Source: Sulfitobacter maritimus
GTDB lineage: Bacteria > Pseudomonadota > Alphaproteobacteria > Rhodobacterales > Rhodobacteraceae
Assembly (NCBI RefSeq): GCF_013346665.1
Contig: NZ_JABVBB010000034.1
Span: 310,001 to 374,000 of the forward strand
Direction of reading: 5' to 3'
DNA: 64,000 bases
The position numbers and the translations under genes are program-made. This document shows positions 1 through 64,000 of the stretch, piece by piece; position 1 is the stretch's first letter; each line of letters opens with the position of its first letter. The notes under the pieces are model-generated. The model was not told where the DNA came from. It searched no databases and worked only from the letters and a program-made list of their open reading frames with translations.

Positions 1-465
1 ATGATCCGTTATGCATTGAAATGCGAAGCCGGGCATGGTTTCGACAGTTGGTTCCAGTCCGCAGCGGCCTATGACAGCCTTGCCCGCGCGGGGCATCTGG
101 CCTGCGCGATCTGCGGCTCTTCTGAGGTAAGCAAATCGCTCATGGCCCCGCGTGTGACCTCTGGTGACGCGCCGGAGCGGCCTGCGGTTCCCGCGAAAAC
201 GGATCAGCCTGCTGACACCGCCCCCATGCTGTCCAAACCCCAAAGCGACGTGGAAAAGGCGCTCGCCGATTTGCGTCGCAAGGTTGAGGCAAATTCAGAC
301 TACGTTGGCAAAAACTTCGTCAAAGAGGCCCGCGACATGCATGAGGGCCGCAGCCCGGAACGGTCGATCTACGGCGAAGCGCGGCTCGATCAGGCGCGTG
401 CATTGATCGAAGAGGGCGTGCCGCTGATGCCGCTGCCGTTCAAACCTAAACGCGAACTTTCCTAA
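1..465 (+). CDS. DUF1178 family protein
   Basis: A 154-residue protein that begins with the family's usual opening (Met-Ile-Arg-Tyr-Ala-Leu). Cys8 and the Cys35-x2-Cys38 pair look like a small zinc-ribbon-type metal site, and the middle (about residues 60-85) is low-complexity and Ala/Pro-rich. The C-terminal helix (about 85-140) carries the conserved Glu-Ala-Arg-Asp-Met-His segment. The biochemical function of DUF1178 is unknown. The window opens exactly on the ATG, so the ribosome-binding site cannot be seen, but the N-terminus matches family expectation and the gene is probably complete. The SDR gene follows 11 bases downstream on the same strand and may be co-transcribed. Confidence 0.85.
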   Translation: MIRYALKCEAGHGFDSWFQSAAAYDSLARAGHLACAICGSSEVSKSLMAPRVTSGDAPERPAVPAKTDQPADTAPMLSKPQSDVEKALADLRRKVEANSDYVGKNFVKEARDMHEGRSPERSIYGEARLDQARALIEEGVPLMPLPFKPKRELS

Positions 466-476
466 AGGACAGCCCC

Positions 477-1121
477 ATGACCACCGTCATCACCGGCGCA
501 AGCCGTGGCATCGGAGCGGCGCTGGCCGCCCAATACAGCGCCGCCGGGGAAGAGGTGATCGGCACTTCACGCAGCGCGGGGACAGATGCCACGCTCGACG
601 TCACTGACCCGCAAAGCCACTCTAACTTTGCCGCGACACTCAAGGGCCGTCCGCTTGATCTGCTGATCTGCAATGCGGGCGTTTACCTCGACAGAGGTGA
701 TGATCTGCAAACCGGCTTTGGCGCGGACCTCTGGGCGCAGAGCTTTGCTACCAATGTCACCGGCGTTTTCCTCACGGTGCAAAGCCTGCTCGACAACCTC
801 CGCGCGGCACAGGCTCCGAAAATCGCGATCATCGCCTCGCAGATGGGCTCATCCACAAATGCCCCCGGCGGCAGTTACATTTACCGCGCATCCAAAGCCG
901 CCGCGATCAATTTGGGTCGCAATCTGGCAGTTGACCTGAAGTCCGACGGCATCGCGGTCGGCATTTATCACCCCGGTTGGGTGCGCACGGACATGGGCGG
1001 CGCATCGGGCGACATCACGGCAGAAGACTCCGCCCGAGGGTTGGTGAACCGTATCGCCGCGCTCGATCTCGCCCATAGCGGCGCGTTCGAGACATGGGAC
1101 GGGCGTGCGCACCCCTTCTGA
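477..1121 (+). CDS. SDR family NAD(P)-dependent oxidoreductase
   Basis: A 214-residue short-chain dehydrogenase/reductase of the compact 'classical' type. The nucleotide-binding TGASRGIG motif lies at residues 6-13, the structural NAG at 66-68, and the catalytic Tyr136-x3-Lys140 pair is present with a serine near 121. It resembles CsgA-like C-factor proteins found in many proteobacteria. The substrate cannot be read from sequence. The ATG is preceded by an AGGACAG-type Shine-Dalgarno sequence, 11 bases after the DUF1178 stop. Confidence 0.88.
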   Translation: MTTVITGASRGIGAALAAQYSAAGEEVIGTSRSAGTDATLDVTDPQSHSNFAATLKGRPLDLLICNAGVYLDRGDDLQTGFGADLWAQSFATNVTGVFLTVQSLLDNLRAAQAPKIAIIASQMGSSTNAPGGSYIYRASKAAAINLGRNLAVDLKSDGIAVGIYHPGWVRTDMGGASGDITAEDSARGLVNRIAALDLAHSGAFETWDGRAHPF

Positions 1122-1203
1122 ACCCTTGTCGCCAGTGTGAAATAGGCTTGCCTCTGCCGGTCCCTCGGCTTAGACCGCGCTGGACTGTTGCGCGGGGGAC
1201 AAA

Positions 1204-2442
1204 ATGCCTGTTCTGGTTATGAAATTCGGTGGAACTTCGGTTGCCACTTTGGACCGTATCCGCCGCGCGGCAAAGCGCGTGGGTGTTGAGGTCGCCAAGG
1301 GCTATGACGTGATCGTCATCGTCTCGGCCATGTCCGGTGAGACGAATAAGCTCGTCGGTTTCGTTAATGAGACCTCCCCGCTGTATGACGCCCGCGAATA
1401 TGACGCCATCGTGTCGAGCGGCGAGAATGTCACCGCCGGGCTGATGGCGCTGACCTTGCAAGAAATGGATGTGCCCGCGCGGTCTTGGCAGGGCTGGCAA
1501 GTGCCGGTGCGCACCACCGATGCCCATTCCGCCGCCCGGATTGAGGAAATTCCCACCGACAACATCAACGCCAAATTCGGCGAAGGCATGAAGGTCGCCG
1601 TGGTCGCGGGTTTCCAAGGCCTCAGCCCGCAAGGCCGGATCACCACGCTGGGTCGAGGCGGGTCGGACACGACTGCCGTGGCCTTTGCCGCCGCCTTTGG
1701 GGCGGAGCGTTGCGACATCTACACGGACGTCGACGGCGTCTATACCACCGACCCAAGGGTCGAGGCCAAAGCACGCAAACTCGACAAGATCGCCTTCGAG
1801 GAAATGCTCGAACTGGCCTCGCTTGGGGCGAAAGTCTTGCAAACCCGCTCGGTCGAACTGGCGATGCGGTATAAGGTCAAGCTGCGGGTGCTCAGCAGTT
1901 TCGAGGAACAATCGGACGAAGCCGGAACGCTCGTCTGCGATGAGGAGGAAATCATGGAAAGCAATGTGGTGGCCGGGGTCGCGTTTTCCCGTGATGAAGC
2001 GAAACTTACCCTGATGTCCGTGGCCGACCGGCCCGGCATTGCGGCGACGATCTTTACCGCGCTCAGCGATGCGGGTGTGAATGTCGATATGATCGTGCAA
2101 AACATCTCTGAAGAAGGCCGCACTGACATGACGTGGTCTTGCCCCGTCGATCAGGTGGTCCGTGCCGAAAAGGCGATGCAAAAGGCGCATGAAGACGGGG
2201 TGATCAACTACCAAGAACTCGTCGCTGACAAGGGCGTGGCCAAAGTGTCGGTCGTGGGCATCGGGATGCGCAGCCATACCGGCGTGGCCGCCAAGATGTT
2301 CAAAGTGCTCTCGGATGAGGGCATCAATATCAAGGTTATCACCACCTCTGAGATCAAGATCAGCGTCTTGATTGACCGCAAGTATATGGAACTGGCCGTG
2401 CAGGCGCTGCATGATGCTTTTGAGCTCGACAAAGCCGCTTGA
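1204..2442 (+). CDS. lysC: aspartate kinase
   Basis: A 412-residue aspartokinase catalysing ATP-dependent phosphorylation of L-aspartate, the first step toward lysine, threonine, methionine and diaminopimelate. The KFGGTS nucleotide-binding signature is at residues 7-12, followed by the kinase domain to about residue 245. Two ACT domains occupy about 260-410, the part that senses lysine and threonine in this family. The length matches monofunctional LysC. A ptsP gene lies downstream on the same strand; I recall lysC and ptsP as neighbours in many alphaproteobacteria. The 141-base spacer contains no obvious terminator. Confidence 0.95.
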   Translation: MPVLVMKFGGTSVATLDRIRRAAKRVGVEVAKGYDVIVIVSAMSGETNKLVGFVNETSPLYDAREYDAIVSSGENVTAGLMALTLQEMDVPARSWQGWQVPVRTTDAHSAARIEEIPTDNINAKFGEGMKVAVVAGFQGLSPQGRITTLGRGGSDTTAVAFAAAFGAERCDIYTDVDGVYTTDPRVEAKARKLDKIAFEEMLELASLGAKVLQTRSVELAMRYKVKLRVLSSFEEQSDEAGTLVCDEEEIMESNVVAGVAFSRDEAKLTLMSVADRPGIAATIFTALSDAGVNVDMIVQNISEEGRTDMTWSCPVDQVVRAEKAMQKAHEDGVINYQELVADKGVAKVSVVGIGMRSHTGVAAKMFKVLSDEGINIKVITTSEIKISVLIDRKYMELAVQALHDAFELDKAA

Positions 2443-2583
2443 GTTATACGGCGGAATGATCTGGGTTTGAGGGCGGGATGCTGCGGTAAAGCACGACCCG
2501 CCCCGGCCGGTTTTCCGCAAATTGCATTTCTATCTTTGCGTGAGTGCGCTAAACCCTGAACCAGAGGGACAGGGACATATCTA

Positions 2584-4827
2584 ATGGCCGACCGTGTTGA
2601 AACAGAAAGCCGAAAGCTGCTGGGGCGTCTGCGCGATGCCATGGCCGGCGACGTGGCAGGGCAGGCACGGCTGGACAAGATCACCCATCTCATTGCCAAT
2701 TCAATGGGCTGCGAGGTCTGCTCGATCTATCTGTTCCGCGATGAAGACACGCTGGAGCTTTGCGCCACTGAAGGTCTGAACGCCGCTGCGGTCCATGAAA
2801 CCCGCATGAAACTGGGCGAAGGTCTGGTGGGTCGCGTGGCCAAACGGCGCAACGTTATCAACACGCCCAATGCGCCACAGGCCGCAGGGTTCCGCTTTAT
2901 GCCCGAGACGGGGGAAGAGATTTACTCTTCCTTCCTCGGTGTGCCGGTGCAACGTTTAGGTGAAACGTTGGGCGTGCTGGTCGTGCAATCCAAGGCGGCG
3001 CGGGAATTTTCCGCCGATGAGGTCTATGCGCTCGAAGTCGTCGCCATGGTGCTGGCCGAAATGGCCGAATTGGGCGCTTTCGTGGGTGAAGGCGCCGCGA
3101 TGTCGGCGCGGCACAGCCAGCCGGTCCTGTTTCGTGGCACCGTGGCCCAAGAGGGCGTGGCCGAGGGGCATGTCTGGCTGCACGAGCCGCGCGTTGTTGT
3201 CTCAAACCCCATTGCTGACGATCCTGAGCGTGAGACCGAGCGTCTGACCGAAGCGGTTGAACAATTGCGCGTCAGCGTTGACCAATTATTAAGCCTCACC
3301 GCCGACAAAGAACAGCAACAGGTGCTCGAAGCCTATCGCATGTTTGCCAATTCCAAAGGCTGGATGCGGCGCATGGTGGAGGATATTCAAAGCGGCCTCA
3401 GCGCCGAAGCCGCGGTAGAGAAAGAACAATCCATGGCCCGCGCCCGTTTGGGGCAGGTCAGCGATGCCTATCTGCGCGAGCGGCTGTCGGATCTTGATGA
3501 TCTGTCCAACCGTCTGCTGCGCAATCTGACCGGGCAGGGCAGCGACACGGGCGCAGAGATGCCGGTGGACCCGATCCTTGTGGCGCGCAACATCGGCCCG
3601 GCGGAACTATTGGACTATGGCCGCTCCTTGCGCGGCATCGTGTTGGAGGGCGGCTCGGTCGGCTCTCATGCGGCAATCGTGGCGCGGGCGCTGGCGATTC
3701 CGCTGATCGTTCACGCCAACCGGATCACCAATGACGCGCTTAATGGCGACCACATCATGATTGACGGCGAGCAAGGTGTTGTGCACCTGCGCCCCGATGA
3801 AAACGTCGCGACCGCCTTTCGCGACAAGATCGCCATGCAGGCCGCCGCACAAGAACGCTACGCCTCGATCCGCGACAAACCTGCCGAGACGAAATGCGGC
3901 CGGGTGATAAGCCTCCAGATGAATGCGGGTCTCATGGCGGACCTGCCTTCGCTCGAAGGGTCGGGCGCCGAGGGTGTGGGGCTGTTCCGGACTGAGCTGC
4001 AGTTCCTCGTCCGCAACCAGATGCCCCGCCGTACAGAACTGGCCGCCCTCTATGCCCGCGTCTTGGACGCCGCCCACGGCAAACGCGTGGTCTTTCGCAC
4101 GCTCGACATCGGGTCAGACAAGGTGCTGCCCTATATGAAGCCCAATGACGAGCCGAACCCCGCACTTGGCTGGCGGGCGATCCGAGTGGGCTTGGACAAA
4201 CCGGGCGTAATGCGAATGCAGCTTCAAGCGCTGATCCGCGCGGCAGCCGGGCGGCCCCTGGCGGTGATGTTCCCCTTTGTCGCGCAGTTCGAAGAATTCC
4301 GCGCCGCCCGCGACGAGATGGATAAGGCGATGGAGCGTGAGCGTATCCTCGGTCACCGCCTGCCCGAAAAGGTTGAGGTCGGCGCCATGTTGGAAACGCC
4401 AAGCCTCGCCTTCGCGCCAAAGAAATTTTTTGAAGAGGTTGAGTTCCTCTCCATCGGGGGCAATGACCTCAAGCAATTCTTCTTTGCCGCCGACCGCGAA
4501 AACGAACGTGTGCGCAAACGCTATGACACGCTGAATGTGTCGTTCCTGACCTTCCTCGAAGGTATTGTGGAACGTTGTGCGGAGACCGGCACGGCCCTGT
4601 CCTTTTGCGGCGAAGATGCCGGGCGCCCGGTGGAAGCCTTGTGTTTCGCGGCGATTGGGCTGAACACCCTATCGATGCGCCCCGCGTCGATCGGTCCGGT
4701 CAAAAGCCTCCTGCGGCGCTGCAATCTGGACGACGTGCGGCAGGTGATCCACGACGCCCGCGAACGTGGTGAAATGTCAGTGCGCTACGCGGTGATGGAT
4801 TACGTGCGTCAACAGCACCAGACCTAA
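2584..4827 (+). CDS. ptsP: phosphoenolpyruvate-protein phosphotransferase of the nitrogen PTS (enzyme I-Ntr)
   Basis: A 747-residue enzyme I-Ntr that transfers phosphate from PEP to NPr at the head of the regulatory nitrogen phosphotransferase system. An N-terminal GAF sensory domain (about 20-155) precedes the enzyme-I N-domain. The swivelling phosphohistidine domain has the active His362 in a GGSVGSHAAIVAR context. The C-terminal PEP-binding barrel carries the catalytic Cys675 in LSFCGEDAG. The GAF domain distinguishes it from sugar-PTS enzyme I. The partner genes (ptsO, ptsN) are not in this window. It follows lysC on the same strand. Confidence 0.95.
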   Translation: MADRVETESRKLLGRLRDAMAGDVAGQARLDKITHLIANSMGCEVCSIYLFRDEDTLELCATEGLNAAAVHETRMKLGEGLVGRVAKRRNVINTPNAPQAAGFRFMPETGEEIYSSFLGVPVQRLGETLGVLVVQSKAAREFSADEVYALEVVAMVLAEMAELGAFVGEGAAMSARHSQPVLFRGTVAQEGVAEGHVWLHEPRVVVSNPIADDPERETERLTEAVEQLRVSVDQLLSLTADKEQQQVLEAYRMFANSKGWMRRMVEDIQSGLSAEAAVEKEQSMARARLGQVSDAYLRERLSDLDDLSNRLLRNLTGQGSDTGAEMPVDPILVARNIGPAELLDYGRSLRGIVLEGGSVGSHAAIVARALAIPLIVHANRITNDALNGDHIMIDGEQGVVHLRPDENVATAFRDKIAMQAAAQERYASIRDKPAETKCGRVISLQMNAGLMADLPSLEGSGAEGVGLFRTELQFLVRNQMPRRTELAALYARVLDAAHGKRVVFRTLDIGSDKVLPYMKPNDEPNPALGWRAIRVGLDKPGVMRMQLQALIRAAAGRPLAVMFPFVAQFEEFRAARDEMDKAMERERILGHRLPEKVEVGAMLETPSLAFAPKKFFEEVEFLSIGGNDLKQFFFAADRENERVRKRYDTLNVSFLTFLEGIVERCAETGTALSFCGEDAGRPVEALCFAAIGLNTLSMRPASIGPVKSLLRRCNLDDVRQVIHDARERGEMSVRYAVMDYVRQQHQT

Positions 4828-5003
4828 GGCCGCGTGGTTGGCTGGCGATTGAGAATCGCATCAAGGGGTTTGACCCACGCCGGACTGGGCCGCGTTCCAG
4901 GTCCATTGGCGACGGAGAGTCAAAACACCATTGCCGACCGTTTCGACAGGCAGGCTCGCGCCACACGCCAGCGCGTTCGTCGGTTCGAACCTGTCCGAAA
5001 AAG

Positions 5004-5077
5004 TGGAGGCGAGTACCGGAATCGAACCGGTGTACACGGATTTGCAATCCGCTGCGTAACCACTCCGCCAACTCGCC
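5004..5077 (-). tRNA. tRNA-Cys (anticodon GCA)
   Basis: Read on the minus strand, a 7-bp acceptor stem GGCGAGT/ACTCGCC closes a standard cloverleaf. The anticodon loop contains GCA, the T arm is GGTTCGATTCC-like, the discriminator base is U as expected for Cys, and the 3' CCA is encoded (plus-strand positions 5004-5006). The rest of the 4828-5220 gap between ptsP and the methyltransferase gene shows nothing else I can support. Confidence 0.95.
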
Positions 5078-5220
5078 GTCCTGTGGTTGGCGCAGTGCTA
5101 CCGGATCGCGCTGTGGGCCGCAAGACCCATATGCGCGTGAAAATGATCGCGCACCGTTGCCGCTGGTCCGGCGATGTGGCACATCAGGTCGCAGATGCCC
5201 AGAACACATGAGTTTCGCTG

Positions 5221-5874
5221 ATGAGTGATTTCGCCGCCCGCCGCACCACCATGGTTGATACGCAGGTCCGCCCGTCGGATGTGACCAAATTTCCGATCAT
5301 TGACGCCATGCTGACCGTGCCGCGCGAGGATTTCGTGCCCGCCGCCCAGCGTGAGGCTGCTTATCTGGGGGAAAACCTCGATTTGGGGCAGGGGCGTGTC
5401 GTGCTTGACCCGCGCACGCTGGCCAAGATGCTGGATCATCTGGCGATAGAAAACAACGAGCTGGTGCTCGATGTGGGCTGCGCCATGGGCTATTCCAGCG
5501 CCGTGATCGCGCATATGGCCGAAGCCGTGGTCGCTGTCGAAGAGGACGAGGCCATGGCCACTGAAGCGCAAGAAGCTTTGGCGCAGGTAGGGGCGGACAA
5601 CGTGGTGGTTCATGTCGGCCCATTGGCCGAGGGCGCGCCGCAACACGGCCCCTATGACGTGGTGATCGTGCAGGGCGCGGTGGCGCAATTGCCCGACGCG
5701 CTTGTCGAGCAGATCAAAGACGGTGGCCGCATTGCCTGTCTCTTTATGGAAGAGGGGCTGGGAGAGGTGCGTATCGGGTATAAACAAGGTGCGCAGTTGT
5801 CTTGGCGGTCCGAGTTCAATGCCGGCGCACCGGTGTTGCGCGGGTTCGAGCGTCAGGTGGCATTCCAGCTCTGA
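5221..5874 (+). CDS. protein-L-isoaspartate O-methyltransferase family protein
   Basis: A 217-residue SAM-dependent methyltransferase of the PIMT family. The N-terminal VDTQVRPSDVT stretch and the SAM-binding motif VLDVGCAMGYSSA (about residues 82-94) are characteristic of the alphaproteobacterial version encoded just upstream of tolC. The canonical motif I of PIMT is slightly altered (GCAMGYSS), so true isoaspartate repair activity is not assured. tolC starts 125 bases downstream on the same strand. The start ATG directly follows a stop-rich stretch and gives the expected N-terminus. Confidence 0.85.
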   Translation: MSDFAARRTTMVDTQVRPSDVTKFPIIDAMLTVPREDFVPAAQREAAYLGENLDLGQGRVVLDPRTLAKMLDHLAIENNELVLDVGCAMGYSSAVIAHMAEAVVAVEEDEAMATEAQEALAQVGADNVVVHVGPLAEGAPQHGPYDVVIVQGAVAQLPDALVEQIKDGGRIACLFMEEGLGEVRIGYKQGAQLSWRSEFNAGAPVLRGFERQVAFQL

Positions 5875-5999
5875 CGCCCGTGAGCGCCGATGATCGGAAC
5901 GATACGGCGTCATTTTTTGGGCGAGAAAAACGCTCCTTTCGCTGGGCCCACAGGCCCGGCTGCAAGACAGGCAAATGTATATCTAAAGGTGGCCGAGCC

Positions 6000-7424
6000 A
6001 TGCGCGTAACCAGTTTCAAGACATCTTTTAAACGTATTGCTTTGGCTCTGCCCCTTGGTCTCGCGCTGGCGCTGCCCCGCCCGGCGGTCGCGGAAACATT
6101 GGCCGATGCGCTGGTGGGAGCCTATGAACACTCCGGCCTGCTTGATCAAAACCGCGCGTTGCTGCGTGCCGCTGATGAGGACGTCGCCGCCGCCAAAGCC
6201 GCGCTTAGGCCGGTTCTGCGATGGGCCGGCGGCCTGACGCAGAGTTTTGGAACCAGCCGCAGCTCCGGCTTGCAGCCTGCACAAACAGTCGATGACCTTT
6301 CAGCCTCGATCAGCTTGATCGGTGAGATGCTGCTCTATGATTTCGGCTCTAGCGAGTATCGGATCGAGGCGGCGAAAGAGGCTGTTTTAGCGACCCGTCA
6401 GACCCTGCTCAATCTCGAACAGCAGGTTCTGCTGCGCGCTGTTACAGCGTATATGGGGGTGATTGAGGCTTCTGAAACCGTGGCGCTGCGCAACAATAAC
6501 CTGCGTCTGTTGACCCAAGAACTCCGCGCCGCGCGGGACCGGTTTGAGGTGGGCGAAGTGACCCGCACCGATGTGGCCCTTGCTGAGGCGCAGCTTGCCA
6601 ATGCCCGCAGCGGCTTGGCCGGTGCCGAAGGTATCTTGCTGCGCGCGGTAGAGGAATATCGCAATGCTGTGGGTCACAAGCCCGGCAAGCTCAGCACCCC
6701 ACCGAGCCCGCCAAATGTGGGCGGCAATTTGACCGCGGCCAAAGGGCTCGCGGTGCGTCAGCATCCATCAATCATCGCCGCTCAGCATCAGGTGGCCGGG
6801 GCCGATCTGCTGGTGCTCGCCAGCGAGGCCGCGATGTCGCCACGGGTGACGCTCCGCGGCCAATATGGGCTGAACGAGACATTCAACGCCGATCGCTATA
6901 CACGCAGCGGCAGCGTTGGGGTCGATGTGGGGCAGACGATCTATCAAGGTGGCGCGCTGTCCTCGGCTGTGCGCCGCGCTATGGCGCAGCGCGATGCGCA
7001 ACGCTCCAATCTTCATGTGGTCCGGATGGGCGTAGAGCAGCAAGTGGGCAACGCCTATGCCGCGCTTTCCGCGGCCCGGGCGCAGTTGGAAGCCTCTGAC
7101 CGCCAGATCCGCGCGGCCCGTATCGCCTTTAGCGGCGTGCGCGAAGAAGCCACCCTTGGTGCGCGGACGACGCTGGACGTGCTCGACGCCGAACAGGCGC
7201 TGCTAAACGCGGAAGTGACCCGCGTGGCCGCTCGCGCAGACCTCTATGTCGCGGCCTATTCGGTGCTGGCCGCAACCGGCCAACTGACCGCCCGCGATCT
7301 GCGTCTGCCGGTACAAATCTATGACGCCAGCGCTTACTACAATCTTGTGAAAGACGGGCCAGCGGTACATTCCAAACAGGGCAAAGCCCTGGATCGTGTG
7401 TTGCGCGCCTTGCAAAAAGACTGA
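6000..7424 (+). CDS. tolC: TolC family outer membrane protein
   Basis: A 474-residue outer-membrane efflux duct for type I secretion and RND/ABC export. The ATG at 6000 gives a good signal peptide (Arg/Lys n-region, hydrophobic core, Ala-Val-Ala cleavage site near residue 32) followed by the start of mature TolC (ETLADALVGAYEHS). Two repeated coiled-coil halves with the typical EVTRTDVALAEAQLA and TLDVLDAEQALLNAE segments are present. The frame is open upstream to 5802, but those codons overlap the methyltransferase gene and would bury the signal peptide, so the internal start was chosen. No dedicated inner-membrane pump genes are adjacent. Confidence 0.95.
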   Translation: MRVTSFKTSFKRIALALPLGLALALPRPAVAETLADALVGAYEHSGLLDQNRALLRAADEDVAAAKAALRPVLRWAGGLTQSFGTSRSSGLQPAQTVDDLSASISLIGEMLLYDFGSSEYRIEAAKEAVLATRQTLLNLEQQVLLRAVTAYMGVIEASETVALRNNNLRLLTQELRAARDRFEVGEVTRTDVALAEAQLANARSGLAGAEGILLRAVEEYRNAVGHKPGKLSTPPSPPNVGGNLTAAKGLAVRQHPSIIAAQHQVAGADLLVLASEAAMSPRVTLRGQYGLNETFNADRYTRSGSVGVDVGQTIYQGGALSSAVRRAMAQRDAQRSNLHVVRMGVEQQVGNAYAALSAARAQLEASDRQIRAARIAFSGVREEATLGARTTLDVLDAEQALLNAEVTRVAARADLYVAAYSVLAATGQLTARDLRLPVQIYDASAYYNLVKDGPAVHSKQGKALDRVLRALQKD

Positions 7425-7496
7425 CAATTCTCAGCGCCCCATTGTGAGAATCCTCCCTCGCGGTTAAGCTGGCGTCGAGGAAAGAGTGGTGAATAT

Positions 7497-8660
7497 ATGT
7501 CCGAACCCGTTTCAAACGCGGAAGTCGAAGATGTCTTGTCTTCAATTCGCCGTCTGGTGTCCGAAGACAAACGCCCCAAACAAACGTCCCAGCCCGCGTC
7601 TGAGCAGGACGCGGCCCCTCATGCGGCTGCGCAACCGCCGGTGCCAGATGCTGAAGATGACCTGACAGTGGCCTCAGGCGATTTTACCCCGCATGTCCCT
7701 AAGGCACCGCCGTTGCGGGCAGACACAGTCGAAGTAGAGAAGGAAGAGGCAACATCACGGCCACCGTCCTTCCTGCGCCGGGGTGCGGATGAGCAGCCCA
7801 AAGCGCCGAAAGAGCGGCCTTTCTTTACCTCTCGCAAAGTGATGAACCCGCCGCGACAAGAGCCTGAGGAGATGCCGCCAGCGGCGACTGATCGGCTCGT
7901 TTTGACCCCGGCCTTGCGCGTGGCAACCTCTGACGGCAAAGACCTTCCGCAGACCCCCGCCCCGCAGGGCGAGGATGTCGCTGCCAGCCCGAGCATTTCG
8001 CCGTTTGACTATGACATGCTGCATGACGATCCTGCCGATCTGCATGCGGACGATTACGACAGCGCCGCGCCCGCCGAAGCACCCCTGTCTGAGTCTGTCG
8101 AAGAGACTGCGTCCACTGATGCGATGGATATGGGCGGCGACGCGGGCTTTGACCCGGCGCAATTCACCCCGGTCGCGTCCGACATGCCGCAGGCCAAGCT
8201 GAGCGACAAAATCGCCGCGCTTGAAACCGCGATTGGCCAGATTTCCGAAGAGTGGGAGCCTGATAGCCCCGGAGACAACGACTATTCCGGCACCGAACCT
8301 CCGGCCATGGCTTGGGAAGACGACGATGAGGCCGAGGCCGAAGCGCCCGCTGCTACTTGCGCATCGGTAAGTTCTGAAACACCCCCGCAGCGCAGCCCGG
8401 CCCCCGAGATCGAAGAACAGGTGCGCCGCTTTGCGGACAGTGGCCCGCGCGCGCCCGAACCTGCGCCTGAAACAGCTGATGCTGCTGCCGGGATCGGGAT
8501 CGAAGATCAGATCCTTGACGAAGAGGCGTTGCGTGATCTGGTGACCGAGATCGTACGGGCCGAATTGCAAGGCGCTTTGGGTGAGCGCATCACGCGCAAT
8601 GTGCGCAAGCTGGTGCGCCGCGAGATTCACCGCGCCCTGACAGCGCAAGACCTCGAATAG
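7497..8660 (+). CDS. PopZ-like polar organising protein (DUF2497 type)
   Basis: A 387-residue protein with three visible parts. A short N-terminal helix (residues 1-25, SNAEVEDVLSSIRRLVSED) resembles the partner-binding N-terminus of PopZ. A long Pro/Glu/Asp-rich, probably disordered linker covers about 30-330. A C-terminal helical block (about 335-387, DEEALRDLVTEIVRAELQ... then RNVRKLVRREIHRAL) resembles the PopZ oligomerisation region. In Caulobacter PopZ forms a polar condensate anchoring ParB and cell-cycle proteins. The position just after tolC agrees with this class. Its linker is longer than that of Caulobacter PopZ. Function is inferred from end motifs and composition only. Confidence 0.72.
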   Translation: MSEPVSNAEVEDVLSSIRRLVSEDKRPKQTSQPASEQDAAPHAAAQPPVPDAEDDLTVASGDFTPHVPKAPPLRADTVEVEKEEATSRPPSFLRRGADEQPKAPKERPFFTSRKVMNPPRQEPEEMPPAATDRLVLTPALRVATSDGKDLPQTPAPQGEDVAASPSISPFDYDMLHDDPADLHADDYDSAAPAEAPLSESVEETASTDAMDMGGDAGFDPAQFTPVASDMPQAKLSDKIAALETAIGQISEEWEPDSPGDNDYSGTEPPAMAWEDDDEAEAEAPAATCASVSSETPPQRSPAPEIEEQVRRFADSGPRAPEPAPETADAAAGIGIEDQILDEEALRDLVTEIVRAELQGALGERITRNVRKLVRREIHRALTAQDLE

Positions 8661-8773
8661 CCCGTCTTTCTCTGGGCTGTCCCTTTTGACGCTGCGCCAT
8701 CTTTGGGCTGCGGACCTTGTTGCGGCTCCATGGATCGCTACATTGCAGGCGACGGACTTCAAAAGGGGACACC

Positions 8774-9232
8774 ATGGAGCTGACGGTTAACGGCAAGGTC
8801 CATGAGGTGGATGTCGAAGACGACATGCCGCTGTTGTGGGTGCTTCGGGATGAACTGGGCATCACCGGTCCGAAATACGGCTGCGGCATCGCACAATGTG
8901 GGGCCTGCACGGTCCATGTTGACGGGATGGCGGTCCGCTCGTGTCAGTTGCGTGCCGGCGATGTGAACGGCGATGTGACAACCATCGAAGGGCTCGGCAC
9001 GCCGGAGGCGTTGCATGTGGTTCAAGCCGCTTGGGTGAAGCATCAGGTCGCCCAATGCGGCTACTGCCAGTCTGGCCAGATCATGCAGGCGGCTTCATTC
9101 CTTGAGCTTAACCCCGATCCAACCGATGACCAGATTGACGCCGCGATGAGCGGCAACCTCTGCCGCTGTGGCACCTATCCCCGCATCCGCGCTGCCGTGC
9201 AGGATGCCGCTGCAAAACTACGCAGGGCCTGA
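8774..9232 (+). CDS. (2Fe-2S)-binding small subunit of a molybdenum hydroxylase (isoquinoline 1-oxidoreductase alpha-like)
   Basis: A 152-residue ferredoxin-like subunit carrying two [2Fe-2S] centres. The plant-type cluster is coordinated by Cys37, Cys42, Cys45 and Cys57, and the second by Cys95, Cys98, Cys130 and Cys132 in CGYCQSG...NLCRCGTY. The ATG at 8774 has GGGGA seven bases upstream and gives the standard N-terminus; upstream in-frame starts were rejected. It is followed after two bases by the Mo-binding subunit. Together they form a xanthine-dehydrogenase-family hydroxylase without an FAD subunit, as in IorAB. The substrate is unknown and could be an N-heterocycle or an aldehyde. Confidence 0.93.
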
Positions 9233-9234
9233 GC

Positions 9235-11475
9235 ATGTCGCGTCTTCGCACCATCACCCGCCGCAGCTTCCTCGTCGGCTCTGCCGCCATCGCCGGGGGC
9301 GTGGCCTTTGGTACCTATCTGTACAAACGCGAATTGCACAATCCGCTGCTCGACGGGCTGGAGCCCGGCGCTGCGGCGATCACGCCTTACGTCAAGGTCG
9401 ACGCGAACGGCGTGACCCTCATCACCCCGCGCGCCGATGTGGGGCAGGGGGCATACTCCATCCAAGCGCATATGATTGCCGAGGAATTGGACGTCGATCT
9501 CGCGCAGGTCACGATCACCCCCGGCCCGCCGTCGCCGGTTTATTACAACGGGGTCGTCAGCGCCGAGGGCATGCCGATCGCCGCCACGTCTGAAACCTTC
9601 CTCGCCCGCACCGGGCGCGGCGTGGCGGATGTGGCGGGCAAGCTGCTGGGGCTGCAACTCACCGGCGGCAGTTCCACCGTGCCGGATATGTATGACCGTC
9701 TGCGCATGGCCGGTGCGGTGGCGCGTGAGACGCTGATCGCCGCTGCGACGGCGCAAACCGGGTTGCCGCGCGACCAATTGCGCACCGAGGCGGGCGCTGT
9801 GATCCTGCCCGATGGGGCGCAACTGGCCTATCAAGACCTTGCGGCAGGGGCCGCAGAGATTGACCCCGTCACCGATGTCACCCTGCGCGACCCGTCTGGC
9901 TGGAAGCATCTGGGCAAACCGCAGATGCGCACCGATATGCTGGCCAAATCCACCGGCACCCAGACCTATGGCATCGATATGGTAATGGAAGGCATGGTCT
10001 TTGCCACTACCCGCACCAACCCGGCGCAGGGCGGAGCGATATTGGGGTTTGACGCAGGCCGGGCCGAAAAGATGCGGGGCGTCAAGGCAGTGCTGCCGAT
10101 CACCGGGGGCGTCGCAGTTGTGGCGGACAACACTTGGCGGGCCTTTCAAGCGGTGCAGGCCGTGGACTGCGACTGGGGGCCGTCGCCCTATATCGGTGAC
10201 ACGGCGGCCCAGTTCGAAGCCGTTGCTGCCGCCTTCACCGAAGACACGCAAGACAGCCAGTTTCGCGATGATGGCGATGTGACAGCCGCCCTGTCCGAAG
10301 GCGAGGTCTTGCAGGCTGAATACCGCATCCCCTTCCTTGCCCATGCGCCGCTGGAGCCGATGAGCGTGCTGGTCAAATTCACCAAGGCCCGCGTCGACAT
10401 CTGGACCGCCACGCAAATCCCGCGCTTCATGCAGGCCAATGTCGCCCGTCTTACCGGGATCGACGCTGAGAAGGTGCACATCCATGTGCTCATGGCAGGC
10501 GGCAGTTTCGGGCGTCGGCTCGAAGACGACTATGTCATGCGCGCGGTCGAAGTGGCCCAGCAGATGCCCGGCACCCCGGTCAAAATGGTCTGGTCGCGCG
10601 AAGAGGATTTCACCCATGACTTCCCCCGCCCACTGGCCATGGCCCGTGCGCAGGGCAAAGTCGCGGAGGGCAAGCTGGCGGCCTATGATCTGGCGATTGC
10701 CGCCCCGTCGGTCACTGCATCGCAGCTAGAGCGGCAGAACCAGCCTATCTTTGGCCCCGACGTTGCCATTGTCGCAGGCGCATGGGACCAGCCCTTTGCA
10801 ATCCCTCACTACCGCGTCACCGGCCACCGGGTGCCTGCGATGGTGCCGGTTAGCTCATGGCGTTCGGTCGGGGCGTCGGGCAATGCCTTCCTGCATGAAA
10901 GTTTCATGGACGAGCTGTGCCACGCCGCCGGAGCCGACCCGCTTGAGGAACGGCTGCGGCTGTGCACCCACGACCCCTCGCGCAAGGTGCTTGAGGCTGT
11001 GGGCGAGATGTCCGACTGGGGTGCTGATCTGGGGCCGGGGCGGGGCCGGGGGCTGGCGTTCTGCCTGTCCTTCGGCGTGCCTGTGGCCGAGGTTGTGGAG
11101 GTCAGCCAGACCGACGCGGGCCTGCGCATCGACAAGGTCTTCGTCGCCGCTGAGGTGGGGCGCGTGCTTGATCCGATGAATTTTGAGGCACAGCTTTCGG
11201 GTGGTGTGATCTGGGGCTTGGGCCATGCGATGAACTGCGAGTTGACCTACAAGGACGGCGTGCCGCAGCAGGACAACTACCACCTCTATTCCGGTCTGCG
11301 TCTCTATCAGACCCCCCAAATCGAAGTGCGCGGGCTGGAGAATGGCGGCAAGCTGCGCGGTATTGGTGAGCCCGGCGTGCCGCCTGCGGCACCGGCTTTG
11401 GCCAATGCGATCTTTGCCGCCACAGGACAGCGCATTCGCGACCTGCCACTTTCCAATTCTGTGGATTTCGCATGA
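9235..11475 (+). CDS. molybdopterin-cytosine-dinucleotide-binding large subunit (isoquinoline 1-oxidoreductase beta-like)
   Basis: A 746-residue catalytic subunit of the xanthine dehydrogenase family. A twin-arginine signal (Arg9-Arg10-Ser-Phe-Leu followed by a hydrophobic stretch) predicts export of the folded holoenzyme, with its 2Fe-2S partner, to the periplasm. The C-terminal [13 protein letters not shown] loop holds the catalytic glutamate (Glu712), and [12 protein letters not shown] (near residue 420) matches the Mo-cofactor-binding region of IorB-type proteins. It overlaps the downstream cytochrome gene by four bases (ATGA), which implies translational coupling and a shared electron-transfer chain. 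Confidence 0.92.
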
Positions 11476-12053
11476 AATACCTACCCCTTTGCGCCGCCCT
11501 GCTGGCCGCCCCCGCCGCTGCGCAAGACAGGCCGCAAAACGCCACGCGTGAAGAAGGCCTCGCCGCATGGGAACGCATTTTTACCGTCACCTCGCACCCG
11601 CGTTGCGCCAATTGCCATGTCGGCGACAGTGGTCAGCCGATGTGGGAGGGCTTGGGTTACGGGGGGCAGGCCGTGCACGGTATGAATGTGCAGGCGGGCG
11701 AGAGCCGGATTGGGGCGGAAAGCATTACCTGCGATGCCTGCCATGTGATCTCGGATGCTGCGAACGTCACCCCTCATGCGCCGCCGCATATCGACGACGC
11801 TTGGCGTCTGCCGCCTGTTGAGTTGGAATGGTTCGGCAAATCCTCTGCCGAGGTCTGCGCTCAGCTGCGCGACCCTGAGCGCAACGACGGCCATGACATC
11901 GCCTCGCTCATCGACCACCTGAGCAATTCGGCCTTTGTCGCGTGGGGCTTCACGCCCGGCGGTGGCCGATCCGCGCCGGAAACCTCGCTGGACGCGCTGA
12001 TTCACGACGTCACGCTTTGGGGTGCTGCGGGCACCCCCTGCGCGTCAGAGTGA
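11472..12053 (+). CDS. c-type cytochrome-like protein, probable electron acceptor of the Mo hydroxylase
   Basis: A 193-residue exported protein. A signal peptide (about 1-18, ending Ala-Ala-Ala-Gln) is followed by two haem-binding CxxCH motifs, CANCH (45-49) and CDACH (87-91). Two haems would let it carry electrons from the periplasmic Mo hydroxylase encoded immediately upstream toward the respiratory chain. Its start overlaps the stop of the large subunit by four bases. No other recognisable domain is visible. The gene order 2Fe-2S subunit, Mo subunit, cytochrome is known from other periplasmic members of this enzyme class. Confidence 0.85.
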
Positions 12054-12056
12054 CGG

Positions 12057-12992
12057 CTACTCCCGCATCGCCCGCGCCAACCGTCTGATCCGCAATGCGC
12101 GGTTTAACTCGCCGCCAAAGATCAGCACCAGCGCCGCCAGATACATGAAATACAGCGCCGCGATGATTCCGGCCATGCCTGCGTAGTAGCTCGCATAGGT
12201 GCCAAAGCTGCGCAGATAATAGGAGAACACGGCCGCCAGCAGCGCCCAAGCTATCGCCGTTGTCACCACACCGGGCCAGATATTGCTAAACCGCGTGCGC
12301 CGCGCAGGCAGAATCACATGCGCCGCAAAGAGCGACACCAGCAGGATCGTGCCCGACACCGGGAACCGCACGAGGCTTACGGTGACAGAGCGCGGATCAA
12401 ACCCCGGCATCAGCATATGCAGCCAAGACCCGGCCCGCGGGGCCAGCACCAAAAGATAGCCAACGATCACAAGGATCAGACTGGCCAGAAGGACCATAAC
12501 AACCTGAACCGCATAAAGGGTCACAACCGAGCGCGTCTCGCGCAGGCCGTAGGCGCGGTTCAGCCCCACACGCACCCCATCAACCCCGCCCACGGCGAAC
12601 CAGATGGTCAGCAAGATGCCCACGCTCAGCAAATCGCCGCGCGGCACGGTCATCACCTTTTCCACTTCCGAGACAATGGGATCGATCAGTGCAGGCGGCA
12701 CGATGGCGATGAGGAAATGAATCAGATCATCCGCCATCGACCGATCCCCGACAAAAGCCGTCAGCGAACTGGTGAAGATCAAGAAGGGAAAGATTGCCAG
12801 AAGCGCGCGAAAGGCCACATTGCCCGCCATGCCAAAGGCGTCGTCGCTCCAGAGCCGCAACACCGCCTCGTGCAGCACCGCGCGTCCGACACGCCAGCCG
12901 GTGCCGTGAAATAAATCCTCCGGGTTCTCGCTGAGAATCCCATGGGTCATCACGACTTCGCGCTTTTGGTCCTGAGCCGGTCTGCCGTCCAT
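12057..12992 (-). CDS. YihY/virulence factor BrkB family membrane protein
   Basis: A 311-residue inner-membrane protein with about six hydrophobic segments. The family-typical AGNVAFRALLAIFPFLIF motif (about residues 54-72) and a conserved second half (IWFAVGGVDGVRVGLNRAYG) are present. The family was once called RNase BN, but that assignment is obsolete and its physiological role is unsettled. It ends three bases from the convergent cytochrome gene. An alternative start is Met15. No partner genes are evident. Confidence 0.88.
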   Translation of the reverse strand: MDGRPAQDQKREVVMTHGILSENPEDLFHGTGWRVGRAVLHEAVLRLWSDDAFGMAGNVAFRALLAIFPFLIFTSSLTAFVGDRSMADDLIHFLIAIVPPALIDPIVSEVEKVMTVPRGDLLSVGILLTIWFAVGGVDGVRVGLNRAYGLRETRSVVTLYAVQVVMVLLASLILVIVGYLLVLAPRAGSWLHMLMPGFDPRSVTVSLVRFPVSGTILLVSLFAAHVILPARRTRFSNIWPGVVTTAIAWALLAAVFSYYLRSFGTYASYYAGMAGIIAALYFMYLAALVLIFGGELNRALRIRRLARAMRE

Positions 12993-13115
12993 CCTCTGCC
13001 TCGTTCTTGGCCTGTGGCATAAGCTAGTGCGCCATTCGCCCGGCTGCCACTGTCAAACCCGCAGACGGGCGAAAGCGGGCCGAGCCACTAATCGCAGGCA
13101 GGGGCATCGCTCCAC

Positions 13116-13144
13116 TTGACGCCCCCTTGGTGATAAAATAGGAC
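13116..13144 (+). promoter_or_regulatory. sigma-70-type promoter of tRNA-Gly
   Basis: TTGACG at 13116-13121 and TAGGAC at 13139-13144 are separated by 17 bases. The predicted transcription start is about 6 bases before the tRNA-Gly 5' end at 13157. The -10 element is weak, as in many alphaproteobacterial promoters. Confidence 0.5.
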
Positions 13145-13156
13145 GTAACCCGTTAC

Positions 13157-13230
13157 GCGGGCGTTGTGTAATGGTAAGACCTCAGCCTTCCAAGCTGATG
13201 ATACGGGTTCGATTCCCGTCGCCCGCTCCA
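13157..13230 (+). tRNA. tRNA-Gly (anticodon TCC)
   Basis: The acceptor stem GCGGGCG/CGCCCGC closes a standard cloverleaf. The anticodon stem TCAGC/GCTGA frames loop CTTCCAA, giving anticodon TCC. The T arm is GGGTTCGATTCCCG, and an encoded CCA lies at 13228-13230. It stands alone between yihY and the nucleoside permease gene. Confidence 0.96.
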
Positions 13231-13364
13231 ACATTCCCCAGATGATTGAACCTGCAGCTTGGGCTTTGGCGATCACTTGCCAAGGGCTTGGTTTCCCCTA
13301 CGTCACCCTTTAAGGGAGCCCATGCCCCTGCGCCTGTAGGGGCCACATCCATAAAGGACATATC

Positions 13365-14375
13365 ATGCTGAAGTATTCCGCTCCGGGCCTCGCCGCACTG
13401 GCCCTTTCTACCGTTGCTGCACCGCTTGCCGCGCAGGAACCCATGCCCGTCAAAGTCTTCATCGGCGCGATGTTCGAGATTGGCGAGAACACCGGCGACC
13501 GCGCAGGCGAGCTTCAGCATTGGTACGAGAAATACTGGACCGAAGCCGAAGCCCAAGAGATTCCCGGTGCCTTTTCTGAAATGTATTGCAACGACGATGG
13601 TGTCTGCGGCGCGGTGCTGGGCATGGGCAAAGTGAACTCTTCGGCCTCTATGCAGGCGATTTTGCTGAACCCGGCCTACGACTTCTCGCAGACCTATTTC
13701 ATTCTGTCCGGCGTGGCGGGCACACCACCCTCACGCGGGACCATCGGTGATGTGGTCTGGGGCAGCTGGCTGGTGGACTATGACCTTGGCCACCGCTGGG
13801 CGCCCGAAGAAGGCGAGCCGGGCGAGCCGGTCTTTATGCCGCGCGCAGGCTATGAGGACTACCGCCGCTTTGAAATGAACGAAGATCTCGTCGCGTGGGG
13901 TGTGAAACTGTCCGAAGACGTAGAGATGCAGGATTCCGATTCCGCCCGCCAATACCGCCAGCGCTACCCCGACGAGGCTGCCCAAGCCGCGCCGAGCGTG
14001 AAGGTCGGCACCCATATGACCGGCGATACCTTCTTTCACGGTCCCGGCTTGTCTAACGAAGCGCAGTATATGGCCGAGCTATACGGCGCGGACGACTATA
14101 TGATCACCGAAATGGAAGCCGCCGCCATCGCGCTGGTCATCAAACGTCTGCACGGCACCGACCGGATCGCCAGCCTGCGCGGCGCGGTGAACTTTGACCA
14201 AGGCCACCCGGATGAAACCACGCTCGCGCATCTCGACCCCGCACCGGGCGAGACCGCAGGCGGCTTTGCCGAGACGGTGGAGAACATCACCCTCGTTGGC
14301 GCGCCGTTGGTCGACCGGATCGTGACCGAGTGGGACCAGTGGAAAGACGGCGTGCCTGCACTGCCGAATGAATAA
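13365..14375 (+). CDS. purine nucleoside permease (NUP) family protein, exported
   Basis: A 336-residue protein with a clear signal peptide (cleavage after Ala-Ala-Gln near residue 24) and the NUP family fold along its length (PVKVFIGAMFEIGENTGDRAG at the mature N-terminus; SGVAGTPPSRGTIGDVVW near 115-132; MEAAAIALVIKRL near 255-267). The family is related to nucleoside phosphorylases. In Candida the founding member was described as a permease, and bacterial members are exported. It may therefore bind or cleave purine nucleosides in the periplasm. An AAAGGA ribosome-binding site precedes the ATG. Purine deaminase genes lie about 25 kb away. Confidence 0.85.
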   Translation: MLKYSAPGLAALALSTVAAPLAAQEPMPVKVFIGAMFEIGENTGDRAGELQHWYEKYWTEAEAQEIPGAFSEMYCNDDGVCGAVLGMGKVNSSASMQAILLNPAYDFSQTYFILSGVAGTPPSRGTIGDVVWGSWLVDYDLGHRWAPEEGEPGEPVFMPRAGYEDYRRFEMNEDLVAWGVKLSEDVEMQDSDSARQYRQRYPDEAAQAAPSVKVGTHMTGDTFFHGPGLSNEAQYMAELYGADDYMITEMEAAAIALVIKRLHGTDRIASLRGAVNFDQGHPDETTLAHLDPAPGETAGGFAETVENITLVGAPLVDRIVTEWDQWKDGVPALPNE

Positions 14376-14505
14376 CCACTAACGCCCCGCGGCGCTGAGC
14401 TTGGCGCCGCGGGGCAGGGGCGGCAGATTGTCCCGACAGGGCAGTCTTGCTTGACCCCGCTTAATGCCCGCGCCATGACCGTTGTCGAAAGACAAAGGAT
14501 TTCCC

Positions 14506-16314
14506 ATGGCCCGCACGCCCACCCCCGCACCGACTGCCAAAGACGAACGCGAAAAATCGCGGCGGATCGGGGCGCTTGCGGCGCTGATGCCCTTTATGGC
14601 GCCCTACCGCTGGTTGATGGCCGCCGCCGGGGGGGCTTTGGTGCTGACGGCGATGATCTCGCTCACGCTGCCCCTGGCGGTGCGCCGGGTGATCGACAAT
14701 TTCAGCGTCGATGAAACCGCCTTGCTCGACCAATATTTCATCGCGGCCTTGGCCATTGCGGGGCTGCTCGCTGTCGGCACCGGGCTGCGCTATGCGCTGG
14801 TGACCCGGCTGGGCGAACGTGTCGTGGCTGACATCCGCCGCGCGGTCTTTGACCGGGTGATCGGCATGAGCCCGGTCTTTTATGAACGCATCATGACCGG
14901 CGAAGTCCTGAGCCGCATCACCACCGACACCACGCTGATCCTCTCGGTGATTGGCTCCTCGGTCTCCATCGCCCTGCGCAACCTGTTGATTTTCGTCGGG
15001 GGGCTGGCTCTGATGCTGCTGACCTCGGCCAAACTCACCGGGCTGGTGCTGCTGATCGTGCCTGCCGTGATCATCCCGATCCTGACGCTGGGCCGCCGCC
15101 TGCGCGGGCTGAGCCGTGAAAACCAAGACTGGATCGCGGCAAGCTCCGGCAATGCCTCCGAATCGTTGACCGCCGTGCAAACGGTCCAAGCCTTCACCCA
15201 TGAGGCCGCGAGCCGGGACCAGTTTGCGCAGATGACCGAAGCCTCCTTCGACGCCGCGCAGCGCCGGATCAAGACCCGCGCCGCGATGACCGTGATCGTG
15301 ATTTTTCTGGTGTTCACCGGGGTGGTCGGCGTGCTCTGGATCGGCGCCCGCGATGTGCGGGCCGATGTGATGAGCGCAGGCGCGCTGGTTCAATTCGTCA
15401 TCTATGCCGTGATGGTCGCCGGGGCCGTCGCCGCCCTGTCGGAAATCTGGAGCGAGTTGCAGCGTGCCGCCGGGGCCACCGAACGCCTGATCGACCTGCT
15501 GCAATCAGAGGACACGGTCAAAGACCCGGCGCCCGATGTGGCGCAGACCCTGCCGGCCAAGGTCGCCGGTCATATCACCTTTGAAAACGTGCAATTCACC
15601 TATCCCGCGCGGCCCGACGTCTCGGCCCTTGATGGTATCAACCTCGACATTCGGCCCGGCGAAACCGTGGCCTTCGTCGGCCCCTCCGGCGCGGGCAAGA
15701 CCACGATCATTCAGTTGATTCTGCGCTTTTACGATCCGGCCACGGGCCGCATCACGCTCGACGGGGTGGACCTGCGCGACGTGGCCCGCGATCACTTCCG
15801 CCGCGCTGTGGCGCTGGTCCCGCAAGACCCGGTGATCTTTGCCGCGACCGCTGCGGAAAACATCCGTTTTGGCCGCCCTGATGCCACGGATGCTGAGGTC
15901 GAAGAGGCCGCCCGCGCCGCTGCCGCGCATGAGTTCATCACCGCGCTGCCCGACGGCTATGACAGCTACCTCGGTGAACGCGGTGTGATGCTCTCGGGCG
16001 GGCAGAAACAACGCATCGCCATCGCCCGCGCCATTTTGCGCGACGCGCCGGTGCTGCTGCTGGACGAAGCCACCAGCGCGCTGGATTCCGAAAGCGAAGG
16101 GCTGGTGCAAGCCGCTGTGGACCGGCTCAGCGCCGACCGCACGACCCTAATCGTCGCGCACCGTCTGGCCACCGTCAAAAAGGCGGATCGCATCGTGGTT
16201 ATGGAAGCGGGGCGCATTGCCGCCATTGGCACCCATGAGGAACTGGTCGCCAGTGAGGGGCTTTATGCCCGGCTGGCGCGGCTTCAGTTCACCGATGGGG
16301 CGGCCGCGGCCTGA
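14506..16314 (+). CDS. ABC transporter, fused permease and ATPase (exporter type)
   Basis: A 602-residue half-transporter of the ABCB/MsbA class. Six transmembrane helices lie between about 30 and 320, followed by the ATPase with Walker A GPSGAGKTT (392-400), signature LSGGQKQR (from 496) and Walker B VLLLDEATSALD (from 516). It would act as a homodimer exporting a lipid or drug; the substrate is not predictable. The ATG at 14506 was chosen over a TTG at 14482 because AAAGGA sits six bases upstream of it. Confidence 0.93.
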   Translation: MARTPTPAPTAKDEREKSRRIGALAALMPFMAPYRWLMAAAGGALVLTAMISLTLPLAVRRVIDNFSVDETALLDQYFIAALAIAGLLAVGTGLRYALVTRLGERVVADIRRAVFDRVIGMSPVFYERIMTGEVLSRITTDTTLILSVIGSSVSIALRNLLIFVGGLALMLLTSAKLTGLVLLIVPAVIIPILTLGRRLRGLSRENQDWIAASSGNASESLTAVQTVQAFTHEAASRDQFAQMTEASFDAAQRRIKTRAAMTVIVIFLVFTGVVGVLWIGARDVRADVMSAGALVQFVIYAVMVAGAVAALSEIWSELQRAAGATERLIDLLQSEDTVKDPAPDVAQTLPAKVAGHITFENVQFTYPARPDVSALDGINLDIRPGETVAFVGPSGAGKTTIIQLILRFYDPATGRITLDGVDLRDVARDHFRRAVALVPQDPVIFAATAAENIRFGRPDATDAEVEEAARAAAAHEFITALPDGYDSYLGERGVMLSGGQKQRIAIARAILRDAPVLLLDEATSALDSESEGLVQAAVDRLSADRTTLIVAHRLATVKKADRIVVMEAGRIAAIGTHEELVASEGLYARLARLQFTDGAAAA

Positions 16315-16449
16315 ACTCCCGCGCACTGGCGCAACGTCACCCCGCGTAACGTAGCGTTTCGCCCATCCGATTGCTTGCGAAGCGGGGCGTTTCGCCGCAG
16401 TCTGGTGGGAAGAAACGCGCCGGGATACCGGCAATAGGGAGGAACGACC

Positions 16450-18333
16450 ATGACATTTGCCGGGATCGAGGACCGCAATGCCATCGCGGCGGAAATGCCG
16501 TGGGAAGAGCGTGATGTCGCCAAAACGCTTTACGGGATGCTGAGCAATACGGCTGGAAAATTCCCAAACCACAATGCCGTCAGCTATCAGATTTTCTCCG
16601 GCCCCAAAGACAAGGCCGAGACGCTGAGTTGGAAAGAACTGCATGGCCGGGTCACACAGGCCGCCAACCTGTTCCGCAGCCTTGGCGTCGGGGAAAAAGA
16701 CGTGGTGGCCTATGTGCTGCCGAACTGTAACGAGACCACGATCACCCTGCTGGGCGGGGCCGTGGCGGGGATCGTGAGCCCGATCAACCCGCTGTTGGAC
16801 GCCGAACAGATCGGTGCGATCCTGCGCGAAGTGGGCGCCTCCGTCGTCGTCACCCTGCGGCCTTTCCCGAAAACAGATGTCGCCCAGAAAACCGCCGAGG
16901 CGGTCAAGCTCGCGCCCAATGTGCATACGGTGCTTGAGGTCGATCTCGTCCGCTACCTGACCCCGCCGAAAAGCTGGATCGTGCCGTTGGTCCGGCCCAA
17001 GGGGCTGGCCGACAATCAGGCGACCTACAAGAACTTCAACGCCGAGATCGCGAAACAAAGCACCACGCTTAACTTTGAGGACGTGCAAGAAGACCGCGTG
17101 GCCTGCTACTTCCACACCGGCGGCACCACCGGTCTGCCGAAGGTGGCGCAGCACAAATACTCCGGCCTGATCTACAACGGTTGGCTGGGGCACCGCCTGC
17201 TGTTCACCGAAAACGACAATATTATGTGTCCGCTGCCGCTGTTCCACGTTTTTGCCTGCCATGTGATCCTGATGGCTGCGGTGGCCTCTGGCGCGCATGT
17301 GGTCTTCCCCACGCCGCAGGGCTATCGCGGCGAGGGCGTGTTCGACAACTTCTGGAAGCTCATCGAGCGCTGGAAAATCACCTTTATTATCACCGTACCA
17401 ACGGCGATCTCCGCCAAGATGCAACGACCCATTGATGCCGATGTCAGCACCGTGAAAACCGCGTTTTCCGGCTCCGCGCCGCTGCCGCTGGAACTCTTCC
17501 GCCGGTTTGAGAAGGCCACCGGCGTGACGCTGGTCGAAGGCTATGGTCTGACCGAGGCCACCTGTCTGGTGTCGTGCAACCCCACGGATGGGGTCAAGAA
17601 AGTCGGCTCCATCGGCATCGCCTTTCCCTATTCAGACGTGCGGATCATCAAGAACACGCCGGACGGGCCGATTGACGCAGATGTGGACGAAATTGGCGAG
17701 ATCTGCGTCTCAAACCCCGGTGTCTACGCAGGCCATACCTATGTCGAAGAGGACAAGAACAAAGACCTTTTCTACCACGGCAAATACCTGCGCACCGGCG
17801 ATTTGGGGCGCATCGACAGTGACGGCTATATCTGGATCACTGGCCGGGCCAAAGACCTGATCATTCGCGGCGGTCACAACATCGACCCTGCCGAAATTGA
17901 AGAGGCGCTGCTGGGCCATGAATCCGTGGCCTTTGCCGGTGCCATTGGCCAGCCTGACGCCCATGCGGGCGAGGTGCCCTGCGCCTTTGTCGAACTGGTC
18001 GATGGGGGCGAGGCGCGTGAAGAAGACCTGCTGGCTTTCGTGAAAGAGCGGGTCACAGAACGCGCGGCCCAGCCCAAACACCTCACCATCATGGATGAAC
18101 TGCCCAAAACCGCGGTGGGCAAGATTTTTAAGCCCGATCTGCGCAAACATGCGATCACCCGGATTTACAACGGCAGTCTTGAGAAAGCCGGTTGCGCGGC
18201 GCGGGTGACCGAAGTGACCGACGATAAAAAGCGCGGTCTGGTCGCGCAGGTCACGATGAACGGGGCCAGCCATGAGGATGTGGGCAAGGTGCTGAACGTC
18301 TATACCCGGCCGTGGGAACCTGCGGCGGCCTAA
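16450..18333 (+). CDS. acyl-CoA synthetase (AMP-forming)
   Basis: A 627-residue member of the adenylate-forming superfamily, activating a carboxylic acid to its CoA thioester. The phosphate-binding loop HTGGTTGLPK is at 222-231. EGYGLTEA (A5 motif) and GDLGRIDSDGYIWITGRAKDLIIRGG (A7/A8) follow in order, and the catalytic lysine lies in KTAVGKIFK near the C-terminus. At 627 residues it is longer than most FadD-like enzymes. Substrate cannot be fixed from sequence. A strong terminator follows, so it is probably monocistronic. Confidence 0.9.
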   Translation: MTFAGIEDRNAIAAEMPWEERDVAKTLYGMLSNTAGKFPNHNAVSYQIFSGPKDKAETLSWKELHGRVTQAANLFRSLGVGEKDVVAYVLPNCNETTITLLGGAVAGIVSPINPLLDAEQIGAILREVGASVVVTLRPFPKTDVAQKTAEAVKLAPNVHTVLEVDLVRYLTPPKSWIVPLVRPKGLADNQATYKNFNAEIAKQSTTLNFEDVQEDRVACYFHTGGTTGLPKVAQHKYSGLIYNGWLGHRLLFTENDNIMCPLPLFHVFACHVILMAAVASGAHVVFPTPQGYRGEGVFDNFWKLIERWKITFIITVPTAISAKMQRPIDADVSTVKTAFSGSAPLPLELFRRFEKATGVTLVEGYGLTEATCLVSCNPTDGVKKVGSIGIAFPYSDVRIIKNTPDGPIDADVDEIGEICVSNPGVYAGHTYVEEDKNKDLFYHGKYLRTGDLGRIDSDGYIWITGRAKDLIIRGGHNIDPAEIEEALLGHESVAFAGAIGQPDAHAGEVPCAFVELVDGGEAREEDLLAFVKERVTERAAQPKHLTIMDELPKTAVGKIFKPDLRKHAITRIYNGSLEKAGCAARVTEVTDDKKRGLVAQVTMNGASHEDVGKVLNVYTRPWEPAAA

Positions 18334-18358
18334 CCACCGCACAACGCTGCAATGCACG

Positions 18359-18395
18359 AAAACCGTCGGCCTGAAGGTCGGCGGTTTTTGCTTTT
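18359..18395 (+). terminator. rho-independent terminator of the acyl-CoA synthetase gene
   Basis: An 11-bp stem (AACCGTCGGCC/GGTCGGCGGTT with two G-T pairs) and a TGAA loop are followed by TTTTTGCTTTT. It lies 26 bases after the stop codon. Confidence 0.85.
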
Positions 18396-18496
18396 CTGTA
18401 TGCCATAGTGTTCCGTAACAGCAGGGCGCGGGCGCGCGGCTGCGCTGTTGCCGCCCTTCCGGTCCATTTTCCTAAAACGCTCTTTTAAAAGGCTTT

Positions 18497-18521
18497 CTTG
18501 ACCCTAGGGAAGCCGTCATCT
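18497..18521 (+). promoter_or_regulatory. RpoH-type (heat-shock sigma) promoter upstream of the DUF1127-sRNA locus
   Basis: CTTGAC at 18497-18502 and TCATCT at 18516-18521 are separated by 13 bases. As I recall it, the RpoHI promoter pattern of Rhodobacter sphaeroides is CTTGAA-N13-CCATNT, so this matches at ten of the eleven specified positions. It lies about 120 bases upstream of the first DUF1127 gene. In R. sphaeroides the DUF1127 gene ccaF1 and its CcsR RNAs are transcribed from an RpoH promoter, so the position fits. Confidence 0.6.
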
Positions 18522-18640
18522 GCCTTTCGCTGGGCACATACCGCCTATGCATTAATGGCCGTTTAAAACGGGGTGGGGTGGGCCTATCTCTGCGTTGCAG
18601 CATTGATGTTGCGCCGCAGCATTCGAAAAGGAGCCACTCT

Positions 18641-18862
18641 ATGTCGATGGCAGTTACACAGAACCGCACCGCGTCTTTTGACGCATCCAAGGGGCCACGC
18701 AGCCGCTTTGCGTCGCTCTGGGCCGCTACGACAGAGGCCTGGGCGCGGCGTGCCGCTTACCGCCGCACGCTCAACGAGCTCCATGCGCTCAGCGACCGCG
18801 AATTGGCCGATATCGGCCTCGCGCGCTGTGACATCCGCCGCGTCGCCGGCGAAGAACTTTGA
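18641..18862 (+). CDS. DUF1127 domain protein (CcaF1-like)
   Basis: A 73-residue basic protein with the DUF1127 domain at its C-terminus (YRRTLNELHALSDRELADIGL..CDIRRVA). The family is small, Arg-rich and, in R. sphaeroides, includes the RNA-binding protein CcaF1 encoded immediately upstream of the CcsR small RNAs. AAAAGGAG stands upstream of the ATG at 18641. A second DUF1127-like gene follows 12 bases later, and then the CCTCCTCC hairpins. Together they probably form one stress-induced transcript. Confidence 0.88.
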   Translation: MSMAVTQNRTASFDASKGPRSRFASLWAATTEAWARRAAYRRTLNELHALSDRELADIGLARCDIRRVAGEEL

Positions 18863-18874
18863 AGGATTGAACCG

Positions 18875-19135
18875 ATGAACAACCACAACACCCTCACCGC
18901 CTCCCATGGCGCACCGCTGCGTGACCTTCTGGCCAACCTGTCGGCTGGCGCTGGCACATTCGGCAGCAAGCTGCGCACAGGCTTTGGCAACGCGATCACG
19001 CATATGCAAATCTCGCGGATGCAGTCCGTGCTGAACGGCATGAGCGATGAGCAGCTTGCCACCGCCGGGATCACCCGCAAAGACATCCCCCAGCACGCCC
19101 GCGCGCTGGTGCTTGACGAATACGACGGTCTGTAA
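18875..19135 (+). CDS. second, divergent DUF1127-like protein
   Basis: An 86-residue protein whose second half (ISRMQSVLNGMSDEQLATAGITRKDIPQHA) follows the DUF1127 pattern but lacks its Arg-rich start. It has a longer N-terminal extension rich in Gly, Ala and Leu. GAAGGATT precedes the ATG. It lies between the canonical DUF1127 gene and the four CCTCCTCC hairpins. Its role is unknown; RNA binding or oligomerisation with its neighbour is possible. Confidence 0.75.
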   Translation: MNNHNTLTASHGAPLRDLLANLSAGAGTFGSKLRTGFGNAITHMQISRMQSVLNGMSDEQLATAGITRKDIPQHARALVLDEYDGL

Positions 19136-19162
19136 GCTTCGCGCTACTGACCTTCCCCAGAT

Positions 19163-19194
19163 CAATGCACGCCCGTCCTCCCCGGGTGGCATTG
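19163..19194 (+). ncRNA. CcsR/cuckoo-type small RNA element 1
   Basis: A 12-bp hairpin (CAATGC plus CGCCCG paired with CGGGTG plus GCATTG, one bulged A) displays loop TCCTCCC. It is the first of four such hairpins after the DUF1127 genes. The CCUCCUCC loop is the hallmark of Rhodobacter CcsR and related 'cuckoo' RNAs, which carry an anti-Shine-Dalgarno-like sequence. Confidence 0.8.
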
Positions 19195-19197
19195 TCA

Positions 19198-19238
19198 GGT
19201 GTCGGACCCGGGTCCTCCTCCCGCGCTGATCCGACGCC
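19198..19238 (+). ncRNA. CcsR/cuckoo-type small RNA element 2
   Basis: A 9-bp stem GGTGTCGGA/TCCGACGCC (one G-T pair) encloses a large loop containing TCCTCCTCCC. An inner CGGG/CCCG helix could present TCCTCCT as the apical loop. Confidence 0.8.
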
Positions 19239-19244
19239 GCATCT

Positions 19245-19271
19245 TAACGGTCCTCCTCCCCGGACCCGTTA
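19245..19271 (+). ncRNA. CcsR/cuckoo-type small RNA element 3
   Basis: The stem TAACGG plus TCC pairs with GGA plus CCGTTA, with one bulged C, and displays loop TCCTCCCC. It is the third CCTCCTCC-loop hairpin in the array. Confidence 0.8.
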
Positions 19272-19275
19272 TACC

Positions 19276-19318
19276 GGCCGGCAAGCTTCCTCCCTAGCTT
19301 GTCGGCCTTTGCTTTTTT
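19276..19318 (+). ncRNA. CcsR/cuckoo-type element 4, which is also the terminator
   Basis: A 12-bp stem GGCCGGCAAGCT/AGCTTGTCGGCC displays loop TCCTCCCT and is followed by TTTGCTTTTTT. It is therefore both the fourth CCTCCC-loop hairpin and a strong rho-independent terminator for the whole DUF1127-sRNA transcript. Confidence 0.88.
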
Positions 19319-19393
19319 GGTCCGCACTGTGAGATCAGAGAAGGCTGCCTGCCTCCGCCGAACCCCCACCGAAACTGATTTTCGCCAGAAAGG

Positions 19394-19840
19394 TTAGGGG
19401 GCCGCGCTGTCGAGCCAGATTGTGACCGGGCCGTCATTGGTCAAGGCCACGGACATATCCGCGCCGAAGCGGCCCATTTCCACCGGAACACCAAGCGTGC
19501 CAAGGTGCTGGGCAAAGACCTCATAGAGCGCTTCGGCAATTTCAGGTTTCGCCGCACCGGAAAATCCCGGACGGTTACCGCGCGACGTATCGGCGGCAAG
19601 GGTGAATTGGCTCACCACCAAGGCGGCCCCACCAGTTTGGACAAGGCTTAGGTTCATCTTGCCCCCGTCATCTTTGAACAACCGCAGTTTTGAGATTTTG
19701 ACCGCCAGTTTCTCGGCGGTCTCGGCGGTGTCATCGGGCATAGCGCAAACGAGGATCAACAGGCCCGGCCCGATCTGACCAACCACATCTCCCTCGACCG
19801 TGACCGACGCGTCAGTCACCCGTTGCAAAAGCGCGCGCAT
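19394..19840 (-). CDS. dtd: D-aminoacyl-tRNA deacylase
   Basis: A 148-residue Dtd that hydrolyses D-amino acids (and glycine on tRNA-Ala) from mischarged tRNAs. The N-terminal [13 protein letters not shown], the conserved SQFTL motif near residues 77-81 and the C-terminal [12 protein letters not shown] (Gly-cisPro type motif) are all present. The start at 19840 was chosen because it gives the family N-terminus. The reading frame is open further upstream only as an antisense-like extension over the nitroreductase gene. It is the last gene of a long minus-strand operon, one base after nitroreductase. Confidence 0.94.
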
Positions 19841-19841
19841 G

Positions 19842-20519
19842 TCAGTCTTTCCAATATATAATGGCCTCAGCCGTCGCCCGTTCGGTGCGAAAGCCATTGG
19901 CGGGGTGGTCGGGGTCGGCATAGCCGAACGAGATCGCACAGAGCACCAGCCGGTCATCCGGCAGGCCAAGATGGTCGCGTACCAGCGGGGCGTAGGAGGC
20001 AATGGCAGCCTGCGGAATGCTCGCCACCCCAAGCGCCGTGGCCGCGAGGGTGAAGGCGGTCACGAAGCCGCCGCAGTCCATGGCGCCGTAAGGGCCAAGT
20101 TCGGCGGGGGAAGTGACAATCGCCACATGGGGCGCATCGAACAGCGCAAAGTTGCGCAGCATCTGCGCTTTGCGGGCGGCACGGTCGGATTTCTCAATCC
20201 CCACCGCGTCATAAAGCTGGAAACCACAGGTGCGCCGCCGCTCAGCGTAGGCGCCCGAGTAGCCCGTGGGCCACGGCAGGTCCGGTTCCACCGGGGCATC
20301 GCTGCTTGCCGCGTCGAGCAGGGCCGTGCGGAACCGTTCGGTGGCATCGTCCCGCGTGATGGTAAGCTGCCAAGGCTGCGCGTTGCACCATGACGGCACA
20401 TGGCGTGCGGCGCTGACGATCTGGGTGATCGTGGCCTCCGGCAGCGGATCAGGCCGAAAGGCGCGGCAGGAATAGCGGGCGCGCAGAAGGTCACAGAAGG
20501 CGTCGTAGGTTTCGGTCAT
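19842..20519 (-). CDS. nitroreductase family protein
   Basis: A 225-residue FMN-dependent nitroreductase-fold protein. The RYSCRAF segment near the N-terminus (FMN phosphate binding), the PSWCNAQPW substrate-side motif (about 42-50) and the C-terminal [16 protein letters not shown] are typical. It probably reduces nitro or quinone compounds with NAD(P)H; the substrate is unknown. Its start overlaps the stop of the upstream zinc-ribbon gene by four bases, so it belongs to the TelA/XpaC operon at least transcriptionally. Confidence 0.9.
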
Positions 20520-21631
20520 TGCTGCTGCGCCACGAAATAGCCGACGATGGCGGCGGCGATCAGCCCCAGCACCACGACGATGGTAATTTTGATCGCGGAA
20601 TAGGGCCGTTCGCCCTGCACCTTGCCGGAGTGGCCGTTGACCACAAAGCGATAGGTCTTGCCACGGTATTTATAGGCCGCAAGCCAGACCGGCAGCAGGA
20701 TATGTTTAAAGGTCACATCGCTCACCTGCGTTTGAATGTCATGCACCCGCTGGCGGTCGCCGCCGATGTCGAATTTCACATCGCGCTCAATCACCCGGTC
20801 CATATGGGCGCGGACTTGGGCGAAGCCTTCTTCCAATGAGACACCGTAAGCCTCAGCGCGGAACCCGGCGAGGTATTCCGGCGCATAGGGTTCCAGCGAC
20901 GACAGGTCCCAAGGATGCAGTGCATCGGTGTGTTTCTTGGGCAGGGAGCGCGAGGCCAACACCAGCACGTCATCAAAGAACCGCGCCACCCGGCCCGACG
21001 CCGCCCGCCAGCGCACCTTTGGCACCTGTTGCCGCACCCGCTTACCGTTGCGCATAACTGTCTGGGTCACGTAATAGACCGTGCCACGCTCGCCCCGGTA
21101 GCTGGAGGCCGTCTGCGCGTCATAGGTCCAGTATGGCACGTAAATCCCCTGCATTTTCCGTCCCTTACGCGCGTATTGCTGCAAGCCGTTGGGGGCGAAC
21201 CAAAGGCTGCCGAGCCAGTCTTTCATCGCATTGCGGGCGCTTTGTTCGGATTGGGCAAAGGGCAGCACGGCGCGGGGTTTGATATGGCGGTTGGTGCCGG
21301 TGTCGACCACGATAGGCGTGGCGCAGAAGGGGCATTCAGTGGCGTGTTTGCCTGGTTCAAATTCCACCTGCGCGGCGCAGTTAGGGCAGGTGGTGACGCG
21401 GGTTTCCTCCATTTCGGCGGCAGGCAGGGCGGCTTGCAACCCGGCGCGGAAATCTTGCTCAGCGATGGCTTCCGCATGGCGGCCCGTGCCGTCGATCGGC
21501 TCCACATTGCCACAGTGATCGCAGACCAGCCGCGACTGCGCAGGGTCAAAGCGCATGTCCGAGCCGCAGGTGTCGCAGGGGAAACGGTGTTCTTCGAGCG
21601 GGGCCGCGGGGGGCTGGTCAGGAGAGGGCAT
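20516..21631 (-). CDS. TFIIB-type zinc-ribbon membrane protein (YdjG-like)
   Basis: A 371-residue protein. Two zinc ribbons (Cys19, 22, 37, 40 and Cys82, 85, 100, 103) begin the chain. A long conserved soluble domain follows (YVPYWTYDAQTASSYRGERG near 165-184; HILLPVWLAAYKYRGKTYRFVVNGHSGKVQGERPYSA near 305-341). One C-terminal transmembrane helix covers about 343-366. Proteins of this class are often annotated as helicase- or phage-replication-like, but that is misleading. In Bacillus subtilis the homologous YdjG acts with YdjH and YdjI at the membrane to localise PspA. It lies downstream of a YdjI-like gene here. Confidence 0.8.
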   Translation of the reverse strand: MPSPDQPPAAPLEEHRFPCDTCGSDMRFDPAQSRLVCDHCGNVEPIDGTGRHAEAIAEQDFRAGLQAALPAAEMEETRVTTCPNCAAQVEFEPGKHATECPFCATPIVVDTGTNRHIKPRAVLPFAQSEQSARNAMKDWLGSLWFAPNGLQQYARKGRKMQGIYVPYWTYDAQTASSYRGERGTVYYVTQTVMRNGKRVRQQVPKVRWRAASGRVARFFDDVLVLASRSLPKKHTDALHPWDLSSLEPYAPEYLAGFRAEAYGVSLEEGFAQVRAHMDRVIERDVKFDIGGDRQRVHDIQTQVSDVTFKHILLPVWLAAYKYRGKTYRFVVNGHSGKVQGERPYSAIKITIVVVLGLIAAAIVGYFVAQQQ

Positions 21632-21715
21632 GGGCGGGGGCCTTGCAAAAGCAATCAGGACAGCACAGCGCAGGCCGTGCGGGCAAAGGGGCAGCGCCAA
21701 GGGCGCTGCACGGTG

Positions 21716-22837
21716 TTACGGTGCCGGAGGCGGTGGGGGCGGCGGCATCACAGTAAAGAGCTGCGCCAGTTCGGCCACATCCTCGGCCCGCTGCCAACCG
21801 TCTTGCCCCGGCGTCCAGACCAGACTGTCGCGGCCAAGGCTGCCTTCGCTCACCTTGCGCCCCATCGCGGCCTTGGAGAAGGGGCCAGAGGTCGCGCCGT
21901 TTTCAGCGATATGCCAGACCTTCTCCATCGGAGGTGGCGGCGGCGGCACGGGCGCGGCGGCGGCAGGGGCGGGGCGTGCGCCCCATGGGCCGGCCTGCGC
22001 GGTGGCGGCTTGGGCCATGCTCATGCCCAGCCCTGCGCCAAGACCGGTTTGCATCGCCGCACCGCCCGCGCTATCGCGGCCAAGCGCTTCGGCGGCTTGA
22101 AACTGCATGTATTCATTGAGATTTCCCACCACGCCCATCGAGGTACGCTTGTCCATCACCGCTTCTACTGCAGGTGGAAGCGAGATGTTTTCGATATAAA
22201 GCTCCGGCATGGCCAAGCCATATTCCGCGATCTGGGCTTCGATCTCCTTGCCGACCAACTGCCCCAACTCCCGCGTATTGGCGGCCATATCAAGCACCGG
22301 AATGCCCGAACTCGCCAACGTGCGCGAAAACGCCTGCACGATGATATTGCGGATTTGGAACGAGATCTCGTCCATCGTGAATTCACCATCGGTCCCAACA
22401 ATCTCGGTCAGGAAACGCGCCGGATCTTTGACGCGAACCGAATAGGTGCCATAGGCCCGCAACCGCACCGGGCCAAACTCAGGATCGCGGGCGATGATCG
22501 GGTTTTTCGTGCCCCATTTCAGATCGTTGAACCGCGTCGTGTTGACGAAATAAATCTCGGACTTGAACGGGCTTTTGAAGCCGTGGTCCCAGTGCTGAAG
22601 CGACGTCATGATCGGCATGTTGTTGGTCTCAAGCATATAAAGACCGGGGGTAAAGACATCCGCCAACTGCCCCTCATGCACAAAGACCGCCGCTTGCCCC
22701 TCGCGCACCGTCAGCTTGGCGCCGTATTTGATCTCGTGACCCTCGCGCTCAAAGCGCCAAACCATCGTGTCGCGGGTGTCGTCGGTCCAGTGGATGACGT
22801 CGATAAACTGGCCGGAGAGGAAATCGAAAATGCCCAT
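21716..22837 (-). CDS. SPFH-domain 'virion core protein-like' (YdjI-like) with C-terminal GYF_2 domain
   Basis: A 373-residue protein. The N-terminal region (FIDVIHWTDDTRDTMVWRF) and the SPFH/Band-7 core (about 30-250) match the YdjI group, which is named after a poxvirus core protein. A Gly/Ala/Pro linker (about 250-305, including a run of prolines) leads to a GYF_2 adaptor domain (VWHIAENGATSGPFS... to about 360) and a proline-rich tail. SPFH proteins assemble on membranes. With the YdjG-like gene downstream and TelA/XpaC upstream, it probably organises a membrane-associated stress complex. No PspA is encoded here. Confidence 0.83.
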   Translation of the reverse strand: MGIFDFLSGQFIDVIHWTDDTRDTMVWRFEREGHEIKYGAKLTVREGQAAVFVHEGQLADVFTPGLYMLETNNMPIMTSLQHWDHGFKSPFKSEIYFVNTTRFNDLKWGTKNPIIARDPEFGPVRLRAYGTYSVRVKDPARFLTEIVGTDGEFTMDEISFQIRNIIVQAFSRTLASSGIPVLDMAANTRELGQLVGKEIEAQIAEYGLAMPELYIENISLPPAVEAVMDKRTSMGVVGNLNEYMQFQAAEALGRDSAGGAAMQTGLGAGLGMSMAQAATAQAGPWGARPAPAAAAPVPPPPPPMEKVWHIAENGATSGPFSKAAMGRKVSEGSLGRDSLVWTPGQDGWQRAEDVAELAQLFTVMPPPPPPPAP

Positions 22838-22873
22838 GGGGATGGTCCTTCTGTCGTCTGGCTAGAGGGTGCG

Positions 22874-23851
22874 CTACAACGGCCCGTCCGTCAACTCGCG
22901 GGCGATGATGCGGGTCAGGGGGTTGACCTCGGCGGCGGTCATGCCGGGGCGCAGGCGGGGATCGTAGAGCATTTTCAGCATCAATTCGTCCTGCTTGGTG
23001 AGCAGCGCAAATTCATCATCATCGTTAAAGATTGAGGGCCGCGCGGCGGGGTAGTCATTGGCCAACCCCATGCCTTGGGCCAGTTCTTCGTGGATGCAGG
23101 ACAGCCGCAAAAGCGCGGGATTCTCCGCGCGGATCACCGCCACGGCAGCGGTATAGACGTTCGGGTTGTCACCCGCGGCATAGGCGGCCACGGCGCAATA
23201 GGTGTCCCGTCGCATGTTGCGCATGGCCCGCAGGGAGGAGGCGCTGACACCCGCGACCTGCTGCGCGGCGAGCGCCAAGGTCTCAACCCGGTCATCTTCA
23301 GAAGCCACGACAACCATGAAATTGGGCGTGCCGCTGGTCGAAATTGGATGGCCGGTCACCCGCGCCAAACGACGTGCATAGGCTTCGATATTGGCGGTAT
23401 CCCGGCTGCGTTGCGAGGGCGGGACGGATTCACCAAAGAGGATGCCCATGCGAATAGGCGCTTCCCAACGGCGAAGAGGGCTTTGCCCACCGCGCCCGGC
23501 GAAATTGCCGTCATACTCATTATAGAGCGCGATCTGCTCAAAGTTGCGCGACAGCATATCGCTGGTGAAGGGCGTGTCCGCTCCGCCACCGTCTTGGCGC
23601 AACAACCCTTGCTCCAACTGCGTTTTTTGTACCTGATGCAGATAGCGCCGCAGCATCGCGCTTTTTTGCGAGGTCGGGCGGGCAACCTTTGGCGGCCGCG
23701 CAGGCGGCGCTTCGACCTGCGGCTTGGGTTTGGCCACGGGGGGCGGGGCTTTGGGCGGCTCGACACAGCCTAGCAGGGCCATGCCCGTTGCCAGCACCGC
23801 TGCGGTCCGCAGATGCCGCTGCAGACGTCTATACATCGTCGCGAACCTCAC
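22874..23851 (-). CDS. DUF2927 family lipoprotein
   Basis: A 325-residue protein with a lipoprotein signal (Leu-Leu-Gly-Cys29), a Pro/Lys-rich linker (about 31-60) and a DUF2927 domain (about 100-300). The domain includes a candidate metal-binding SCIHEELAQGMGLANDY segment resembling the HExxx core of metzincin-like proteins. The function of DUF2927 is unknown. It is a periplasm-facing member of the TelA/XpaC operon, 7 bases after telA. Confidence 0.82.
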   Translation of the reverse strand: MRFATMYRRLQRHLRTAAVLATGMALLGCVEPPKAPPPVAKPKPQVEAPPARPPKVARPTSQKSAMLRRYLHQVQKTQLEQGLLRQDGGGADTPFTSDMLSRNFEQIALYNEYDGNFAGRGGQSPLRRWEAPIRMGILFGESVPPSQRSRDTANIEAYARRLARVTGHPISTSGTPNFMVVVASEDDRVETLALAAQQVAGVSASSLRAMRNMRRDTYCAVAAYAAGDNPNVYTAAVAVIRAENPALLRLSCIHEELAQGMGLANDYPAARPSIFNDDDEFALLTKQDELMLKMLYDPRLRPGMTAAEVNPLTRIIARELTDGPL

Positions 23852-23858
23852 TCAGATA

Positions 23859-25055
23859 TCAGCTTGGCACGGCACCGCCGGTGGCATCGCCCAGCCCGGT
23901 TTCGCGGGCCTTGGCCGAGGCCAGCGTGTCGCGCAGGCGGGTTTCCATCTCTTGCAACTCCTGCTCAGCGGCGGCGCGTTTGGCTTTTCCTTCGTCGGCA
24001 ATTTGCAGCGATTCTTCGATGGTGCCAATCAGGTCTTCGTTGGCCTGTTTCACCGCTTCGATGTCAAAGACCCCGCGCTCCATCTCCTGACGGATCACCT
24101 TGTTGCTGTCGCGCAGGTTCTTAGCGTTGGAGGTCAGCAATTCGTTGGTCAGGTCATTGGCCTCGCGCACGGCGCTGGCCGCTTCGCTGCTGCGTTGGAT
24201 GGTCACGGCCTGCGCCAGTTGGGTTTCCCACAGCGGGACGGTGTTGACCAAGGTCGAGTTGATCTTGGTCACGAGGCTCTTATCGTTCTCCTGCACCAAC
24301 CGGATCGAGGGCAGAGATTGCATCGTGACCTGCCGCGTCAGTTTGAGGTCATGCACCCGCCGCTCCAGATCGTCGCGCGCAGCCCGCAGGTCGCGCAACT
24401 CCTGCGCCATCATCACCTGATTCTCGTCCTTGGCCTTATCCAGCGCGGTCTGTTTGGCGGGGATGGTCTTGTGGTCCAACTCGGTGATCTTGGCCTCGCC
24501 TGCCGCGATATAGAGCGCCAACTCGTCGTAGAATTGCAACGTCTTTTCATAAAGCAGGTCGAGCGATTTGATGTCTTTGAGCAGCGTATGCTCGTGGCCC
24601 AGCAGATTGTCGGTGATCCGGTCAATCTGGCTTTGCACTTCCTCAAATCGCGCGGTGAACTTAGCAAAAGGCGTGGCCCGTCCCAGCAGCTTTTCCCACC
24701 AGCTTTGCTTGCGCCGCACGTCCAGTTCCGACACCGAGAACCCCCGGATCGCGCTCACCATAGAGCGCAGGCTGTCGCCCGCTGGGCCCACGTCCTTGTT
24801 GCGCACATCGGCGAGCATAGATTGGCTAATTTCCTGCAATTCCGCCTGCGCGGCTGAGCCAAAGCTGACAATCGACTGCGTGTCGGTCACGTCAATCTCG
24901 GCCATGCGTTTTTCGATCTCAAAGCTCTGTGCGGGATCGGCCTTGGCCAAAGGCACAATGGCATCGGCATCCGACGGCTCGGGCAGCACATGGGCGTTTA
25001 CTTCTTCGACCAGCCCTTGCGACTGGGCGGCTTTTTCGCGGACGGCATCGGTCAT
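23859..25055 (-). CDS. telA: TelA family protein (toxic anion resistance)
   Basis: A 398-residue largely helical protein of the TelA/KlaA family, linked in plasmids and chromosomes to tellurite and other toxic-anion resistance. A helical core with the conserved QKKLPFAKF-like region (here LLGRATPFAKFTARFEEVQSQID, about 128-150) and long coiled-coil segments (about 190-370) are visible. TelA and XpaC genes are frequent neighbours. The start overlaps the xpaC stop by one base (TGATG). The molecular mechanism of TelA is unresolved. Confidence 0.88.
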   Translation of the reverse strand: MTDAVREKAAQSQGLVEEVNAHVLPEPSDADAIVPLAKADPAQSFEIEKRMAEIDVTDTQSIVSFGSAAQAELQEISQSMLADVRNKDVGPAGDSLRSMVSAIRGFSVSELDVRRKQSWWEKLLGRATPFAKFTARFEEVQSQIDRITDNLLGHEHTLLKDIKSLDLLYEKTLQFYDELALYIAAGEAKITELDHKTIPAKQTALDKAKDENQVMMAQELRDLRAARDDLERRVHDLKLTRQVTMQSLPSIRLVQENDKSLVTKINSTLVNTVPLWETQLAQAVTIQRSSEAASAVREANDLTNELLTSNAKNLRDSNKVIRQEMERGVFDIEAVKQANEDLIGTIEESLQIADEGKAKRAAAEQELQEMETRLRDTLASAKARETGLGDATGGAVPS

Positions 25056-25969
25056 CAGATCTCTTCCTTCGTATTATCGGAGGCGGGTTGCTCTAACCGG
25101 ACCCCCTCGCGGGAAAGACGCGCGCGCAGCACGTCGATTTCGACATTCAGATCGCTGCGGTCATCCAGCAGGGATTTCGCCGTGCGGGCGGCGAAATTCT
25201 CGTCCAGATCGTCCAGCAGCGCGAGGTAATCGTCACGGGCTTTTTCATCGCGGTTGCGGGCGTAGAGGTCAGCAAACTTCACCGTCGCATCATGCGCGCC
25301 GCGCAGGTAGACGACAAGGTATTTGCGCGCGGCGGTCAGATCGCGGGGATCTTCTTCAACCGTGCGGATGAGCGTGCGGGCGGTGTCTTGGAATTCGGCC
25401 AACCGGGTCTCGGCGCGGCGGTCGCCGGCGCGTTTGATGGCGCTGCCCATGCTGGCGAGCAGTTTTTCGGCCTCATCAACCACGCGGGCCACACGGTCTT
25501 GCTGAAACGTATCGACACCTTCCATGCCTTTGTTTTTCAACGGATCAATGCCAAAGGCGGCGAGGTGCAGACCGCCTGCGACAAGGCCAAAGAGCACCGG
25601 GGCCATGACGCCCGGCTCGGAGCTATAGGCGGCGACAGCGGCGCCGAGCCCGGCCAGGAGGGCGGCGAAGATCTTGCGCGGAAAGGCCGGGCGGCGGGCG
25701 ACTTTGCGGTCGTGGTATTCGGCTTCGGCCAGCAGCCCTTCGCGCAGCAGCCAGACGCCAGAGGCCAGCAGAAAGGCGCCGACCAGCCCCAGAAGCAGCG
25801 TGCTGGCACCGCCGGTGAAAGAGGTCACGGCGAGCACGACCGGCGGCAGGAACAAGAGGTTCACCCGACCGCCCACCGGATTGACGCGCAGCCTTGGCCG
25901 GGGGCGGGGCCTGTCGCCGGGCGTGTTTTCGGGATCGGGGCTATACCGCCCGCCAAACCGTTGCGCCAT
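25055..25969 (-). CDS. XpaC-like 5-bromo-4-chloroindolyl phosphate hydrolysis family protein
   Basis: A 304-residue protein. Hydrophobic segments (about 35-75 and 95-140) are followed by a helical cytosolic C-terminal domain (about 150-290) rich in Arg, Asp and Glu. The family name comes from a Bacillus phenotype and does not imply phosphatase activity. TelA-XpaC pairs recur in predicted membrane and chemical-stress systems. It overlaps telA by one base and follows the small membrane gene after three bases. Confidence 0.82.
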   Translation of the reverse strand: MAQRFGGRYSPDPENTPGDRPRPRPRLRVNPVGGRVNLLFLPPVVLAVTSFTGGASTLLLGLVGAFLLASGVWLLREGLLAEAEYHDRKVARRPAFPRKIFAALLAGLGAAVAAYSSEPGVMAPVLFGLVAGGLHLAAFGIDPLKNKGMEGVDTFQQDRVARVVDEAEKLLASMGSAIKRAGDRRAETRLAEFQDTARTLIRTVEEDPRDLTAARKYLVVYLRGAHDATVKFADLYARNRDEKARDDYLALLDDLDENFAARTAKSLLDDRSDLNVEIDVLRARLSREGVRLEQPASDNTKEEI

Positions 25970-25972
25970 GGC

Positions 25973-26203
25973 TCAAAGCCCTCCCAGAAGGCCCGAGGTC
26001 ACGCCGAGCAGCACGAGCAGCAGCGCCACATAGGCGATCTTTTGAAAGCTGGTTGGCGCCATGACATTTCCCCTTTTGCTGCCCCAGATCGGGCGCAACG
26101 CCGCATCGGCGCTGTCGGCTGCGCGGCTCAGAAATGAGACCACAGCAAGGATGATAACGGCGAGCGCGGCGAAGACCAACAAAAACAGCAATATACGTGC
26201 CAA
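25973..26203 (-). CDS. small two-helix membrane protein
   Basis: A 76-residue protein with one hydrophobic helix at 3-25 and another at 55-75 around a basic cytosolic loop (WGSKRGN). I do not recognise a family. It is the first gene of the TelA/XpaC operon, with TAGGAG as ribosome-binding site just after a perfect 8-bp hairpin (26217-26238). Close spacing to xpaC (three bases) suggests it is a component of the same membrane assembly. Confidence 0.7.
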   Translation of the reverse strand: MARILLFLLVFAALAVIILAVVSFLSRAADSADAALRPIWGSKRGNVMAPTSFQKIAYVALLLVLLGVTSGLLGGL

Positions 26204-26216
26204 ATCGGCGCTCCTA

Positions 26217-26238
26217 TTCCGGCGGTTTCACGCCGGAA
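26217..26238. repeat. perfect hairpin before the TelA/XpaC operon
   Basis: TTCCGGCG/CGCCGGAA with a 6-base loop lies immediately 5' of the ribosome-binding site of the small membrane gene. A second inverted repeat (AACGCAG/CTGCGTT, 26259-26274) sits between it and the end of rluB. Neither has a T-run, so they may be 5'-leader structures or read-through attenuators. Confidence 0.5.
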
Positions 26239-26298
26239 GGCTCCGGCAGTGTTGGCCCAACGCAGTGCTGCGTTGCGGCGTTCCGAAAGAGGCGCGTC

Positions 26299-27369
26299 TT
26301 AGCGGCGGGGCTTTGGCCCTTTGCCACCGGGCCGCGCTGACGGGCGGGCGCCGGGTTTGCCGGTCGGCCTGCCGCCGGAACGTGCAGGGGCTTTTCCTGT
26401 CGCTTTGCCCGCAGCCGCCTTGCCACGCGGGGCGTTCTTCGCTTTGCCTCCGCCACGGCGGGGCGGCGGCGCGTCGTCTTCGCTGCGCTCTACCGGCAGT
26501 CCGGGCTGGCCCGCGCCGCCAAAACCACCGGGCTTGCGCCGGGGCGGGCGGCGAACGCCTGAGGGTTTCTTGACCGCGGTGCCGGTGGGGTCTTCCAGCT
26601 CCAACCCCAGTTGATCGCGCACCACCTTGCGGCGCAGTTCTTCGACTTCGCCAACCTTCAATTCGCCCAGTTGAAAGGGACCGTAGGAGACACGGATCAG
26701 ACGGTTCACTGTCAGACCCACTGCCTCCATCGCGCGGCGAATCTCGCGGTTGCGGCCTTCGCGCAGGCCTATTGTCAGCCAGGCATTCGCGCCTTGCTGG
26801 CGGTCGAGCGTGACATCCATCGGCTGGAATTTCTCACCCTCAATGGTGATGCCTTTGCGCAGCGGCTCCAGCATCTCATCGGTCGGGCGGCCATTCACCC
26901 GCGCGCGGTAGCGGCGCAGCCAGCCGGTGCTGGGCAGTTCCAGCTTGCGTTTCACGCCGCCATCGTTGGTGAGCAGCAGCAGCCCTTCGGAATTGAGGTC
27001 AAGCCGCCCCACGCTCATCACGCGCGGCATGTCTTCGGGCAGGGCGTCAAAGATTGTCTCGCGGCCCTTTTCATCAGAATTTGTTGTCACCAGCCCGTTT
27101 GGCTTGTGATAAAGCCAAATGCGCGGCGGCTCTGGCGCGCCCACGGGGGTGTTGTCGACGGTAATCTTGTCCTCGGGCGTCACGTTCAGCGCGGGCGAGG
27201 TGATCTGCTCACCGTTCACCCGCACGCGGCCTGCTTCGATCATGCGCTCGGCCTCCCGGCGCGAAGCGATGCCTGCGCGGGACAGCACTTTAGCGATGCG
27301 GTCGCCTTTAGCGGCATCAGAAGAATCATCTGTCGGGCCGGAGCCGGAAGCGGTGGGTTTTGCGTTCAT
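26299..27369 (-). CDS. rluB: 23S rRNA pseudouridine synthase, RluB/RsuA type
   Basis: A 356-residue pseudouridine synthase. An S4 RNA-binding domain (about 24-70, KVLSRAGIASRREAERMIEAGRVRVNG) precedes the catalytic domain with the active aspartate in GRLDLNSEGLLLLTNDG (about 120-136). It would isomerise a uridine in 23S rRNA. The last 90 or so residues are a disordered Pro/Gly/Arg/Lys tail, common in alphaproteobacterial members and probably RNA-binding. It is divergent from tadA with 62 bases between the starts. Confidence 0.92.
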   Translation of the reverse strand: MNAKPTASGSGPTDDSSDAAKGDRIAKVLSRAGIASRREAERMIEAGRVRVNGEQITSPALNVTPEDKITVDNTPVGAPEPPRIWLYHKPNGLVTTNSDEKGRETIFDALPEDMPRVMSVGRLDLNSEGLLLLTNDGGVKRKLELPSTGWLRRYRARVNGRPTDEMLEPLRKGITIEGEKFQPMDVTLDRQQGANAWLTIGLREGRNREIRRAMEAVGLTVNRLIRVSYGPFQLGELKVGEVEELRRKVVRDQLGLELEDPTGTAVKKPSGVRRPPRRKPGGFGGAGQPGLPVERSEDDAPPPRRGGGKAKNAPRGKAAAGKATGKAPARSGGRPTGKPGARPSARPGGKGPKPRR

Positions 27370-27431
27370 ACTCTGCGCTTACCCTGTTTCACGCCCTTGC
27401 GAAAGGGTGGCGTTTGCGGCCATGTGAGCGG

Positions 27432-27887
27432 ATGAAGTTTCGCTCATATATGGGTCAGGCGCTGGAGCAGGCACGCGCAGCGGCCGCGCGGGGCGAGGTG
27501 CCGGTCGGGGCTGTGGTGGTTTCGCCCACCGGCGAGATCGTGGCGGCTGCGGGCAATGAGACCCGCGCACGCAATGACCCCACTGCCCATGCCGAGATGC
27601 TCGCCCTACGCGCCGCCTGCGCGGCAGTGGGGTCGGAACGGCTGATCAATCACACGCTCTATGTCACGCTAGAGCCCTGCGCGATGTGCGCGGGGGCGAT
27701 TGCCGCGGCGCGGGTGGCGCGGTTGTTTTATGGCGCGGCGGACCCCAAGTCAGGAGGCGTGGCGCAGGGGGCACGGGTGTTCTCGCATCCGCAATGCCAT
27801 CACGCGCCAGAGGTTTATGACGGGATCGCAGCGGCTGAGGCCGAAGCCCTTCTGACAGGATTTTTCAAAGCAAAAAGAGGGGGGTAA
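27432..27887 (+). CDS. tadA: tRNA(Arg) adenosine-34 deaminase
   Basis: A 151-residue cytidine-deaminase-fold enzyme that converts A34 to inosine in tRNA-Arg(ACG). The zinc ligands and proton shuttle are visible as HAE at 53-55 and PCAMC with Cys83 and Cys86. The start at 27432 gives the usual length; upstream in-frame ATG codons lie in the rluB promoter region. Downstream genes follow closely (3-base gap), suggesting an operon of three. Confidence 0.93.
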   Translation: MKFRSYMGQALEQARAAAARGEVPVGAVVVSPTGEIVAAAGNETRARNDPTAHAEMLALRAACAAVGSERLINHTLYVTLEPCAMCAGAIAAARVARLFYGAADPKSGGVAQGARVFSHPQCHHAPEVYDGIAAAEAEALLTGFFKAKRGG

Positions 27888-27890
27888 CCC

Positions 27891-28514
27891 GTGGCGAGCA
27901 GTAAAGATTTGGCGGTTTTCGTGCGCGATGCGCTAAGCGCAGGCAGAGGCCGCGAGGAGATCGCCACGGTGCTGACGCAGGCGGGCTGGTCCGCGCATGA
28001 GGTCAGGGATGCGCTCGACGGTTGGGCAGATGTACCCTTCACCCCGCCAGTGCCGCGCCCGCAGCCGATTGTCACGGCGCGGGACTTTTTCATTTATGCG
28101 CTGATGTTTGGCGCGCTTTTGTTTGGCGCGGGCTATCTGGTGGGGCTGCTCCATGCGCTGATCGACCATTTCCTCGACCCCACAGGCTATGGCTCGGCCC
28201 GACAAATCCGCTGGGCGATGGCGGTGCTGATCGTGACCTTACCGCTCTATCTCTGGCTCGCCGCGCGGGAGCGCAGGCGGCTGTCGGCGGACCCGGCCAT
28301 GCAGCGTTCGGCCATTCGCAATTGGATGGTCTATCTGACGCTGCTTTTCGCGGCAGCGGTGCTGTTGGGCGATCTCGTGGCGGTGATCTATGCCTTTCTG
28401 AACGGCGACTTCACGTTGCAATTTGCGCTGAAGGCGCTTGTGGTGGCTGGCATCGCCGGCGGGATTTTTGGCTACTACCGCAGCGATGGGCGGCGGGAGA
28501 ATGGCGGTGAATAG
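27891..28514 (+). CDS. DUF5671-type membrane protein
   Basis: A 207-residue protein starting with GTG three bases after tadA. A short N-terminal helical domain (about 1-48, FVRDALSAGRGREEIATVLTQAGW) is followed by four hydrophobic segments (about 65-85, 104-125, 145-170, 178-195). The pattern matches DUF5671, whose role is unknown. It overlaps the next gene by 14 bases. Confidence 0.7.
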   Translation: MASSKDLAVFVRDALSAGRGREEIATVLTQAGWSAHEVRDALDGWADVPFTPPVPRPQPIVTARDFFIYALMFGALLFGAGYLVGLLHALIDHFLDPTGYGSARQIRWAMAVLIVTLPLYLWLAARERRRLSADPAMQRSAIRNWMVYLTLLFAAAVLLGDLVAVIYAFLNGDFTLQFALKALVVAGIAGGIFGYYRSDGRRENGGE

Positions 28515-28911
28515 GCTGTTCTTCTGGGGCGTGCTCGCTTTGGGTCTGGCGGCGCTGGCTGCGGGTTTCGCGGTGGTTGGCGGACCGGAACATGCGCGGG
28601 CCGAGCGCCGGGATGACACGCGCCGCGCGGACCTGCGGCGAATCGCGCAACGGGTGATTTGCGAGCGGGACGGGCAGGCGGATTTCACGCGGGCCTGCCG
28701 CGAAGCAGGGGCGGCGCGTGATCCGCTGACCGGGGCGGAATATGATTTGGAGCAGAGCGAGAACACATTCGCCGTTTGCGCGACGTTCGAAGTGCCACCT
28801 CAAGAAGGCGCAGTCTTTCGGCGCGAGCCGCTCGATTTTGACGGGACGCGGGGGTGCTTGCGCTATCGGCTCGTGCCGAGGTCGGGCCAATGGGTGGTGC
28901 AGGAGCGCTAA
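28501..28911 (+). CDS. hypothetical protein with N-terminal membrane anchor
   Basis: A 136-residue protein of unrecognised family. It has one N-terminal transmembrane helix (about 6-26), then a charged helix rich in Arg and Asp (30-50), then a soluble region with four cysteines that could form disulfides in the periplasm. The ATG at 28501 overlaps the DUF5671 gene end; the frame is open from 28438 but upstream starts would destroy the N-terminal helix. It ends the tadA operon; a terminator follows. Confidence 0.65.
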   Translation: MAVNRLFFWGVLALGLAALAAGFAVVGGPEHARAERRDDTRRADLRRIAQRVICERDGQADFTRACREAGAARDPLTGAEYDLEQSENTFAVCATFEVPPQEGAVFRREPLDFDGTRGCLRYRLVPRSGQWVVQER

Positions 28912-29027
28912 GTCACGCAGCGCCGGAACGGGGGGCGCTTTGAACAGAACTGATTGGCGGTTTATGGCGGCTGCTGTGAGTTAAACATACACGGGCAGGG
29001 ATGACGGCGGCCAAAGCGCCAGTCCAT

Positions 29028-29047
29028 CGCACCAAAGGTGCGTTTTT
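29028..29047 (+). terminator. terminator-like hairpin after the tadA operon
   Basis: CGCACC-AAA-GGTGCG followed by TTTTT, 116 bases after the last stop. The same CGCACC/GGTGCG hairpin with a different 3-base loop recurs inside rnpB and near 33510. The rest of 28912-29171 shows nothing else. Confidence 0.65.
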
Positions 29048-29171
29048 GCGTTGTCGGCAGGCCTGCGGCGTGGCGGTTGGTCAGGCGCTGCCAGGCGCCC
29101 TTGATTTCGGGCATGGTAGGGGCAGCGGCGTTTCAAGTCCCCTAGCGGCGGCTCTAACGACTACTCCCAAA

Positions 29172-29200
29172 CGCAAAAGACCACGCGCATCGCACGTGGC
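29172..29200 (-). terminator. rho-independent terminator of rpmG
   Basis: On the minus strand, stem CCACGTG/CGCGTGG (one G-T pair) with loop CGATG is followed by TCTTTTGCG. It lies 28 bases after the rpmG stop. Confidence 0.75.
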
Positions 29201-29227
29201 CCTTCAAACCGTTCAAATCAGGCGATC

Positions 29228-29395
29228 TTACTTGATCTTGCCTTCTTTGTATTCCACGTGCTTGCGCGCAACGGGGTCGTACTTTTTGATGACCATTTTC
29301 TCGGTCATGGTACGAGCGTTCTTTTTGGTGACGTAGAAATGGCCTGTGCCCGCGGACGAGTTCAGACGGATCTTGATCGTGGTTGGCTTCGCCAT
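29228..29395 (-). CDS. rpmG: 50S ribosomal protein L33
   Basis: A 55-residue ribosomal protein, found by translating the minus strand from the ATG at 29395: [20 protein letters not shown], then [13 protein letters not shown], ending EYKEGKIK. It matches the zinc-independent (cysteine-free) type of L33 found in alphaproteobacteria. AGGAGAAG precedes the start. It is encoded alone, with its own terminator. Confidence 0.95.
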
Positions 29396-29519
29396 GTGTC
29401 TTCTCCTGCTGCAGCGCCGCGCAGGCCTGCGTGAATTCTGAATTTCGGGTTCTAGTCAGACCCGCGCCCGAGTCAACCGCTATTTGCCCGCCCCACGCCA
29501 AAAGACGCTGGTTTTGTCG

Positions 29520-29551
29520 AAAAACCTGTCTTTTGATGCCGAAAGAGCAGG
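29520..29551 (-). terminator. rho-independent terminator of rnpB
   Basis: On the minus strand, stem CCTG plus TCTTT pairs with AAAGA plus CAGG (one bulged C) and is followed by TTTTT. It begins five bases after the predicted 3' end of the RNase P RNA. Confidence 0.75.
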
Positions 29552-29556
29552 AAGTT

Positions 29557-30037
29557 GCGCGGAAGGCCTATAAGCCGGATTCTGTACCTGTCCGAAAACA
29601 GGCGATGACCATTCCTCTGACCGCACCGTTGCCGATGCGGCTACAGCTGCCAACCCGGACCTGCTGGGGCAGAAGAGCCCCGCCTTTGACCCGAAGATCA
29701 TCGGCGCGCGGTCCCTATTTGGCATTGCTCCCGGTGGGGCTTGCCGTGCCAGAACTGTTGCCAGCCCCGCGGTGGGCTCTTACCCCACCGTTTCACCCTT
29801 ACCCCTCGAATGTTCCGGCAAGCCGGACCGAGGGGCGGTTTCTTTTCTGTGGCGCTATCCGTCGGGTTACCCCGCCCGGGCGTTACCCGGCACCGTTTCT
29901 TCTTGGAGTCCGGACTTTCCTCTACGTCGCTTTTGCCCCGCAAAAGCGACGCCACGGCAGTCGCACCGTAGGTGCGATGAGAGTGGTCGTCGGTCATGCG
30001 ACGCGAGTCGACGCAGCGGCCATCCAGCCTTCCGCGC
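29557..30037 (-). ncRNA. rnpB: RNase P RNA (class A)
   Basis: The catalytic RNA of RNase P, which matures tRNA 5' ends. On the minus strand the ends pair perfectly as P1 (GCGCGGAAGGC with GCCTTCCGCGC). Universally conserved elements are present: GAGGAAAGTCCGGACTCC, ACGCCCGGGC, the GGGTAAGGGTGAAACGG region and the 3' CAGAATCCGGCTTATAGGCC. At about 481 nt it seems longer than usual. The extra length sits between P2 and the GAGGAAAGTCC segment and includes two perfect hairpins: GTCGCTTTTG/CAAAAGCGAC and the TCGCACC/GGTGCGA palindrome. The 5' end is 9 bases from the ampD stop, so its promoter probably lies inside ampD. Confidence 0.95.
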
Positions 30038-30046
30038 AAGACCGCC

Positions 30047-30736
30047 CTAGACGGCGGCAAGCCGCGCGTCAATGGGGGCGGGGAGGGCGGCGAGATCGGC
30101 GGGGGACAACGGGCCGTGGCCCCAAGGGCGGAACCGCAACCGGACCGTGTTGAGCAGCGTGGCATCGTTGCAGGGCGCGGTGAAGCCTGCGGCATGGGCC
30201 GCTTGTCGGAATGTCTCGGCAGTGACCCTTTCAGGCGCAGGACCATTCCCTGCCGCCTGCGCCAGCCCCCGCCGCGCCAGCCGTGCCCAATCGAATCGGG
30301 GACCGGGATCGAGTTTGCGCCCCGGCGCCATGTCGGAATGGCCAATGACCCCTTCGGGAGCTATGCCGTGACGGGCCATAATGCCGGGCATCAGCGCTTC
30401 TAGCGCACGCATCTGAGGTTCGGAAAACGGATGATCGCCGCGGTTGTCCAACTCAATGCCGATGGAGCGCGAGTTGATGTCGTCTTGCCCCGCCCATTCA
30501 CCAACGCCCGCATGCCAAGCACGCTGGTTCTCATCGACGAGTTGCAAGATGCGCCCATCGCCGCAGATCAAATAATGCGCGGAAACGGCCGCCGAAGGGT
30601 CGCACAGTCGATCCAGTGCCGCGTCTGCGCTCTCCATCGCGGTGTGGTGTAGCACGATCAGATGAGGGCGCAGCCCGCCGCGTCGCGGGCCGCAATTGGG
30701 CGAGGGATGCGCCACCACGTCAGGCGCGCGAGCCAT
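30047..30736 (-). CDS. ampD: N-acetylmuramoyl-L-alanine amidase, AmpD type
   Basis: A 229-residue zinc amidase that cleaves anhydro-muropeptides during peptidoglycan recycling. The zinc ligands fit His30 (in LIVLHHTAM), His133 (IGHSDM) and Asp143 (RKLDPGPRFDW). There is no signal peptide, which fits cytoplasmic AmpD. It lies between the excalibur lipoprotein and rnpB on the same strand, 9 bases before rnpB. Confidence 0.92.
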   Translation of the reverse strand: MARAPDVVAHPSPNCGPRRGGLRPHLIVLHHTAMESADAALDRLCDPSAAVSAHYLICGDGRILQLVDENQRAWHAGVGEWAGQDDINSRSIGIELDNRGDHPFSEPQMRALEALMPGIMARHGIAPEGVIGHSDMAPGRKLDPGPRFDWARLARRGLAQAAGNGPAPERVTAETFRQAAHAAGFTAPCNDATLLNTVRLRFRPWGHGPLSPADLAALPAPIDARLAAV

Positions 30737-30739
30737 GGA

Positions 30740-31450
30740 CTAGCCCTGCGCAGCCCGGCGGAAGGGCGTTGGGTCCCAGTCGCAGGCAAAGCCGTCCCCG
30801 TCAGGGTCCATGCCTTTGCGGTCCTTTTCGGGGCCACCGGCGGCAAGAAAGGCGATCTGTGCTTGATCGGCATGGCCGTATTGCGCACAGGCCCGCTCAT
30901 ATTTCCGCGCTTTGTTGAAACCGATGCGGCTGTAGAGTTTCTGGCCGACGGACTGCTTGGTCTGAAGCGCATAGGCGACGATATTCGGGCCGCTGTCAGC
31001 GCGTTCGGGCAGGGCTTCGGGCTGGACGACCTGATATTGCGCACGGTTCGCGGCGACGCGGGCGGCGTCGTCCTGAATGCTGCGCTGGTCCGACACCGCG
31101 TCGAAGTTGTTTTCGTTCGAAATGCCAACGGCGTTGACCACCGCAGGCGCCGGGTTCGACGGGCTGGCCTGAACCGGCGCGCCGCCGGGGCGGGTGGCAG
31201 CAAGCACGCGGGCGGTCTCGGCCGCTGTGGCTTCGGGCGAGCCGTCATCCGGCACCGGGGCGGCTCCTGGCGTGGTGGCCGCGATGGCGCTGTCAATATT
31301 GTTGCCGGCAAGTGCCGCATCACGCGCACGCTGCTCGGCCTCAAAGGTCCCATCGCCAAAACCCACGCCACGCCCGGAATCGGGAATCGCCGGTTGGCAG
31401 GCTGCCAGAAGACCGCCTGCCGTGATCGCTAGAAGTGTCCGTGTGATCAT
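30740..31450 (-). CDS. lipoprotein with C-terminal excalibur-like calcium-binding motif
   Basis: A 236-residue lipoprotein. The ATG at 31450 gives a lipobox Leu-Ala-Ala-Cys18. A long Ala/Pro-rich low-complexity stretch (about 25-150) is followed by a conserved C-terminal region (NKARKYERACAQYGHADQAQIAFLAAGGP) ending in an excalibur-like DPDGDGFACDWDPTPFR. Excalibur domains bind calcium and occur in surface proteins. The gene ends three bases before ampD, so a cell-envelope role is plausible. An upstream in-frame ATG at 31540 would remove the lipobox from the N-terminus and was rejected. Confidence 0.78.
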   Translation of the reverse strand: MITRTLLAITAGGLLAACQPAIPDSGRGVGFGDGTFEAEQRARDAALAGNNIDSAIAATTPGAAPVPDDGSPEATAAETARVLAATRPGGAPVQASPSNPAPAVVNAVGISNENNFDAVSDQRSIQDDAARVAANRAQYQVVQPEALPERADSGPNIVAYALQTKQSVGQKLYSRIGFNKARKYERACAQYGHADQAQIAFLAAGGPEKDRKGMDPDGDGFACDWDPTPFRRAAQG

Positions 31451-31487
31451 CTGATCCGCTCTTGCCTGTTGATTAACGCCCGCGGGC

Positions 31488-32975
31488 TTACCACCATTTT
31501 TCCGGCTTGGCCACAAAGCCAGCGGCCTTCTCCAGCGCATAGGCGGAGGACAGCAGTTCGGCCTCTTCCCACGGACGCCCGATCAGCTGCAGACCCAGCG
31601 GCAAGCCGGTGGCGCTTTGGCCCGTCGGCAGCGCGACACCGGGCAATCCGGCGAGGTTCACCGTCACGGTAAAGACGTCGTTGAGATACATGGCCACTGG
31701 ATCGGCGTCCTTCATCTCGCCCAAACCGAAGGCCGCCGAAGGGGTCGCCGGGGTCAGGATGCTGTCGATGCCTTGGGCGAAGACATCTTCGAAGTCCTTC
31801 TTGATTAGCGTGCGGACCTTGCGGGCGCGGTTGTAGTAGGCGTCGTAGAAACCAGCCGAGAGCACATAGGTGCCGACCATCACGCGGCGCTGCACTTCGT
31901 GGCCAAAACCTTCGGCGCGGGTTTTCTCGTACATCTCAGTGATGCCGTCGCCATGGTCGAGCTTGGCACGGTGGCCAAAGCGCACGCCGTCATAACGCGC
32001 AAGGTTCGACGACGCCTCTGCAGGCGCGATAACGTAATAGGCGGGCAGGGCGTATTTCGTGTGCGGCAGAGAGATGTCCACGATCTCGGCGCCCGCGTCC
32101 TTCATCATGGCGATGCCGTCTTGCCAAAGCTTTTCGATCTCCTCGGGCATGCCATCCATACGGTATTCGCGGGGGATGCCGATTTTCTTGCCGCGGATGT
32201 CGCCAGTCAGGGCCGCTTCAAAGTCCGGCACAGGCAGATCGGCGCTGGTGCTGTCTTTGGCGTCATAGCCGCACATGGCTTCCAGCATGATCGCCGCATC
32301 CCGCACGGTCTTGGTCATCGGCCCGGCTTGGTCGAGCGAGGAGGCGAAGGCGACGATGCCCCAGCGTGAGCAGCGGCCATAGGTCGGCTTAACGCCCACG
32401 GTGCCGGTGAAGGCCGCAGGCTGGCGGATCGAGCCGCCGGTGTCGGTGCCGGTGGCGGCGAGGCAGAGGTCGGCGGCAACGGCGGCGGCAGAGCCACCCG
32501 AGGAGCCGCCGGGTGTCAGTTCCGCCGTGTCATCTTTACGACGCCAAGGGTTCACCGCATTGCCATAGACCGAAGTCTCGTTCGACGAGCCCATGGCGAA
32601 TTCGTCCATGTTGAGCTTGCCCAGCATCACCGCGCCGCTGTCTTTCAGCTTTTGGCTGACGGTGCTCTCATACTCGGGCAGGAAGCCTTCGAGGATGCGG
32701 CTGCCCGCTTGGCTCGGCACGCCTTTGGTGCAGAAGAGGTCCTTGATGCCGATGGGCAGGCCGCACATGGCGGGGGCGTCGCCTTCTTTGATGCGTGCAT
32801 CGGCGGCGGCGGCCTGTTCCATCGCGATCTCGGGCGTGCTGTGGACAAAGGCGTTGAGCGCGCCAGCACCGTCGATGGCTTTGATGCAGGCTTCGGTCAG
32901 GTCTTTCGACGTGGTCTCACCCTTGCGCAGCGCGTCGCGGGCCTCGGCAAGGCTCAGTTTGTTCAGATCGGTCAT
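31488..32975 (-). CDS. gatA: aspartyl/glutamyl-tRNA amidotransferase subunit A
   Basis: A 495-residue amidase subunit of GatCAB, which releases ammonia from glutamine to convert Glu-tRNA-Gln or Asp-tRNA-Asn. The Ser-cisSer-Lys triad is visible: Lys78 (GIKDLF), Ser158 in [11 protein letters not shown] and Ser182 in [10 protein letters not shown], with the canonical 24-residue spacing. It overlaps gatC by one base (TAATG). gatB is not in this window. Confidence 0.96.
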
Positions 32976-33262
32976 TATTCTACCACCTTCGGCACGGCAA
33001 AGAACCCTTCACGGGCATCAGGCGCATTGGCCAGCACGCGGTCCTGCTGGTCGCCATCGGTGACCACGTCCTCGCGCCGTTTGAGCCGCTGCGGGGTGAC
33101 GGAGGTCATCGGCTCGATGCCTTCAACGTCCACTTCGGACAGTTGTTCGATAAAGCCGAGGATATTGTTGAACTCTTCCGCCAGCGCCGGGAGCGCGTCG
33201 GGTTCAACTTTGATCCGGGCTAGTTTCGCCACGCGTGCGGCGGTGTTTTCGTCGATCGACAT
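32975..33262 (-). CDS. gatC: aspartyl/glutamyl-tRNA amidotransferase subunit C
   Basis: A 95-residue small subunit that stabilises the GatCAB complex. The N-terminal [19 protein letters not shown] and the [23 protein letters not shown] segment are typical. The start at 33262 was preferred over an ATG four codons earlier because it gives the family N-terminus. It is the first gene of gatCA. Confidence 0.94.
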
Positions 33263-33681
33263 GAACATCTCCATCTCTTTGCTGGTCCTCTACCGTTTGG
33301 GCGCGGGCCTCGCAAGGGTTTGAGAGGTTGGGACCGGAGCCGGGCGGCGCCAGACCGGGGGATGGCGTTTGCTCGGTGGGCTATAAGGTGAAAAGCGTCG
33401 TCGCCTGACCGCAGGTTGGCGATGCGACCGAGGTTGTTGTCACATTATGGTTCAGCCGTGATGTGTGCTTGTGAAGTCTCACCGAGCCGCACCAAATCAC
33501 CTACCCGGTCGCACCGAAGGTGCGCCTATATATTACTGCACGCCTTTGGCGTGACGCGCGGGCAGGCGATGGCCCGGCGCCTGCGGCTTTATTCCGGGCT
33601 GAGTAGCATGGGGAACCGTTTGCTTGATTCCGTCGCAAGGAAGGTCAATTTTGAGGCAAGACAGAAAGAAGGAGCACCCCC
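33263..33681. other. intergenic region with three tandem hairpins
   Basis: No convincing gene lies between gatC and the UPF0173 gene. Three inverted repeats follow each other: CGCACC-GAA-GGTGCG (33510-33524), CACGCC-TTT-GGCGTG (33539-33553) and GCAGGCG-N9-CGCCTGC (33562-33584). The first repeats the hairpin at 29028. They could be part of a small RNA or of the 5' leader of the hydrolase gene. Confidence 0.55.
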
Positions 33682-34374
33682 ATGAACATCATTTGGCTCG
33701 GCCACGGCTCATTCCGCATTGAGATCGAAGATCAAGTCCTGCTGATCGACCCTTGGCTGAAAAACAACCCGATGCTCGACGACACCCATCATGCCGAGGC
33801 GATCAAAGGCGCCACCCAGATCCTCGTCACCCACGGCCATTTCGACCACACCCAAGACATCGCCGATGTGGCAAGCCGCACAAACGCACCGGTGGCGGGA
33901 ATGGTGGAACTGATGGGGTGGTTCGAGAGCAAAGGTGTCACACAAACCACCGGCTTTAACAAAGGCGGCACGATCCATGCGGGCAATGTGGCGATCACCA
34001 TGGTGCCTGCCTCGCATTCCAGCTCAGTCGAAGGGGACAATGGGCCGATCTATACGGGCATGGAAACCGGTTTCATGATCTCGGGCGAAGGCCATACGAT
34101 CTACCATTCCGGCGACACGGCGATCATGGCGGATATGGATTGGATGGGCGACTACCACAAACCCGACATCGGGATTCTCTCGGCAGGTGGGCATTTCACG
34201 ATGGACATGGCGCAGGCCGCCTATGCCGCGAAACGCTATTTTGACTTCAAGACTGTCATCCCTTGCCACTACCGCACCTTTGACGCGCTGGAGCAATCTG
34301 CGCAGGTGTTGATCGACGGCCTGCCCGGTGTCGATGTGGTCGAGCCGCAGGTGATGCAGCCGATCAAACTTTGA
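33682..34374 (+). CDS. UPF0173 metal-dependent hydrolase
   Basis: A 230-residue metallo-beta-lactamase-fold protein of the UPF0173 (YtkL) family. The metal-binding HGHFDH motif gives His51, His53, Asp55 and His56, with further ligand candidates at SHSSS, the GDTA aspartate and the C-terminal PCHYRTFD histidine. The physiological substrate is unknown. AAGGAG precedes the ATG. It is not obviously in an operon. Confidence 0.92.
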   Translation: MNIIWLGHGSFRIEIEDQVLLIDPWLKNNPMLDDTHHAEAIKGATQILVTHGHFDHTQDIADVASRTNAPVAGMVELMGWFESKGVTQTTGFNKGGTIHAGNVAITMVPASHSSSVEGDNGPIYTGMETGFMISGEGHTIYHSGDTAIMADMDWMGDYHKPDIGILSAGGHFTMDMAQAAYAAKRYFDFKTVIPCHYRTFDALEQSAQVLIDGLPGVDVVEPQVMQPIKL

Positions 34375-34702
34375 CCGACCACGCCAAACGCCCCGGTGTC
34401 AGGATTGACATCGGGGAAGCGGCCTATTGTAGACGCGGGAGCTAAAAAAGGCGGCGCCGCCAGATCGGATGTGCAAAGCAGGTTTCCCTGCACCTCAAAG
34501 CGCATTGACGTGACCCGTTTGGGGCCTTTCATCCTATGGTCTGCCAGAAGGGTGGAAAGCCCTTTGGCGCAATCGCGATTGCCCTGTGTTCTAGGTGCGA
34601 TAGCTTATCAAGACCTAAGCACAGCGTGCGGCACCGCCGCAACGCTGTTGCCATGCGCTGCCATAGCCGTGATACATAGAGCCAATCTGCTGGGGAAATA
34701 TT
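34375..34702. other. intergenic region, one strong hairpin
   Basis: An 11-bp inverted repeat CCCCGGTGTCA/TGACATCGGGG (one G-T pair, about 34392-34418) follows the hydrolase stop and may act in termination, although only a weak A/T tract follows. Nothing else in this stretch can be supported. Confidence 0.45.
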
Positions 34703-34861
34703 ATGTCTGCCAAAGTGTGTGCCGCGATCTTAGTCCTATTCACAGCGGCCTGTATGCCGATTGAGCAGGCAAAGCCGACCGGAAGCGTTGGCTTCACGGG
34801 GATTGGGGGCGACCGCCCGGTGATCTATCCGGTGGACCCGCTGATCTGGCAGCCGAACTAA
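34703..34861 (+). CDS. small putative lipoprotein
   Basis: A 52-residue protein (start MSAKVCAAILVLFTAACM) with a hydrophobic N-terminus and a cysteine at position 17 in an imperfect lipobox (Thr-Ala-Ala-Cys). The short remainder is Gly/Pro-rich (GFTGIGGDRPVIYPVDPLIW). GGGGAAATATT precedes the start. The family is not recognised; the call rests on length, signal-like N-terminus and clean position before the VIT gene. Confidence 0.55.
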   Translation: MSAKVCAAILVLFTAACMPIEQAKPTGSVGFTGIGGDRPVIYPVDPLIWQPN

Positions 34862-34877
34862 TCCGGCCCATCACGCC

Positions 34878-35567
34878 ATGCCCAAAGAAGGTCACTATAT
34901 CAACCGCAGTAATTGGCTGCGCGCCGCTGTCTTGGGGGCGAACGATGGTATTGTGTCCTCGGCAAGCCTGCTGGTGGGGGTTAGCTCTGCCGGGATGACC
35001 CACGGCAATGTGGTGCTGACCGGGCTTGCCGGGCTGACCGCCGGGGCGCTGTCGATGGCGGCGGGGGAGTATGTTTCAGTCTCTGCCCAGACGGATGTAG
35101 AGCGCGCTGATCTGGAGCGCGAGCGCGTGGCCTTGATCGAAGACCCCGATTACGAGTTAAGCGAACTGGCTGAAGGGCTTGAAAACCGCGGCGTTGAAAG
35201 CGACCTTGCGCTCGAAGTGGCAGCGCAGATGACCGACCACGATGCGCTGGGCGCGCATGCGCGGGAGGAATTGGGCATGTTCGGCCTTGCCGGGCAGGCC
35301 AACCCATTGCAGGCGGCGGGGGCATCAGCGGCGGCTTTTGCGTTGGGGGGCGGGCTGCCACTGCTGGCCGCAATCCTTGCACCTTTGGGAATGCGCGGTG
35401 TGGCGGTTGCCGTGGTGGCGATGCTGGCGCTGGTTCTGCTGGGCGCGGGCGGCGCGCGGCTGGGCGGTGCGCCTGCGTTGCCAGCGATACGGCGGGTGGT
35501 CTTTTGGGGCGGGCTGGCCATGGCCGTGACCGCAGGCGTCGGACAAATGTTTGGCGTGGTCGCTTAA
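34878..35567 (+). CDS. VIT1/CCC1 family transporter
   Basis: A 229-residue membrane protein of the vacuolar-iron-transporter family, which moves Fe2+ or Mn2+. The first-helix signature LGANDGIVSSASLLVGV (about 16-32) and the AGEYVSVSAQTDVERADLERER segment (about 60-82) at the cytosolic metal-binding domain are diagnostic. Five hydrophobic segments can be counted. It follows the small lipoprotein after 16 bases. Confidence 0.9.
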   Translation: MPKEGHYINRSNWLRAAVLGANDGIVSSASLLVGVSSAGMTHGNVVLTGLAGLTAGALSMAAGEYVSVSAQTDVERADLERERVALIEDPDYELSELAEGLENRGVESDLALEVAAQMTDHDALGAHAREELGMFGLAGQANPLQAAGASAAAFALGGGLPLLAAILAPLGMRGVAVAVVAMLALVLLGAGGARLGGAPALPAIRRVVFWGGLAMAVTAGVGQMFGVVA

Positions 35568-35592
35568 AGGCGCCTCGCCAGACCCCGCGCAT

Positions 35593-35622
35593 AAAAAAGG
35601 CCGGTCCCTTTCAGAACCGGCC
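35593..35622 (-). terminator. rho-independent terminator of the Bax-inhibitor-1 gene
   Basis: On the minus strand, stem GGCCGGT/ACCGGCC with a 10-base loop is followed by TTTTTT. It lies between the convergent VIT and BI-1 genes. Confidence 0.85.
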
Positions 35623-35645
35623 CCTTGGTATCAATGCCCGCTGGC

Positions 35646-36422
35646 TTATTCGCGATTGCCGAAGAGCGAGAGCAACATCATGAACATGTTGATGAAGTCC
35701 AGATAGAGGCTCAGCGCGCCCATGATGGCGGCTTTGCCCAGCCATTCAGTGTCGCCGTGATGTGCGTGGGCGAGGTATTCGGTTTTGATCTTCTGCGTGT
35801 CATAGGCGGTCAGCCCGGCAAAGATCAGAACACCAATTGCAGAGATCGCGAACATCAGCGCCGAAGAGGCGAGGAAGATATTCACAATCGACGCCACGAT
35901 CAGACCGATCACGCCCATGATGAGGAAGCTACCCCAGCCAGAGATGTCTTTCTTGGTCGTGTAGCCCCAAAGCGACAGGCCCGCAAAAGCGATTGACGTA
36001 ATCAAGAAGACCTGCGCGATCGAATAGCCGGTGAAGACCAGGAAGATCGAACTGATCGAGATGCCCATCACGGCGGCAAAAGCGTAGAACACTGTCTGCG
36101 CTGTGGCGGCGGACATCTTGTTAATCATCGCGCTAAAGCCGAACACAAAGGCCAGAGGCGCAAACATCACGACCCATTTCAGCGGCGAGGCATAAAGCGC
36201 ATAGCCAATCTGCGTAAGGTACTTATCTTGGCTCAACTGTGCGGCAGCGGCAGACGGATCGGTCGTAACCGACAGGCCAGAAATGGCCCAGGCTGCCGCA
36301 AAGGTGATGAGCATGCCAATCGACATGGTGCCATACACCTTGTTCATATGCGCGCGCAGACCCTCGTCGATCGCGGAGGCGCGCGACCCGGCGGTTGAGC
36401 GAATTGTATTGACGTCAGCCAT
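35646..36422 (-). CDS. Bax inhibitor-1/YccA family membrane protein
   Basis: A 258-residue protein with about seven transmembrane helices. The conserved C-terminal Asp-Thr-Gln-Lys-Ile-Lys after GLTAYDT and the final YLDFINMFMMLLSLFGNRE are typical of bacterial BI-1 proteins, several of which leak calcium in a pH-dependent way. The physiological role in this group is unclear. It is monocistronic with a strong terminator. Confidence 0.92.
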   Translation of the reverse strand: MADVNTIRSTAGSRASAIDEGLRAHMNKVYGTMSIGMLITFAAAWAISGLSVTTDPSAAAAQLSQDKYLTQIGYALYASPLKWVVMFAPLAFVFGFSAMINKMSAATAQTVFYAFAAVMGISISSIFLVFTGYSIAQVFLITSIAFAGLSLWGYTTKKDISGWGSFLIMGVIGLIVASIVNIFLASSALMFAISAIGVLIFAGLTAYDTQKIKTEYLAHAHHGDTEWLGKAAIMGALSLYLDFINMFMMLLSLFGNRE

Positions 36423-36614
36423 TCTGTGACTCCCATTGGCAAAGTTGCGTGCCGAATGCGCGGCGGCACGTTGTTGGGTTGAATATCGGGTGTGGCGGCG
36501 TGGAATTCAAGTCTCTTGACGTCTGATTACAGGCGCTTTTTTAGGCTGATTTTTATCGCGAGGGAGCCGGTCCGGCGGGGTGATTCACGCGATTTCGGGG
36601 GAGTCAGAAAAAAC

Positions 36615-36872
36615 TTGACAGCCCCTCTCGCGCAGCGGCCTTCATCTACCACGTCAGATCGGCGGTTTTTTTCCTATCTTGCTGGCCACGCCCGCGGTGG
36701 TTTCCAAGCAGATCACCGGTCCTTTTGTGCCGTGGCACGCGCTTTGGTTGCGAGACCTGTGTAGTGCCAAGAACTCTTTGAAAACCGGGATATTCATCTT
36801 ACGGTTGCTCTCGTGTAACGCGAATAGAGTGTGCGGGCAGGCTGTTGCGTCAAGCCGCCTCGGCGGCCTTTT
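36615..36872 (+). ncRNA. candidate non-coding RNA with promoter and terminator
   Basis: A strong -35 element (AAAAAACTTGACA, TTGACA at 36615-36620) resembles strong stable-RNA promoters of Roseobacters. About 235 bases later a GC-rich hairpin AAGCCGC/GCGGCCTT followed by TTTT (36852-36872) looks like a terminator. The stretch between has only poor ORFs. No known RNA family was recognised. The -10 element is not clear, so the 5' end is uncertain (about 36645-36660). It belongs to a 663-base gap between the BI-1 and XRE genes. Confidence 0.35.
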
Positions 36873-36957
36873 AACGCCGGTCTCTGCCTGTGGTTGCCGG
36901 GGGAAAGGGCGTTTGAAAATAACACTCGCGTGAAATGGCTTTGAAGAAGGCCCTGCA

Positions 36958-37066
36958 ACCGCTATGTTTGTACAGCGGTCCTTGGTTCAACCCCTGCGGT
37001 ACCGCGGCAGTGCGGAGTGAACGGCAATTTCGCCGTTAAAACAGGGGTCGGCACGGAATGCGTGCC
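36958..37066 (+). promoter_or_regulatory. structured 5' leader upstream of the XRE regulator
   Basis: Four inverted repeats follow each other: ACCGCT/AGCGGT (36958-36979), GCGGTACCGC (36996-37005), AACGGC/GCCGTT (37020-37037) and GGCACG/CGTGCC (37050-37066). They end 19 bases before the XRE start codon. This suggests a folded leader or operator cluster, possibly bound by the regulator itself. Confidence 0.45.
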
Positions 37067-37085
37067 CTAAACTAGGAGTGGCAAG

Positions 37086-37457
37086 ATGGTTCATGTGGTG
37101 GACGTGCATGTTGGCAAGCGAATTCGACAACGACGCTGGCTAACCGGGATGACCCAGCAAAAGCTGGCAGAGATGGTTGGTATCAAATTTCAACAAATAC
37201 AAAAGTATGAGACCGGGGCGAACCGCGTCAGTGCCTCGCGGCTTTGGGACATTGCGGATGCGCTTGGCGTGCCGGTGTCCTTTTTCTTTGAAGGGCTGAA
37301 GGAAGACGGTAGCGAAGCGGCGTCAGCCGAGGGGCTGCCAACCGATTTGATGGGCGACAAGGAGGCGATGGAACTGGTCCGTTCCTATTACGCCATCCCC
37401 GAAAATCAGCGCCGCCGTCTGTTTGAACTGGCGCGTGTGTTGAGCGATGTGGCCTGA
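37086..37457 (+). CDS. XRE-family transcriptional regulator
   Basis: A 123-residue DNA-binding protein. A Cro/C1-type helix-turn-helix covers about 10-65 (GKRIRQRRWLTGMTQQKLAEMVG, then FQQIQKYETGANRVSASRLW) and a short C-terminal helical domain covers about 95-122 (ELVRSYYAIPENQRRRLFELARVL). This type is common in Rhodobacterales and rhizobia, where relatives such as PraR regulate adhesion and quorum-related genes. Target genes here are unknown. It stands alone after a long structured leader. Confidence 0.9.
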   Translation: MVHVVDVHVGKRIRQRRWLTGMTQQKLAEMVGIKFQQIQKYETGANRVSASRLWDIADALGVPVSFFFEGLKEDGSEAASAEGLPTDLMGDKEAMELVRSYYAIPENQRRRLFELARVLSDVA

Positions 37458-37566
37458 GCGCGTCGTGGGTTTCAAGCCGATTGGCGACCGCCCGTTCCGC
37501 CGAAGGCGTTATGGCTTTTGAGGGCTGAGGCTTGCGCAAAGAGTGGCAAACTGCCAAGCCTTTAAC

Positions 37567-38367
37567 ATGGTGAACACAATAGATTTTGATCCCGATATCC
37601 GCCGTGTGGCGCATTTGATGGCTGATGCGGCGCGGGCTGTGATCTTGCCTTATTTTCGTGCGCTTGATCTGATCGCTGACAACAAGCTCGGCGCCGGGTT
37701 CGATCCGGTGACAGAGGCCGACCGCGCCGCGGAACGTGCCATGCGCGAGGTCTTGGCCCGCGAGCGGCCTGCAGATGGTATCTTGGGCGAGGAATATGGC
37801 GCGCAGCCGGGGACGTCGGGACTGACATGGGTGCTGGACCCGATTGACGGCACGCGCGGCTTTCTGAGCGGCACGCCCACTTGGGGGGTGTTGATCGCGG
37901 TAAGTGATGCTGCCGGCCCATTTTACGGCATCATCGACCAACCCTATATTGGCGAGCGGTTTGAGGGTGCGCCGGATGGGGCCAGACTGACCGGCCCGCA
38001 TGGTGAGAAACCTCTACGCACGCGCGCACCGCGTGATCTGCGGCAGGCCATCGTCTTTACAACCTTTCCCGAAGTCGGAACCTCGCAGGAGGGGGCGGCT
38101 TTTCGGGCGGTGGCCTCCCAGGCTTTGCTGACGCGCTACGGCATGGACTGCTACGCCTATGCGCTGGTTGCAGCGGGGCAGATTGATCTGGTGATCGAAG
38201 CCGGATTGAACGCTTATGACATCCAAGCGCCCATCGCGGTGGTGCAGGCTGCAGGCGGGATCGTGACCGATTGGCAGGGCAACCCGGTACATGAGGGCGG
38301 GTGCGCTGTCGCGGCAGCCAATGCCGAGATTCACGCGCAGGCCTTGGCGCTCCTCTCAACCTGCTAA
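37567..38367 (+). CDS. hisN: inositol monophosphatase family protein, probably histidinol-phosphatase
   Basis: A 266-residue Mg-dependent phosphatase. The metal-binding motifs are GEEYG (74-78) and DPIDGT (91-96), with a C-terminal AYDIQAPIAVVQAAGGIVTDWQG (near 216-238). The RGFLSGTPTWG segment following DPIDGT matches the HisN branch, which dephosphorylates histidinol phosphate in alphaproteobacteria lacking HisB-type phosphatase. Other his genes are not adjacent, so the substrate remains inferred. The ATG at 37567 was chosen over a GTG eight codons earlier. Confidence 0.82.
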   Translation: MVNTIDFDPDIRRVAHLMADAARAVILPYFRALDLIADNKLGAGFDPVTEADRAAERAMREVLARERPADGILGEEYGAQPGTSGLTWVLDPIDGTRGFLSGTPTWGVLIAVSDAAGPFYGIIDQPYIGERFEGAPDGARLTGPHGEKPLRTRAPRDLRQAIVFTTFPEVGTSQEGAAFRAVASQALLTRYGMDCYAYALVAAGQIDLVIEAGLNAYDIQAPIAVVQAAGGIVTDWQGNPVHEGGCAVAAANAEIHAQALALLSTC

Positions 38368-38495
38368 CGTCGAACGCCCCTGCGTTGACGGAGGCTTCGA
38401 CGCTGGCTTATAAATGGGCGCAGGCCGGTTCTCATGCCCGTTTTCCGCTGGCCTTTTGCACTCTTCATGAGACGGGCAGAAGAAGAGTGTGACCT

Positions 38496-39830
38496 ATGAC
38501 CGAAGTCCTCATCCGCGCAGCGGACCATCTTGTTACCATGGACGACGACCGCCGCGAACTTGCAGGTGCAGACCTGTTGCTCCGCGACGATGTGATTGTG
38601 CAGATCGGGCAGGGATTGCAGACCACGGGCGAGGTGGTCGAAGCGAAAGGCTGTGTCGTGACGCCGGGCTTGGTGAATACGCACCATCACCTGTATCAAA
38701 GCATGACCCGCGCGGTGCCGGGCGCACAGGATGCGCTGCTCTTTGGCTGGCTGCAACGGCTCTATCCCATCTGGGCGCGGATGGGGCCGGAGCATATGTT
38801 CGTCTCGGCACAGATCGGGCTGTCGGAGCTGGCGCTGTCGGGCTGTAGCCTCAGTTCGGACCACCTTTATCTTTATCCCAATGACGTGCGGCTAGAAGAT
38901 ACGATCCATGCTGCGGCGGAACTGGGGTTGCGGTTTCACCCCACGCGCGGCTCGATGAGCATCGGCGAGAGCGCCGGGGGGCTGCCCCCTGACAGGCTGG
39001 TGGAACGGGAGGCCGCGATCCTTGAGGACAGTATCCGGGTGGTCGACGCCTTTCACGACCCGGCGGAGGGCGCGATGTGCCGGGTGGGGTTGGCCCCCTG
39101 TTCGCCCTTCTCCGTAAGCCGCGAATTGATGCGCGACACGGCGCTTTTGGCGCGGGACAAGGGCGTGATGTTGCACACGCATCTGGCGGAAAATGCAGAG
39201 GATGTGGCCTATTCGCTTGAGACATTCGGCTGCCGTCCCGGTCAATACGCCCATGACCTTGGCTGGCTTGGCGATGATGTCTGGCATGCTCATTGTGTGG
39301 AGCTTGACGGGGGCGAGATTGATCTCTTTGCGCGGACGCGCACCGGGGTCGCGCATTGTCCCTGTTCGAACTGCCGTTTGGGCTCGGGCATCGCGCCGGT
39401 GCGGGCGATGCTGGATGCAGGCGTGCCAGTGGGACTTGGGGTTGATGGCTCGGCCAGCAATGACAGCGGCAATATCGCCAGCGAAGCGCGGCAGGCGATG
39501 CTTCTGCAACGCGTGGCGCAGGGGGCGGATGCCATGAGCCCGCGGGCGGCGCTGGAACTGGCGACGCGGGGCGGGGCTGATGTGCTGGGGCGGCCGGACT
39601 GCGGGCGGCTCGCGGTCGGCAAACGCGCAGATGTGGCGATTTGGGACGTGTCGGGCGTGGCGAGCGCGGGAAGCTGGGACCCGGCTGCGCTACTTCTTGC
39701 CGGCCCGACGGGGGTGCGCGACCTTTTCGTTGAAGGCCGTCAGGTGGTGCGCGATGGTCAGATCACGACGATCGACCTCGCCGCACAGGTGGCGCGACAG
39801 AACGAATTGGCGAAAGGCTTGGCTGAATGA
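38496..39830 (+). CDS. 8-oxoguanine deaminase (amidohydrolase family)
   Basis: A 444-residue amidohydrolase of the AtzB/TrzA/8-oxoguanine-deaminase branch. The metal-binding HxH lies at residues 63-65 (NTHHHLYQS), further ligands in LHTHLAEN and WHAHCVEL, and the catalytic aspartate in GVDGSASND. It would deaminate 8-oxoguanine to urate and NH3, salvaging oxidised purine. The gene is followed, with a 4-base overlap, by a CAP-domain gene and then by a convergent guanine deaminase, so purine use is a reasonable theme. Confidence 0.85.
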   Translation: MTEVLIRAADHLVTMDDDRRELAGADLLLRDDVIVQIGQGLQTTGEVVEAKGCVVTPGLVNTHHHLYQSMTRAVPGAQDALLFGWLQRLYPIWARMGPEHMFVSAQIGLSELALSGCSLSSDHLYLYPNDVRLEDTIHAAAELGLRFHPTRGSMSIGESAGGLPPDRLVEREAAILEDSIRVVDAFHDPAEGAMCRVGLAPCSPFSVSRELMRDTALLARDKGVMLHTHLAENAEDVAYSLETFGCRPGQYAHDLGWLGDDVWHAHCVELDGGEIDLFARTRTGVAHCPCSNCRLGSGIAPVRAMLDAGVPVGLGVDGSASNDSGNIASEARQAMLLQRVAQGADAMSPRAALELATRGGADVLGRPDCGRLAVGKRADVAIWDVSGVASAGSWDPAALLLAGPTGVRDLFVEGRQVVRDGQITTIDLAAQVARQNELAKGLAE

Positions 39831-40246
39831 GGCCATTGTTACTATCAATCCTGATGTTGGCCGGACTGCCAGCAATCGCCGACCCCATCGGGTTGGAGCG
39901 GGTGAACGCGCTGCGGGATATGCAGGGGCGCAAACCGTTGATCTATGACAGCCGCTTGGCGCAGGCGGCGGGGACACATGCCACCGACATGGCCAAACAC
40001 GGCTATTTCAGCCATCAAGGCCGCGATGGCACGGACGTGGGCCGACGCGCGGCGATGGCGGGCTATCAATGGTGCTTCGTGGCCGAGAATATCGCCAAAG
40101 GGCAGCAGTCGTTGGACGACGTTATAACCGGATGGGCCAAGTCACCGGGGCATTACCGCAATATGATCGACAGCCGTGCCGAAGAAATGGCGCTGGTACA
40201 TGCCGAAGGGGATGTGTGGGTCATGGTGCTGGGTGCCGCCTGCTGA
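39827..40246 (+). CDS. CAP domain protein, exported
   Basis: A 139-residue protein with an N-terminal signal peptide (about 1-18, LLLSILMLAGLPAIA) and a CAP/SCP domain. Its conserved HATDMAKHGYFSHQGRDG and VAENIAKGQ segments supply the cavity histidine and glutamate. Bacterial CAP proteins are extracytoplasmic, and their activity is mostly unknown. The start overlaps the deaminase stop by four bases. Confidence 0.88.
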   Translation: MRPLLLSILMLAGLPAIADPIGLERVNALRDMQGRKPLIYDSRLAQAAGTHATDMAKHGYFSHQGRDGTDVGRRAAMAGYQWCFVAENIAKGQQSLDDVITGWAKSPGHYRNMIDSRAEEMALVHAEGDVWVMVLGAAC

Positions 40247-40271
40247 TTTGACCCCGTGCGCGGGGGGCGGG

Positions 40272-41573
40272 TTACGCCCTGCCGCCCTGACGCTTGCCCG
40301 CGACCCAAACATCCTTCACCGCGCGATCATCGCCCATCATGATGGTGGCAAACAGGCTTTCCCAAATGTCGTTGGCCGCCGCGTGACGCTGTGCAATGGC
40401 GGGGGTGGAGTCGAGCGATAGCACGGTGATATCCGCCTCCATCCCAGTGGCGAGGCTGCCGACCTTATCCTGCAAATGCAATGACCGCGCCGACCCTGCG
40501 GTGCCAAGCCAGATCAGCTGCGCCGCGTGCAGCGGTGTGCCGCGCAACTGGCCGACCTCATAAGCCGCCGCCATGGTGCGCAGCATCGAGAAGGACGAGC
40601 CGCCGCCGGTGTCCGTGGCCAGTGCCAAAGTGATGTTTCGTTTGGCAAGGCCAGTCATGTCAAACAGTCCCGACCCGATAAAGGTGTTCGACGTTGGACA
40701 ATGGACAAGCGCGCCGCGCACGTCGGCCAAACGGTCAATCTCGCGCGGCTCTAAGTGAATCGCATGGCCGTACAGCCCGCGCTCGCCCAGCAGGCCGTGG
40801 GCTTCATAGGTGTCGAGGTAGTCGCGGGCTTGGGGGTAGAGGTCTCGCACCCATGCGATCTCATCTGTTTGTTCGCTCAGGTGGGTCTGCATCAGGCAGG
40901 TCGGATGCTCCGCCCAAAGCGCACCAAGGGCCGAAAGCTGCTCGGGTGTTGAGGTGGGCGAGAAACGCGGGGTGATGGCATAGCTCGCCCGGCCTATTTC
41001 GTGCCAGCGTTCGATCAGCGCTTTGCTGTCGTCATAGGCCGATTGCACCGTGTCACGCAGCCCTTCGGGGGCGTTGCGGTCCATGCAGGTCTTGCCCGCA
41101 ACGATCCGCTGGCCGCGCTCCGCCGCCGCCTGAAACAGCGCGTCGGCGCTATGGGGGTGGATTGTGCAATAAGACGCGACCGTGGTGGTACCATGCGCCA
41201 GCGTCAGGTCCAGATAGCGTGCTGCGATCTCTGCCGCATAGGCGGGATCAGACAGGCGCATCTCTTCGGGGAAAGTGTAGCTGTTGAGCCAATCAATCAG
41301 CCGCTTACCCCAAGACGCGATGATCGCGGTCTGCGGGTAATGCACATGGGCGTCAACAAAGCCGGGGCAGATCAGCGCATTTGTGTAGCGGGTCACCTCG
41401 GCCTGCGGATGCGCCGTGCGCAGTTTCTCTCCATTGCCGACAGCGGCGATATGGCCGTTTTCGATCAATACACCGCCTGCGCTGTCGATCTGAACGGCAT
41501 CTTCCCAAGCGCTTTGCATCGGGTTGCCGGAATAGGTGAGCGTCGCGCCCAAAAGGAGTCGTTGATTTGTCAT
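40272..41573 (-). CDS. guaD: guanine deaminase
   Basis: A 433-residue amidohydrolase converting guanine to xanthine. The metal-binding HVH is in PGFVDAHVHYPQTAI (residues about 72-87), TYCTIHPHSADALFQAA replaces the usual central stretch, and QTHLSEQTDEI and HAIHLEP supply further ligands; the aspartate lies in LATDTGGGSSFSML. It is convergent with the 8-oxoguanine deaminase/CAP pair. Confidence 0.92.
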   Translation of the reverse strand: MTNQRLLLGATLTYSGNPMQSAWEDAVQIDSAGGVLIENGHIAAVGNGEKLRTAHPQAEVTRYTNALICPGFVDAHVHYPQTAIIASWGKRLIDWLNSYTFPEEMRLSDPAYAAEIAARYLDLTLAHGTTTVASYCTIHPHSADALFQAAAERGQRIVAGKTCMDRNAPEGLRDTVQSAYDDSKALIERWHEIGRASYAITPRFSPTSTPEQLSALGALWAEHPTCLMQTHLSEQTDEIAWVRDLYPQARDYLDTYEAHGLLGERGLYGHAIHLEPREIDRLADVRGALVHCPTSNTFIGSGLFDMTGLAKRNITLALATDTGGGSSFSMLRTMAAAYEVGQLRGTPLHAAQLIWLGTAGSARSLHLQDKVGSLATGMEADITVLSLDSTPAIAQRHAAANDIWESLFATIMMGDDRAVKDVWVAGKRQGGRA

Positions 41574-41692
41574 GCCAGTGGTTTAGGTGACGCCGGGACG
41601 GGGAACAATAGCGAAGCGTCGCGCGTGGCATTGTGCCAACTGGGGCGCTTGCATATGGTCAGCCCCAAAATCACAGGCAGGGAGAACGCTGG

Positions 41693-43096
41693 ATGTCAGA
41701 GCAGATCGAAGAGCTGGATCCGGCGGCCACCCCAGAGGATGAGGCCGAAGCCTATATGCTCGACCGCAAGGCGGTGGCCGCGATCCTTGAGACCGTGGAG
41801 GCCGGGGATCAGGCCCATCTGACCCAATTGATGGAGCCGCTGCACGCCGCCGACATCGCTGACCTTTTGGAACAGATCGACGAGGCTGACCGCGCGGCGC
41901 TGATCCGGCTTTATGGGCAGGAGTTTGACGGGGAGATCCTGTCGGAACTCGACGAGTCGATCCGCGAAGAAGTCATCGCGATTCTGACACCACAGGTGCT
42001 GACCCAAGCGGTACGCGAGCTTGACAGCGATGATGTTGTCGACCTGATCGAAGATCTTGAGGGCGCGCAGCAGGAAACCATCCTCGACGCGCTGAAGGAA
42101 ACCGACCGCGTTGCCGTTGAACAGGCCTTGAACTGGCCGGAGTATTCCGCAGGCCGGATGATGCAGCGCGAGGTCGTCATGGCACCTGAGCATTGGACCG
42201 TGGGCCAAGCCATCGACCACCTCCGCGCCACGCCAGAAGAAGACCTGCCCGATCAGTTTTACCACATCGTCATGGTCGACCCGCGTCTGCGTCCGGTGGG
42301 CAATGTCACGCTGGGCAAGCTCATGCGCTCGCGCCGCGAGACGCGGCTGGCGGATATCTTGGAGGAGACCTTCCAGATCATCCCCGCCACGCGCGAAGAG
42401 GGGGATGTCGCCTATGCCTTTAACCAATACCACCTGATCTCTGCCCCTGTGGTGGACGAGGAGGGGCGCTTGATCGGTGTCATCACCATCGATGATGCGA
42501 TGACAGTATTGGACGAGGAGCACGAAGAAGACATTCTGCGTCTGGCGGGCGTGGGCGAGGGGTCTTTGTCGGACCGTGTGTCGGAAACCACCAAACAACG
42601 TCTGCCGTGGCTGGCGGTAAACCTCGTCACGGCGATTGCGGCCTCCATGGTGATCTCTCAGTTCGAGGCGGCAATTGCGCAGATCGTGGCGCTGGCGGTC
42701 TTGATGCCGATCGTGGCCTCCATGGGCGGCAATGCAGGCACGCAGAGCCTGACCGTGGCGGTGCGCGCGATTGCGACCAAGGATTTGACCGGCTCCAACG
42801 TCTGGCGGGTGATCCGGCGGGAGTGTTTGGTAGGGCTGGTCAACGGGCTGATCTTTGCGGTGATTATGGGGGTCGTCGGTGTGGTTTGGTTTGGCTCACC
42901 GGGGCTGGGCTATGTGATTGCCGCAGCGATGGTGATCAACCTTGTGGTGGCCGGTCTGGCCGGGACAGGGATTCCCATTGTGTTAGAGCGCATCGGCGTG
43001 GACCCGGCGCTGGCATCGGGGGCATTTGTAACGACAGTGACTGATGTGGTGGGCTTTTTCGCCTTCCTCGGTCTGGCGGCATGGGTGCTGCTATGA
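41693..43096 (+). CDS. mgtE: magnesium transporter MgtE
   Basis: A 467-residue Mg2+ channel. An N-terminal helical superhelix (about 20-140), two CBS domains (about 150-285) and five C-terminal transmembrane helices (about 305-465) occur in the standard order; the LMPIVASMGGNAGTQSL pore motif is clear. The ATG at 41693 with AGGGAGAAC upstream was chosen; 20 in-frame codons upstream do not fit the family. It overlaps the next gene by four bases (ATGA). Confidence 0.95.
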   Translation: MSEQIEELDPAATPEDEAEAYMLDRKAVAAILETVEAGDQAHLTQLMEPLHAADIADLLEQIDEADRAALIRLYGQEFDGEILSELDESIREEVIAILTPQVLTQAVRELDSDDVVDLIEDLEGAQQETILDALKETDRVAVEQALNWPEYSAGRMMQREVVMAPEHWTVGQAIDHLRATPEEDLPDQFYHIVMVDPRLRPVGNVTLGKLMRSRRETRLADILEETFQIIPATREEGDVAYAFNQYHLISAPVVDEEGRLIGVITIDDAMTVLDEEHEEDILRLAGVGEGSLSDRVSETTKQRLPWLAVNLVTAIAASMVISQFEAAIAQIVALAVLMPIVASMGGNAGTQSLTVAVRAIATKDLTGSNVWRVIRRECLVGLVNGLIFAVIMGVVGVVWFGSPGLGYVIAAAMVINLVVAGLAGTGIPIVLERIGVDPALASGAFVTTVTDVVGFFAFLGLAAWVLL

Positions 43097-43659
43097 ACGA
43101 CGCGGCCACTCGCAAGGCTGCCGCCCGCAAGGCCGCTTTTGCCCGGCGCAAACCTCTGTTTGAGCAGGCGAACGCGGCGCAGGCGGGCTATCTGTCCGAA
43201 GTCTTGGCCGGTTATCGCGGCGTGCCGCTGTCTGGCTTTATGCCGATCCGAACCGAGATTGATCCGCGCCCGGCCATGGCCGAAGCCTGCGCGCATGGGC
43301 CGGTGGGTGTGCCGGTGATCATGTGGCCTGACCACCCGCTTTCCTTCTCGCGTTGGACCCCGGAGACGCGGATGGTGGCAGGGACTTTTGGCGCGATGAT
43401 CCCGGAGCATAACGACTTCTTTGAGCCGGAAATCGTGATTGTACCGCTTTTGGCGTTTAACCGCGCCGGCGCGCGGTTGGGCTATGGCGGCGGCTTCTAT
43501 GACCGGACGCTGGAAATGCTGCGGGCGCGGCGGGCCACATTGGCGATTGGTTTCGCCTTTGCGGGGCAGGAGTGGGATGACATCCCGCTGGAAGACACCG
43601 ATGAGCCGTTGGACATGATCGTGACAGAGGCCGAGGTGATCGAGATCACGCGCAGCTAA
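43093..43659 (+). CDS. 5-formyltetrahydrofolate cyclo-ligase
   Basis: A 188-residue enzyme that converts 5-formyl-THF to 5,10-methenyl-THF using ATP. Conserved features are the N-terminal basic helix (ARKAAFARRKPL), VPLLAFNRAGARLGYGGGFYDR (about 121-142) and the C-terminal DEPLDMIVTE. The start was set at 43093, the ATGA overlap with mgtE, four codons after an alternative start. Confidence 0.93.
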   Translation: MNDAATRKAAARKAAFARRKPLFEQANAAQAGYLSEVLAGYRGVPLSGFMPIRTEIDPRPAMAEACAHGPVGVPVIMWPDHPLSFSRWTPETRMVAGTFGAMIPEHNDFFEPEIVIVPLLAFNRAGARLGYGGGFYDRTLEMLRARRATLAIGFAFAGQEWDDIPLEDTDEPLDMIVTEAEVIEITRS

Positions 43660-43720
43660 CCCCTCGGCCCATGTGGAATAAGGGTTGCCGCCAAGCGACG
43701 CGCGTCCTAGTCCATAGCAC

Positions 43721-44533
43721 ATGAAAATTTTGTTTCTTGGCGATGTGATGGGCCGGGCCGGACGGCGGGCGATCACGGAAAATCTGACCCGACTGCGGCG
43801 CGAGTGGAAGCTCGATTTCATCGTGGTGAATGGCGAGAATGCGACCGGGGGCATGGGGCTTTCTGGCGCGCATGCCAAGACGCTGCTGGATGCGGGCGCG
43901 GATTGTCTGACCCTTGGCGATCACGCTTTCGACCAAAAAGACATGCTCAGCTTTATAGAGCAGGAGCCGCGCGTCATCCGCCCGTTGAACTTTTCCAAAT
44001 CCGCGCCGGGCAAGGGGGCCAAGCTGTTCACTGCGCAGAACGGCAAGAAGGTTCTGGTGACCCAAGCGCTCGGCCAAGTCTTTATGAAGCGGCCCTTTGA
44101 TGATCCTTTCTCCGCGCTGGAGCCGGTGCTGAAAACGCATCCTCTGGGCGGGATGGCGCAGGCGATCATTGTTGACATGCATTGCGAGGCGACGAGCGAG
44201 AAGATGGCGATGGGCCATTGGTGTGACGGGCGGGCGAGCCTTGTGGTTGGCACCCATACCCATGTGCCCACGGCGGATGCGATGATCCTGCCGGGCGGGA
44301 CGGGCTATCTGACGGATGCGGGCATGTGCGGCGATTATCATTCGGTGATTGGCATGGACAAGACCGAGCCGTTGCGCCGGTTCATCACCGGGATGCCACG
44401 CGAACGCTTTACCCCCGCCAATGGGGAGGCCACGCTGTCGGGCGTCTATATTGAGACCGATGACCGCACTGGTCGGGCCACACGTATCGTTCCGGTGCGT
44501 GAAGGCGGTGTCTTGCAGGCCAGCGCACCCTGA
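43721..44533 (+). CDS. YmdB-type metallophosphoesterase (TIGR00282 family)
   Basis: A 270-residue phosphoesterase. The KILFLGDVMGRAGRRA start, NGENATGG, GDHAFDQKD and the later HTHVPTADAMILPGGTGYLTDAGMCGDYHSVIG motifs carry the expected Asp, Asn and His metal ligands. Members hydrolyse 2',3'-cyclic nucleotides and cAMP in vitro; the in vivo role is unclear. It is preceded by the folate gene by 61 bases. Confidence 0.92.
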   Translation: MKILFLGDVMGRAGRRAITENLTRLRREWKLDFIVVNGENATGGMGLSGAHAKTLLDAGADCLTLGDHAFDQKDMLSFIEQEPRVIRPLNFSKSAPGKGAKLFTAQNGKKVLVTQALGQVFMKRPFDDPFSALEPVLKTHPLGGMAQAIIVDMHCEATSEKMAMGHWCDGRASLVVGTHTHVPTADAMILPGGTGYLTDAGMCGDYHSVIGMDKTEPLRRFITGMPRERFTPANGEATLSGVYIETDDRTGRATRIVPVREGGVLQASAP

Positions 44534-44627
44534 AAGCGGAGGGCGGGCCGCTGCGCGTGACGCTTGCGCCATCTGCGGCAATCGGGGTAACTGGACAACG
44601 CGCTTGTGCCCGAACGACAGGTTCTTA

Positions 44628-46400
44628 ATGGAATTCTTTAGCTTCTCTCCGATGGAGACGTCGGTGCTCACCTTGGTGGTCGTCGGCATGATGTTCGTGC
44701 TTTTCCTGCGCGAAGCCTTTCCGACCGAAGTGGTCGCCATCGCCGGGGCGGCGCTGCTGCTCGCGCTTGGCGTGCTGCCCTATGACGACGCGCTTGAGGT
44801 GCTGTCGAACCCGGCCCCTTGGACCATTGCGGCGATGTTTATCATCATGGGCGCGCTGGTGCGCACCGGCGCGCTGGACGTGCTGACGCGGCTGGCCGAG
44901 CGCACGGCCAAAACCCACCCGAAATCCGCCGTGGCGGGGGTGATCCTGACGGTCATGGCGGCCAGCGCGATCATGAACAACACGCCGGTGGTGGTGGTGA
45001 TGATCCCGGTGGTGGTGCAGTTGACGCGCACGTTGAACACCAAGGCATCTAAGTTGCTGATTCCGCTGAGCTATGCGGCGATCATGGGGGGCTCGCTGAC
45101 GCTCATCGGGACCTCGACCAACTTGTTGGTGGATGGTGTGGCACGCAGCCAGGGAATGGCGCCTTTCGGTATTTTTGAAATCCTCCCCGTGGGGCTCGTG
45201 GTTTGCGCCTGGGGGCTGGTTTACATGCTGCTCTTTGCCGACAGGCTGCTGCCTGCGCGCGACAGTATGGCGAATATGCTGTCCGACCGCTCCAAAATGA
45301 AGTTCTTCACCGAGGCGGTGATCCCGCCGGACAGCAACCTGATCGGGCGCGAGGTGCTGGACGTGCAGCTTTTCAAACGCGAGGGCGTGCGGCTGATTGA
45401 CGTGGTGCGGGGCGACGAGTCGCTGCGGCGGAACCTCAAAGGGGTGGCCCTGCAAGTGGGGGACCGTGTGGTGTTGCGGACCCAAATGACCGAATTGCTC
45501 AGCCTGCAAAACAACAAGGAATTGCGGCGGGTGGATCAGTTGTCGGCGGTGGAGACCACGACTGTTGAGGTGTTGATCACGCCGGGGTGCCGGATGGTGG
45601 GGCGCAGCTTGGGCTCCATGCGGCTGCGGCGGCGCTATGGGGTCTATCCGCTGGCGGTGCATCGGCGGAACCAGAACATCGGTCAACAGCTCGATCAGTT
45701 GATCGTCAAAGTGGGCGACACGCTGCTGCTGGAAGGGGCTGCGGAGGATATTCAGCGGCTGGCGAGCGACATGAACCTTGTCGATGTCACACAGCCTTCG
45801 GCCCGCGCCTTTCGCCGCAGCCACGCGCCGATTGCCATTGCGGCGCTGGTGGGGATCGTGGTGCTGGCGGCCTTTAACGTGGCGCCGATCTTGGCCTTGG
45901 CGGTGATCGCTGTGGCGATTGTCTTGGTGACCGGCTGCATTGATGCGGAGGAGGCGTTTTCCTTTGTCGAGGGGCGGTTGCTGGCGTTGATTTTCGCGAT
46001 GCTGGCCGTGGGGGCGGCTTTGCAGAACTCCGGGGCCATCACGCTGATTGTCGAGAATATCGCGCCGGGGCTGGCGCAGTTGCCGCCTTTCTTTATCATT
46101 TGGGCGGTGTTTTTGCTGACCACCGTGCTGACCGAGATTGTAAGCAACAACGCTGTGGCTGTCATTATGACGCCCATCGCCATCAGCCTTGCGACCGCTT
46201 TGGCGATGGACCCGCGCCCGCTTGTGGTGGCGGTGATGATTGCGGCGTCCTGCGCCTTTGCCACGCCAATCGGCTATCAGACCAACACGCTGGTGTACGG
46301 GCCGGGGGGCTATAAGTTCACCGACTTTATGCGCATCGGCGTGCCGTTGAACCTGAGCCTGTCGCTGTTGGTGAGCGCGGTGATCCCGCTTTTGTGGTAA
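44628..46400 (+). CDS. SLC13/DASS-type permease with two TrkA-C domains
   Basis: A 590-residue membrane protein. Transmembrane blocks at about 8-200 and 390-588 flank two TrkA-C (RCK-C) domains at about 215-375. Two SNT-like motifs are visible: NNTPVVVVMIPVV followed by IGTSTNL in the first half and SNNAVAVIMTPIA in the second. Such proteins take up dicarboxylates, sulfate or related anions with Na+. The ATG at 44628 was chosen because earlier in-frame codons are low in membrane character and overlap the previous gene. Confidence 0.88.
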   Translation: MEFFSFSPMETSVLTLVVVGMMFVLFLREAFPTEVVAIAGAALLLALGVLPYDDALEVLSNPAPWTIAAMFIIMGALVRTGALDVLTRLAERTAKTHPKSAVAGVILTVMAASAIMNNTPVVVVMIPVVVQLTRTLNTKASKLLIPLSYAAIMGGSLTLIGTSTNLLVDGVARSQGMAPFGIFEILPVGLVVCAWGLVYMLLFADRLLPARDSMANMLSDRSKMKFFTEAVIPPDSNLIGREVLDVQLFKREGVRLIDVVRGDESLRRNLKGVALQVGDRVVLRTQMTELLSLQNNKELRRVDQLSAVETTTVEVLITPGCRMVGRSLGSMRLRRRYGVYPLAVHRRNQNIGQQLDQLIVKVGDTLLLEGAAEDIQRLASDMNLVDVTQPSARAFRRSHAPIAIAALVGIVVLAAFNVAPILALAVIAVAIVLVTGCIDAEEAFSFVEGRLLALIFAMLAVGAALQNSGAITLIVENIAPGLAQLPPFFIIWAVFLLTTVLTEIVSNNAVAVIMTPIAISLATALAMDPRPLVVAVMIAASCAFATPIGYQTNTLVYGPGGYKFTDFMRIGVPLNLSLSLLVSAVIPLLW

Positions 46401-46401
46401 C

Positions 46402-47433
46402 TCAGGCGCTGCGCTTTGCATCCTGTGCGACGATGGCCTCAAACCCCTGCTGCGCGTCAAGGAAATTGGCGGTGAGGGGGGCGGTCAGCTCGGATTGGTC
46501 CGAGAAATAGGCCCCAACGCGGCAGATCTGCGCGGCAAATTCTGGATGCACGCCCGCATCATCATAGCGGCGGATGCGATCTTTGCTGAGCCAGCCACGT
46601 TTCTTGGCCTCTTTGCTGATGAGCTTGAGCCGCTGAACCGCGTGGAAGGTGAGGTAAACGGACAGGTAGTCGAGATAATCCGGCAGGGCGATGCCGCAGG
46701 TCGGATCAAAGGCGTCGATCACCACATCGACCATGTCCTGCGGCGCGAGGGGCCATGCCTCATCCCCGATCAGCCAAGCGATGTCTTCGGCGCCGTGGCG
46801 CAGACCGGCATATTCAAAGTCAAACCAGCGCAATTTATCATCACGACCAATGGCAGCATTGCCCGAGCGGCAGTCCCATTTGACGAATTGCTGCGCTGGC
46901 ACATCGATGCGTTCATAGGCGGCGATCCGGTCGAATTGGTCAGAGATGCCACCGCCCAATCCTTGAAGGAAGTCCACCGCGTCGACAAAGTTCAGCACCC
47001 AATCCCGGTTGTTGCCCAAATGGGGCATGATCTGGTTCAACTCCGTCTGACGCGCAGCGCCGTGGATGCGAAAGATGCCAGCAACAGCCTGAGCCGCGAG
47101 TTCCTTCTGCGCGGAGGGGTCAACCTGCGCGATCTCGACATTGAGACGGCGTTTGCCGACATCGGATTGGAACATGATCTCGCCCACAACCCCAAGGCAC
47201 TGCGGTAGGTCGCTGCAATGTTTTCCCAGTTCCGTCAGCACATGAGCCTCCAGATGGGTCCGGCGAAAATTCGGGCGCAGCGTGGCGATCACCGTCCGGT
47301 CCGACAGGTGCAGGCGAAAGCTCGACCGGTTTTCCCCGCCGGGGGCCGAGACCCGCGCAATGTCTTGTCCGAAATGTTTGCGGGCAGCGTCGACGATCTG
47401 CGCCTGAGCGCTCTTTTCCTTGGGTCGTGGCAT
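46402..47433 (-). CDS. APH-like kinase with altered catalytic motif
   Basis: A 343-residue protein of the aminoglycoside phosphotransferase/choline kinase fold. A Brenner-type catalytic loop appears at about residues 190-197 as KWDCRSGN; the usual histidine is Lys, but the catalytic Asp and Asn remain. The metal-binding FDFEYAG is intact. The start at 47433 (MPRPKEKSAQAQIVDAARKHFG) was chosen; the open frame extends further but overlaps the divergent promoter region. No substrate is evident. It is divergently transcribed from the octapeptide-repeat gene. Confidence 0.7.
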   Translation of the reverse strand: MPRPKEKSAQAQIVDAARKHFGQDIARVSAPGGENRSSFRLHLSDRTVIATLRPNFRRTHLEAHVLTELGKHCSDLPQCLGVVGEIMFQSDVGKRRLNVEIAQVDPSAQKELAAQAVAGIFRIHGAARQTELNQIMPHLGNNRDWVLNFVDAVDFLQGLGGGISDQFDRIAAYERIDVPAQQFVKWDCRSGNAAIGRDDKLRWFDFEYAGLRHGAEDIAWLIGDEAWPLAPQDMVDVVIDAFDPTCGIALPDYLDYLSVYLTFHAVQRLKLISKEAKKRGWLSKDRIRRYDDAGVHPEFAAQICRVGAYFSDQSELTAPLTANFLDAQQGFEAIVAQDAKRSA

Positions 47434-47754
47434 GGGGCCTCCGTTGGTCGTTTGCGCCTGTCTATGCGTGCGGCCTGACAAGGCTACGGCGACTATAGGG
47501 CAAAACAAAGGCATTTGACTCAATCCCGCCCAGGGTGATTCGCATCGGCGCGATACGCATTGGCAGCCTGCGCAAAACAATGCTGCCGCCGCGCTTGGCA
47601 CTGTTTCTCGCTGACGTTCGATAAACGACTTATTTCGCGTGAAAACGGAAAGAGTTTGGCGGGAATATGCCGACGATTGTAGTGTCAGCACTCTGTGGGG
47701 GAGCGAGGCCTTTGGGCCGCCGTAGCTGCAAATATTAAGACGAGGATTGTCGCA
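47434..47754. other. divergent promoter region of the kinase and the repeat-protein gene
   Basis: The 321-base stretch between the two divergent starts has no gene. An AT-richer part (about 47615-47660, CGATAAACGACTTATTTCGCG) probably contains promoter elements, but I cannot assign -35 and -10 boxes with confidence. Confidence 0.35.
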
Positions 47755-49410
47755 ATGGGATACAGATTTTCAAAGGGCTGGGTTGGTCAAAACGGTGGTC
47801 GCGCCGGGAAATGGGCGCGCGATCACCGCGGCTCAGGATCGGGCGGCACCAAAGGCTCCGGTTCGGGCGGCACCAACGGCTCCGGCGGCTGCAAAGCGAG
47901 CGGTACGAAGTCCTACCACAACGGCGGCGTTGAAGGCTCGACCTTTGCCAAATGGTATGACGAGCATCTGGCCAGTAAATTTGACGGCAGTGACGGTGGT
48001 CAGGGCGGCACTGGTGGGACCAAAGGGACTGGCACCAAGGGTAGCGGTTCTGGTGGGACCAAGGGTAGCGGTTCTGGCGGCACCAAAGGCAGCGGTTCTG
48101 GCGGCACGAAGGGCGGTGGCTCTGGCGGCACGAAGGGCAGCGGTTCTGGCGGTACGAAGGGTAGCGGTTCTGGCGGCACGAAGGGCAGTGGCTCTGGCGG
48201 TACGAAGGGTAGCGGTTCTGGCGGCACGAAGGGCAGCGGTTCTGGTGGCACCAAGGGCAGCGGTTCTGGCGGAACCAAGGGTAGCGGCTCTGGTGGCACC
48301 AAGGGCAGCGGTTCTGGCGGTACGAAGGGCAGCGGCTCAGGCGGCACCAAGGGCAGCGGCTCTGGTGGTACGAAGGGTAGCGGTTCTGGCGGTACGAAGG
48401 GCAGCGGTTCTGGCGGTACGAAGGGTAGCGGTTCTGGCGGCACGAAGGGCAGTGGCTCTGGTGGCACCAAGGGGAGCGGTTCTGGCGGTACCAAGGGCAG
48501 CGGCTCTGGTGGCACGAAGGGCAGTGGCTCTGGTGGCACCAAGGGCAGCGGCTCTGGCGGTACCAAGGGCAGCGGCTCTGGCGGTACGAAGGGTAGTGGC
48601 TCTGGCGGCACCAAGGGCAGCGGTTCTGGCGGGACCAAGGGTAGCGGCTCTGGTGGCACGAAGGGCAGTGGCTCTGGTGGCACCAAGGGCAGTGGCTCCG
48701 GCGGTACCAACGGCTCCGGCTCTTGTGGCACGAAGGGGTCCGGTTCTGGTGGCACGCAGGGCGGTGATCCCGATGCCGGGGGCAAACCCGTGCTTAAATT
48801 CATTATGGGCGAAGCCGGAGAGATTACGATCTCTGTTACTGAGATGGAGAATGGCGAACTGAACTTCCACATGGGACACCCAACCATCGTAGACCCGAAG
48901 GATGCGCCTGATATCGACGGAATATTCCTCAATCTGGCAGATGGTAGTACAATTGAATCACTCAATTTCTACCCAACAGTTGGCTCCAGCGATGTGACGA
49001 ATATTCAAGCCACCGATGACGGGGTATCTGGCTTGCCGGACAATGGGCCGAGTGCTGGAGGTAACTTCGACATTGGCTTGCAGTTCGCCAATTTGCCCAA
49101 CGGTCCGGATGATGTGGTCACGTCCACGAACTTCACTTTGTGGAGCGACGATGGTCCACTGTCCTTTGAGGACATCGACCTCAGCAGTATGCGCCTGATC
49201 GTTGACTCTGACGAAAACGGTGGCGACGTCTTAGATGGCGATATCTTGGACGTAACAGGTTGCGATGATCCTGACTGGCTTGCCTCTGATGCAGATGCAG
49301 CCCCGGACAGTGCCACCGCTCTGATGGATGCTCTGAGCCTCACCTCGCTCCCCGCTGAGGAGGAGGATCCCTATGATCCGCCTGAGGAAGATGTCTTTGA
49401 CATGGTCTGA
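47755..49410 (+). CDS. octapeptide-repeat (GSGSGGTK) protein with Rhodobacterales-type C-terminal domain
   Basis: A 551-residue protein of unknown function. Residues 1-95 form a Gly-rich lead-in with a unique, more ordered segment (EGSTFAKWYDEHLASKF, about 63-79). Residues 96-335 are exactly thirty tandem copies of an 8-residue unit, GSGSGGTK, with rare changes (Ser to Gly, Gly to Cys, Lys to Asn or Gln). Residues 336-551 form an acidic domain. Its KFIMGEAGEITISVTEMENG start and later GGNFDIGLQF and GPDDVVTSTNFTL patterns recall a domain often found in secreted Rhodobacterales and RTX-type proteins. There is no N-terminal signal peptide; the acidic C-terminus could be a type I secretion signal. 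The ATG at 47755 was chosen because an earlier ATG/GTG lies within a poor N-terminus. Confidence 0.85.
   Translation: MGYRFSKGWVGQNGGRAGKWARDHRGSGSGGTKGSGSGGTNGSGGCKASGTKSYHNGGVEGSTFAKWYDEHLASKFDGSDGGQGGTGGTKGTGTKGSGSGGTKGSGSGGTKGSGSGGTKGGGSGGTKGSGSGGTKGSGSGGTKGSGSGGTKGSGSGGTKGSGSGGTKGSGSGGTKGSGSGGTKGSGSGGTKGSGSGGTKGSGSGGTKGSGSGGTKGSGSGGTKGSGSGGTKGSGSGGTKGSGSGGTKGSGSGGTKGSGSGGTKGSGSGGTKGSGSGGTKGSGSGGTKGSGSGGTKGSGSGGTKGSGSGGTKGSGSGGTNGSGSCGTKGSGSGGTQGGDPDAGGKPVLKFIMGEAGEITISVTEMENGELNFHMGHPTIVDPKDAPDIDGIFLNLADGSTIESLNFYPTVGSSDVTNIQATDDGVSGLPDNGPSAGGNFDIGLQFANLPNGPDDVVTSTNFTLWSDDGPLSFEDIDLSSMRLIVDSDENGGDVLDGDILDVTGCDDPDWLASDADAAPDSATALMDALSLTSLPAEEEDPYDPPEEDVFDMV
48040..48759 (+). repeat. 30 tandem copies of a 24-bp coding repeat
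   Basis: 720 bp without a single indel. Units differ at third positions (ggt/ggc, agc/agt, tct/tcc, acc/acg) while the encoded residues hardly change, which suggests selection on the protein. It is coding DNA without spacers, so not a CRISPR array. Confidence 0.95.
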
Positions 49411-49433
49411 GCTTAGCACTTGAGAAACGAAAG

Positions 49434-49464
49434 AAGGCGCGCTCATGCGGGTGCGCCTTTTGCT
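49434..49464 (+). terminator. rho-independent terminator of the repeat-protein gene
   Basis: AAGGCGC/GCGCCTT with a 12-base loop is followed by TTTTGCTTT, 24 bases after the stop codon. Confidence 0.75.
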
Positions 49465-49496
49465 TTGGGGCGCGGAATTCTCGGAACCTTGGCCCT

Positions 49497-49521
49497 GTCC
49501 GGCCCTACCGCAGGGCCGGAC
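49497..49521. repeat. perfect 10-bp inverted repeat upstream of yebC
   Basis: GTCCGGCCCT/AGGGCCGGAC with a 5-base loop lies between the terminator and yebC. No T-run follows; the role is unknown. Confidence 0.6.
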
Positions 49522-49631
49522 GAGATCCAAAAACAACAAACCACCGGGCCGCCGCGAAGGCTGCACGGCTTGTTCCAACGCTGCGGCTCATTTATAGAGT
49601 GGCTTAAACGCATTGCCAGAACGAGGTATTC

Positions 49632-50372
49632 ATGGCCGGTCACTCCAAATGGGCAAACATCCAACATCGCAAAGGCCGTCAGGACAAGCTGCGCGCCAAG
49701 GTGTTTTCCAAACTCTCCAAGGAAATCACCATCGCGGCCAAGATGGGCGACCCTGACCCGGAAAAGAACCCGCGTCTGCGTCTGGCGGTGAAGGAAGCCA
49801 AGGGCCAGTCCATGCCCAAGGACAACATCGAACGCGCGATCAAAAAGGCGATTGGCGGTGAGGGCGAGGATTACGAGGAAATCCGCTATGAAGGTTACGG
49901 CCCCAATGGCGTGGCGGTGATCGTCGAGGCGATGACCGACAACCGCAACCGCACCGCGTCGACCGTGCGCTCGACCTTTACCAAGAACGGCGGCAATCTG
50001 GGCGAGACAGGCTCGGTTGGCTTTATGTTCGAGCGCAAGGGCGAGGTGATCTATCCCGCTTCCGTGGGCGACGCGGACACGGTGATGATGGCGGCGATTG
50101 AGGCCGGGGCCGAGGATGTGGAAAGCTCGGAAGATGGCCATGTGATCTACTGCGCGGACACCGATCTTAACGACGTGTCCAACGCGCTTGAGGCCGAATT
50201 GGGCGAGTCGGATTCGACCAAGCTGATCTGGCGTCCGACCACCACGACCGAGATGGACCTTGAGAACATGGAAAAGCTGATGAAGCTGATCGATGCGCTT
50301 GAGGAAGACGACGACGTGCAGCGAGTCACCACGAATTTTGAGGCCTCTGACGAGGTTATGGCGCAGCTTTAA
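49632..50372 (+). CDS. yebC: YebC/PmpR/TACO1 family protein
   Basis: A 246-residue protein with the family start [27 protein letters not shown] and NIERAIKKA at about 60-68, plus the central [18 protein letters not shown]. Members act as transcription regulators or, as shown for some YebC proteins, relieve ribosome stalling at difficult peptide motifs. It ends with a 4-base overlap against the convergent argP gene. Confidence 0.95.
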
Positions 50373-51250
50373 CGCGTGTCTTGCACCAGCGCCCCGCGCG
50401 CCGTGGCTTTGATCGCCGTGGTGAGCGGGGCAAGCGCGGGCGCCATGATCCGCGCCACTTGCCAATAGAGCGGCACATCCAGCGGCAGGTCTTTGTCCAA
50501 CGAGACGAGGCGGCCCTTCTCCATATCTTTAGCCACCAGCGGGGCAGGGTTCATGCCCCAGCCCAACCCCTCGCGCGCTGCAGTCACAAATCCGTGGCTT
50601 GAGGGCAGATGATGGCTGGGTGGGGTCAGCCGTTTGCCGGTCTTTCGGTGCAGCCAGCGGGTCTGTAGCTGGTCTTTGCGGTCAAAGGTCAGCATCGGCG
50701 CAGAGGCCAAAGCATCGGCAGTGACGCCTTGGGCGAACCATCTGTCAAAATATGCGGGGCTGGCTGTGGGGTGGTAGCGCATCGCGCCCAGGGGGATCAC
50801 ATCGCAGCCCGGTGCAGCGCGGGACTGGCCTGTAACCGCCGCGCTGACCTCGCCCCGGCGCAGCCAATCGGCAGAAGTGTCTTGATCGTCAATTACCAGA
50901 TCAAACAGCATGCCGGCCACACCAGCCAAAGCAGGGATCAGCCATGTCGCCAAAACGTCTGCGGGCACAGCAAGCCGCAGCCGGGGTGGGGCGTTGCCTG
51001 TGTCTTGGCCCAAAGCCTGCGCTTCGAGCAGGGCGACGTCTTCGGCGTGTTTGGCAAGCCGCTGGCCGAGCGGCGTGGGCGTACAGGGCTGACCGCGCAG
51101 CACCAATGTCGCCCCCACCCGGTCCTCCAACGCCTTGAGGCGTTGCGAGATGGCCGAGGGCGTTACACCAAGCGCCGCCGCCGCTGCGTCGAAACTGCCA
51201 AGGCGGAGGATATGGGCGAGGGCGGTGAGTTGGGCGCTGTCGAGCTGCAT
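50369..51250 (-). CDS. argP: LysR-family regulator ArgP
   Basis: A 293-residue regulator. The LysR helix-turn-helix (about 2-60, [40 protein letters not shown]) leads to an effector domain with the ArgP-typical GMNPAPLV segment. ArgP senses arginine or lysine and activates the argO exporter, which lies divergently 89 bases away, as expected. The promoter region between them should hold its binding site. Confidence 0.92.
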
Positions 51251-51339
51251 AAGTTTTGCTAATCCCGGCGAAGACTATTGAATTTGAGTAATCTTGCGCC
51301 CGCCTTTAAGCAAAGACAACAGCAGACAGGGATTGCCCG

Positions 51340-51939
51340 ATGTTCACCTCTTTCCTCCCCGGCTTTGCGCTGAGCCTCACGCTCATCATGGCCATCGGCG
51401 CGCAAAACGCTTTCGTCCTGCGCCAGGGATTGCGGCGCGAGCATGTACTGCCGGTGGTGCTGGTCTGTGCGAGTTCGGACGCGATCCTGATCACGGCGGG
51501 GGTTGCGGGCTTTGGCGCGCTGGCCGAAGCGGCACCGTGGTTCGGGCCACTGATGCGCTATGGCGGGGCGGCGTTCTTGCTGTGGTACGGCTGGCGCAAT
51601 GCGGTGTCGGCTTGGCGCGGCGGCGAGGCGCTGGAGGCCGAGGGGCGGGCGACGCGCAGCTTGGGCAAGGCGATCCTGACGCTGCTGGCGCTGACGTGGC
51701 TGAACCCGCATGTCTATCTGGATACGCTGGTGCTGCTGGGCTCGATCTCGGCCCAATATCCCGACCGGCTGAGCTTTGGCATCGGCGCGGCGCTGGCCAG
51801 TTTCGTGTTCTTCTTCGCGCTTGGCTATGGCGCGCGGCTGCTGGCGCCACTTTTCGCCAAACCCCGCAGTTGGCAGATACTCGACGGCGTGATCGCGCTG
51901 ACCATGTGGGCCATCGCGGTTAAATTACTTGTGATGTAA
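51340..51939 (+). CDS. argO: LysE/ArgO family amino acid exporter
   Basis: A 199-residue membrane exporter of the LysE superfamily. The first-helix motif GFALSLTLIMAIGAQNAFVLRQGL (about 6-29) and the LTWLNPHVYLDTLVLLG motif (about 118-134) are diagnostic for the ArgO/LysE branch. It exports arginine or lysine and is divergent from argP. Confidence 0.93.
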   Translation: MFTSFLPGFALSLTLIMAIGAQNAFVLRQGLRREHVLPVVLVCASSDAILITAGVAGFGALAEAAPWFGPLMRYGGAAFLLWYGWRNAVSAWRGGEALEAEGRATRSLGKAILTLLALTWLNPHVYLDTLVLLGSISAQYPDRLSFGIGAALASFVFFFALGYGARLLAPLFAKPRSWQILDGVIALTMWAIAVKLLVM

Positions 51940-51994
51940 AGAAATGCACCGTGCCCATCTTGCCCTTTACGGCACTTTGGGAAAGGGTCGCGGT

Positions 51995-52924
51995 ATGACA
52001 CAAAATCCGGCCACAACCCCCGACATCCCCGTTCCCGCCAATCGCCCGCTTGTCGGGGTGTTCTGGATGTTGGTGACGGGGGCCTGTTTCATCGGCGTCA
52101 CCGCCTTGGTCAAATATATGGGGCCGCGCCTGCCATCGGCAGAGGCGGCTTTCCTGCGCTACGCGATGGGGCTGGTGTTCATTCTCCCGATGCTGCGCTC
52201 GCTGCTGGCCACACCGGTCAGCGGGCGGCAGTGGGGGCTGTTCGGGATGCGCGGGTTTTTTCACGCAGGCGGGGTGATCCTGTGGTTCTACGCGATGACC
52301 CGCCTGCCCATTGCCGAAGTTACGGCGATGAACTACCTCGCGCCGATCTATGTCACGGTGGGGGCTGCAATTTTTCTGGGTGAAAAGCTCGCGGCCCGGC
52401 GTATCGTGGCGGTCTGTCTGGGGCTGGCGGGGGCGGCGATTATCTTGCGGCCCGGCTTTCGCGAAGTCTCAACCGGGCATCTGGCGATGCTACTGGCGGC
52501 GGTGGTCTTTGCCGGGTCTTACCTCTTGGCCAAGGTGCTCGCCGATGAGGCGCGGCCCGTGATGATCGTTACCATGCTGTCGATCTTTGTAACCATCGGG
52601 CTGGCCCCTTTTGCCTTCGCGGTCTGGATCACGCCCACCGCGCAGGAGTTGCTGATCCTCGCTGGTGTCGCCTTTTTCGCCACGGCAGGGCATTTCACGA
52701 TGACCTTGGCCTTTGCCGCTGCCCCTGTGACGGTGACGCAGCCGGTTACCTTTCTGCAACTGGTCTGGGCCACGATCCTCGGTGTGGTGGTCTTTGCCGA
52801 GCCGGTGGACATCTGGGTGGTGCTGGGCGGCATGGTTATCTTGGGGTCTGTCACCTTTATCACATGGCGCGAAGCGATGTTGAAACGGCAGGTCACGCCC
52901 CCCTCCCATGCCGCGAAATTCTGA
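51995..52924 (+). CDS. DMT superfamily (EamA) transporter
   Basis: A 309-residue inner-membrane protein with ten hydrophobic segments arranged as two EamA repeats (about 20-150 and 165-300). Substrate unknown; such proteins often export amino acids or other metabolites. The ATG at 51995 with GAAAGGG upstream was chosen over an earlier ATG 17 codons upstream. Confidence 0.9.
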   Translation: MTQNPATTPDIPVPANRPLVGVFWMLVTGACFIGVTALVKYMGPRLPSAEAAFLRYAMGLVFILPMLRSLLATPVSGRQWGLFGMRGFFHAGGVILWFYAMTRLPIAEVTAMNYLAPIYVTVGAAIFLGEKLAARRIVAVCLGLAGAAIILRPGFREVSTGHLAMLLAAVVFAGSYLLAKVLADEARPVMIVTMLSIFVTIGLAPFAFAVWITPTAQELLILAGVAFFATAGHFTMTLAFAAAPVTVTQPVTFLQLVWATILGVVVFAEPVDIWVVLGGMVILGSVTFITWREAMLKRQVTPPSHAAKF

Positions 52925-52950
52925 CGGAGGCGGCGGCCTTCGGGAACTTG

Positions 52951-53000
52951 ATTGACGCGTCAATAAAAAATCCCCTATCCTGTGGCGGTCACGCGTCAAA
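52951..53000 (+). promoter_or_regulatory. probable BetI operator and bet promoter
   Basis: A perfect 14-bp palindrome ATTGACGCGTCAAT (52951-52964) overlaps a TTGACG -35 (52952-52957), with a TATCCT -10 at 52976-52981 (18-base spacer). A half-site ACGCGTCAA follows at about 52991-52999. The layout suits choline-sensitive repression by BetI encoded 12 bases downstream. Confidence 0.65.
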
Positions 53001-53012
53001 GGATCGAATCCA

Positions 53013-53588
53013 ATGCCCAAAGTCGGAATGGAACCCATTCGCCGCTCTGCGCTGGTCAAAGCTACCATTGCCGAGATCGGTGAGGCACAGTCGCTTGATG
53101 TGACCGTGAGCCAGATCGCCAAGCGGGCAGGCATGTCGAGCGCATTGGCGCATCACTATTTCGGGGGCAAAAACCAGATCTTCCGCGCCGCGATGCGCCA
53201 TATTCTTGCGGAGTATGCCGCCGAGGTGCGGCAGCGGTTGGCCACGGCCCGCACGCCCCATGACCGGGTGGCGGCGATCATCGTGGCCAGCTTTGACGAC
53301 ACCGGTTTTCACCCCGGCACGGTCAGCGCGTGGATGACGCTCTATGCCGGCGCGCGGACCAATCCCGAAACGCGGCGGTTGCTGACGGTGTATCAGCGGC
53401 GGCTGCGCTCTAACCTCACCCATGCGCTGCGTCCGATCAGCCCCCAGCCCGAGGGCGATGCGGACACTTTGGCCGCGCTGATTGACGGGCTCTACCTGCG
53501 TGCCGCGCTGTCCGACAATGTCAGCGCTGCCGAGGCTATGACCCGCGCGCTCTATACGCTCGACCTGCTGCTGAAAGCGGGCCGTTAA
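53013..53588 (+). CDS. betI: transcriptional repressor BetI (TetR family)
   Basis: A 191-residue choline-sensing repressor. The TetR-type helix-turn-helix lies at about 10-55 ([14 protein letters not shown], then [22 protein letters not shown]). The C-terminal ligand domain includes the [22 protein letters not shown] segment typical of BetI. It is the first gene of betI-betB-betA. The palindrome upstream is the likely operator. Confidence 0.94.
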
Positions 53589-53658
53589 ATACGGCGGTGA
53601 CGGGCGTGCCGCGCCCTCCGCCCAGAAATCCGTCGCCCCAGGCAAGAAAGTATCTTTG

Positions 53659-55116
53659 ATGTCCTATGATCCCCAGCCCCAAGCCAGCCACTTTATTGAC
53701 GGCGCTTATGTCGAAGACACCGCCGGCACGCCGATCCCAGTGATCTATCCCGCCACGGGCGAGAAGATCGCCACGGTCTATGCCGCCACGCCCGCGATCG
53801 TCGAGCAGGCCATCACCTCGGCCCGCAAGGCGCAAGCTGCGTGGGCCGCAATGACCGGCACTGAGCGGGGCCGTGTGCTGCGCCGTGCCGCCGACATGAT
53901 CCGCGCGCGTAACCACGATCTTTCGGTGCTTGAGACCTATGACACCGGCAAACCCTATCAGGAAACCTCCGTCGCGGATGCCACCAGCGGGGCGGATGCG
54001 CTGGAATATTTCGGCGGTCTGGCGGGTAGTCTGACGGGTGAGCATATCCAACTGGGCGAAGACTGGGTCTATACCCGCCGGGAGGCGCTTGGCCTTTGCG
54101 TCGGCATTGGCGCGTGGAATTACCCCACACAGATCGCCTGCTGGAAGGCCGCGCCTGCGCTGGCTTGCGGTAACGCGATGATCTTCAAACCGTCCGAGAC
54201 CACGCCGCTCTGCGCGTTGAAAGTGGCGGAAATTCTCGTTGAGGCCGGGCTGCCCGCGGGGCTGTTCAACGTGGTGCAGGGCATGGGCGAAGTGGGCCAG
54301 TCGCTGGTGACTGATCCGCGTGTTGATAAGGTCTCGCTCACTGGCTCTGTGCCGACGGGTCGCAAGGTCTATGCGGCGGCGGCCGAGGGCATCAAACACG
54401 TAACGATGGAACTGGGCGGCAAGTCTCCCATGATCGTTTTTGAGGATGCCGACATCGACAACGCAGTCAGCGGCGCGATCTTGGGCAACTTTTACAGCTC
54501 CGGTCAAATCTGCTCGAACGGCACGCGGGTTTTTGTGCACCGCGACATCAAGGAAGCGTTTCTGGCGCGGCTGGCTGAACGGCTGGAGAAGGCCGTGGTC
54601 GGCGACCCGATGGACGCAGACACCAGCTTTGGCCCGATGGTCAGCGAGCGCCAGATGCAGATTGCGCTGGACTATGTGGCCAAGGGCGAGGCCGAAGGTG
54701 CGCGGCTGGTCTATGGCGGCAAGCGGATTGAGCGGGATGGCTTTTACATGCAGCCCACGGTTTTTGCCGATGTCAAAGATAACATGGTGATCGCCCGCGA
54801 AGAGATTTTTGGCCCTGTCATGGCGGTCTTAGATTTCGCGGATGAGGCCGAGGTCATGGCCCGCGCCAACGAGACTGAGTTTGGACTTGCTGCGGGTGTC
54901 TTTACCAATGACCTGAGCCGCGCACACCGTGTGGCGGCCGCTTTTGAGGCAGGCACCTGCTACATCAACACCTATAACGACGCTCCGGTCGAAGCGCCCT
55001 TTGGCGGGATGAAGAACTCCGGCGTCGGGCGCGAGAACTCCAAGGCGGCGATTGAGCACTATAGCCAGTTGAAGTCTGTCTATGTGCGCATGGGCGATGT
55101 CGAAGCGCCTTTTTAA
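53659..55116 (+). CDS. betB: betaine aldehyde dehydrogenase
   Basis: A 485-residue NAD(P)-dependent aldehyde dehydrogenase that oxidises betaine aldehyde to glycine betaine. The catalytic Glu251 (MELGGKSP) and Cys285 (GQICSNGTR) sit one residue from the E. coli BetB positions, and the C-terminus [21 protein letters not shown] matches BetB. The osmoprotectant may also feed catabolism in marine Roseobacters. It follows betI after 70 bases. Confidence 0.96.
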
Positions 55117-55134
55117 AGGGTGCGAAATTGCTGA

Positions 55135-55247
55135 GAGGTGCTTGAGGGATCACTTTGATCCTCAAGTCACCTCGACAAGTTTGGGGAGCGATTCCCCACC
55201 GCCTCAAGGACAAGCCGCGCATACGCGCGGTGCTGCGCATCCTTGAC
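55135..55247 (+). promoter_or_regulatory. hairpin-rich betB-betA intercistronic region
   Basis: Three inverted repeats: a long one at 55135-55173 (GAGGTG, CTTGAGG/CCTCAAG, CACCTC), GGGGA/TCCCC at about 55183-55197, and TCAAGGA/TCCTTGA enclosing CCGCGC/GCGCGG at about 55204-55247. They lack T-runs, so processing or differential stability of bet mRNA seems more likely than termination. Confidence 0.6.
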
Positions 55248-55276
55248 CCAGTGCGGAATCACGGAAGGTGAAGAAA

Positions 55277-56935
55277 ATGGAAGCTGAATTTGTCATCGTC
55301 GGCGCGGGCTCTGCGGGCTGCGCCATGGCCTACCGTTTGGCCGAGGCGGGCCGTAAGGTGATTGTCATCGAACATGGCGGCAGCGATGCGGGGCCGTTCA
55401 TCCAGATGCCCGCCGCGCTCAGCTACCCCATGAATATGCCGCGCTATGACTGGGGCTATAAATCCGAGCCGGAGCCCCATCTGAACGGGCGGCAGCTGGT
55501 CTGCCCGCGTGGCAAGGTGATCGGCGGCTCGTCTTCGATCAACGGGATGGTCTATGTGCGCGGCCACGCCAAGGATTTCGATCATTGGGAAGAAAGCGGT
55601 GCGCAGGGCTGGGGCTATGCGGATGTGCTGCCCTATTACAAACGTATGGAAACTTGGCACGAGAACGGCCACGGCGGCGATCCGGCCTGGCGCGGCAAGG
55701 ATGGCCCGCTGCATGTGAGCCGGGGGCCGCGCGCCAACCCGCTGTTTGACGCCTTTGTGCAGGCGGGCGCGCAGGCGGGCTATCAGGTGACCGAGGATTA
55801 CAACGGCGAGAAGCAAGAGGGCTTTGGCCCGATGGAGCAGACCGTCTGGAACGGGCGGCGCTGGTCGGCGGCGAATGCCTATCTGCGGCCTGCGCAGAAG
55901 ACGGGCAATGTGACGCTGATCCGTGCGCTGGCGCAGCGTGTGGTGATTGAGGACGGACGTGCCGTGGGCGTCGAGGTCAAGCGCGGCAGTGCGACCGAGA
56001 TCATCCGTGCCACGCGTGAGGTCGTACTGGCCGCGTCCTCGATTAACTCGCCGAAACTGCTGATGCTGTCGGGCATTGGCCCGGCGGCGCATCTGGCGGA
56101 ACATGGCATCGAGGTTGTGGCCGACCGGCCCGGCGTGGGGCAGAACTTGCAAGACCATCTGGAGCTTTATATCCAAATGGCATCGAGCCAGCCGATCACG
56201 CTCTATAAACATTGGAACCTGCTGTCGAAGGCGGTGATTGGCGCGCAGTGGCTCTTTACCAAGACCGGCATGGGCGCATCGAACCAGTTTGAATCCGCGG
56301 CCTTCATCCGCTCGAAGCCCGGCGTGGAATACCCTGATATTCAATACCATTTCCTGCCGATCGCCGTGCGCTATGACGGGCAGGCAGCGGCCGAGGGGCA
56401 TGGGTTTCAGGCGCATACGGGGCCGATGCGCTCCAAGTCGCGCGGCGACGTTACTCTGCGTTCGGCAGACCCGGCGGATGCGCCGAAGATACGGTTTAAC
56501 TACATGTCGCACCCCGATGATTGGGAAGAGTTCCGCACCTGTATCCGTCTGACGCGTGAGATCTTTGCGCAGGAGGCGTTCAAGCCGTTTGTGAAGCATG
56601 AGATTCAGCCCGGTGAAGCTCTGCAATCGGATGCGGAGCTTGACGGTTTCATCGCTGAACATGCGGAAAGCGCCTATCATCCCTGTGGCACCTGCCGCAT
56701 GGGAGCGGCGGATGACCGTCACGCTGTGGTCGATCCGCAGGCGCGGGTGATCGGGGTCGAGGGGCTGCGCGTGGCCGACAGTTCGATTTTCCCGCGCATC
56801 ACCAATGGTAACCTGAATGCGCCGTCGATCATGGTGGGGGAGAAGGTCTCGGACCTGCTTCTGGGCCGCGATCCGCTACCGCGTGCGAACGATGAGCCTT
56901 GGGTGCATCCCAACTGGCAGGTGGCACAGCGATAG
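55277..56935 (+). CDS. betA: choline dehydrogenase
   Basis: A 552-residue FAD-dependent GMC oxidoreductase that oxidises choline to betaine aldehyde. The FAD-binding GAGSAGC (about 8-14), [22 protein letters not shown] (about 80-101) and the C-terminal [10 protein letters not shown] with the active histidine are typical. The ATG at 55277 (with GGAAGG eight bases upstream) was preferred over a GTG three codons earlier. Confidence 0.95.
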
Positions 56936-56996
56936 GTATTAACCTCTCTTAATTTACCAGCTTGCGGGCGGCGGGGCGGGGCGTCATACCGGCCCC

Positions 56997-57665
56997 ATGT
57001 TAAGAATTTGTTCACTTTTCACCCTCATTCTGACGCTGTCTTTCGGGGCGGCGTCAGCGCAGGGCATTCGCGGTGCCGTACGTGTCATTGATGGCGACAC
57101 GTTTGACGTAGACGGCACGCGCATCCGCCTGCATGGCATCGACGCTTTGGAAGCGGCGCAGACCTGTGAGACTGAGGGCGGTCAACCCTGGGCCTGTGGT
57201 GATTGGACCACACGGCAGGTGCGCGAGCGCTTTCAGGGTGCGCAAACGCGCTGCGAAGCGCTGGATCAGGACCGCTATGGCCGTATCGTAGCGCGCTGTT
57301 TTGTCGGCGGCGCAGACGTCGGGCAGCAGTTGGTGCAAGAGGGGCTGGCTTTTGCCTATCGAAAGTATTCGATGGACTATGACCTTGATGAAAAAGCCGC
57401 CTACGTCGCCGAGCGCGGAATCCATGGGTTCAAGACCATTTCTCCCGCCCGGTACCGCGTGACACGGCGCAGCGGAACTGCCTCGCAACAGGCCAGCAAC
57501 GGTTGTGATATCAAAGGCAATATCAGCGCCAAAGGCACACGCATCTATCACATGCCGGGGCAGGCATTTTATGACAAAACCCGGATCAACGCAAAGAACG
57601 GTGAGCGCTGGTTCTGCTCCGAAGCCGAGGCACGTGGGGCGGGCTGGCGACCTGCGAAACGCTGA
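56997..57665 (+). CDS. secreted thermonuclease-like protein with C-terminal 'IKGNIS' domain
   Basis: A 222-residue exported protein: signal peptide (about 1-21), then an SNase-like fold (about 24-145) with VIDGDTFDVDG, RLHGIDA and DRYGRIVARC. A conserved C-terminal region follows (about 165-222, GCDIKGNISAKGTRIYHMPGQ, then WFCSEAEARGAGWRPAKR). The same C-terminal piece occurs in other envelope proteins. Nuclease activity is likely but not assured. It converges tail-to-tail with the ScfR gene. Confidence 0.85.
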   Translation: MLRICSLFTLILTLSFGAASAQGIRGAVRVIDGDTFDVDGTRIRLHGIDALEAAQTCETEGGQPWACGDWTTRQVRERFQGAQTRCEALDQDRYGRIVARCFVGGADVGQQLVQEGLAFAYRKYSMDYDLDEKAAYVAERGIHGFKTISPARYRVTRRSGTASQQASNGCDIKGNISAKGTRIYHMPGQAFYDKTRINAKNGERWFCSEAEARGAGWRPAKR

Positions 57666-59066
57666 TTATTCCACCCGATAGGGCAGAACATCCCGCTGAT
57701 GCGGGTCCACCACCAATTGCCGCTCAAGCGGCGGGACCGAGCGTTGATGACAATCCTTCCGCTCGCAAATACGGCACGAAATCCCAATCGGTTCAAAGGC
57801 ATCGCTGCGGCTGACATCCATCCCGTCCGCATAGACCAGCGCCGGGGCGTGGCGAACCTCGCATCCGAGAGAGATCGCATAACGCCGCACCGGCGCACCA
57901 AAGCGTCCTGCCGGTTTGGAAATGTCTCGCGCCAGGCTAATATAGCGCACACCGTCCGGCGTTTCGGCCAACTGGCGCAGAAAACGACCCGGCGTTTCAA
58001 AGGCGCGGTGGACGTTCCAAAGCGGGCACGCACCGCCGAAACGGGCAAATTGCAACCGCGTCGCCGAATGGCGTTTGGTGATCGTGCCAGCCTGATCGAC
58101 CCGCACAAAGAAAAACGGGATGCCTTTAGCGCCAGGGCGTTGCAGGGTCGAAAGCCGGTGCGCCACCTGCTCAATCGAAGCGCCAAAGCGGGTGGCCAGG
58201 ACCTCCAGATCATGGCGGCAAGCGCGGGCTTGTTCTAAAAACCGCTCATAAGGTAACAGCGCGGCGCCCGCAAAATAATTGGCCAACCCAATCTTGGCGA
58301 TGTCACGCGCCGCAGGGCTGTGGAACCGCGCCAGATCAAGCGTGGCTTCGATCAACGCGTCTTGCCGCGTCAGGGCGATTTGAAGCAACAGTTGAAAGGT
58401 CTGGGTTTCCGGGGCGGCGCGGGCCGAGATATGCAAGGTTTTGCTTTCCGGATCAAAGTCCCGCAGCCGATCCATATCCTCAAAAACCACCTTAACGCCG
58501 CCGTTGGCAAGCGCCGCGACCGCAGCCACGCGGGTGTTCTCCGGCCCGCCCTCGCGGGTGGCGAAATGTTCGGCGGCGCGGTCAACTGCGTCAATGTAAT
58601 TGTCACAATAGTGAAAGAAATCACGCACTTCTTCCCAAGGCGACGGCATGGCGCGGGCATCTTCGCGGCCTAGCGCTTCGTCGAGCGAGGCAAGGCGCTC
58701 ATGCACCTGACGGTAGCTTTGATGCAGCGACAAAAACGCATGGGCCAACCCCGGCGCATTGGACGCGGTGAGCCGGATGTCCGCCATCGGGGGGATATTG
58801 CCCGCAAGGATCGGGTCGGCCAAGGCTTCGCGCAGATCGCTCACCAGACGTTCGCCATCGCCGCTCGACAGCTCGGTAACATCAAGCCCGAATTCAGACG
58901 CCAACGCCAGTACAACGGCGGTGCTGACCGGTCTATTGTTGTTCTCCATCTGGTTCAGATAGGGCAGGGAGACGCCAAGCCGGGCTGCGAAATCTTTCTG
59001 CGTAAGCCCCGCGCGGGTGCGCGTCTCGCGCAGTTTCACGCCCGCGTAGAGTTTCTGTATGGCCAT
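57666..59066 (-). CDS. pccR: short-chain fatty acyl-CoA regulator (ScfR), PccR-like
   Basis: A 466-residue regulator. An XRE-type helix-turn-helix (about 10-62) is followed by an IrrE/ImmA-like middle region and a C-terminal ScfR domain ending in a conserved Cys cluster (ISCRICERKDCHQRSVPPLER). In R. sphaeroides the family member PccR activates propionyl-CoA carboxylase and binds TTTGCAAA-type sites. Here the divergently located pccB and TTTGCAAA-like repeats at both promoters support the PccR call. The start at 59066 (MAIQKLYAGVKLRETRTRAG) was chosen over an upstream frame extension through the operator. Confidence 0.85.
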   Translation of the reverse strand: MAIQKLYAGVKLRETRTRAGLTQKDFAARLGVSLPYLNQMENNNRPVSTAVVLALASEFGLDVTELSSGDGERLVSDLREALADPILAGNIPPMADIRLTASNAPGLAHAFLSLHQSYRQVHERLASLDEALGREDARAMPSPWEEVRDFFHYCDNYIDAVDRAAEHFATREGGPENTRVAAVAALANGGVKVVFEDMDRLRDFDPESKTLHISARAAPETQTFQLLLQIALTRQDALIEATLDLARFHSPAARDIAKIGLANYFAGAALLPYERFLEQARACRHDLEVLATRFGASIEQVAHRLSTLQRPGAKGIPFFFVRVDQAGTITKRHSATRLQFARFGGACPLWNVHRAFETPGRFLRQLAETPDGVRYISLARDISKPAGRFGAPVRRYAISLGCEVRHAPALVYADGMDVSRSDAFEPIGISCRICERKDCHQRSVPPLERQLVVDPHQRDVLPYRVE

Positions 59067-59074
59067 GAAGCGCC

Positions 59075-59120
59075 TTTGCAGTTTTGCAATTTGCCTAAGG
59101 GTATCTTTGCAAACTGCAAG
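59075..59120 (-). promoter_or_regulatory. PccR-like operator at its own promoter
   Basis: Repeats of the TTTGCAAA type: TTTGCAG-TTTTGCAAT (59075-59090) and TTTGCAAA-CTGCAAG (59106-59120), just upstream of the regulator start. Autoregulation is inferred. Confidence 0.65.
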
Positions 59121-59152
59121 TCGCAAGGTGGCGCGGCATGGTTAAGGCACGG

Positions 59153-60367
59153 TTAAAGCCCCAAGACTTTCTCGCGGTGGATCACCAGCCAAATCGACGC
59201 CACCGAAGCCACAGCGGTTAGCAACATCAGCCACAGCAGCGGGTAGGCGCCCGTTTCAGGCGTCAGCAACGCCCCCGCCAGCGCGCTTAGTGCGGCACCG
59301 CCCACGATCATAATTGCCCCGCCAAGACCGGATGCCGTCCCGGCAAGATGTGGTCGCACCGAAAGCATACCAGCGGTTGCGTTCGGAATGCATAGCCCAT
59401 TGCCCAGACCGACAAAGGTCATCAACCCGAAAAAACTCAGCGGCGTGCCATAACCCGCCAGAAAGATCAGCAGTGACAAGGCACCGCCCACTGCATTGGC
59501 GATACACCCCCAAAGCACAAGGGCGTTCACACCAAAGCGCGTCGCGGTCCGGGCGGTGATAAAGTTGCCGAGAAAATAGCCGACCGCAGGCGCTCCGAAA
59601 TAAAGCCCCAGCACCGCAGGTTCCATGTCAAAGACCACGGTGCCAACAAAGGGCGCGCCACCGAGATAGGCAAAAAACGCGCCCGAACAGAAGCCTGTGG
59701 CGAGCGCATAGCCCCAAAAACGCGGCGAGCGCAGCAACTCGGGGTATTCACCAAACTGCTGCATAAGGCTTTTGCCGCTGGCGCGAGCCGTCTCGCCAAG
59801 GTCGGCCCAGGTCGCCCAGAACACCAGTGCGCCGACGATCAGCATTGCCCAAAAAGATGCCTGCCATCCAATAGCCTGTTCTAGCAGCCCGCCGAGCGCA
59901 GGGCTGATCATCGGCACCAGCGCCATGCCCATCGTGACATAGCCAATCATTGAGGCGGATTGGTCTTGGGTATAAAGATCCCGGATCACTGCACGGCTCA
60001 ACACCATTCCGGTCGCAATCACAGCCTGAGCCATGCGGAACACAAGGAATACAGCGATATTCGGCGCCAAGAGGCAGCCCAAGGTCGCGGCCATAAACAA
60101 GCCGAGCCCCCAGAGCAAAACTTTCCGCCGACCCAGATTGTCCGAAATCGGACCGATGAAGATTTGCAAAATTCCGCTGAAAAACAGGTAAAGCGGCACT
60201 GAAAGCTGCATCACAGCGTAGTCTGTGCCGAAATGGACGGCCATCTGTGGCAGGCTCGGCAGGAACACGTTCATGACCATAGCCGACAGCCCAGCAAGCA
60301 GGATCAGCGTCGAAATATGGGGCGGGGTGGTTCGGTCCAAATACCGGACAAGAGGTAGGTCGCTCAT
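59153..60367 (-). CDS. Bcr/CflA-type MFS multidrug efflux transporter
   Basis: A 404-residue major facilitator with twelve hydrophobic segments. MVMNVFLPSLPQMAVHFGT in helix 1, GPISDNLGRRKVLLWGLGLF in the first cytoplasmic loop and the conserved AVIRDLYTQDQSASMIGYVTMGMALVPMISP stretch match the Bcr/CflA drug-resistance subfamily. Substrate unknown. It is divergent from pccB. Confidence 0.9.
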   Translation of the reverse strand: MSDLPLVRYLDRTTPPHISTLILLAGLSAMVMNVFLPSLPQMAVHFGTDYAVMQLSVPLYLFFSGILQIFIGPISDNLGRRKVLLWGLGLFMAATLGCLLAPNIAVFLVFRMAQAVIATGMVLSRAVIRDLYTQDQSASMIGYVTMGMALVPMISPALGGLLEQAIGWQASFWAMLIVGALVFWATWADLGETARASGKSLMQQFGEYPELLRSPRFWGYALATGFCSGAFFAYLGGAPFVGTVVFDMEPAVLGLYFGAPAVGYFLGNFITARTATRFGVNALVLWGCIANAVGGALSLLIFLAGYGTPLSFFGLMTFVGLGNGLCIPNATAGMLSVRPHLAGTASGLGGAIMIVGGAALSALAGALLTPETGAYPLLWLMLLTAVASVASIWLVIHREKVLGL

Positions 60368-60417
60368 GCATATGGAATTAAGCTGAGACTTACTTTATGT
60401 CCATTCTTTACATGTTA

Positions 60418-60473
60418 ATTTGCATATTTGCGATTTGCGCATGATGGACTGTAATTGTTTTGCAAATTTGCAA
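60418..60473 (+). promoter_or_regulatory. PccR-like operator upstream of pccB
   Basis: A TTTTGCAAA-TTTGCAA tandem site lies at 60458-60473, and three TTTGC or TTGCG steps at 8-base spacing precede it (about 60418-60440). The sites lie about 65-120 bases before the pccB start and match the TTTGCAAA motif known for PccR. Confidence 0.65.
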
Positions 60474-60536
60474 TATTGCCCTTTGGTTGCCCGCTGCGCT
60501 TCGGTAGGATGTGCGAAATCACAGCAGGGGTGCGTC

Positions 60537-62069
60537 ATGAAAGACATTCTCGAACAACTAGAGCAGCGTCGCGAAGCTGCGCGTATGGGCGGCGGACAGG
60601 CGCGGATCGACGCGCAACATGGCCGCGGCAAGCTGACCGCGCGCGAACGGGTCGATCTGCTTCTGGACGAAGGCTCATTCGAAGAGTTCGATATGTTCGT
60701 GACCCATCGCTGCACTGACTTCGGCATGGAAGATCAAAAACCTGCCGGAGATGGTGTGGTAACGGGCTGGGGGACGATCAACGGCCGCCTCGTCTATCTC
60801 TTTAGCCAAGATTTCACCGTCTTTGGCGGCTCCCTGTCCGAAACCCACGCGCAGAAAATCTGCAAGATCATGGATATGGCCATCCAAAACGGTGCGCCGG
60901 TCATCGGTATTAACGATTCCGGCGGCGCGCGCATTCAAGAGGGTGTCGCAAGCCTTGCGGGCTACGCCGAGGTTTTTCAGCGCAATATCGAAGCCTCTGG
61001 CGTGATCCCACAGATCAGTGTCATCATGGGTCCCTGCGCCGGCGGGGCGGTCTATTCCCCCGCAATGACCGATTTCATCTTCATGGTGAAAGACAGCTCC
61101 TACATGTTCGTCACCGGCCCCGACGTGGTGAAAACTGTCACCAACGAAGTCGTCACCGCCGAGGAACTGGGGGGCGCCACCACCCACACCCGCAAATCCT
61201 CCGTCGCCGACGCGGCCTTTGAAAACGATGTCGAAGCGCTCGCCGAAGTCCGCCGCCTTGTCGATCTGCTGCCTGCGAACAATCGCCAAAAACCCCCGGT
61301 GCGCCCGTTCTTTGACGATCCGAACCGCTTCGAACCCTCACTCGATACGCTGGTGCCCGCCAATGCAAACACACCCTATGATATGAAGGAATTGATCCTG
61401 AAACTGGGTGACGAGGGCGATTTTTACGAAATTCAGGCAGAATTTGCCAAAAACATCATCACCGGCTTCATCCGCATCGAAGGCCGCACTGTTGGCGTCG
61501 TCGCCAATCAGCCGATGGTGCTCGCGGGCTGCCTCGACATCGACAGCTCGCGCAAGGCTGCGCGCTTTGTGCGCTTCTGCGATGCCTTCGAGATCCCAAT
61601 TCTGACCTTGGTCGATGTGCCCGGCTTCTTGCCCGGCACCGGGCAAGAATTCGGCGGCGTGATCAAACATGGCGCGAAACTGCTTTTCGCCTATGGCGAG
61701 GCGACCGTGCCGATGGTCACCGTTATCACCCGCAAAGCTTACGGCGGCGCCTATGACGTGATGGCCTCCAAACACCTGCGCTCGGACTTTAACTACGCAT
61801 GGCCCACCGCCGAAGTGGCTGTGATGGGCGCCAAGGGCGCGACCGAGATCATCCACCGCAAAGATCTGAACGACCCCGAGAAAATCGCCAAACATACCAA
61901 GGATTACGAAGACCGATTCGCCAATCCCTTCGTGGCGGCAGAACGCGGGTTCATTGACGAGGTCATCCAGCCGCGCAGCACCCGCAAACGGGTCGCTCGC
62001 GCCTTTGCCTCTCTGCGCAACAAAAAAGTGCAGACCCCGTGGAAGAAGCACGACAACATACCTTTGTGA
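60537..62069 (+). CDS. pccB: propionyl-CoA carboxylase beta subunit (carboxyltransferase)
   Basis: A 510-residue carboxyltransferase subunit that transfers the carboxyl group from biotin to propionyl-CoA, giving methylmalonyl-CoA. GGRARIDAQH-like start ([21 protein letters not shown]), [13 protein letters not shown], and [37 protein letters not shown] define PccB. The start at 60537 yields the canonical 510 residues; upstream in-frame ATGs fall inside the operator. pccA is expected downstream, beyond this window. Confidence 0.96.
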
Positions 62070-62174
62070 GCGCCCCCATGGTCCTTCATCCTTTTTCAAA
62101 TACCGATCCCACCGAGGCCGCTTGCGGAACCCTCGGCGGGCTGGGCGGTTTTCCCTGCGAAGGAGGATCATCTC

Positions 62175-62429
62175 ATGCCCAATTCATCGATCAAGGACGA
62201 AGAGACCTACAAATCCCTGCGCGAGGACGGGGCGAGCAAGGAGAAAGCCGCTCGGATCGCCAATGCGCAGGCCAACGACAGCCAGCACCCCAGCAAGAAG
62301 GGAGGCAAACAGCCGCCCTACGAGGATTGGACCAAGGACGAGCTCTACGACCGGGCGCAGGAGCTTGGGATCGAAGGGCGCTCGGATATGGACAAGGACG
62401 CGCTGATCGACGCTCTGCGCAACCATTAA
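62175..62429 (+). CDS. small protein with C-terminal Rho-N-like/DUF7218 fold
   Basis: An 84-residue protein. The first half (SSIKDEETYKSLREDGASKEKAARIANAQAN) and the second half (WTKDELYDRAQELGIEGRSDMDKDALIDALRNH) resemble a DUF7218 protein with a Rho-termination-factor N-terminal-type SAP helix pair. AAGGAGGATC precedes the ATG. The function is unknown; nucleic-acid binding is possible. Confidence 0.8.
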   Translation: MPNSSIKDEETYKSLREDGASKEKAARIANAQANDSQHPSKKGGKQPPYEDWTKDELYDRAQELGIEGRSDMDKDALIDALRNH

Positions 62430-62431
62430 CG

Positions 62432-62824
62432 CGGTTCGCAGGATGGTTTGTAGCAGGGGCGTTGGGGCTTGGGCTCGCGTCACCTGCCACTGCCTTTGAC
62501 GTGCCATCGGGCCAACAGATCACCTTACAAGAGGTGCTGGTCGAAGACCTGGGCGGCGAGACCTGGCTGCGCTTTCGCTTTGTCGCGCCACAGATTGCCG
62601 AGGGGCCGGACGCAATCGCCTATGACCTCGCCGCACCGGATATGGAGTATCTGTGTCACGCCGTAGCGCTGCCCTATATGGTCGAACATGCGTTGACGGG
62701 CCAAATGATCGTTGTGTCTTTGGCTGACCGCGTTGTCGAATTTGGGTCTGCCGATCCCGATGCAACCCAGTTTTTCGAAGCCTTCCGTCCCAAAGATGGC
62801 GTCTGCATCTGGGAGGGTTTGTGA
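62432..62824 (+). CDS. DUF6497-like exported protein, start unresolved
   Basis: The in-frame sequence from about 62426 reads LTRFAGWFVAGALGLGLASPATA, a good signal peptide, followed by FDVPSGQQITLQEVLVEDLGGETW and a compact domain to GVCIWEGL. It resembles a small Rhodobacterales family found near pccB. No ATG, GTG or TTG lies at a sensible place in this frame: the first is a TTG at 62462, which would cut the signal peptide. An ATG at 62443 preceded by CGCAGGA is one frame off. The start may be unusual, lost, or hidden by a one-base indel. Confidence 0.5.
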   Translation, partial: RFAGWFVAGALGLGLASPATAFDVPSGQQITLQEVLVEDLGGETWLRFRFVAPQIAEGPDAIAYDLAAPDMEYLCHAVALPYMVEHALTGQMIVVSLADRVVEFGSADPDATQFFEAFRPKDGVCIWEGL

Positions 62825-62944
62825 TGAGACCACAATATCTTGCGGATTTCCGCCGGTCGTCCTTTTCGAATGAGGCTTTGGAGTCACAGGCGGGTCGATT
62901 GCGCTTGCAACCATATCCATTGCCATGTGAATCGCTTAAGATGC

Positions 62945-62974
62945 GGGTAAGGAATACCGACGTATCCCTTACCC
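62945..62974. repeat. strong inverted repeat before the small lipoprotein gene
   Basis: GGGTAAGGAATAC/GTATCCCTTACCC with loop CGAC (one mismatch in 13 pairs). No T-run follows. It may be a processing or termination signal between the DUF6497-like gene and the lipoprotein gene. Confidence 0.55.
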
Positions 62975-63038
62975 CAGAACCAGGGCCTGCATGGCATGCC
63001 GCCATGCCGGGTTCCATTAACACAGACAGGAGATTTAC

Positions 63039-63179
63039 ATGTCCAAGAGCATCAAGTTGCTGGCAGCGTTCGGTTTCGTTGCAGCTGTTTCGGCCTGCGC
63101 ACAGCAAGAAGAAGAATACGTTGTTGTTGAGCCGGCGCCCATCTCGGTTGAGCCCGTCTACACCGGCAAGTACAAGTAA
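63039..63179 (+). CDS. small lipoprotein
   Basis: A 46-residue protein: signal peptide MSKSIKLLAAFGFVAAVSAC with a good lipobox (Val-Ser-Ala-Cys20), then a short acidic stretch (QQEEEYVVVEPAPISVEPV) ending YTGKYK. Such tiny lipoproteins are common beside pccB in Rhodobacterales. Function unknown. ACAGGAG precedes the ATG. Confidence 0.85.
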   Translation: MSKSIKLLAAFGFVAAVSACAQQEEEYVVVEPAPISVEPVYTGKYK

Positions 63180-63257
63180 TGCCGATGCAGGGCAGGCGTC
63201 CGCGCCTGTCCTGACCTCCACCCTCTCTGTCACCCCTGCAATCGGAAGGGGTGTCTG

Positions 63258-63617
63258 ATGCCCGCCTATATGCTTAAACATCGCGGGTTTCCGGGCCGTT
63301 TGCCCGGCACCGATTTCCAATTCACCATTCGCCGCCCGAACCCGAAAGGGGTCACGCCAATTACCCGGCGCGAACGCAGGCCCGACCGCCGCGCCCCTGA
63401 CCGGCGTGCTGATACCGCCTTTGTCAAAGCGCTCTATGAAGCTTTTGGCGATCAGCCTTTTGAGCGGGGCAATTTGGATGCGGGGCGACTGTCGTGGCTC
63501 TTTGGTCGCGAAGTCTTGCCTGCTACTGACCCGTTTGACCCTGCAGATTACGAAGCGCTCTTGGTGCTCGATGTCGCGGCTGCCCGTGCGGCGTTCCCCG
63601 ACGCTTTCGAGGATTGA
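63258..63617 (+). CDS. hypothetical protein
   Basis: A 119-residue protein of unrecognised family. A basic N-terminal half (MPAYMLKHRGFPGRLPGTDF, then RRERRPDRRAPDRRAD) is followed by an acidic, helical C-terminal half (FGDQPFERGNLDAGRLSWLFG, then DPADYEALLVLDVAAARAAF). AAGGGGTGT precedes the ATG. It sits between two lipoprotein genes. Confidence 0.65.
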   Translation: MPAYMLKHRGFPGRLPGTDFQFTIRRPNPKGVTPITRRERRPDRRAPDRRADTAFVKALYEAFGDQPFERGNLDAGRLSWLFGREVLPATDPFDPADYEALLVLDVAAARAAFPDAFED

Positions 63618-63939
63618 TCGGCGTGATGTTGCCGTGCCTCTCCGCTGATCAGCGTGGCTTTGCCGATGGGCAGCGCCAGTCCGTTGCGTCCTTGGCGTTC
63701 ACGCAGGGCTGGCCCATGATCAAGGGGACTGGCAGGGCGCATTTTGTCCAAGGCTCTGTCAGCCATGAAGACCATACCCCTTCCCCTGTCGGGCAGCGGG
63801 TCAGTGCGCTGACATCGCTGTCCGACGTTTTTGGACTGTGGCATTTTACACACAAAGATGTGGGGCAAATGGCGGCGGCGGAACCCGTCGTCAGCAGGCA
63901 GGTTGGTCAGACAACAATAAGCAAAAGAGGAACAGGCAG
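63618..63939. other. intergenic region, nothing recognised
   Basis: Between the hypothetical gene and the truncated lipoprotein gene I see no gene, RNA or strong hairpin. Short open frames on either strand lack family resemblance and ribosome-binding sites. Confidence 0.5.
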
Positions 63940-64000
63940 ATGTCCATCCGTACACTCATTCTCGCGCTTGGCGCGACAGTCGGGCTCGCCGCTTGCGGCA
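63940..64000 (+). CDS. lipoprotein, truncated by the window end
   Basis: Only the first 20 codons are present: MSIRTLILALGATVGLAACG, a signal peptide with lipobox Leu-Ala-Ala-Cys19. The purine-rich GAGGAACAGG precedes the ATG. The rest of the gene lies outside the window. Confidence 0.75.
   Translation, partial: MSIRTLILALGATVGLAACG

Follow-up and report, generated by a model that had tools for sequence, protein, structure and literature searches.

Positions 18641-19318 of the window (the whole stretch of Sulfitobacter maritimus DNA that was analyzed, 64,000 nucleotides) contain two small genes, ORF1 (DUF1127) and ORF2, followed by four hairpins that expose UCCUCCC in their loops; the fourth hairpin is the terminator (Table 1). 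This region is a real CcsR/cuckoo (alpha-r14-type) locus and represents a two-protein variant of a known RNA type. This version adds a second protein, which evolves on its own, and many relatives also have a regulator gene alongside.

Table 1. Features of the two-protein CcsR-type locus (window coordinates)
Feature	Position	Strand	Remarks
Likely promoter core	18562-18589	+	Box CTATCT (18584-18589), with TTT (18562-18564) as the triplet 19 nt before it
First TGC-N6-GCA site, TGCGTTGCAGCA	18591-18602	+	Most columns invariant in 25 aligned rows
Second TGC-N6-GCA site, TGCGCCGCAGCA	18610-18621	+	Starts 19 nt after the first
ORF1	18641-18862	+	73-aa basic DUF1127 protein; PF06568 50.6 bits (cut-off 23.3), net charge +3
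ORF2	18875-19135	+	86 aa; belongs to a family of its own, akin to DUF1127 in its C-terminal half
Hairpin 1	19163-19194	+	Loop TCCTCCC; from fold and motif position
Hairpin 2	19198-19238	+	Loop with CCTCCTCCC; from fold and covariation
Hairpin 3	19245-19271	+	Loop with CCTCCTCCC, near-invariant stem TTAACGG/CCGTTA; from fold and covariation
Hairpin 4	19276-19307	+	Loop TCCTCCC, intrinsic terminator stem; from fold and covariation
T-rich tract behind hairpin 4	19308-19318	+	

The hairpin array and the assignment of the locus

CcsR/cuckoo/alpha-r14 RNAs are composed of two to four adjoining hairpins and, as a class, are induced by stress and cut by RNase E. The CcsR class is recognized by adjoining hairpins with CCUCCUCCC loops and by a short DUF1127 gene alongside (CIN1). 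At the window locus we found such a gene, present also in relatives, and four adjoining hairpins, all with TCCTCCC in the loop. The motif occurs four times in 120 nt (at 19176, 19216, 19254 and 19288), and the complete CCTCCTCCC is found only at 19214 and 19252, in hairpins 2 and 3. For the region 19136-19320 the computed folding energy is -77 kcal/mol (z = -5.7), and none of 200 shuffled sequences folds as well. Three TCCTCCC motifs spaced 18-48 nt apart are present in 51 of 62 Sulfitobacter genomes when either kind of CcsR locus is counted, and in none of the 62 in the reversed control. The occurrence of CCTCCTCC alone is weak evidence, as the window has five copies against 1.85 expected and 3 of 100 shuffles have at least five.

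We compared 30 two-gene loci, several of which are near-copies of one another. Covariation was analyzed in the 18 of them that share the three-hairpin layout; the alignment retains one row (L054) that is misaligned by one column in hairpin 4. In hairpins 2-4, 95.9% of the 539 cells are paired, compared with 26-42% when the structure is slid along the alignment. Double changes are seen in 15 of the 30 pairs, and the number of doubly changed cells (55) far exceeds that in shuffles (19.5; none of 500 reached it). The count of further pair types in the same hairpins is not above shuffles (362/500).

The first-pass annotation of this DNA described four hairpins with TCCTCC-type loops, the fourth being the terminator, and held that stems vary while loops are constant. 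The terminator assignment agrees with the T-rich tract directly behind hairpin 4. TCCTCCC is indeed present in all four window loops, but the loop of hairpin 1 lacks the motif in S. delicatus (L025) and in loci L002, L004, L005, L006 and L026, so that three motif hairpins are conserved, not four. The contrast between stems and loops likewise applies only in part. Mean information in the loops of hairpins 2, 3 and 4 is 1.61, 1.35 and 1.81 bits, respectively, compared with 1.45 bits over all stem columns; thus the loop is clearly more conserved than the stem in hairpin 4, and the order is reversed in hairpin 3, where four of the six pairs are invariant. Hairpins 2 and 4 do have variable stems, with compensating changes.

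These patterns bear on whether the hairpins might act only in cis, as a 3' UTR for mRNA stability and termination, without giving rise to any trans-acting RNA. Stable structures do protect mRNA ends, and hairpin 4 is a terminator. However, a purely structural role would need neither the stronger retention of loop letters (1.81 bits) than of the stem (1.32 bits) in hairpin 4 nor the compensation in that stem, and at two loci (L158 and L161) the hairpins are retained without the genes. Moreover, the founder of the alpha-r14 family, NfeR1, works in trans (PMC10746234). We therefore regard a purely cis-acting array as improbable.

The covariance-model search proposed by the first-pass annotation brought up both expected families, each below its gathering cut-off. 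Over positions 17000-21000 it returned four matches, the best two being ar14 (29.7 bits, cut-off 58.8) and CcsR1 (20.9 bits, cut-off 65.3). Even the best scores over the 15 loci searched were only 49.5 (ar14) and 43.6 (CcsR1), suggesting that both Rfam models fit these bacteria poorly. Because of the sub-threshold scores, we call the locus CcsR-type and not an Rfam member. Its CcsR/cuckoo-type identity, as initially proposed, is backed by the structure, the covariation, the position behind a DUF1127 gene and the sub-threshold ar14 and CcsR1 matches taken together.

The more specific proposal that the locus matches ccaF1-CcsR1-4 of R. sphaeroides holds in kind only. The same genome has a second CcsR locus with a single protein gene (L065, contig C28, 540.6-541.5 kb), in which a 70-aa DUF1127 gene stands between two arrays of four hairpins: the one in front ends in a terminator of its own, and the one behind has CCTCCC-type loops and is likewise followed by a terminator. 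Its Rfam scores (ar14 49.5, CcsR1 41.5) are above those of the window locus, although still below the cut-offs, and the DUF1127 protein of the window falls outside the clade of the one-protein-locus type. At L065 (2097-3000), the upstream array and the DUF1127 gene are each preceded by their own pair of TGC sites. Four other DUF1127 genes of the genome score above the cut-off (L095-L098); within the 1.6-1.8 kb around each there is no TGC site, and a single TCCTCC is found in all four regions together, on the strand opposite to the gene.

ORF1 and ORF2 and their distribution

ORF1 passes the PF06568 gathering score, while ORF2 misses it with 13.7 bits. Nevertheless, 7 of 11 aligned ORF2 members have a Pfam DUF1127 match at E≤1 (the best at 1.9e-5), and profile-profile comparison finds a relationship between the ORF2 family and DUF1127 that spans 30 C-terminal columns (95.6%, E 1.2e-8). 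The earlier view of ORF2 as a second, divergent DUF1127-like gene is thereby borne out. The two genes are separated by 12 nt in the window and overlap in several relatives. For ORF2, dN/dS is 0.07-0.57 in all 13 pairs compared. We conclude that ORF2 is a genuine gene under purifying selection, and that the ORF2 proteins make up one old family, whose distant kinship is with the C-terminal half of DUF1127.

In a tree of 77 proteins (83 columns, with many forks unresolved), from which identical sequences and the other DUF1127 proteins of the window genome were omitted, the 30 ORF2 sequences form one clade (100/100). Another clade (98/83) holds the DUF1127 proteins from one-protein loci, 17 distinct sequences, and the 30 ORF1 sequences make up a grade. 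As the one-protein-locus DUF1127 proteins and ORF2 are clades and ORF1 is a grade, the window locus is best described as a paralogous variant and not as a ccaF1 locus with an insertion. The same tree bears on the idea that ORF2 is just an ordinary recent duplicate of ORF1 with no role of its own. ORF2 does adjoin ORF1, and the core MSDxxLxxxGIxRxDI is common to both, yet its clade stands apart from both ORF1 and the one-protein-locus rows, which rules out recent duplication as its origin. In addition, most aligned members share a C-terminus of their own, EYDGL, and selection acts to preserve the protein. We consider a roleless duplicate very unlikely.

The two proteins differ in composition. 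Over 30 sequences each, the median net charge is +2 with 5 arginines for ORF2, and +5 with 11 arginines for ORF1; the ORF2 protein of the window has a net charge of 0. RNA binding by CcaF1 has been tied by its authors to the arginine-rich character of the protein (PMC12501420). Being less basic and poorer in arginine, ORF2 would thus be the poorer RNA-binding candidate. The same paper reports that CcaF1 can take the place of DUF1127 proteins of Agrobacterium in a function based on protein-protein contact, and RNA binding may therefore not be the main or sole job of ORF1. AlphaFold models ORF2 poorly (mean pLDDT 61.6), placing helices at residues 16-54, 58-63 and 68-83.

According to the profile search, ORF2 is present in 25 of the 62 Sulfitobacter genomes, at 28 places. 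ORF1 lies in front at 26 of these places, and at least one motif hairpin lies behind, likewise at 26 (25 by script and L122, which the script missed and where ORF1 scores 104.7 bits). Thirteen of the places have a LysR-type regulator, 10 (including the window) are situated between an AMP-binding gene and dtd, and 5 show neither arrangement. In L105 (S. brevis) and L113 (S. undariae), ORF2 occurs without ORF1, the LysR gene or hairpins; both retain a TGC site 40-50 nt before ORF2.

Outside the genus, ORF2 is rare. A sample of 395 genomes from the family gave matches at E≤1e-5 in 40; the weak ones resemble ordinary DUF1127 genes, and only nine genomes outside Sulfitobacter reach at least 61 bits. 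In 387 sampled genomes of the class, only two match at E≤1e-8, both of them Sulfitobacter. Of 15 further ORF2 loci (13 from the family search and 2 named), 11 have both ORF1 and hairpins, and the four without ORF1 are the weakest ORF2 matches (48-58 bits). Among named contigs, 8 of the 10 loci found belong to Sulfitobacter; protein identity to S. delicatus is 71%.

The control region and the divergent LysR-type gene

An RpoH promoter, CTTGAC-N13-TCATCT, was previously suggested at 18497-18521. The letters are there (CTTGAC at 18497, TCATCT at 18516), but the N13 gap fits neither consensus spacing quoted for S. meliloti, N16 for RpoH1 and N17 for RpoD (PMC8844928). Nor is the element conserved: S. 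delicatus keeps only CTTGAC, and the group of L002, L004-L006 and L026 keeps neither part. We therefore do not retain this promoter. What is conserved lies downstream, in 18584-18621: a CTAYCT-like ([CG]TA-type) box and, behind it, TGC-N6-GCA sites. A TTG precedes the box at a distance of exactly 19 nt in 14 of the 30 two-gene loci; TTT or TTC takes its place in 8, including the window, and the other 8 have a different triplet or no box. The TTG-N19 spacing fits both the RpoD and the RpoH1 consensus of S. meliloti (PMC8844928) and so does not separate the two.

The TGC sites, which the first-pass annotation had missed, follow the promoter-like box in most two-gene loci. Searching for TGC-N6/7-GCA before ORF1 (as TGC-N3/4-GCRGCA), we found at least one site in 29 of the 30 loci and two in 25. 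One-protein loci have a related pair of sites, TGCATRGCAGCATTG ... ATTGTGCANNNGCAGCA. The pattern of this pair occurs in 51 of the 62 genomes (reversed control 0/62), mostly at hairpin loci and in a few instances elsewhere, as judged by comparing coordinates by eye; the two sites of the window itself do not fit it.

In 18 of the 30 two-gene loci, a divergent LysR-type frame of 293-310 aa (cut by the locus end in L063) begins 128-150 nt upstream of ORF1. All three frames tested contain the Pfam domains HTH_1 and LysR_substrate. Among named models the protein comes closest to TtdR and YafC, with scores far under the cut-offs, and 3mz1 is its best match in the PDB. At least one TGC site is located between the LysR-type gene and ORF1 in 17 of these 18 loci, the exception being L071, which has none.

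The position of the sites just after a -10-like box raises the question of whether the pair is a hairpin in the 5' UTR RNA and not a DNA operator. In the alignment of the pair, which covers 25 of the 30 loci (L007, L028 and L071 have no close pair; L005 and L006 are identical to rows kept), most rows contain an imperfect inverted repeat of 11 bp whose loop measures about 7-12 nt, and the mean folding z is -2.3 over the 25 rows. However, covariation is not above shuffles, that is, the sequence is kept rather than the pairing. The placement of sites between divergent genes in nearly all LysR-bearing loci and their likeness to LsrB/VtlR boxes also speak against an RNA element. We consider the 5' UTR hairpin a possibility, albeit a doubtful one, and favor a DNA operator.

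The published LsrB/VtlR box has been given as CAATGCAGCCATGCA (PMC12595884), as GCAT-N3-TG-N3-T (PMC7486931, PMC8844928) and, before NfeR1, as TGCA-N6-GCAT (PMC10746234). The window sites, being TGC-N6-GCA starting with TGCG, do not match the last two of these boxes exactly. One paper calls LsrB 'unique to Rhizobiales' in a section title (PMC11975290), whereas another reports good conservation of the trxB-vtlR order across the class (PMC7486931). We considered an LsrB orthologue next to trxB and rejected it, as trxB of the window genome has no LysR neighbor.

Matches to the LysR-type protein over the 62 Sulfitobacter genomes are bimodal: 18 reach at least 512 bits, in 17 genomes, and the rest stay below 226. 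Thirteen of the 18 strong matches adjoin an ORF1-ORF2 locus. The window genome has no orthologue of the regulator (best match 214 bits), and S. delicatus likewise has none in the class of at least 512 bits. The remaining five strong matches (L157-L161) are located at loci without a DUF1127 or ORF2 frame. Two of these, L158 and L161, combine the LysR gene with two TGC sites and motif hairpins. Since they keep regulator, sites and hairpins without the DUF1127 and ORF2 proteins, those proteins are apparently not always needed. L159 has two TGC sites, and L157 and L160 have one each; none of these three has a hairpin array.

By eye, we also noticed a GNAT-acetyltransferase-like frame behind some two-hairpin loci (L016, L018 at about 1755-2453, and L161) and a transposase-like frame beside the remnant L159. 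The set of LysR, two DUF1127 genes and hairpins might be mobile, as hinted at by L159 and by the presence of the set on a plasmid with transposase genes.

Proposed function and relation to known systems

We think it probable that the locus gives rise to one transcript with trans-acting RNAs that repress at GGAGG-type sites and with two co-expressed small proteins, all under the control of the TGC-N6-GCA sites. We infer that a single transcript would start near 18595 and comprise ORF1, ORF2 and then the CcsR/cuckoo hairpin string. RNase E would cut its 3' part into short, stable RNAs, whose UCCUCCC/CCUCCUCCC loops may repress the translation of other mRNAs by pairing with their GGAGG-type ribosome-binding sites. 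ORF1 would be a CcaF1-like RNA-binding maturation factor, and ORF2 a less basic partner or modulator. The roles given here to the RNAs, ORF1 and ORF2 are suggested by analogy with NfeR1 and CcsR/CcaF1. The TGC-N6-GCA sites would control transcription, in many relatives via the divergent LysR-type regulator; in the window lineage, which has no such gene, another regulator would have to use them.

Alternatively, the CCUCC loops, which resemble the anti-Shine-Dalgarno sequence of the 16S end, could act as mimics that titrate a protein or the ribosome, leaving no chosen mRNAs as targets. Arrays of equal loops would suit such a sponge, as would that resemblance and the reported binding of RNA by CcaF1 (PMC10253847). 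Against it stands NfeR1, the alpha-r14 founder, which silences defined mRNAs via three redundant CCUCCUCCC motifs that pair at translation starts (PMC10746234). Titration seems to us distinctly unlikely, and we retain pairing with mRNAs as the preferred reading.

Scanning the genome for GGGAGGAG-N3-10-ATG gave 12 rows, compared with 3 for the reversed control; two of the 12 are one place, and two are antisense to the CcsR loci themselves. Four of the 12 lie at starts of genes with a Pfam match, coding for two TRAP solute-binding proteins, a 2Fe-2S oxidoreductase and a DUF2147 protein. At one place in the genome (L127/L128, C13:16.1-16.9 kb), a TRAP solute-binding gene and a 2Fe-2S oxidoreductase gene are divergent, with GGGAGGAG just before each start codon. 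The TRAP candidates agree in kind with the transporter targets of NfeR1, which is a hint only, as they are too few to count as evidence. In L014, L016 and L018-L020, we observed a common GGGAGCGCCAATGC between two hairpins (with one letter different in L018). It is partly complementary to the CTCCC loop and is possibly an internal decoy or a fold switch.

On a broader scale, a more speculative reading, which we would not call likely, is that a self-contained regulatory cassette is scattered through the Rhodobacteraceae. It would combine a LysR regulator of its own with a shared divergent operator, a DUF1127 protein that binds RNA, ORF2 as the specialized partner of that protein, anti-Shine-Dalgarno RNAs and sometimes a GNAT-like gene. 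The window lineage would have lost the regulator and would now be under the control system of the other CcsR locus. If it is true, one signal would drive two sets of anti-Shine-Dalgarno RNAs in this genome. In any case, cuckoo RNA loci gain a second co-inherited protein and a neighboring regulator, which offer a handle on the role of small DUF1127 proteins beside cuckoo RNAs and on the signal that switches the RNAs on. They also bear on whether alphaproteobacteria beyond the rhizobia, where this is known, place anti-Shine-Dalgarno RNAs under LysR-type control. Loci that are without the proteins, the regulator or the RNAs represent natural deletion experiments. In the literature, titles and abstract openings contained nothing evidently concerned with a two-DUF1127 CcsR locus or its LysR gene, within a search that lay outside the founding cuckoo, CcsR and CcaF1 papers.

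Among the known systems, ccaF1-CcsR1-4 of R. sphaeroides is similar in that a DUF1127 gene is co-transcribed with CcsR RNAs and a terminator, the precursor being cut by RNase E (PMC10253847). CcaF1 is described there as an RNA-binding protein that aids CcsR maturation. The differences are that ccaF1-CcsR1-4 has one protein gene and the window locus two, that an RpoHI/RpoHII promoter is used there whereas no clear RpoH -35 is seen here, and that the window genome additionally has a separate one-protein locus.

NfeR1/alpha-r14 (RF02344) of Sinorhizobium meliloti is similar in its three CCUCCUCCC hairpins; their stems are variable, as are those of hairpins 2 and 4 here. It is activated by the LysR-type LsrB, with a TGCA-N6-GCAT box upstream (PMC10746234). 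NfeR1 is transcribed from a promoter of its own as a 123-nt RNA, whereas the window RNAs come after two genes. The putative LysR-type control of sRNAs and small DUF1127 proteins has a parallel in the VtlR/LsrB targets, namely AbcR2 and DUF1127 genes in Brucella and AbcR1 in Agrobacterium and Sinorhizobium. Read as its reverse complement, the VtlR/LsrB motif CAATGCAGCCATGCA agrees in 14 of 15 letters with TGCATGGCAGCATTG of the one-protein Sulfitobacter loci. The divergent regulator of the relatives, however, is nearest to the TtdR and YafC models, far below every cut-off.

A plasmid of Pseudorhodobacter turbinis (NZ_CP039966, L175) is annotated with the LysR-DUF1127-DUF1127 order and has the same promoter element, with two CTCCTCCC hairpins behind the genes; there (NZ_CP039966.1, 13568-21834) the set adjoins transposase genes. 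It differs from the window locus in its plasmid location, in the presence of the LysR gene and in having two motif hairpins instead of four.
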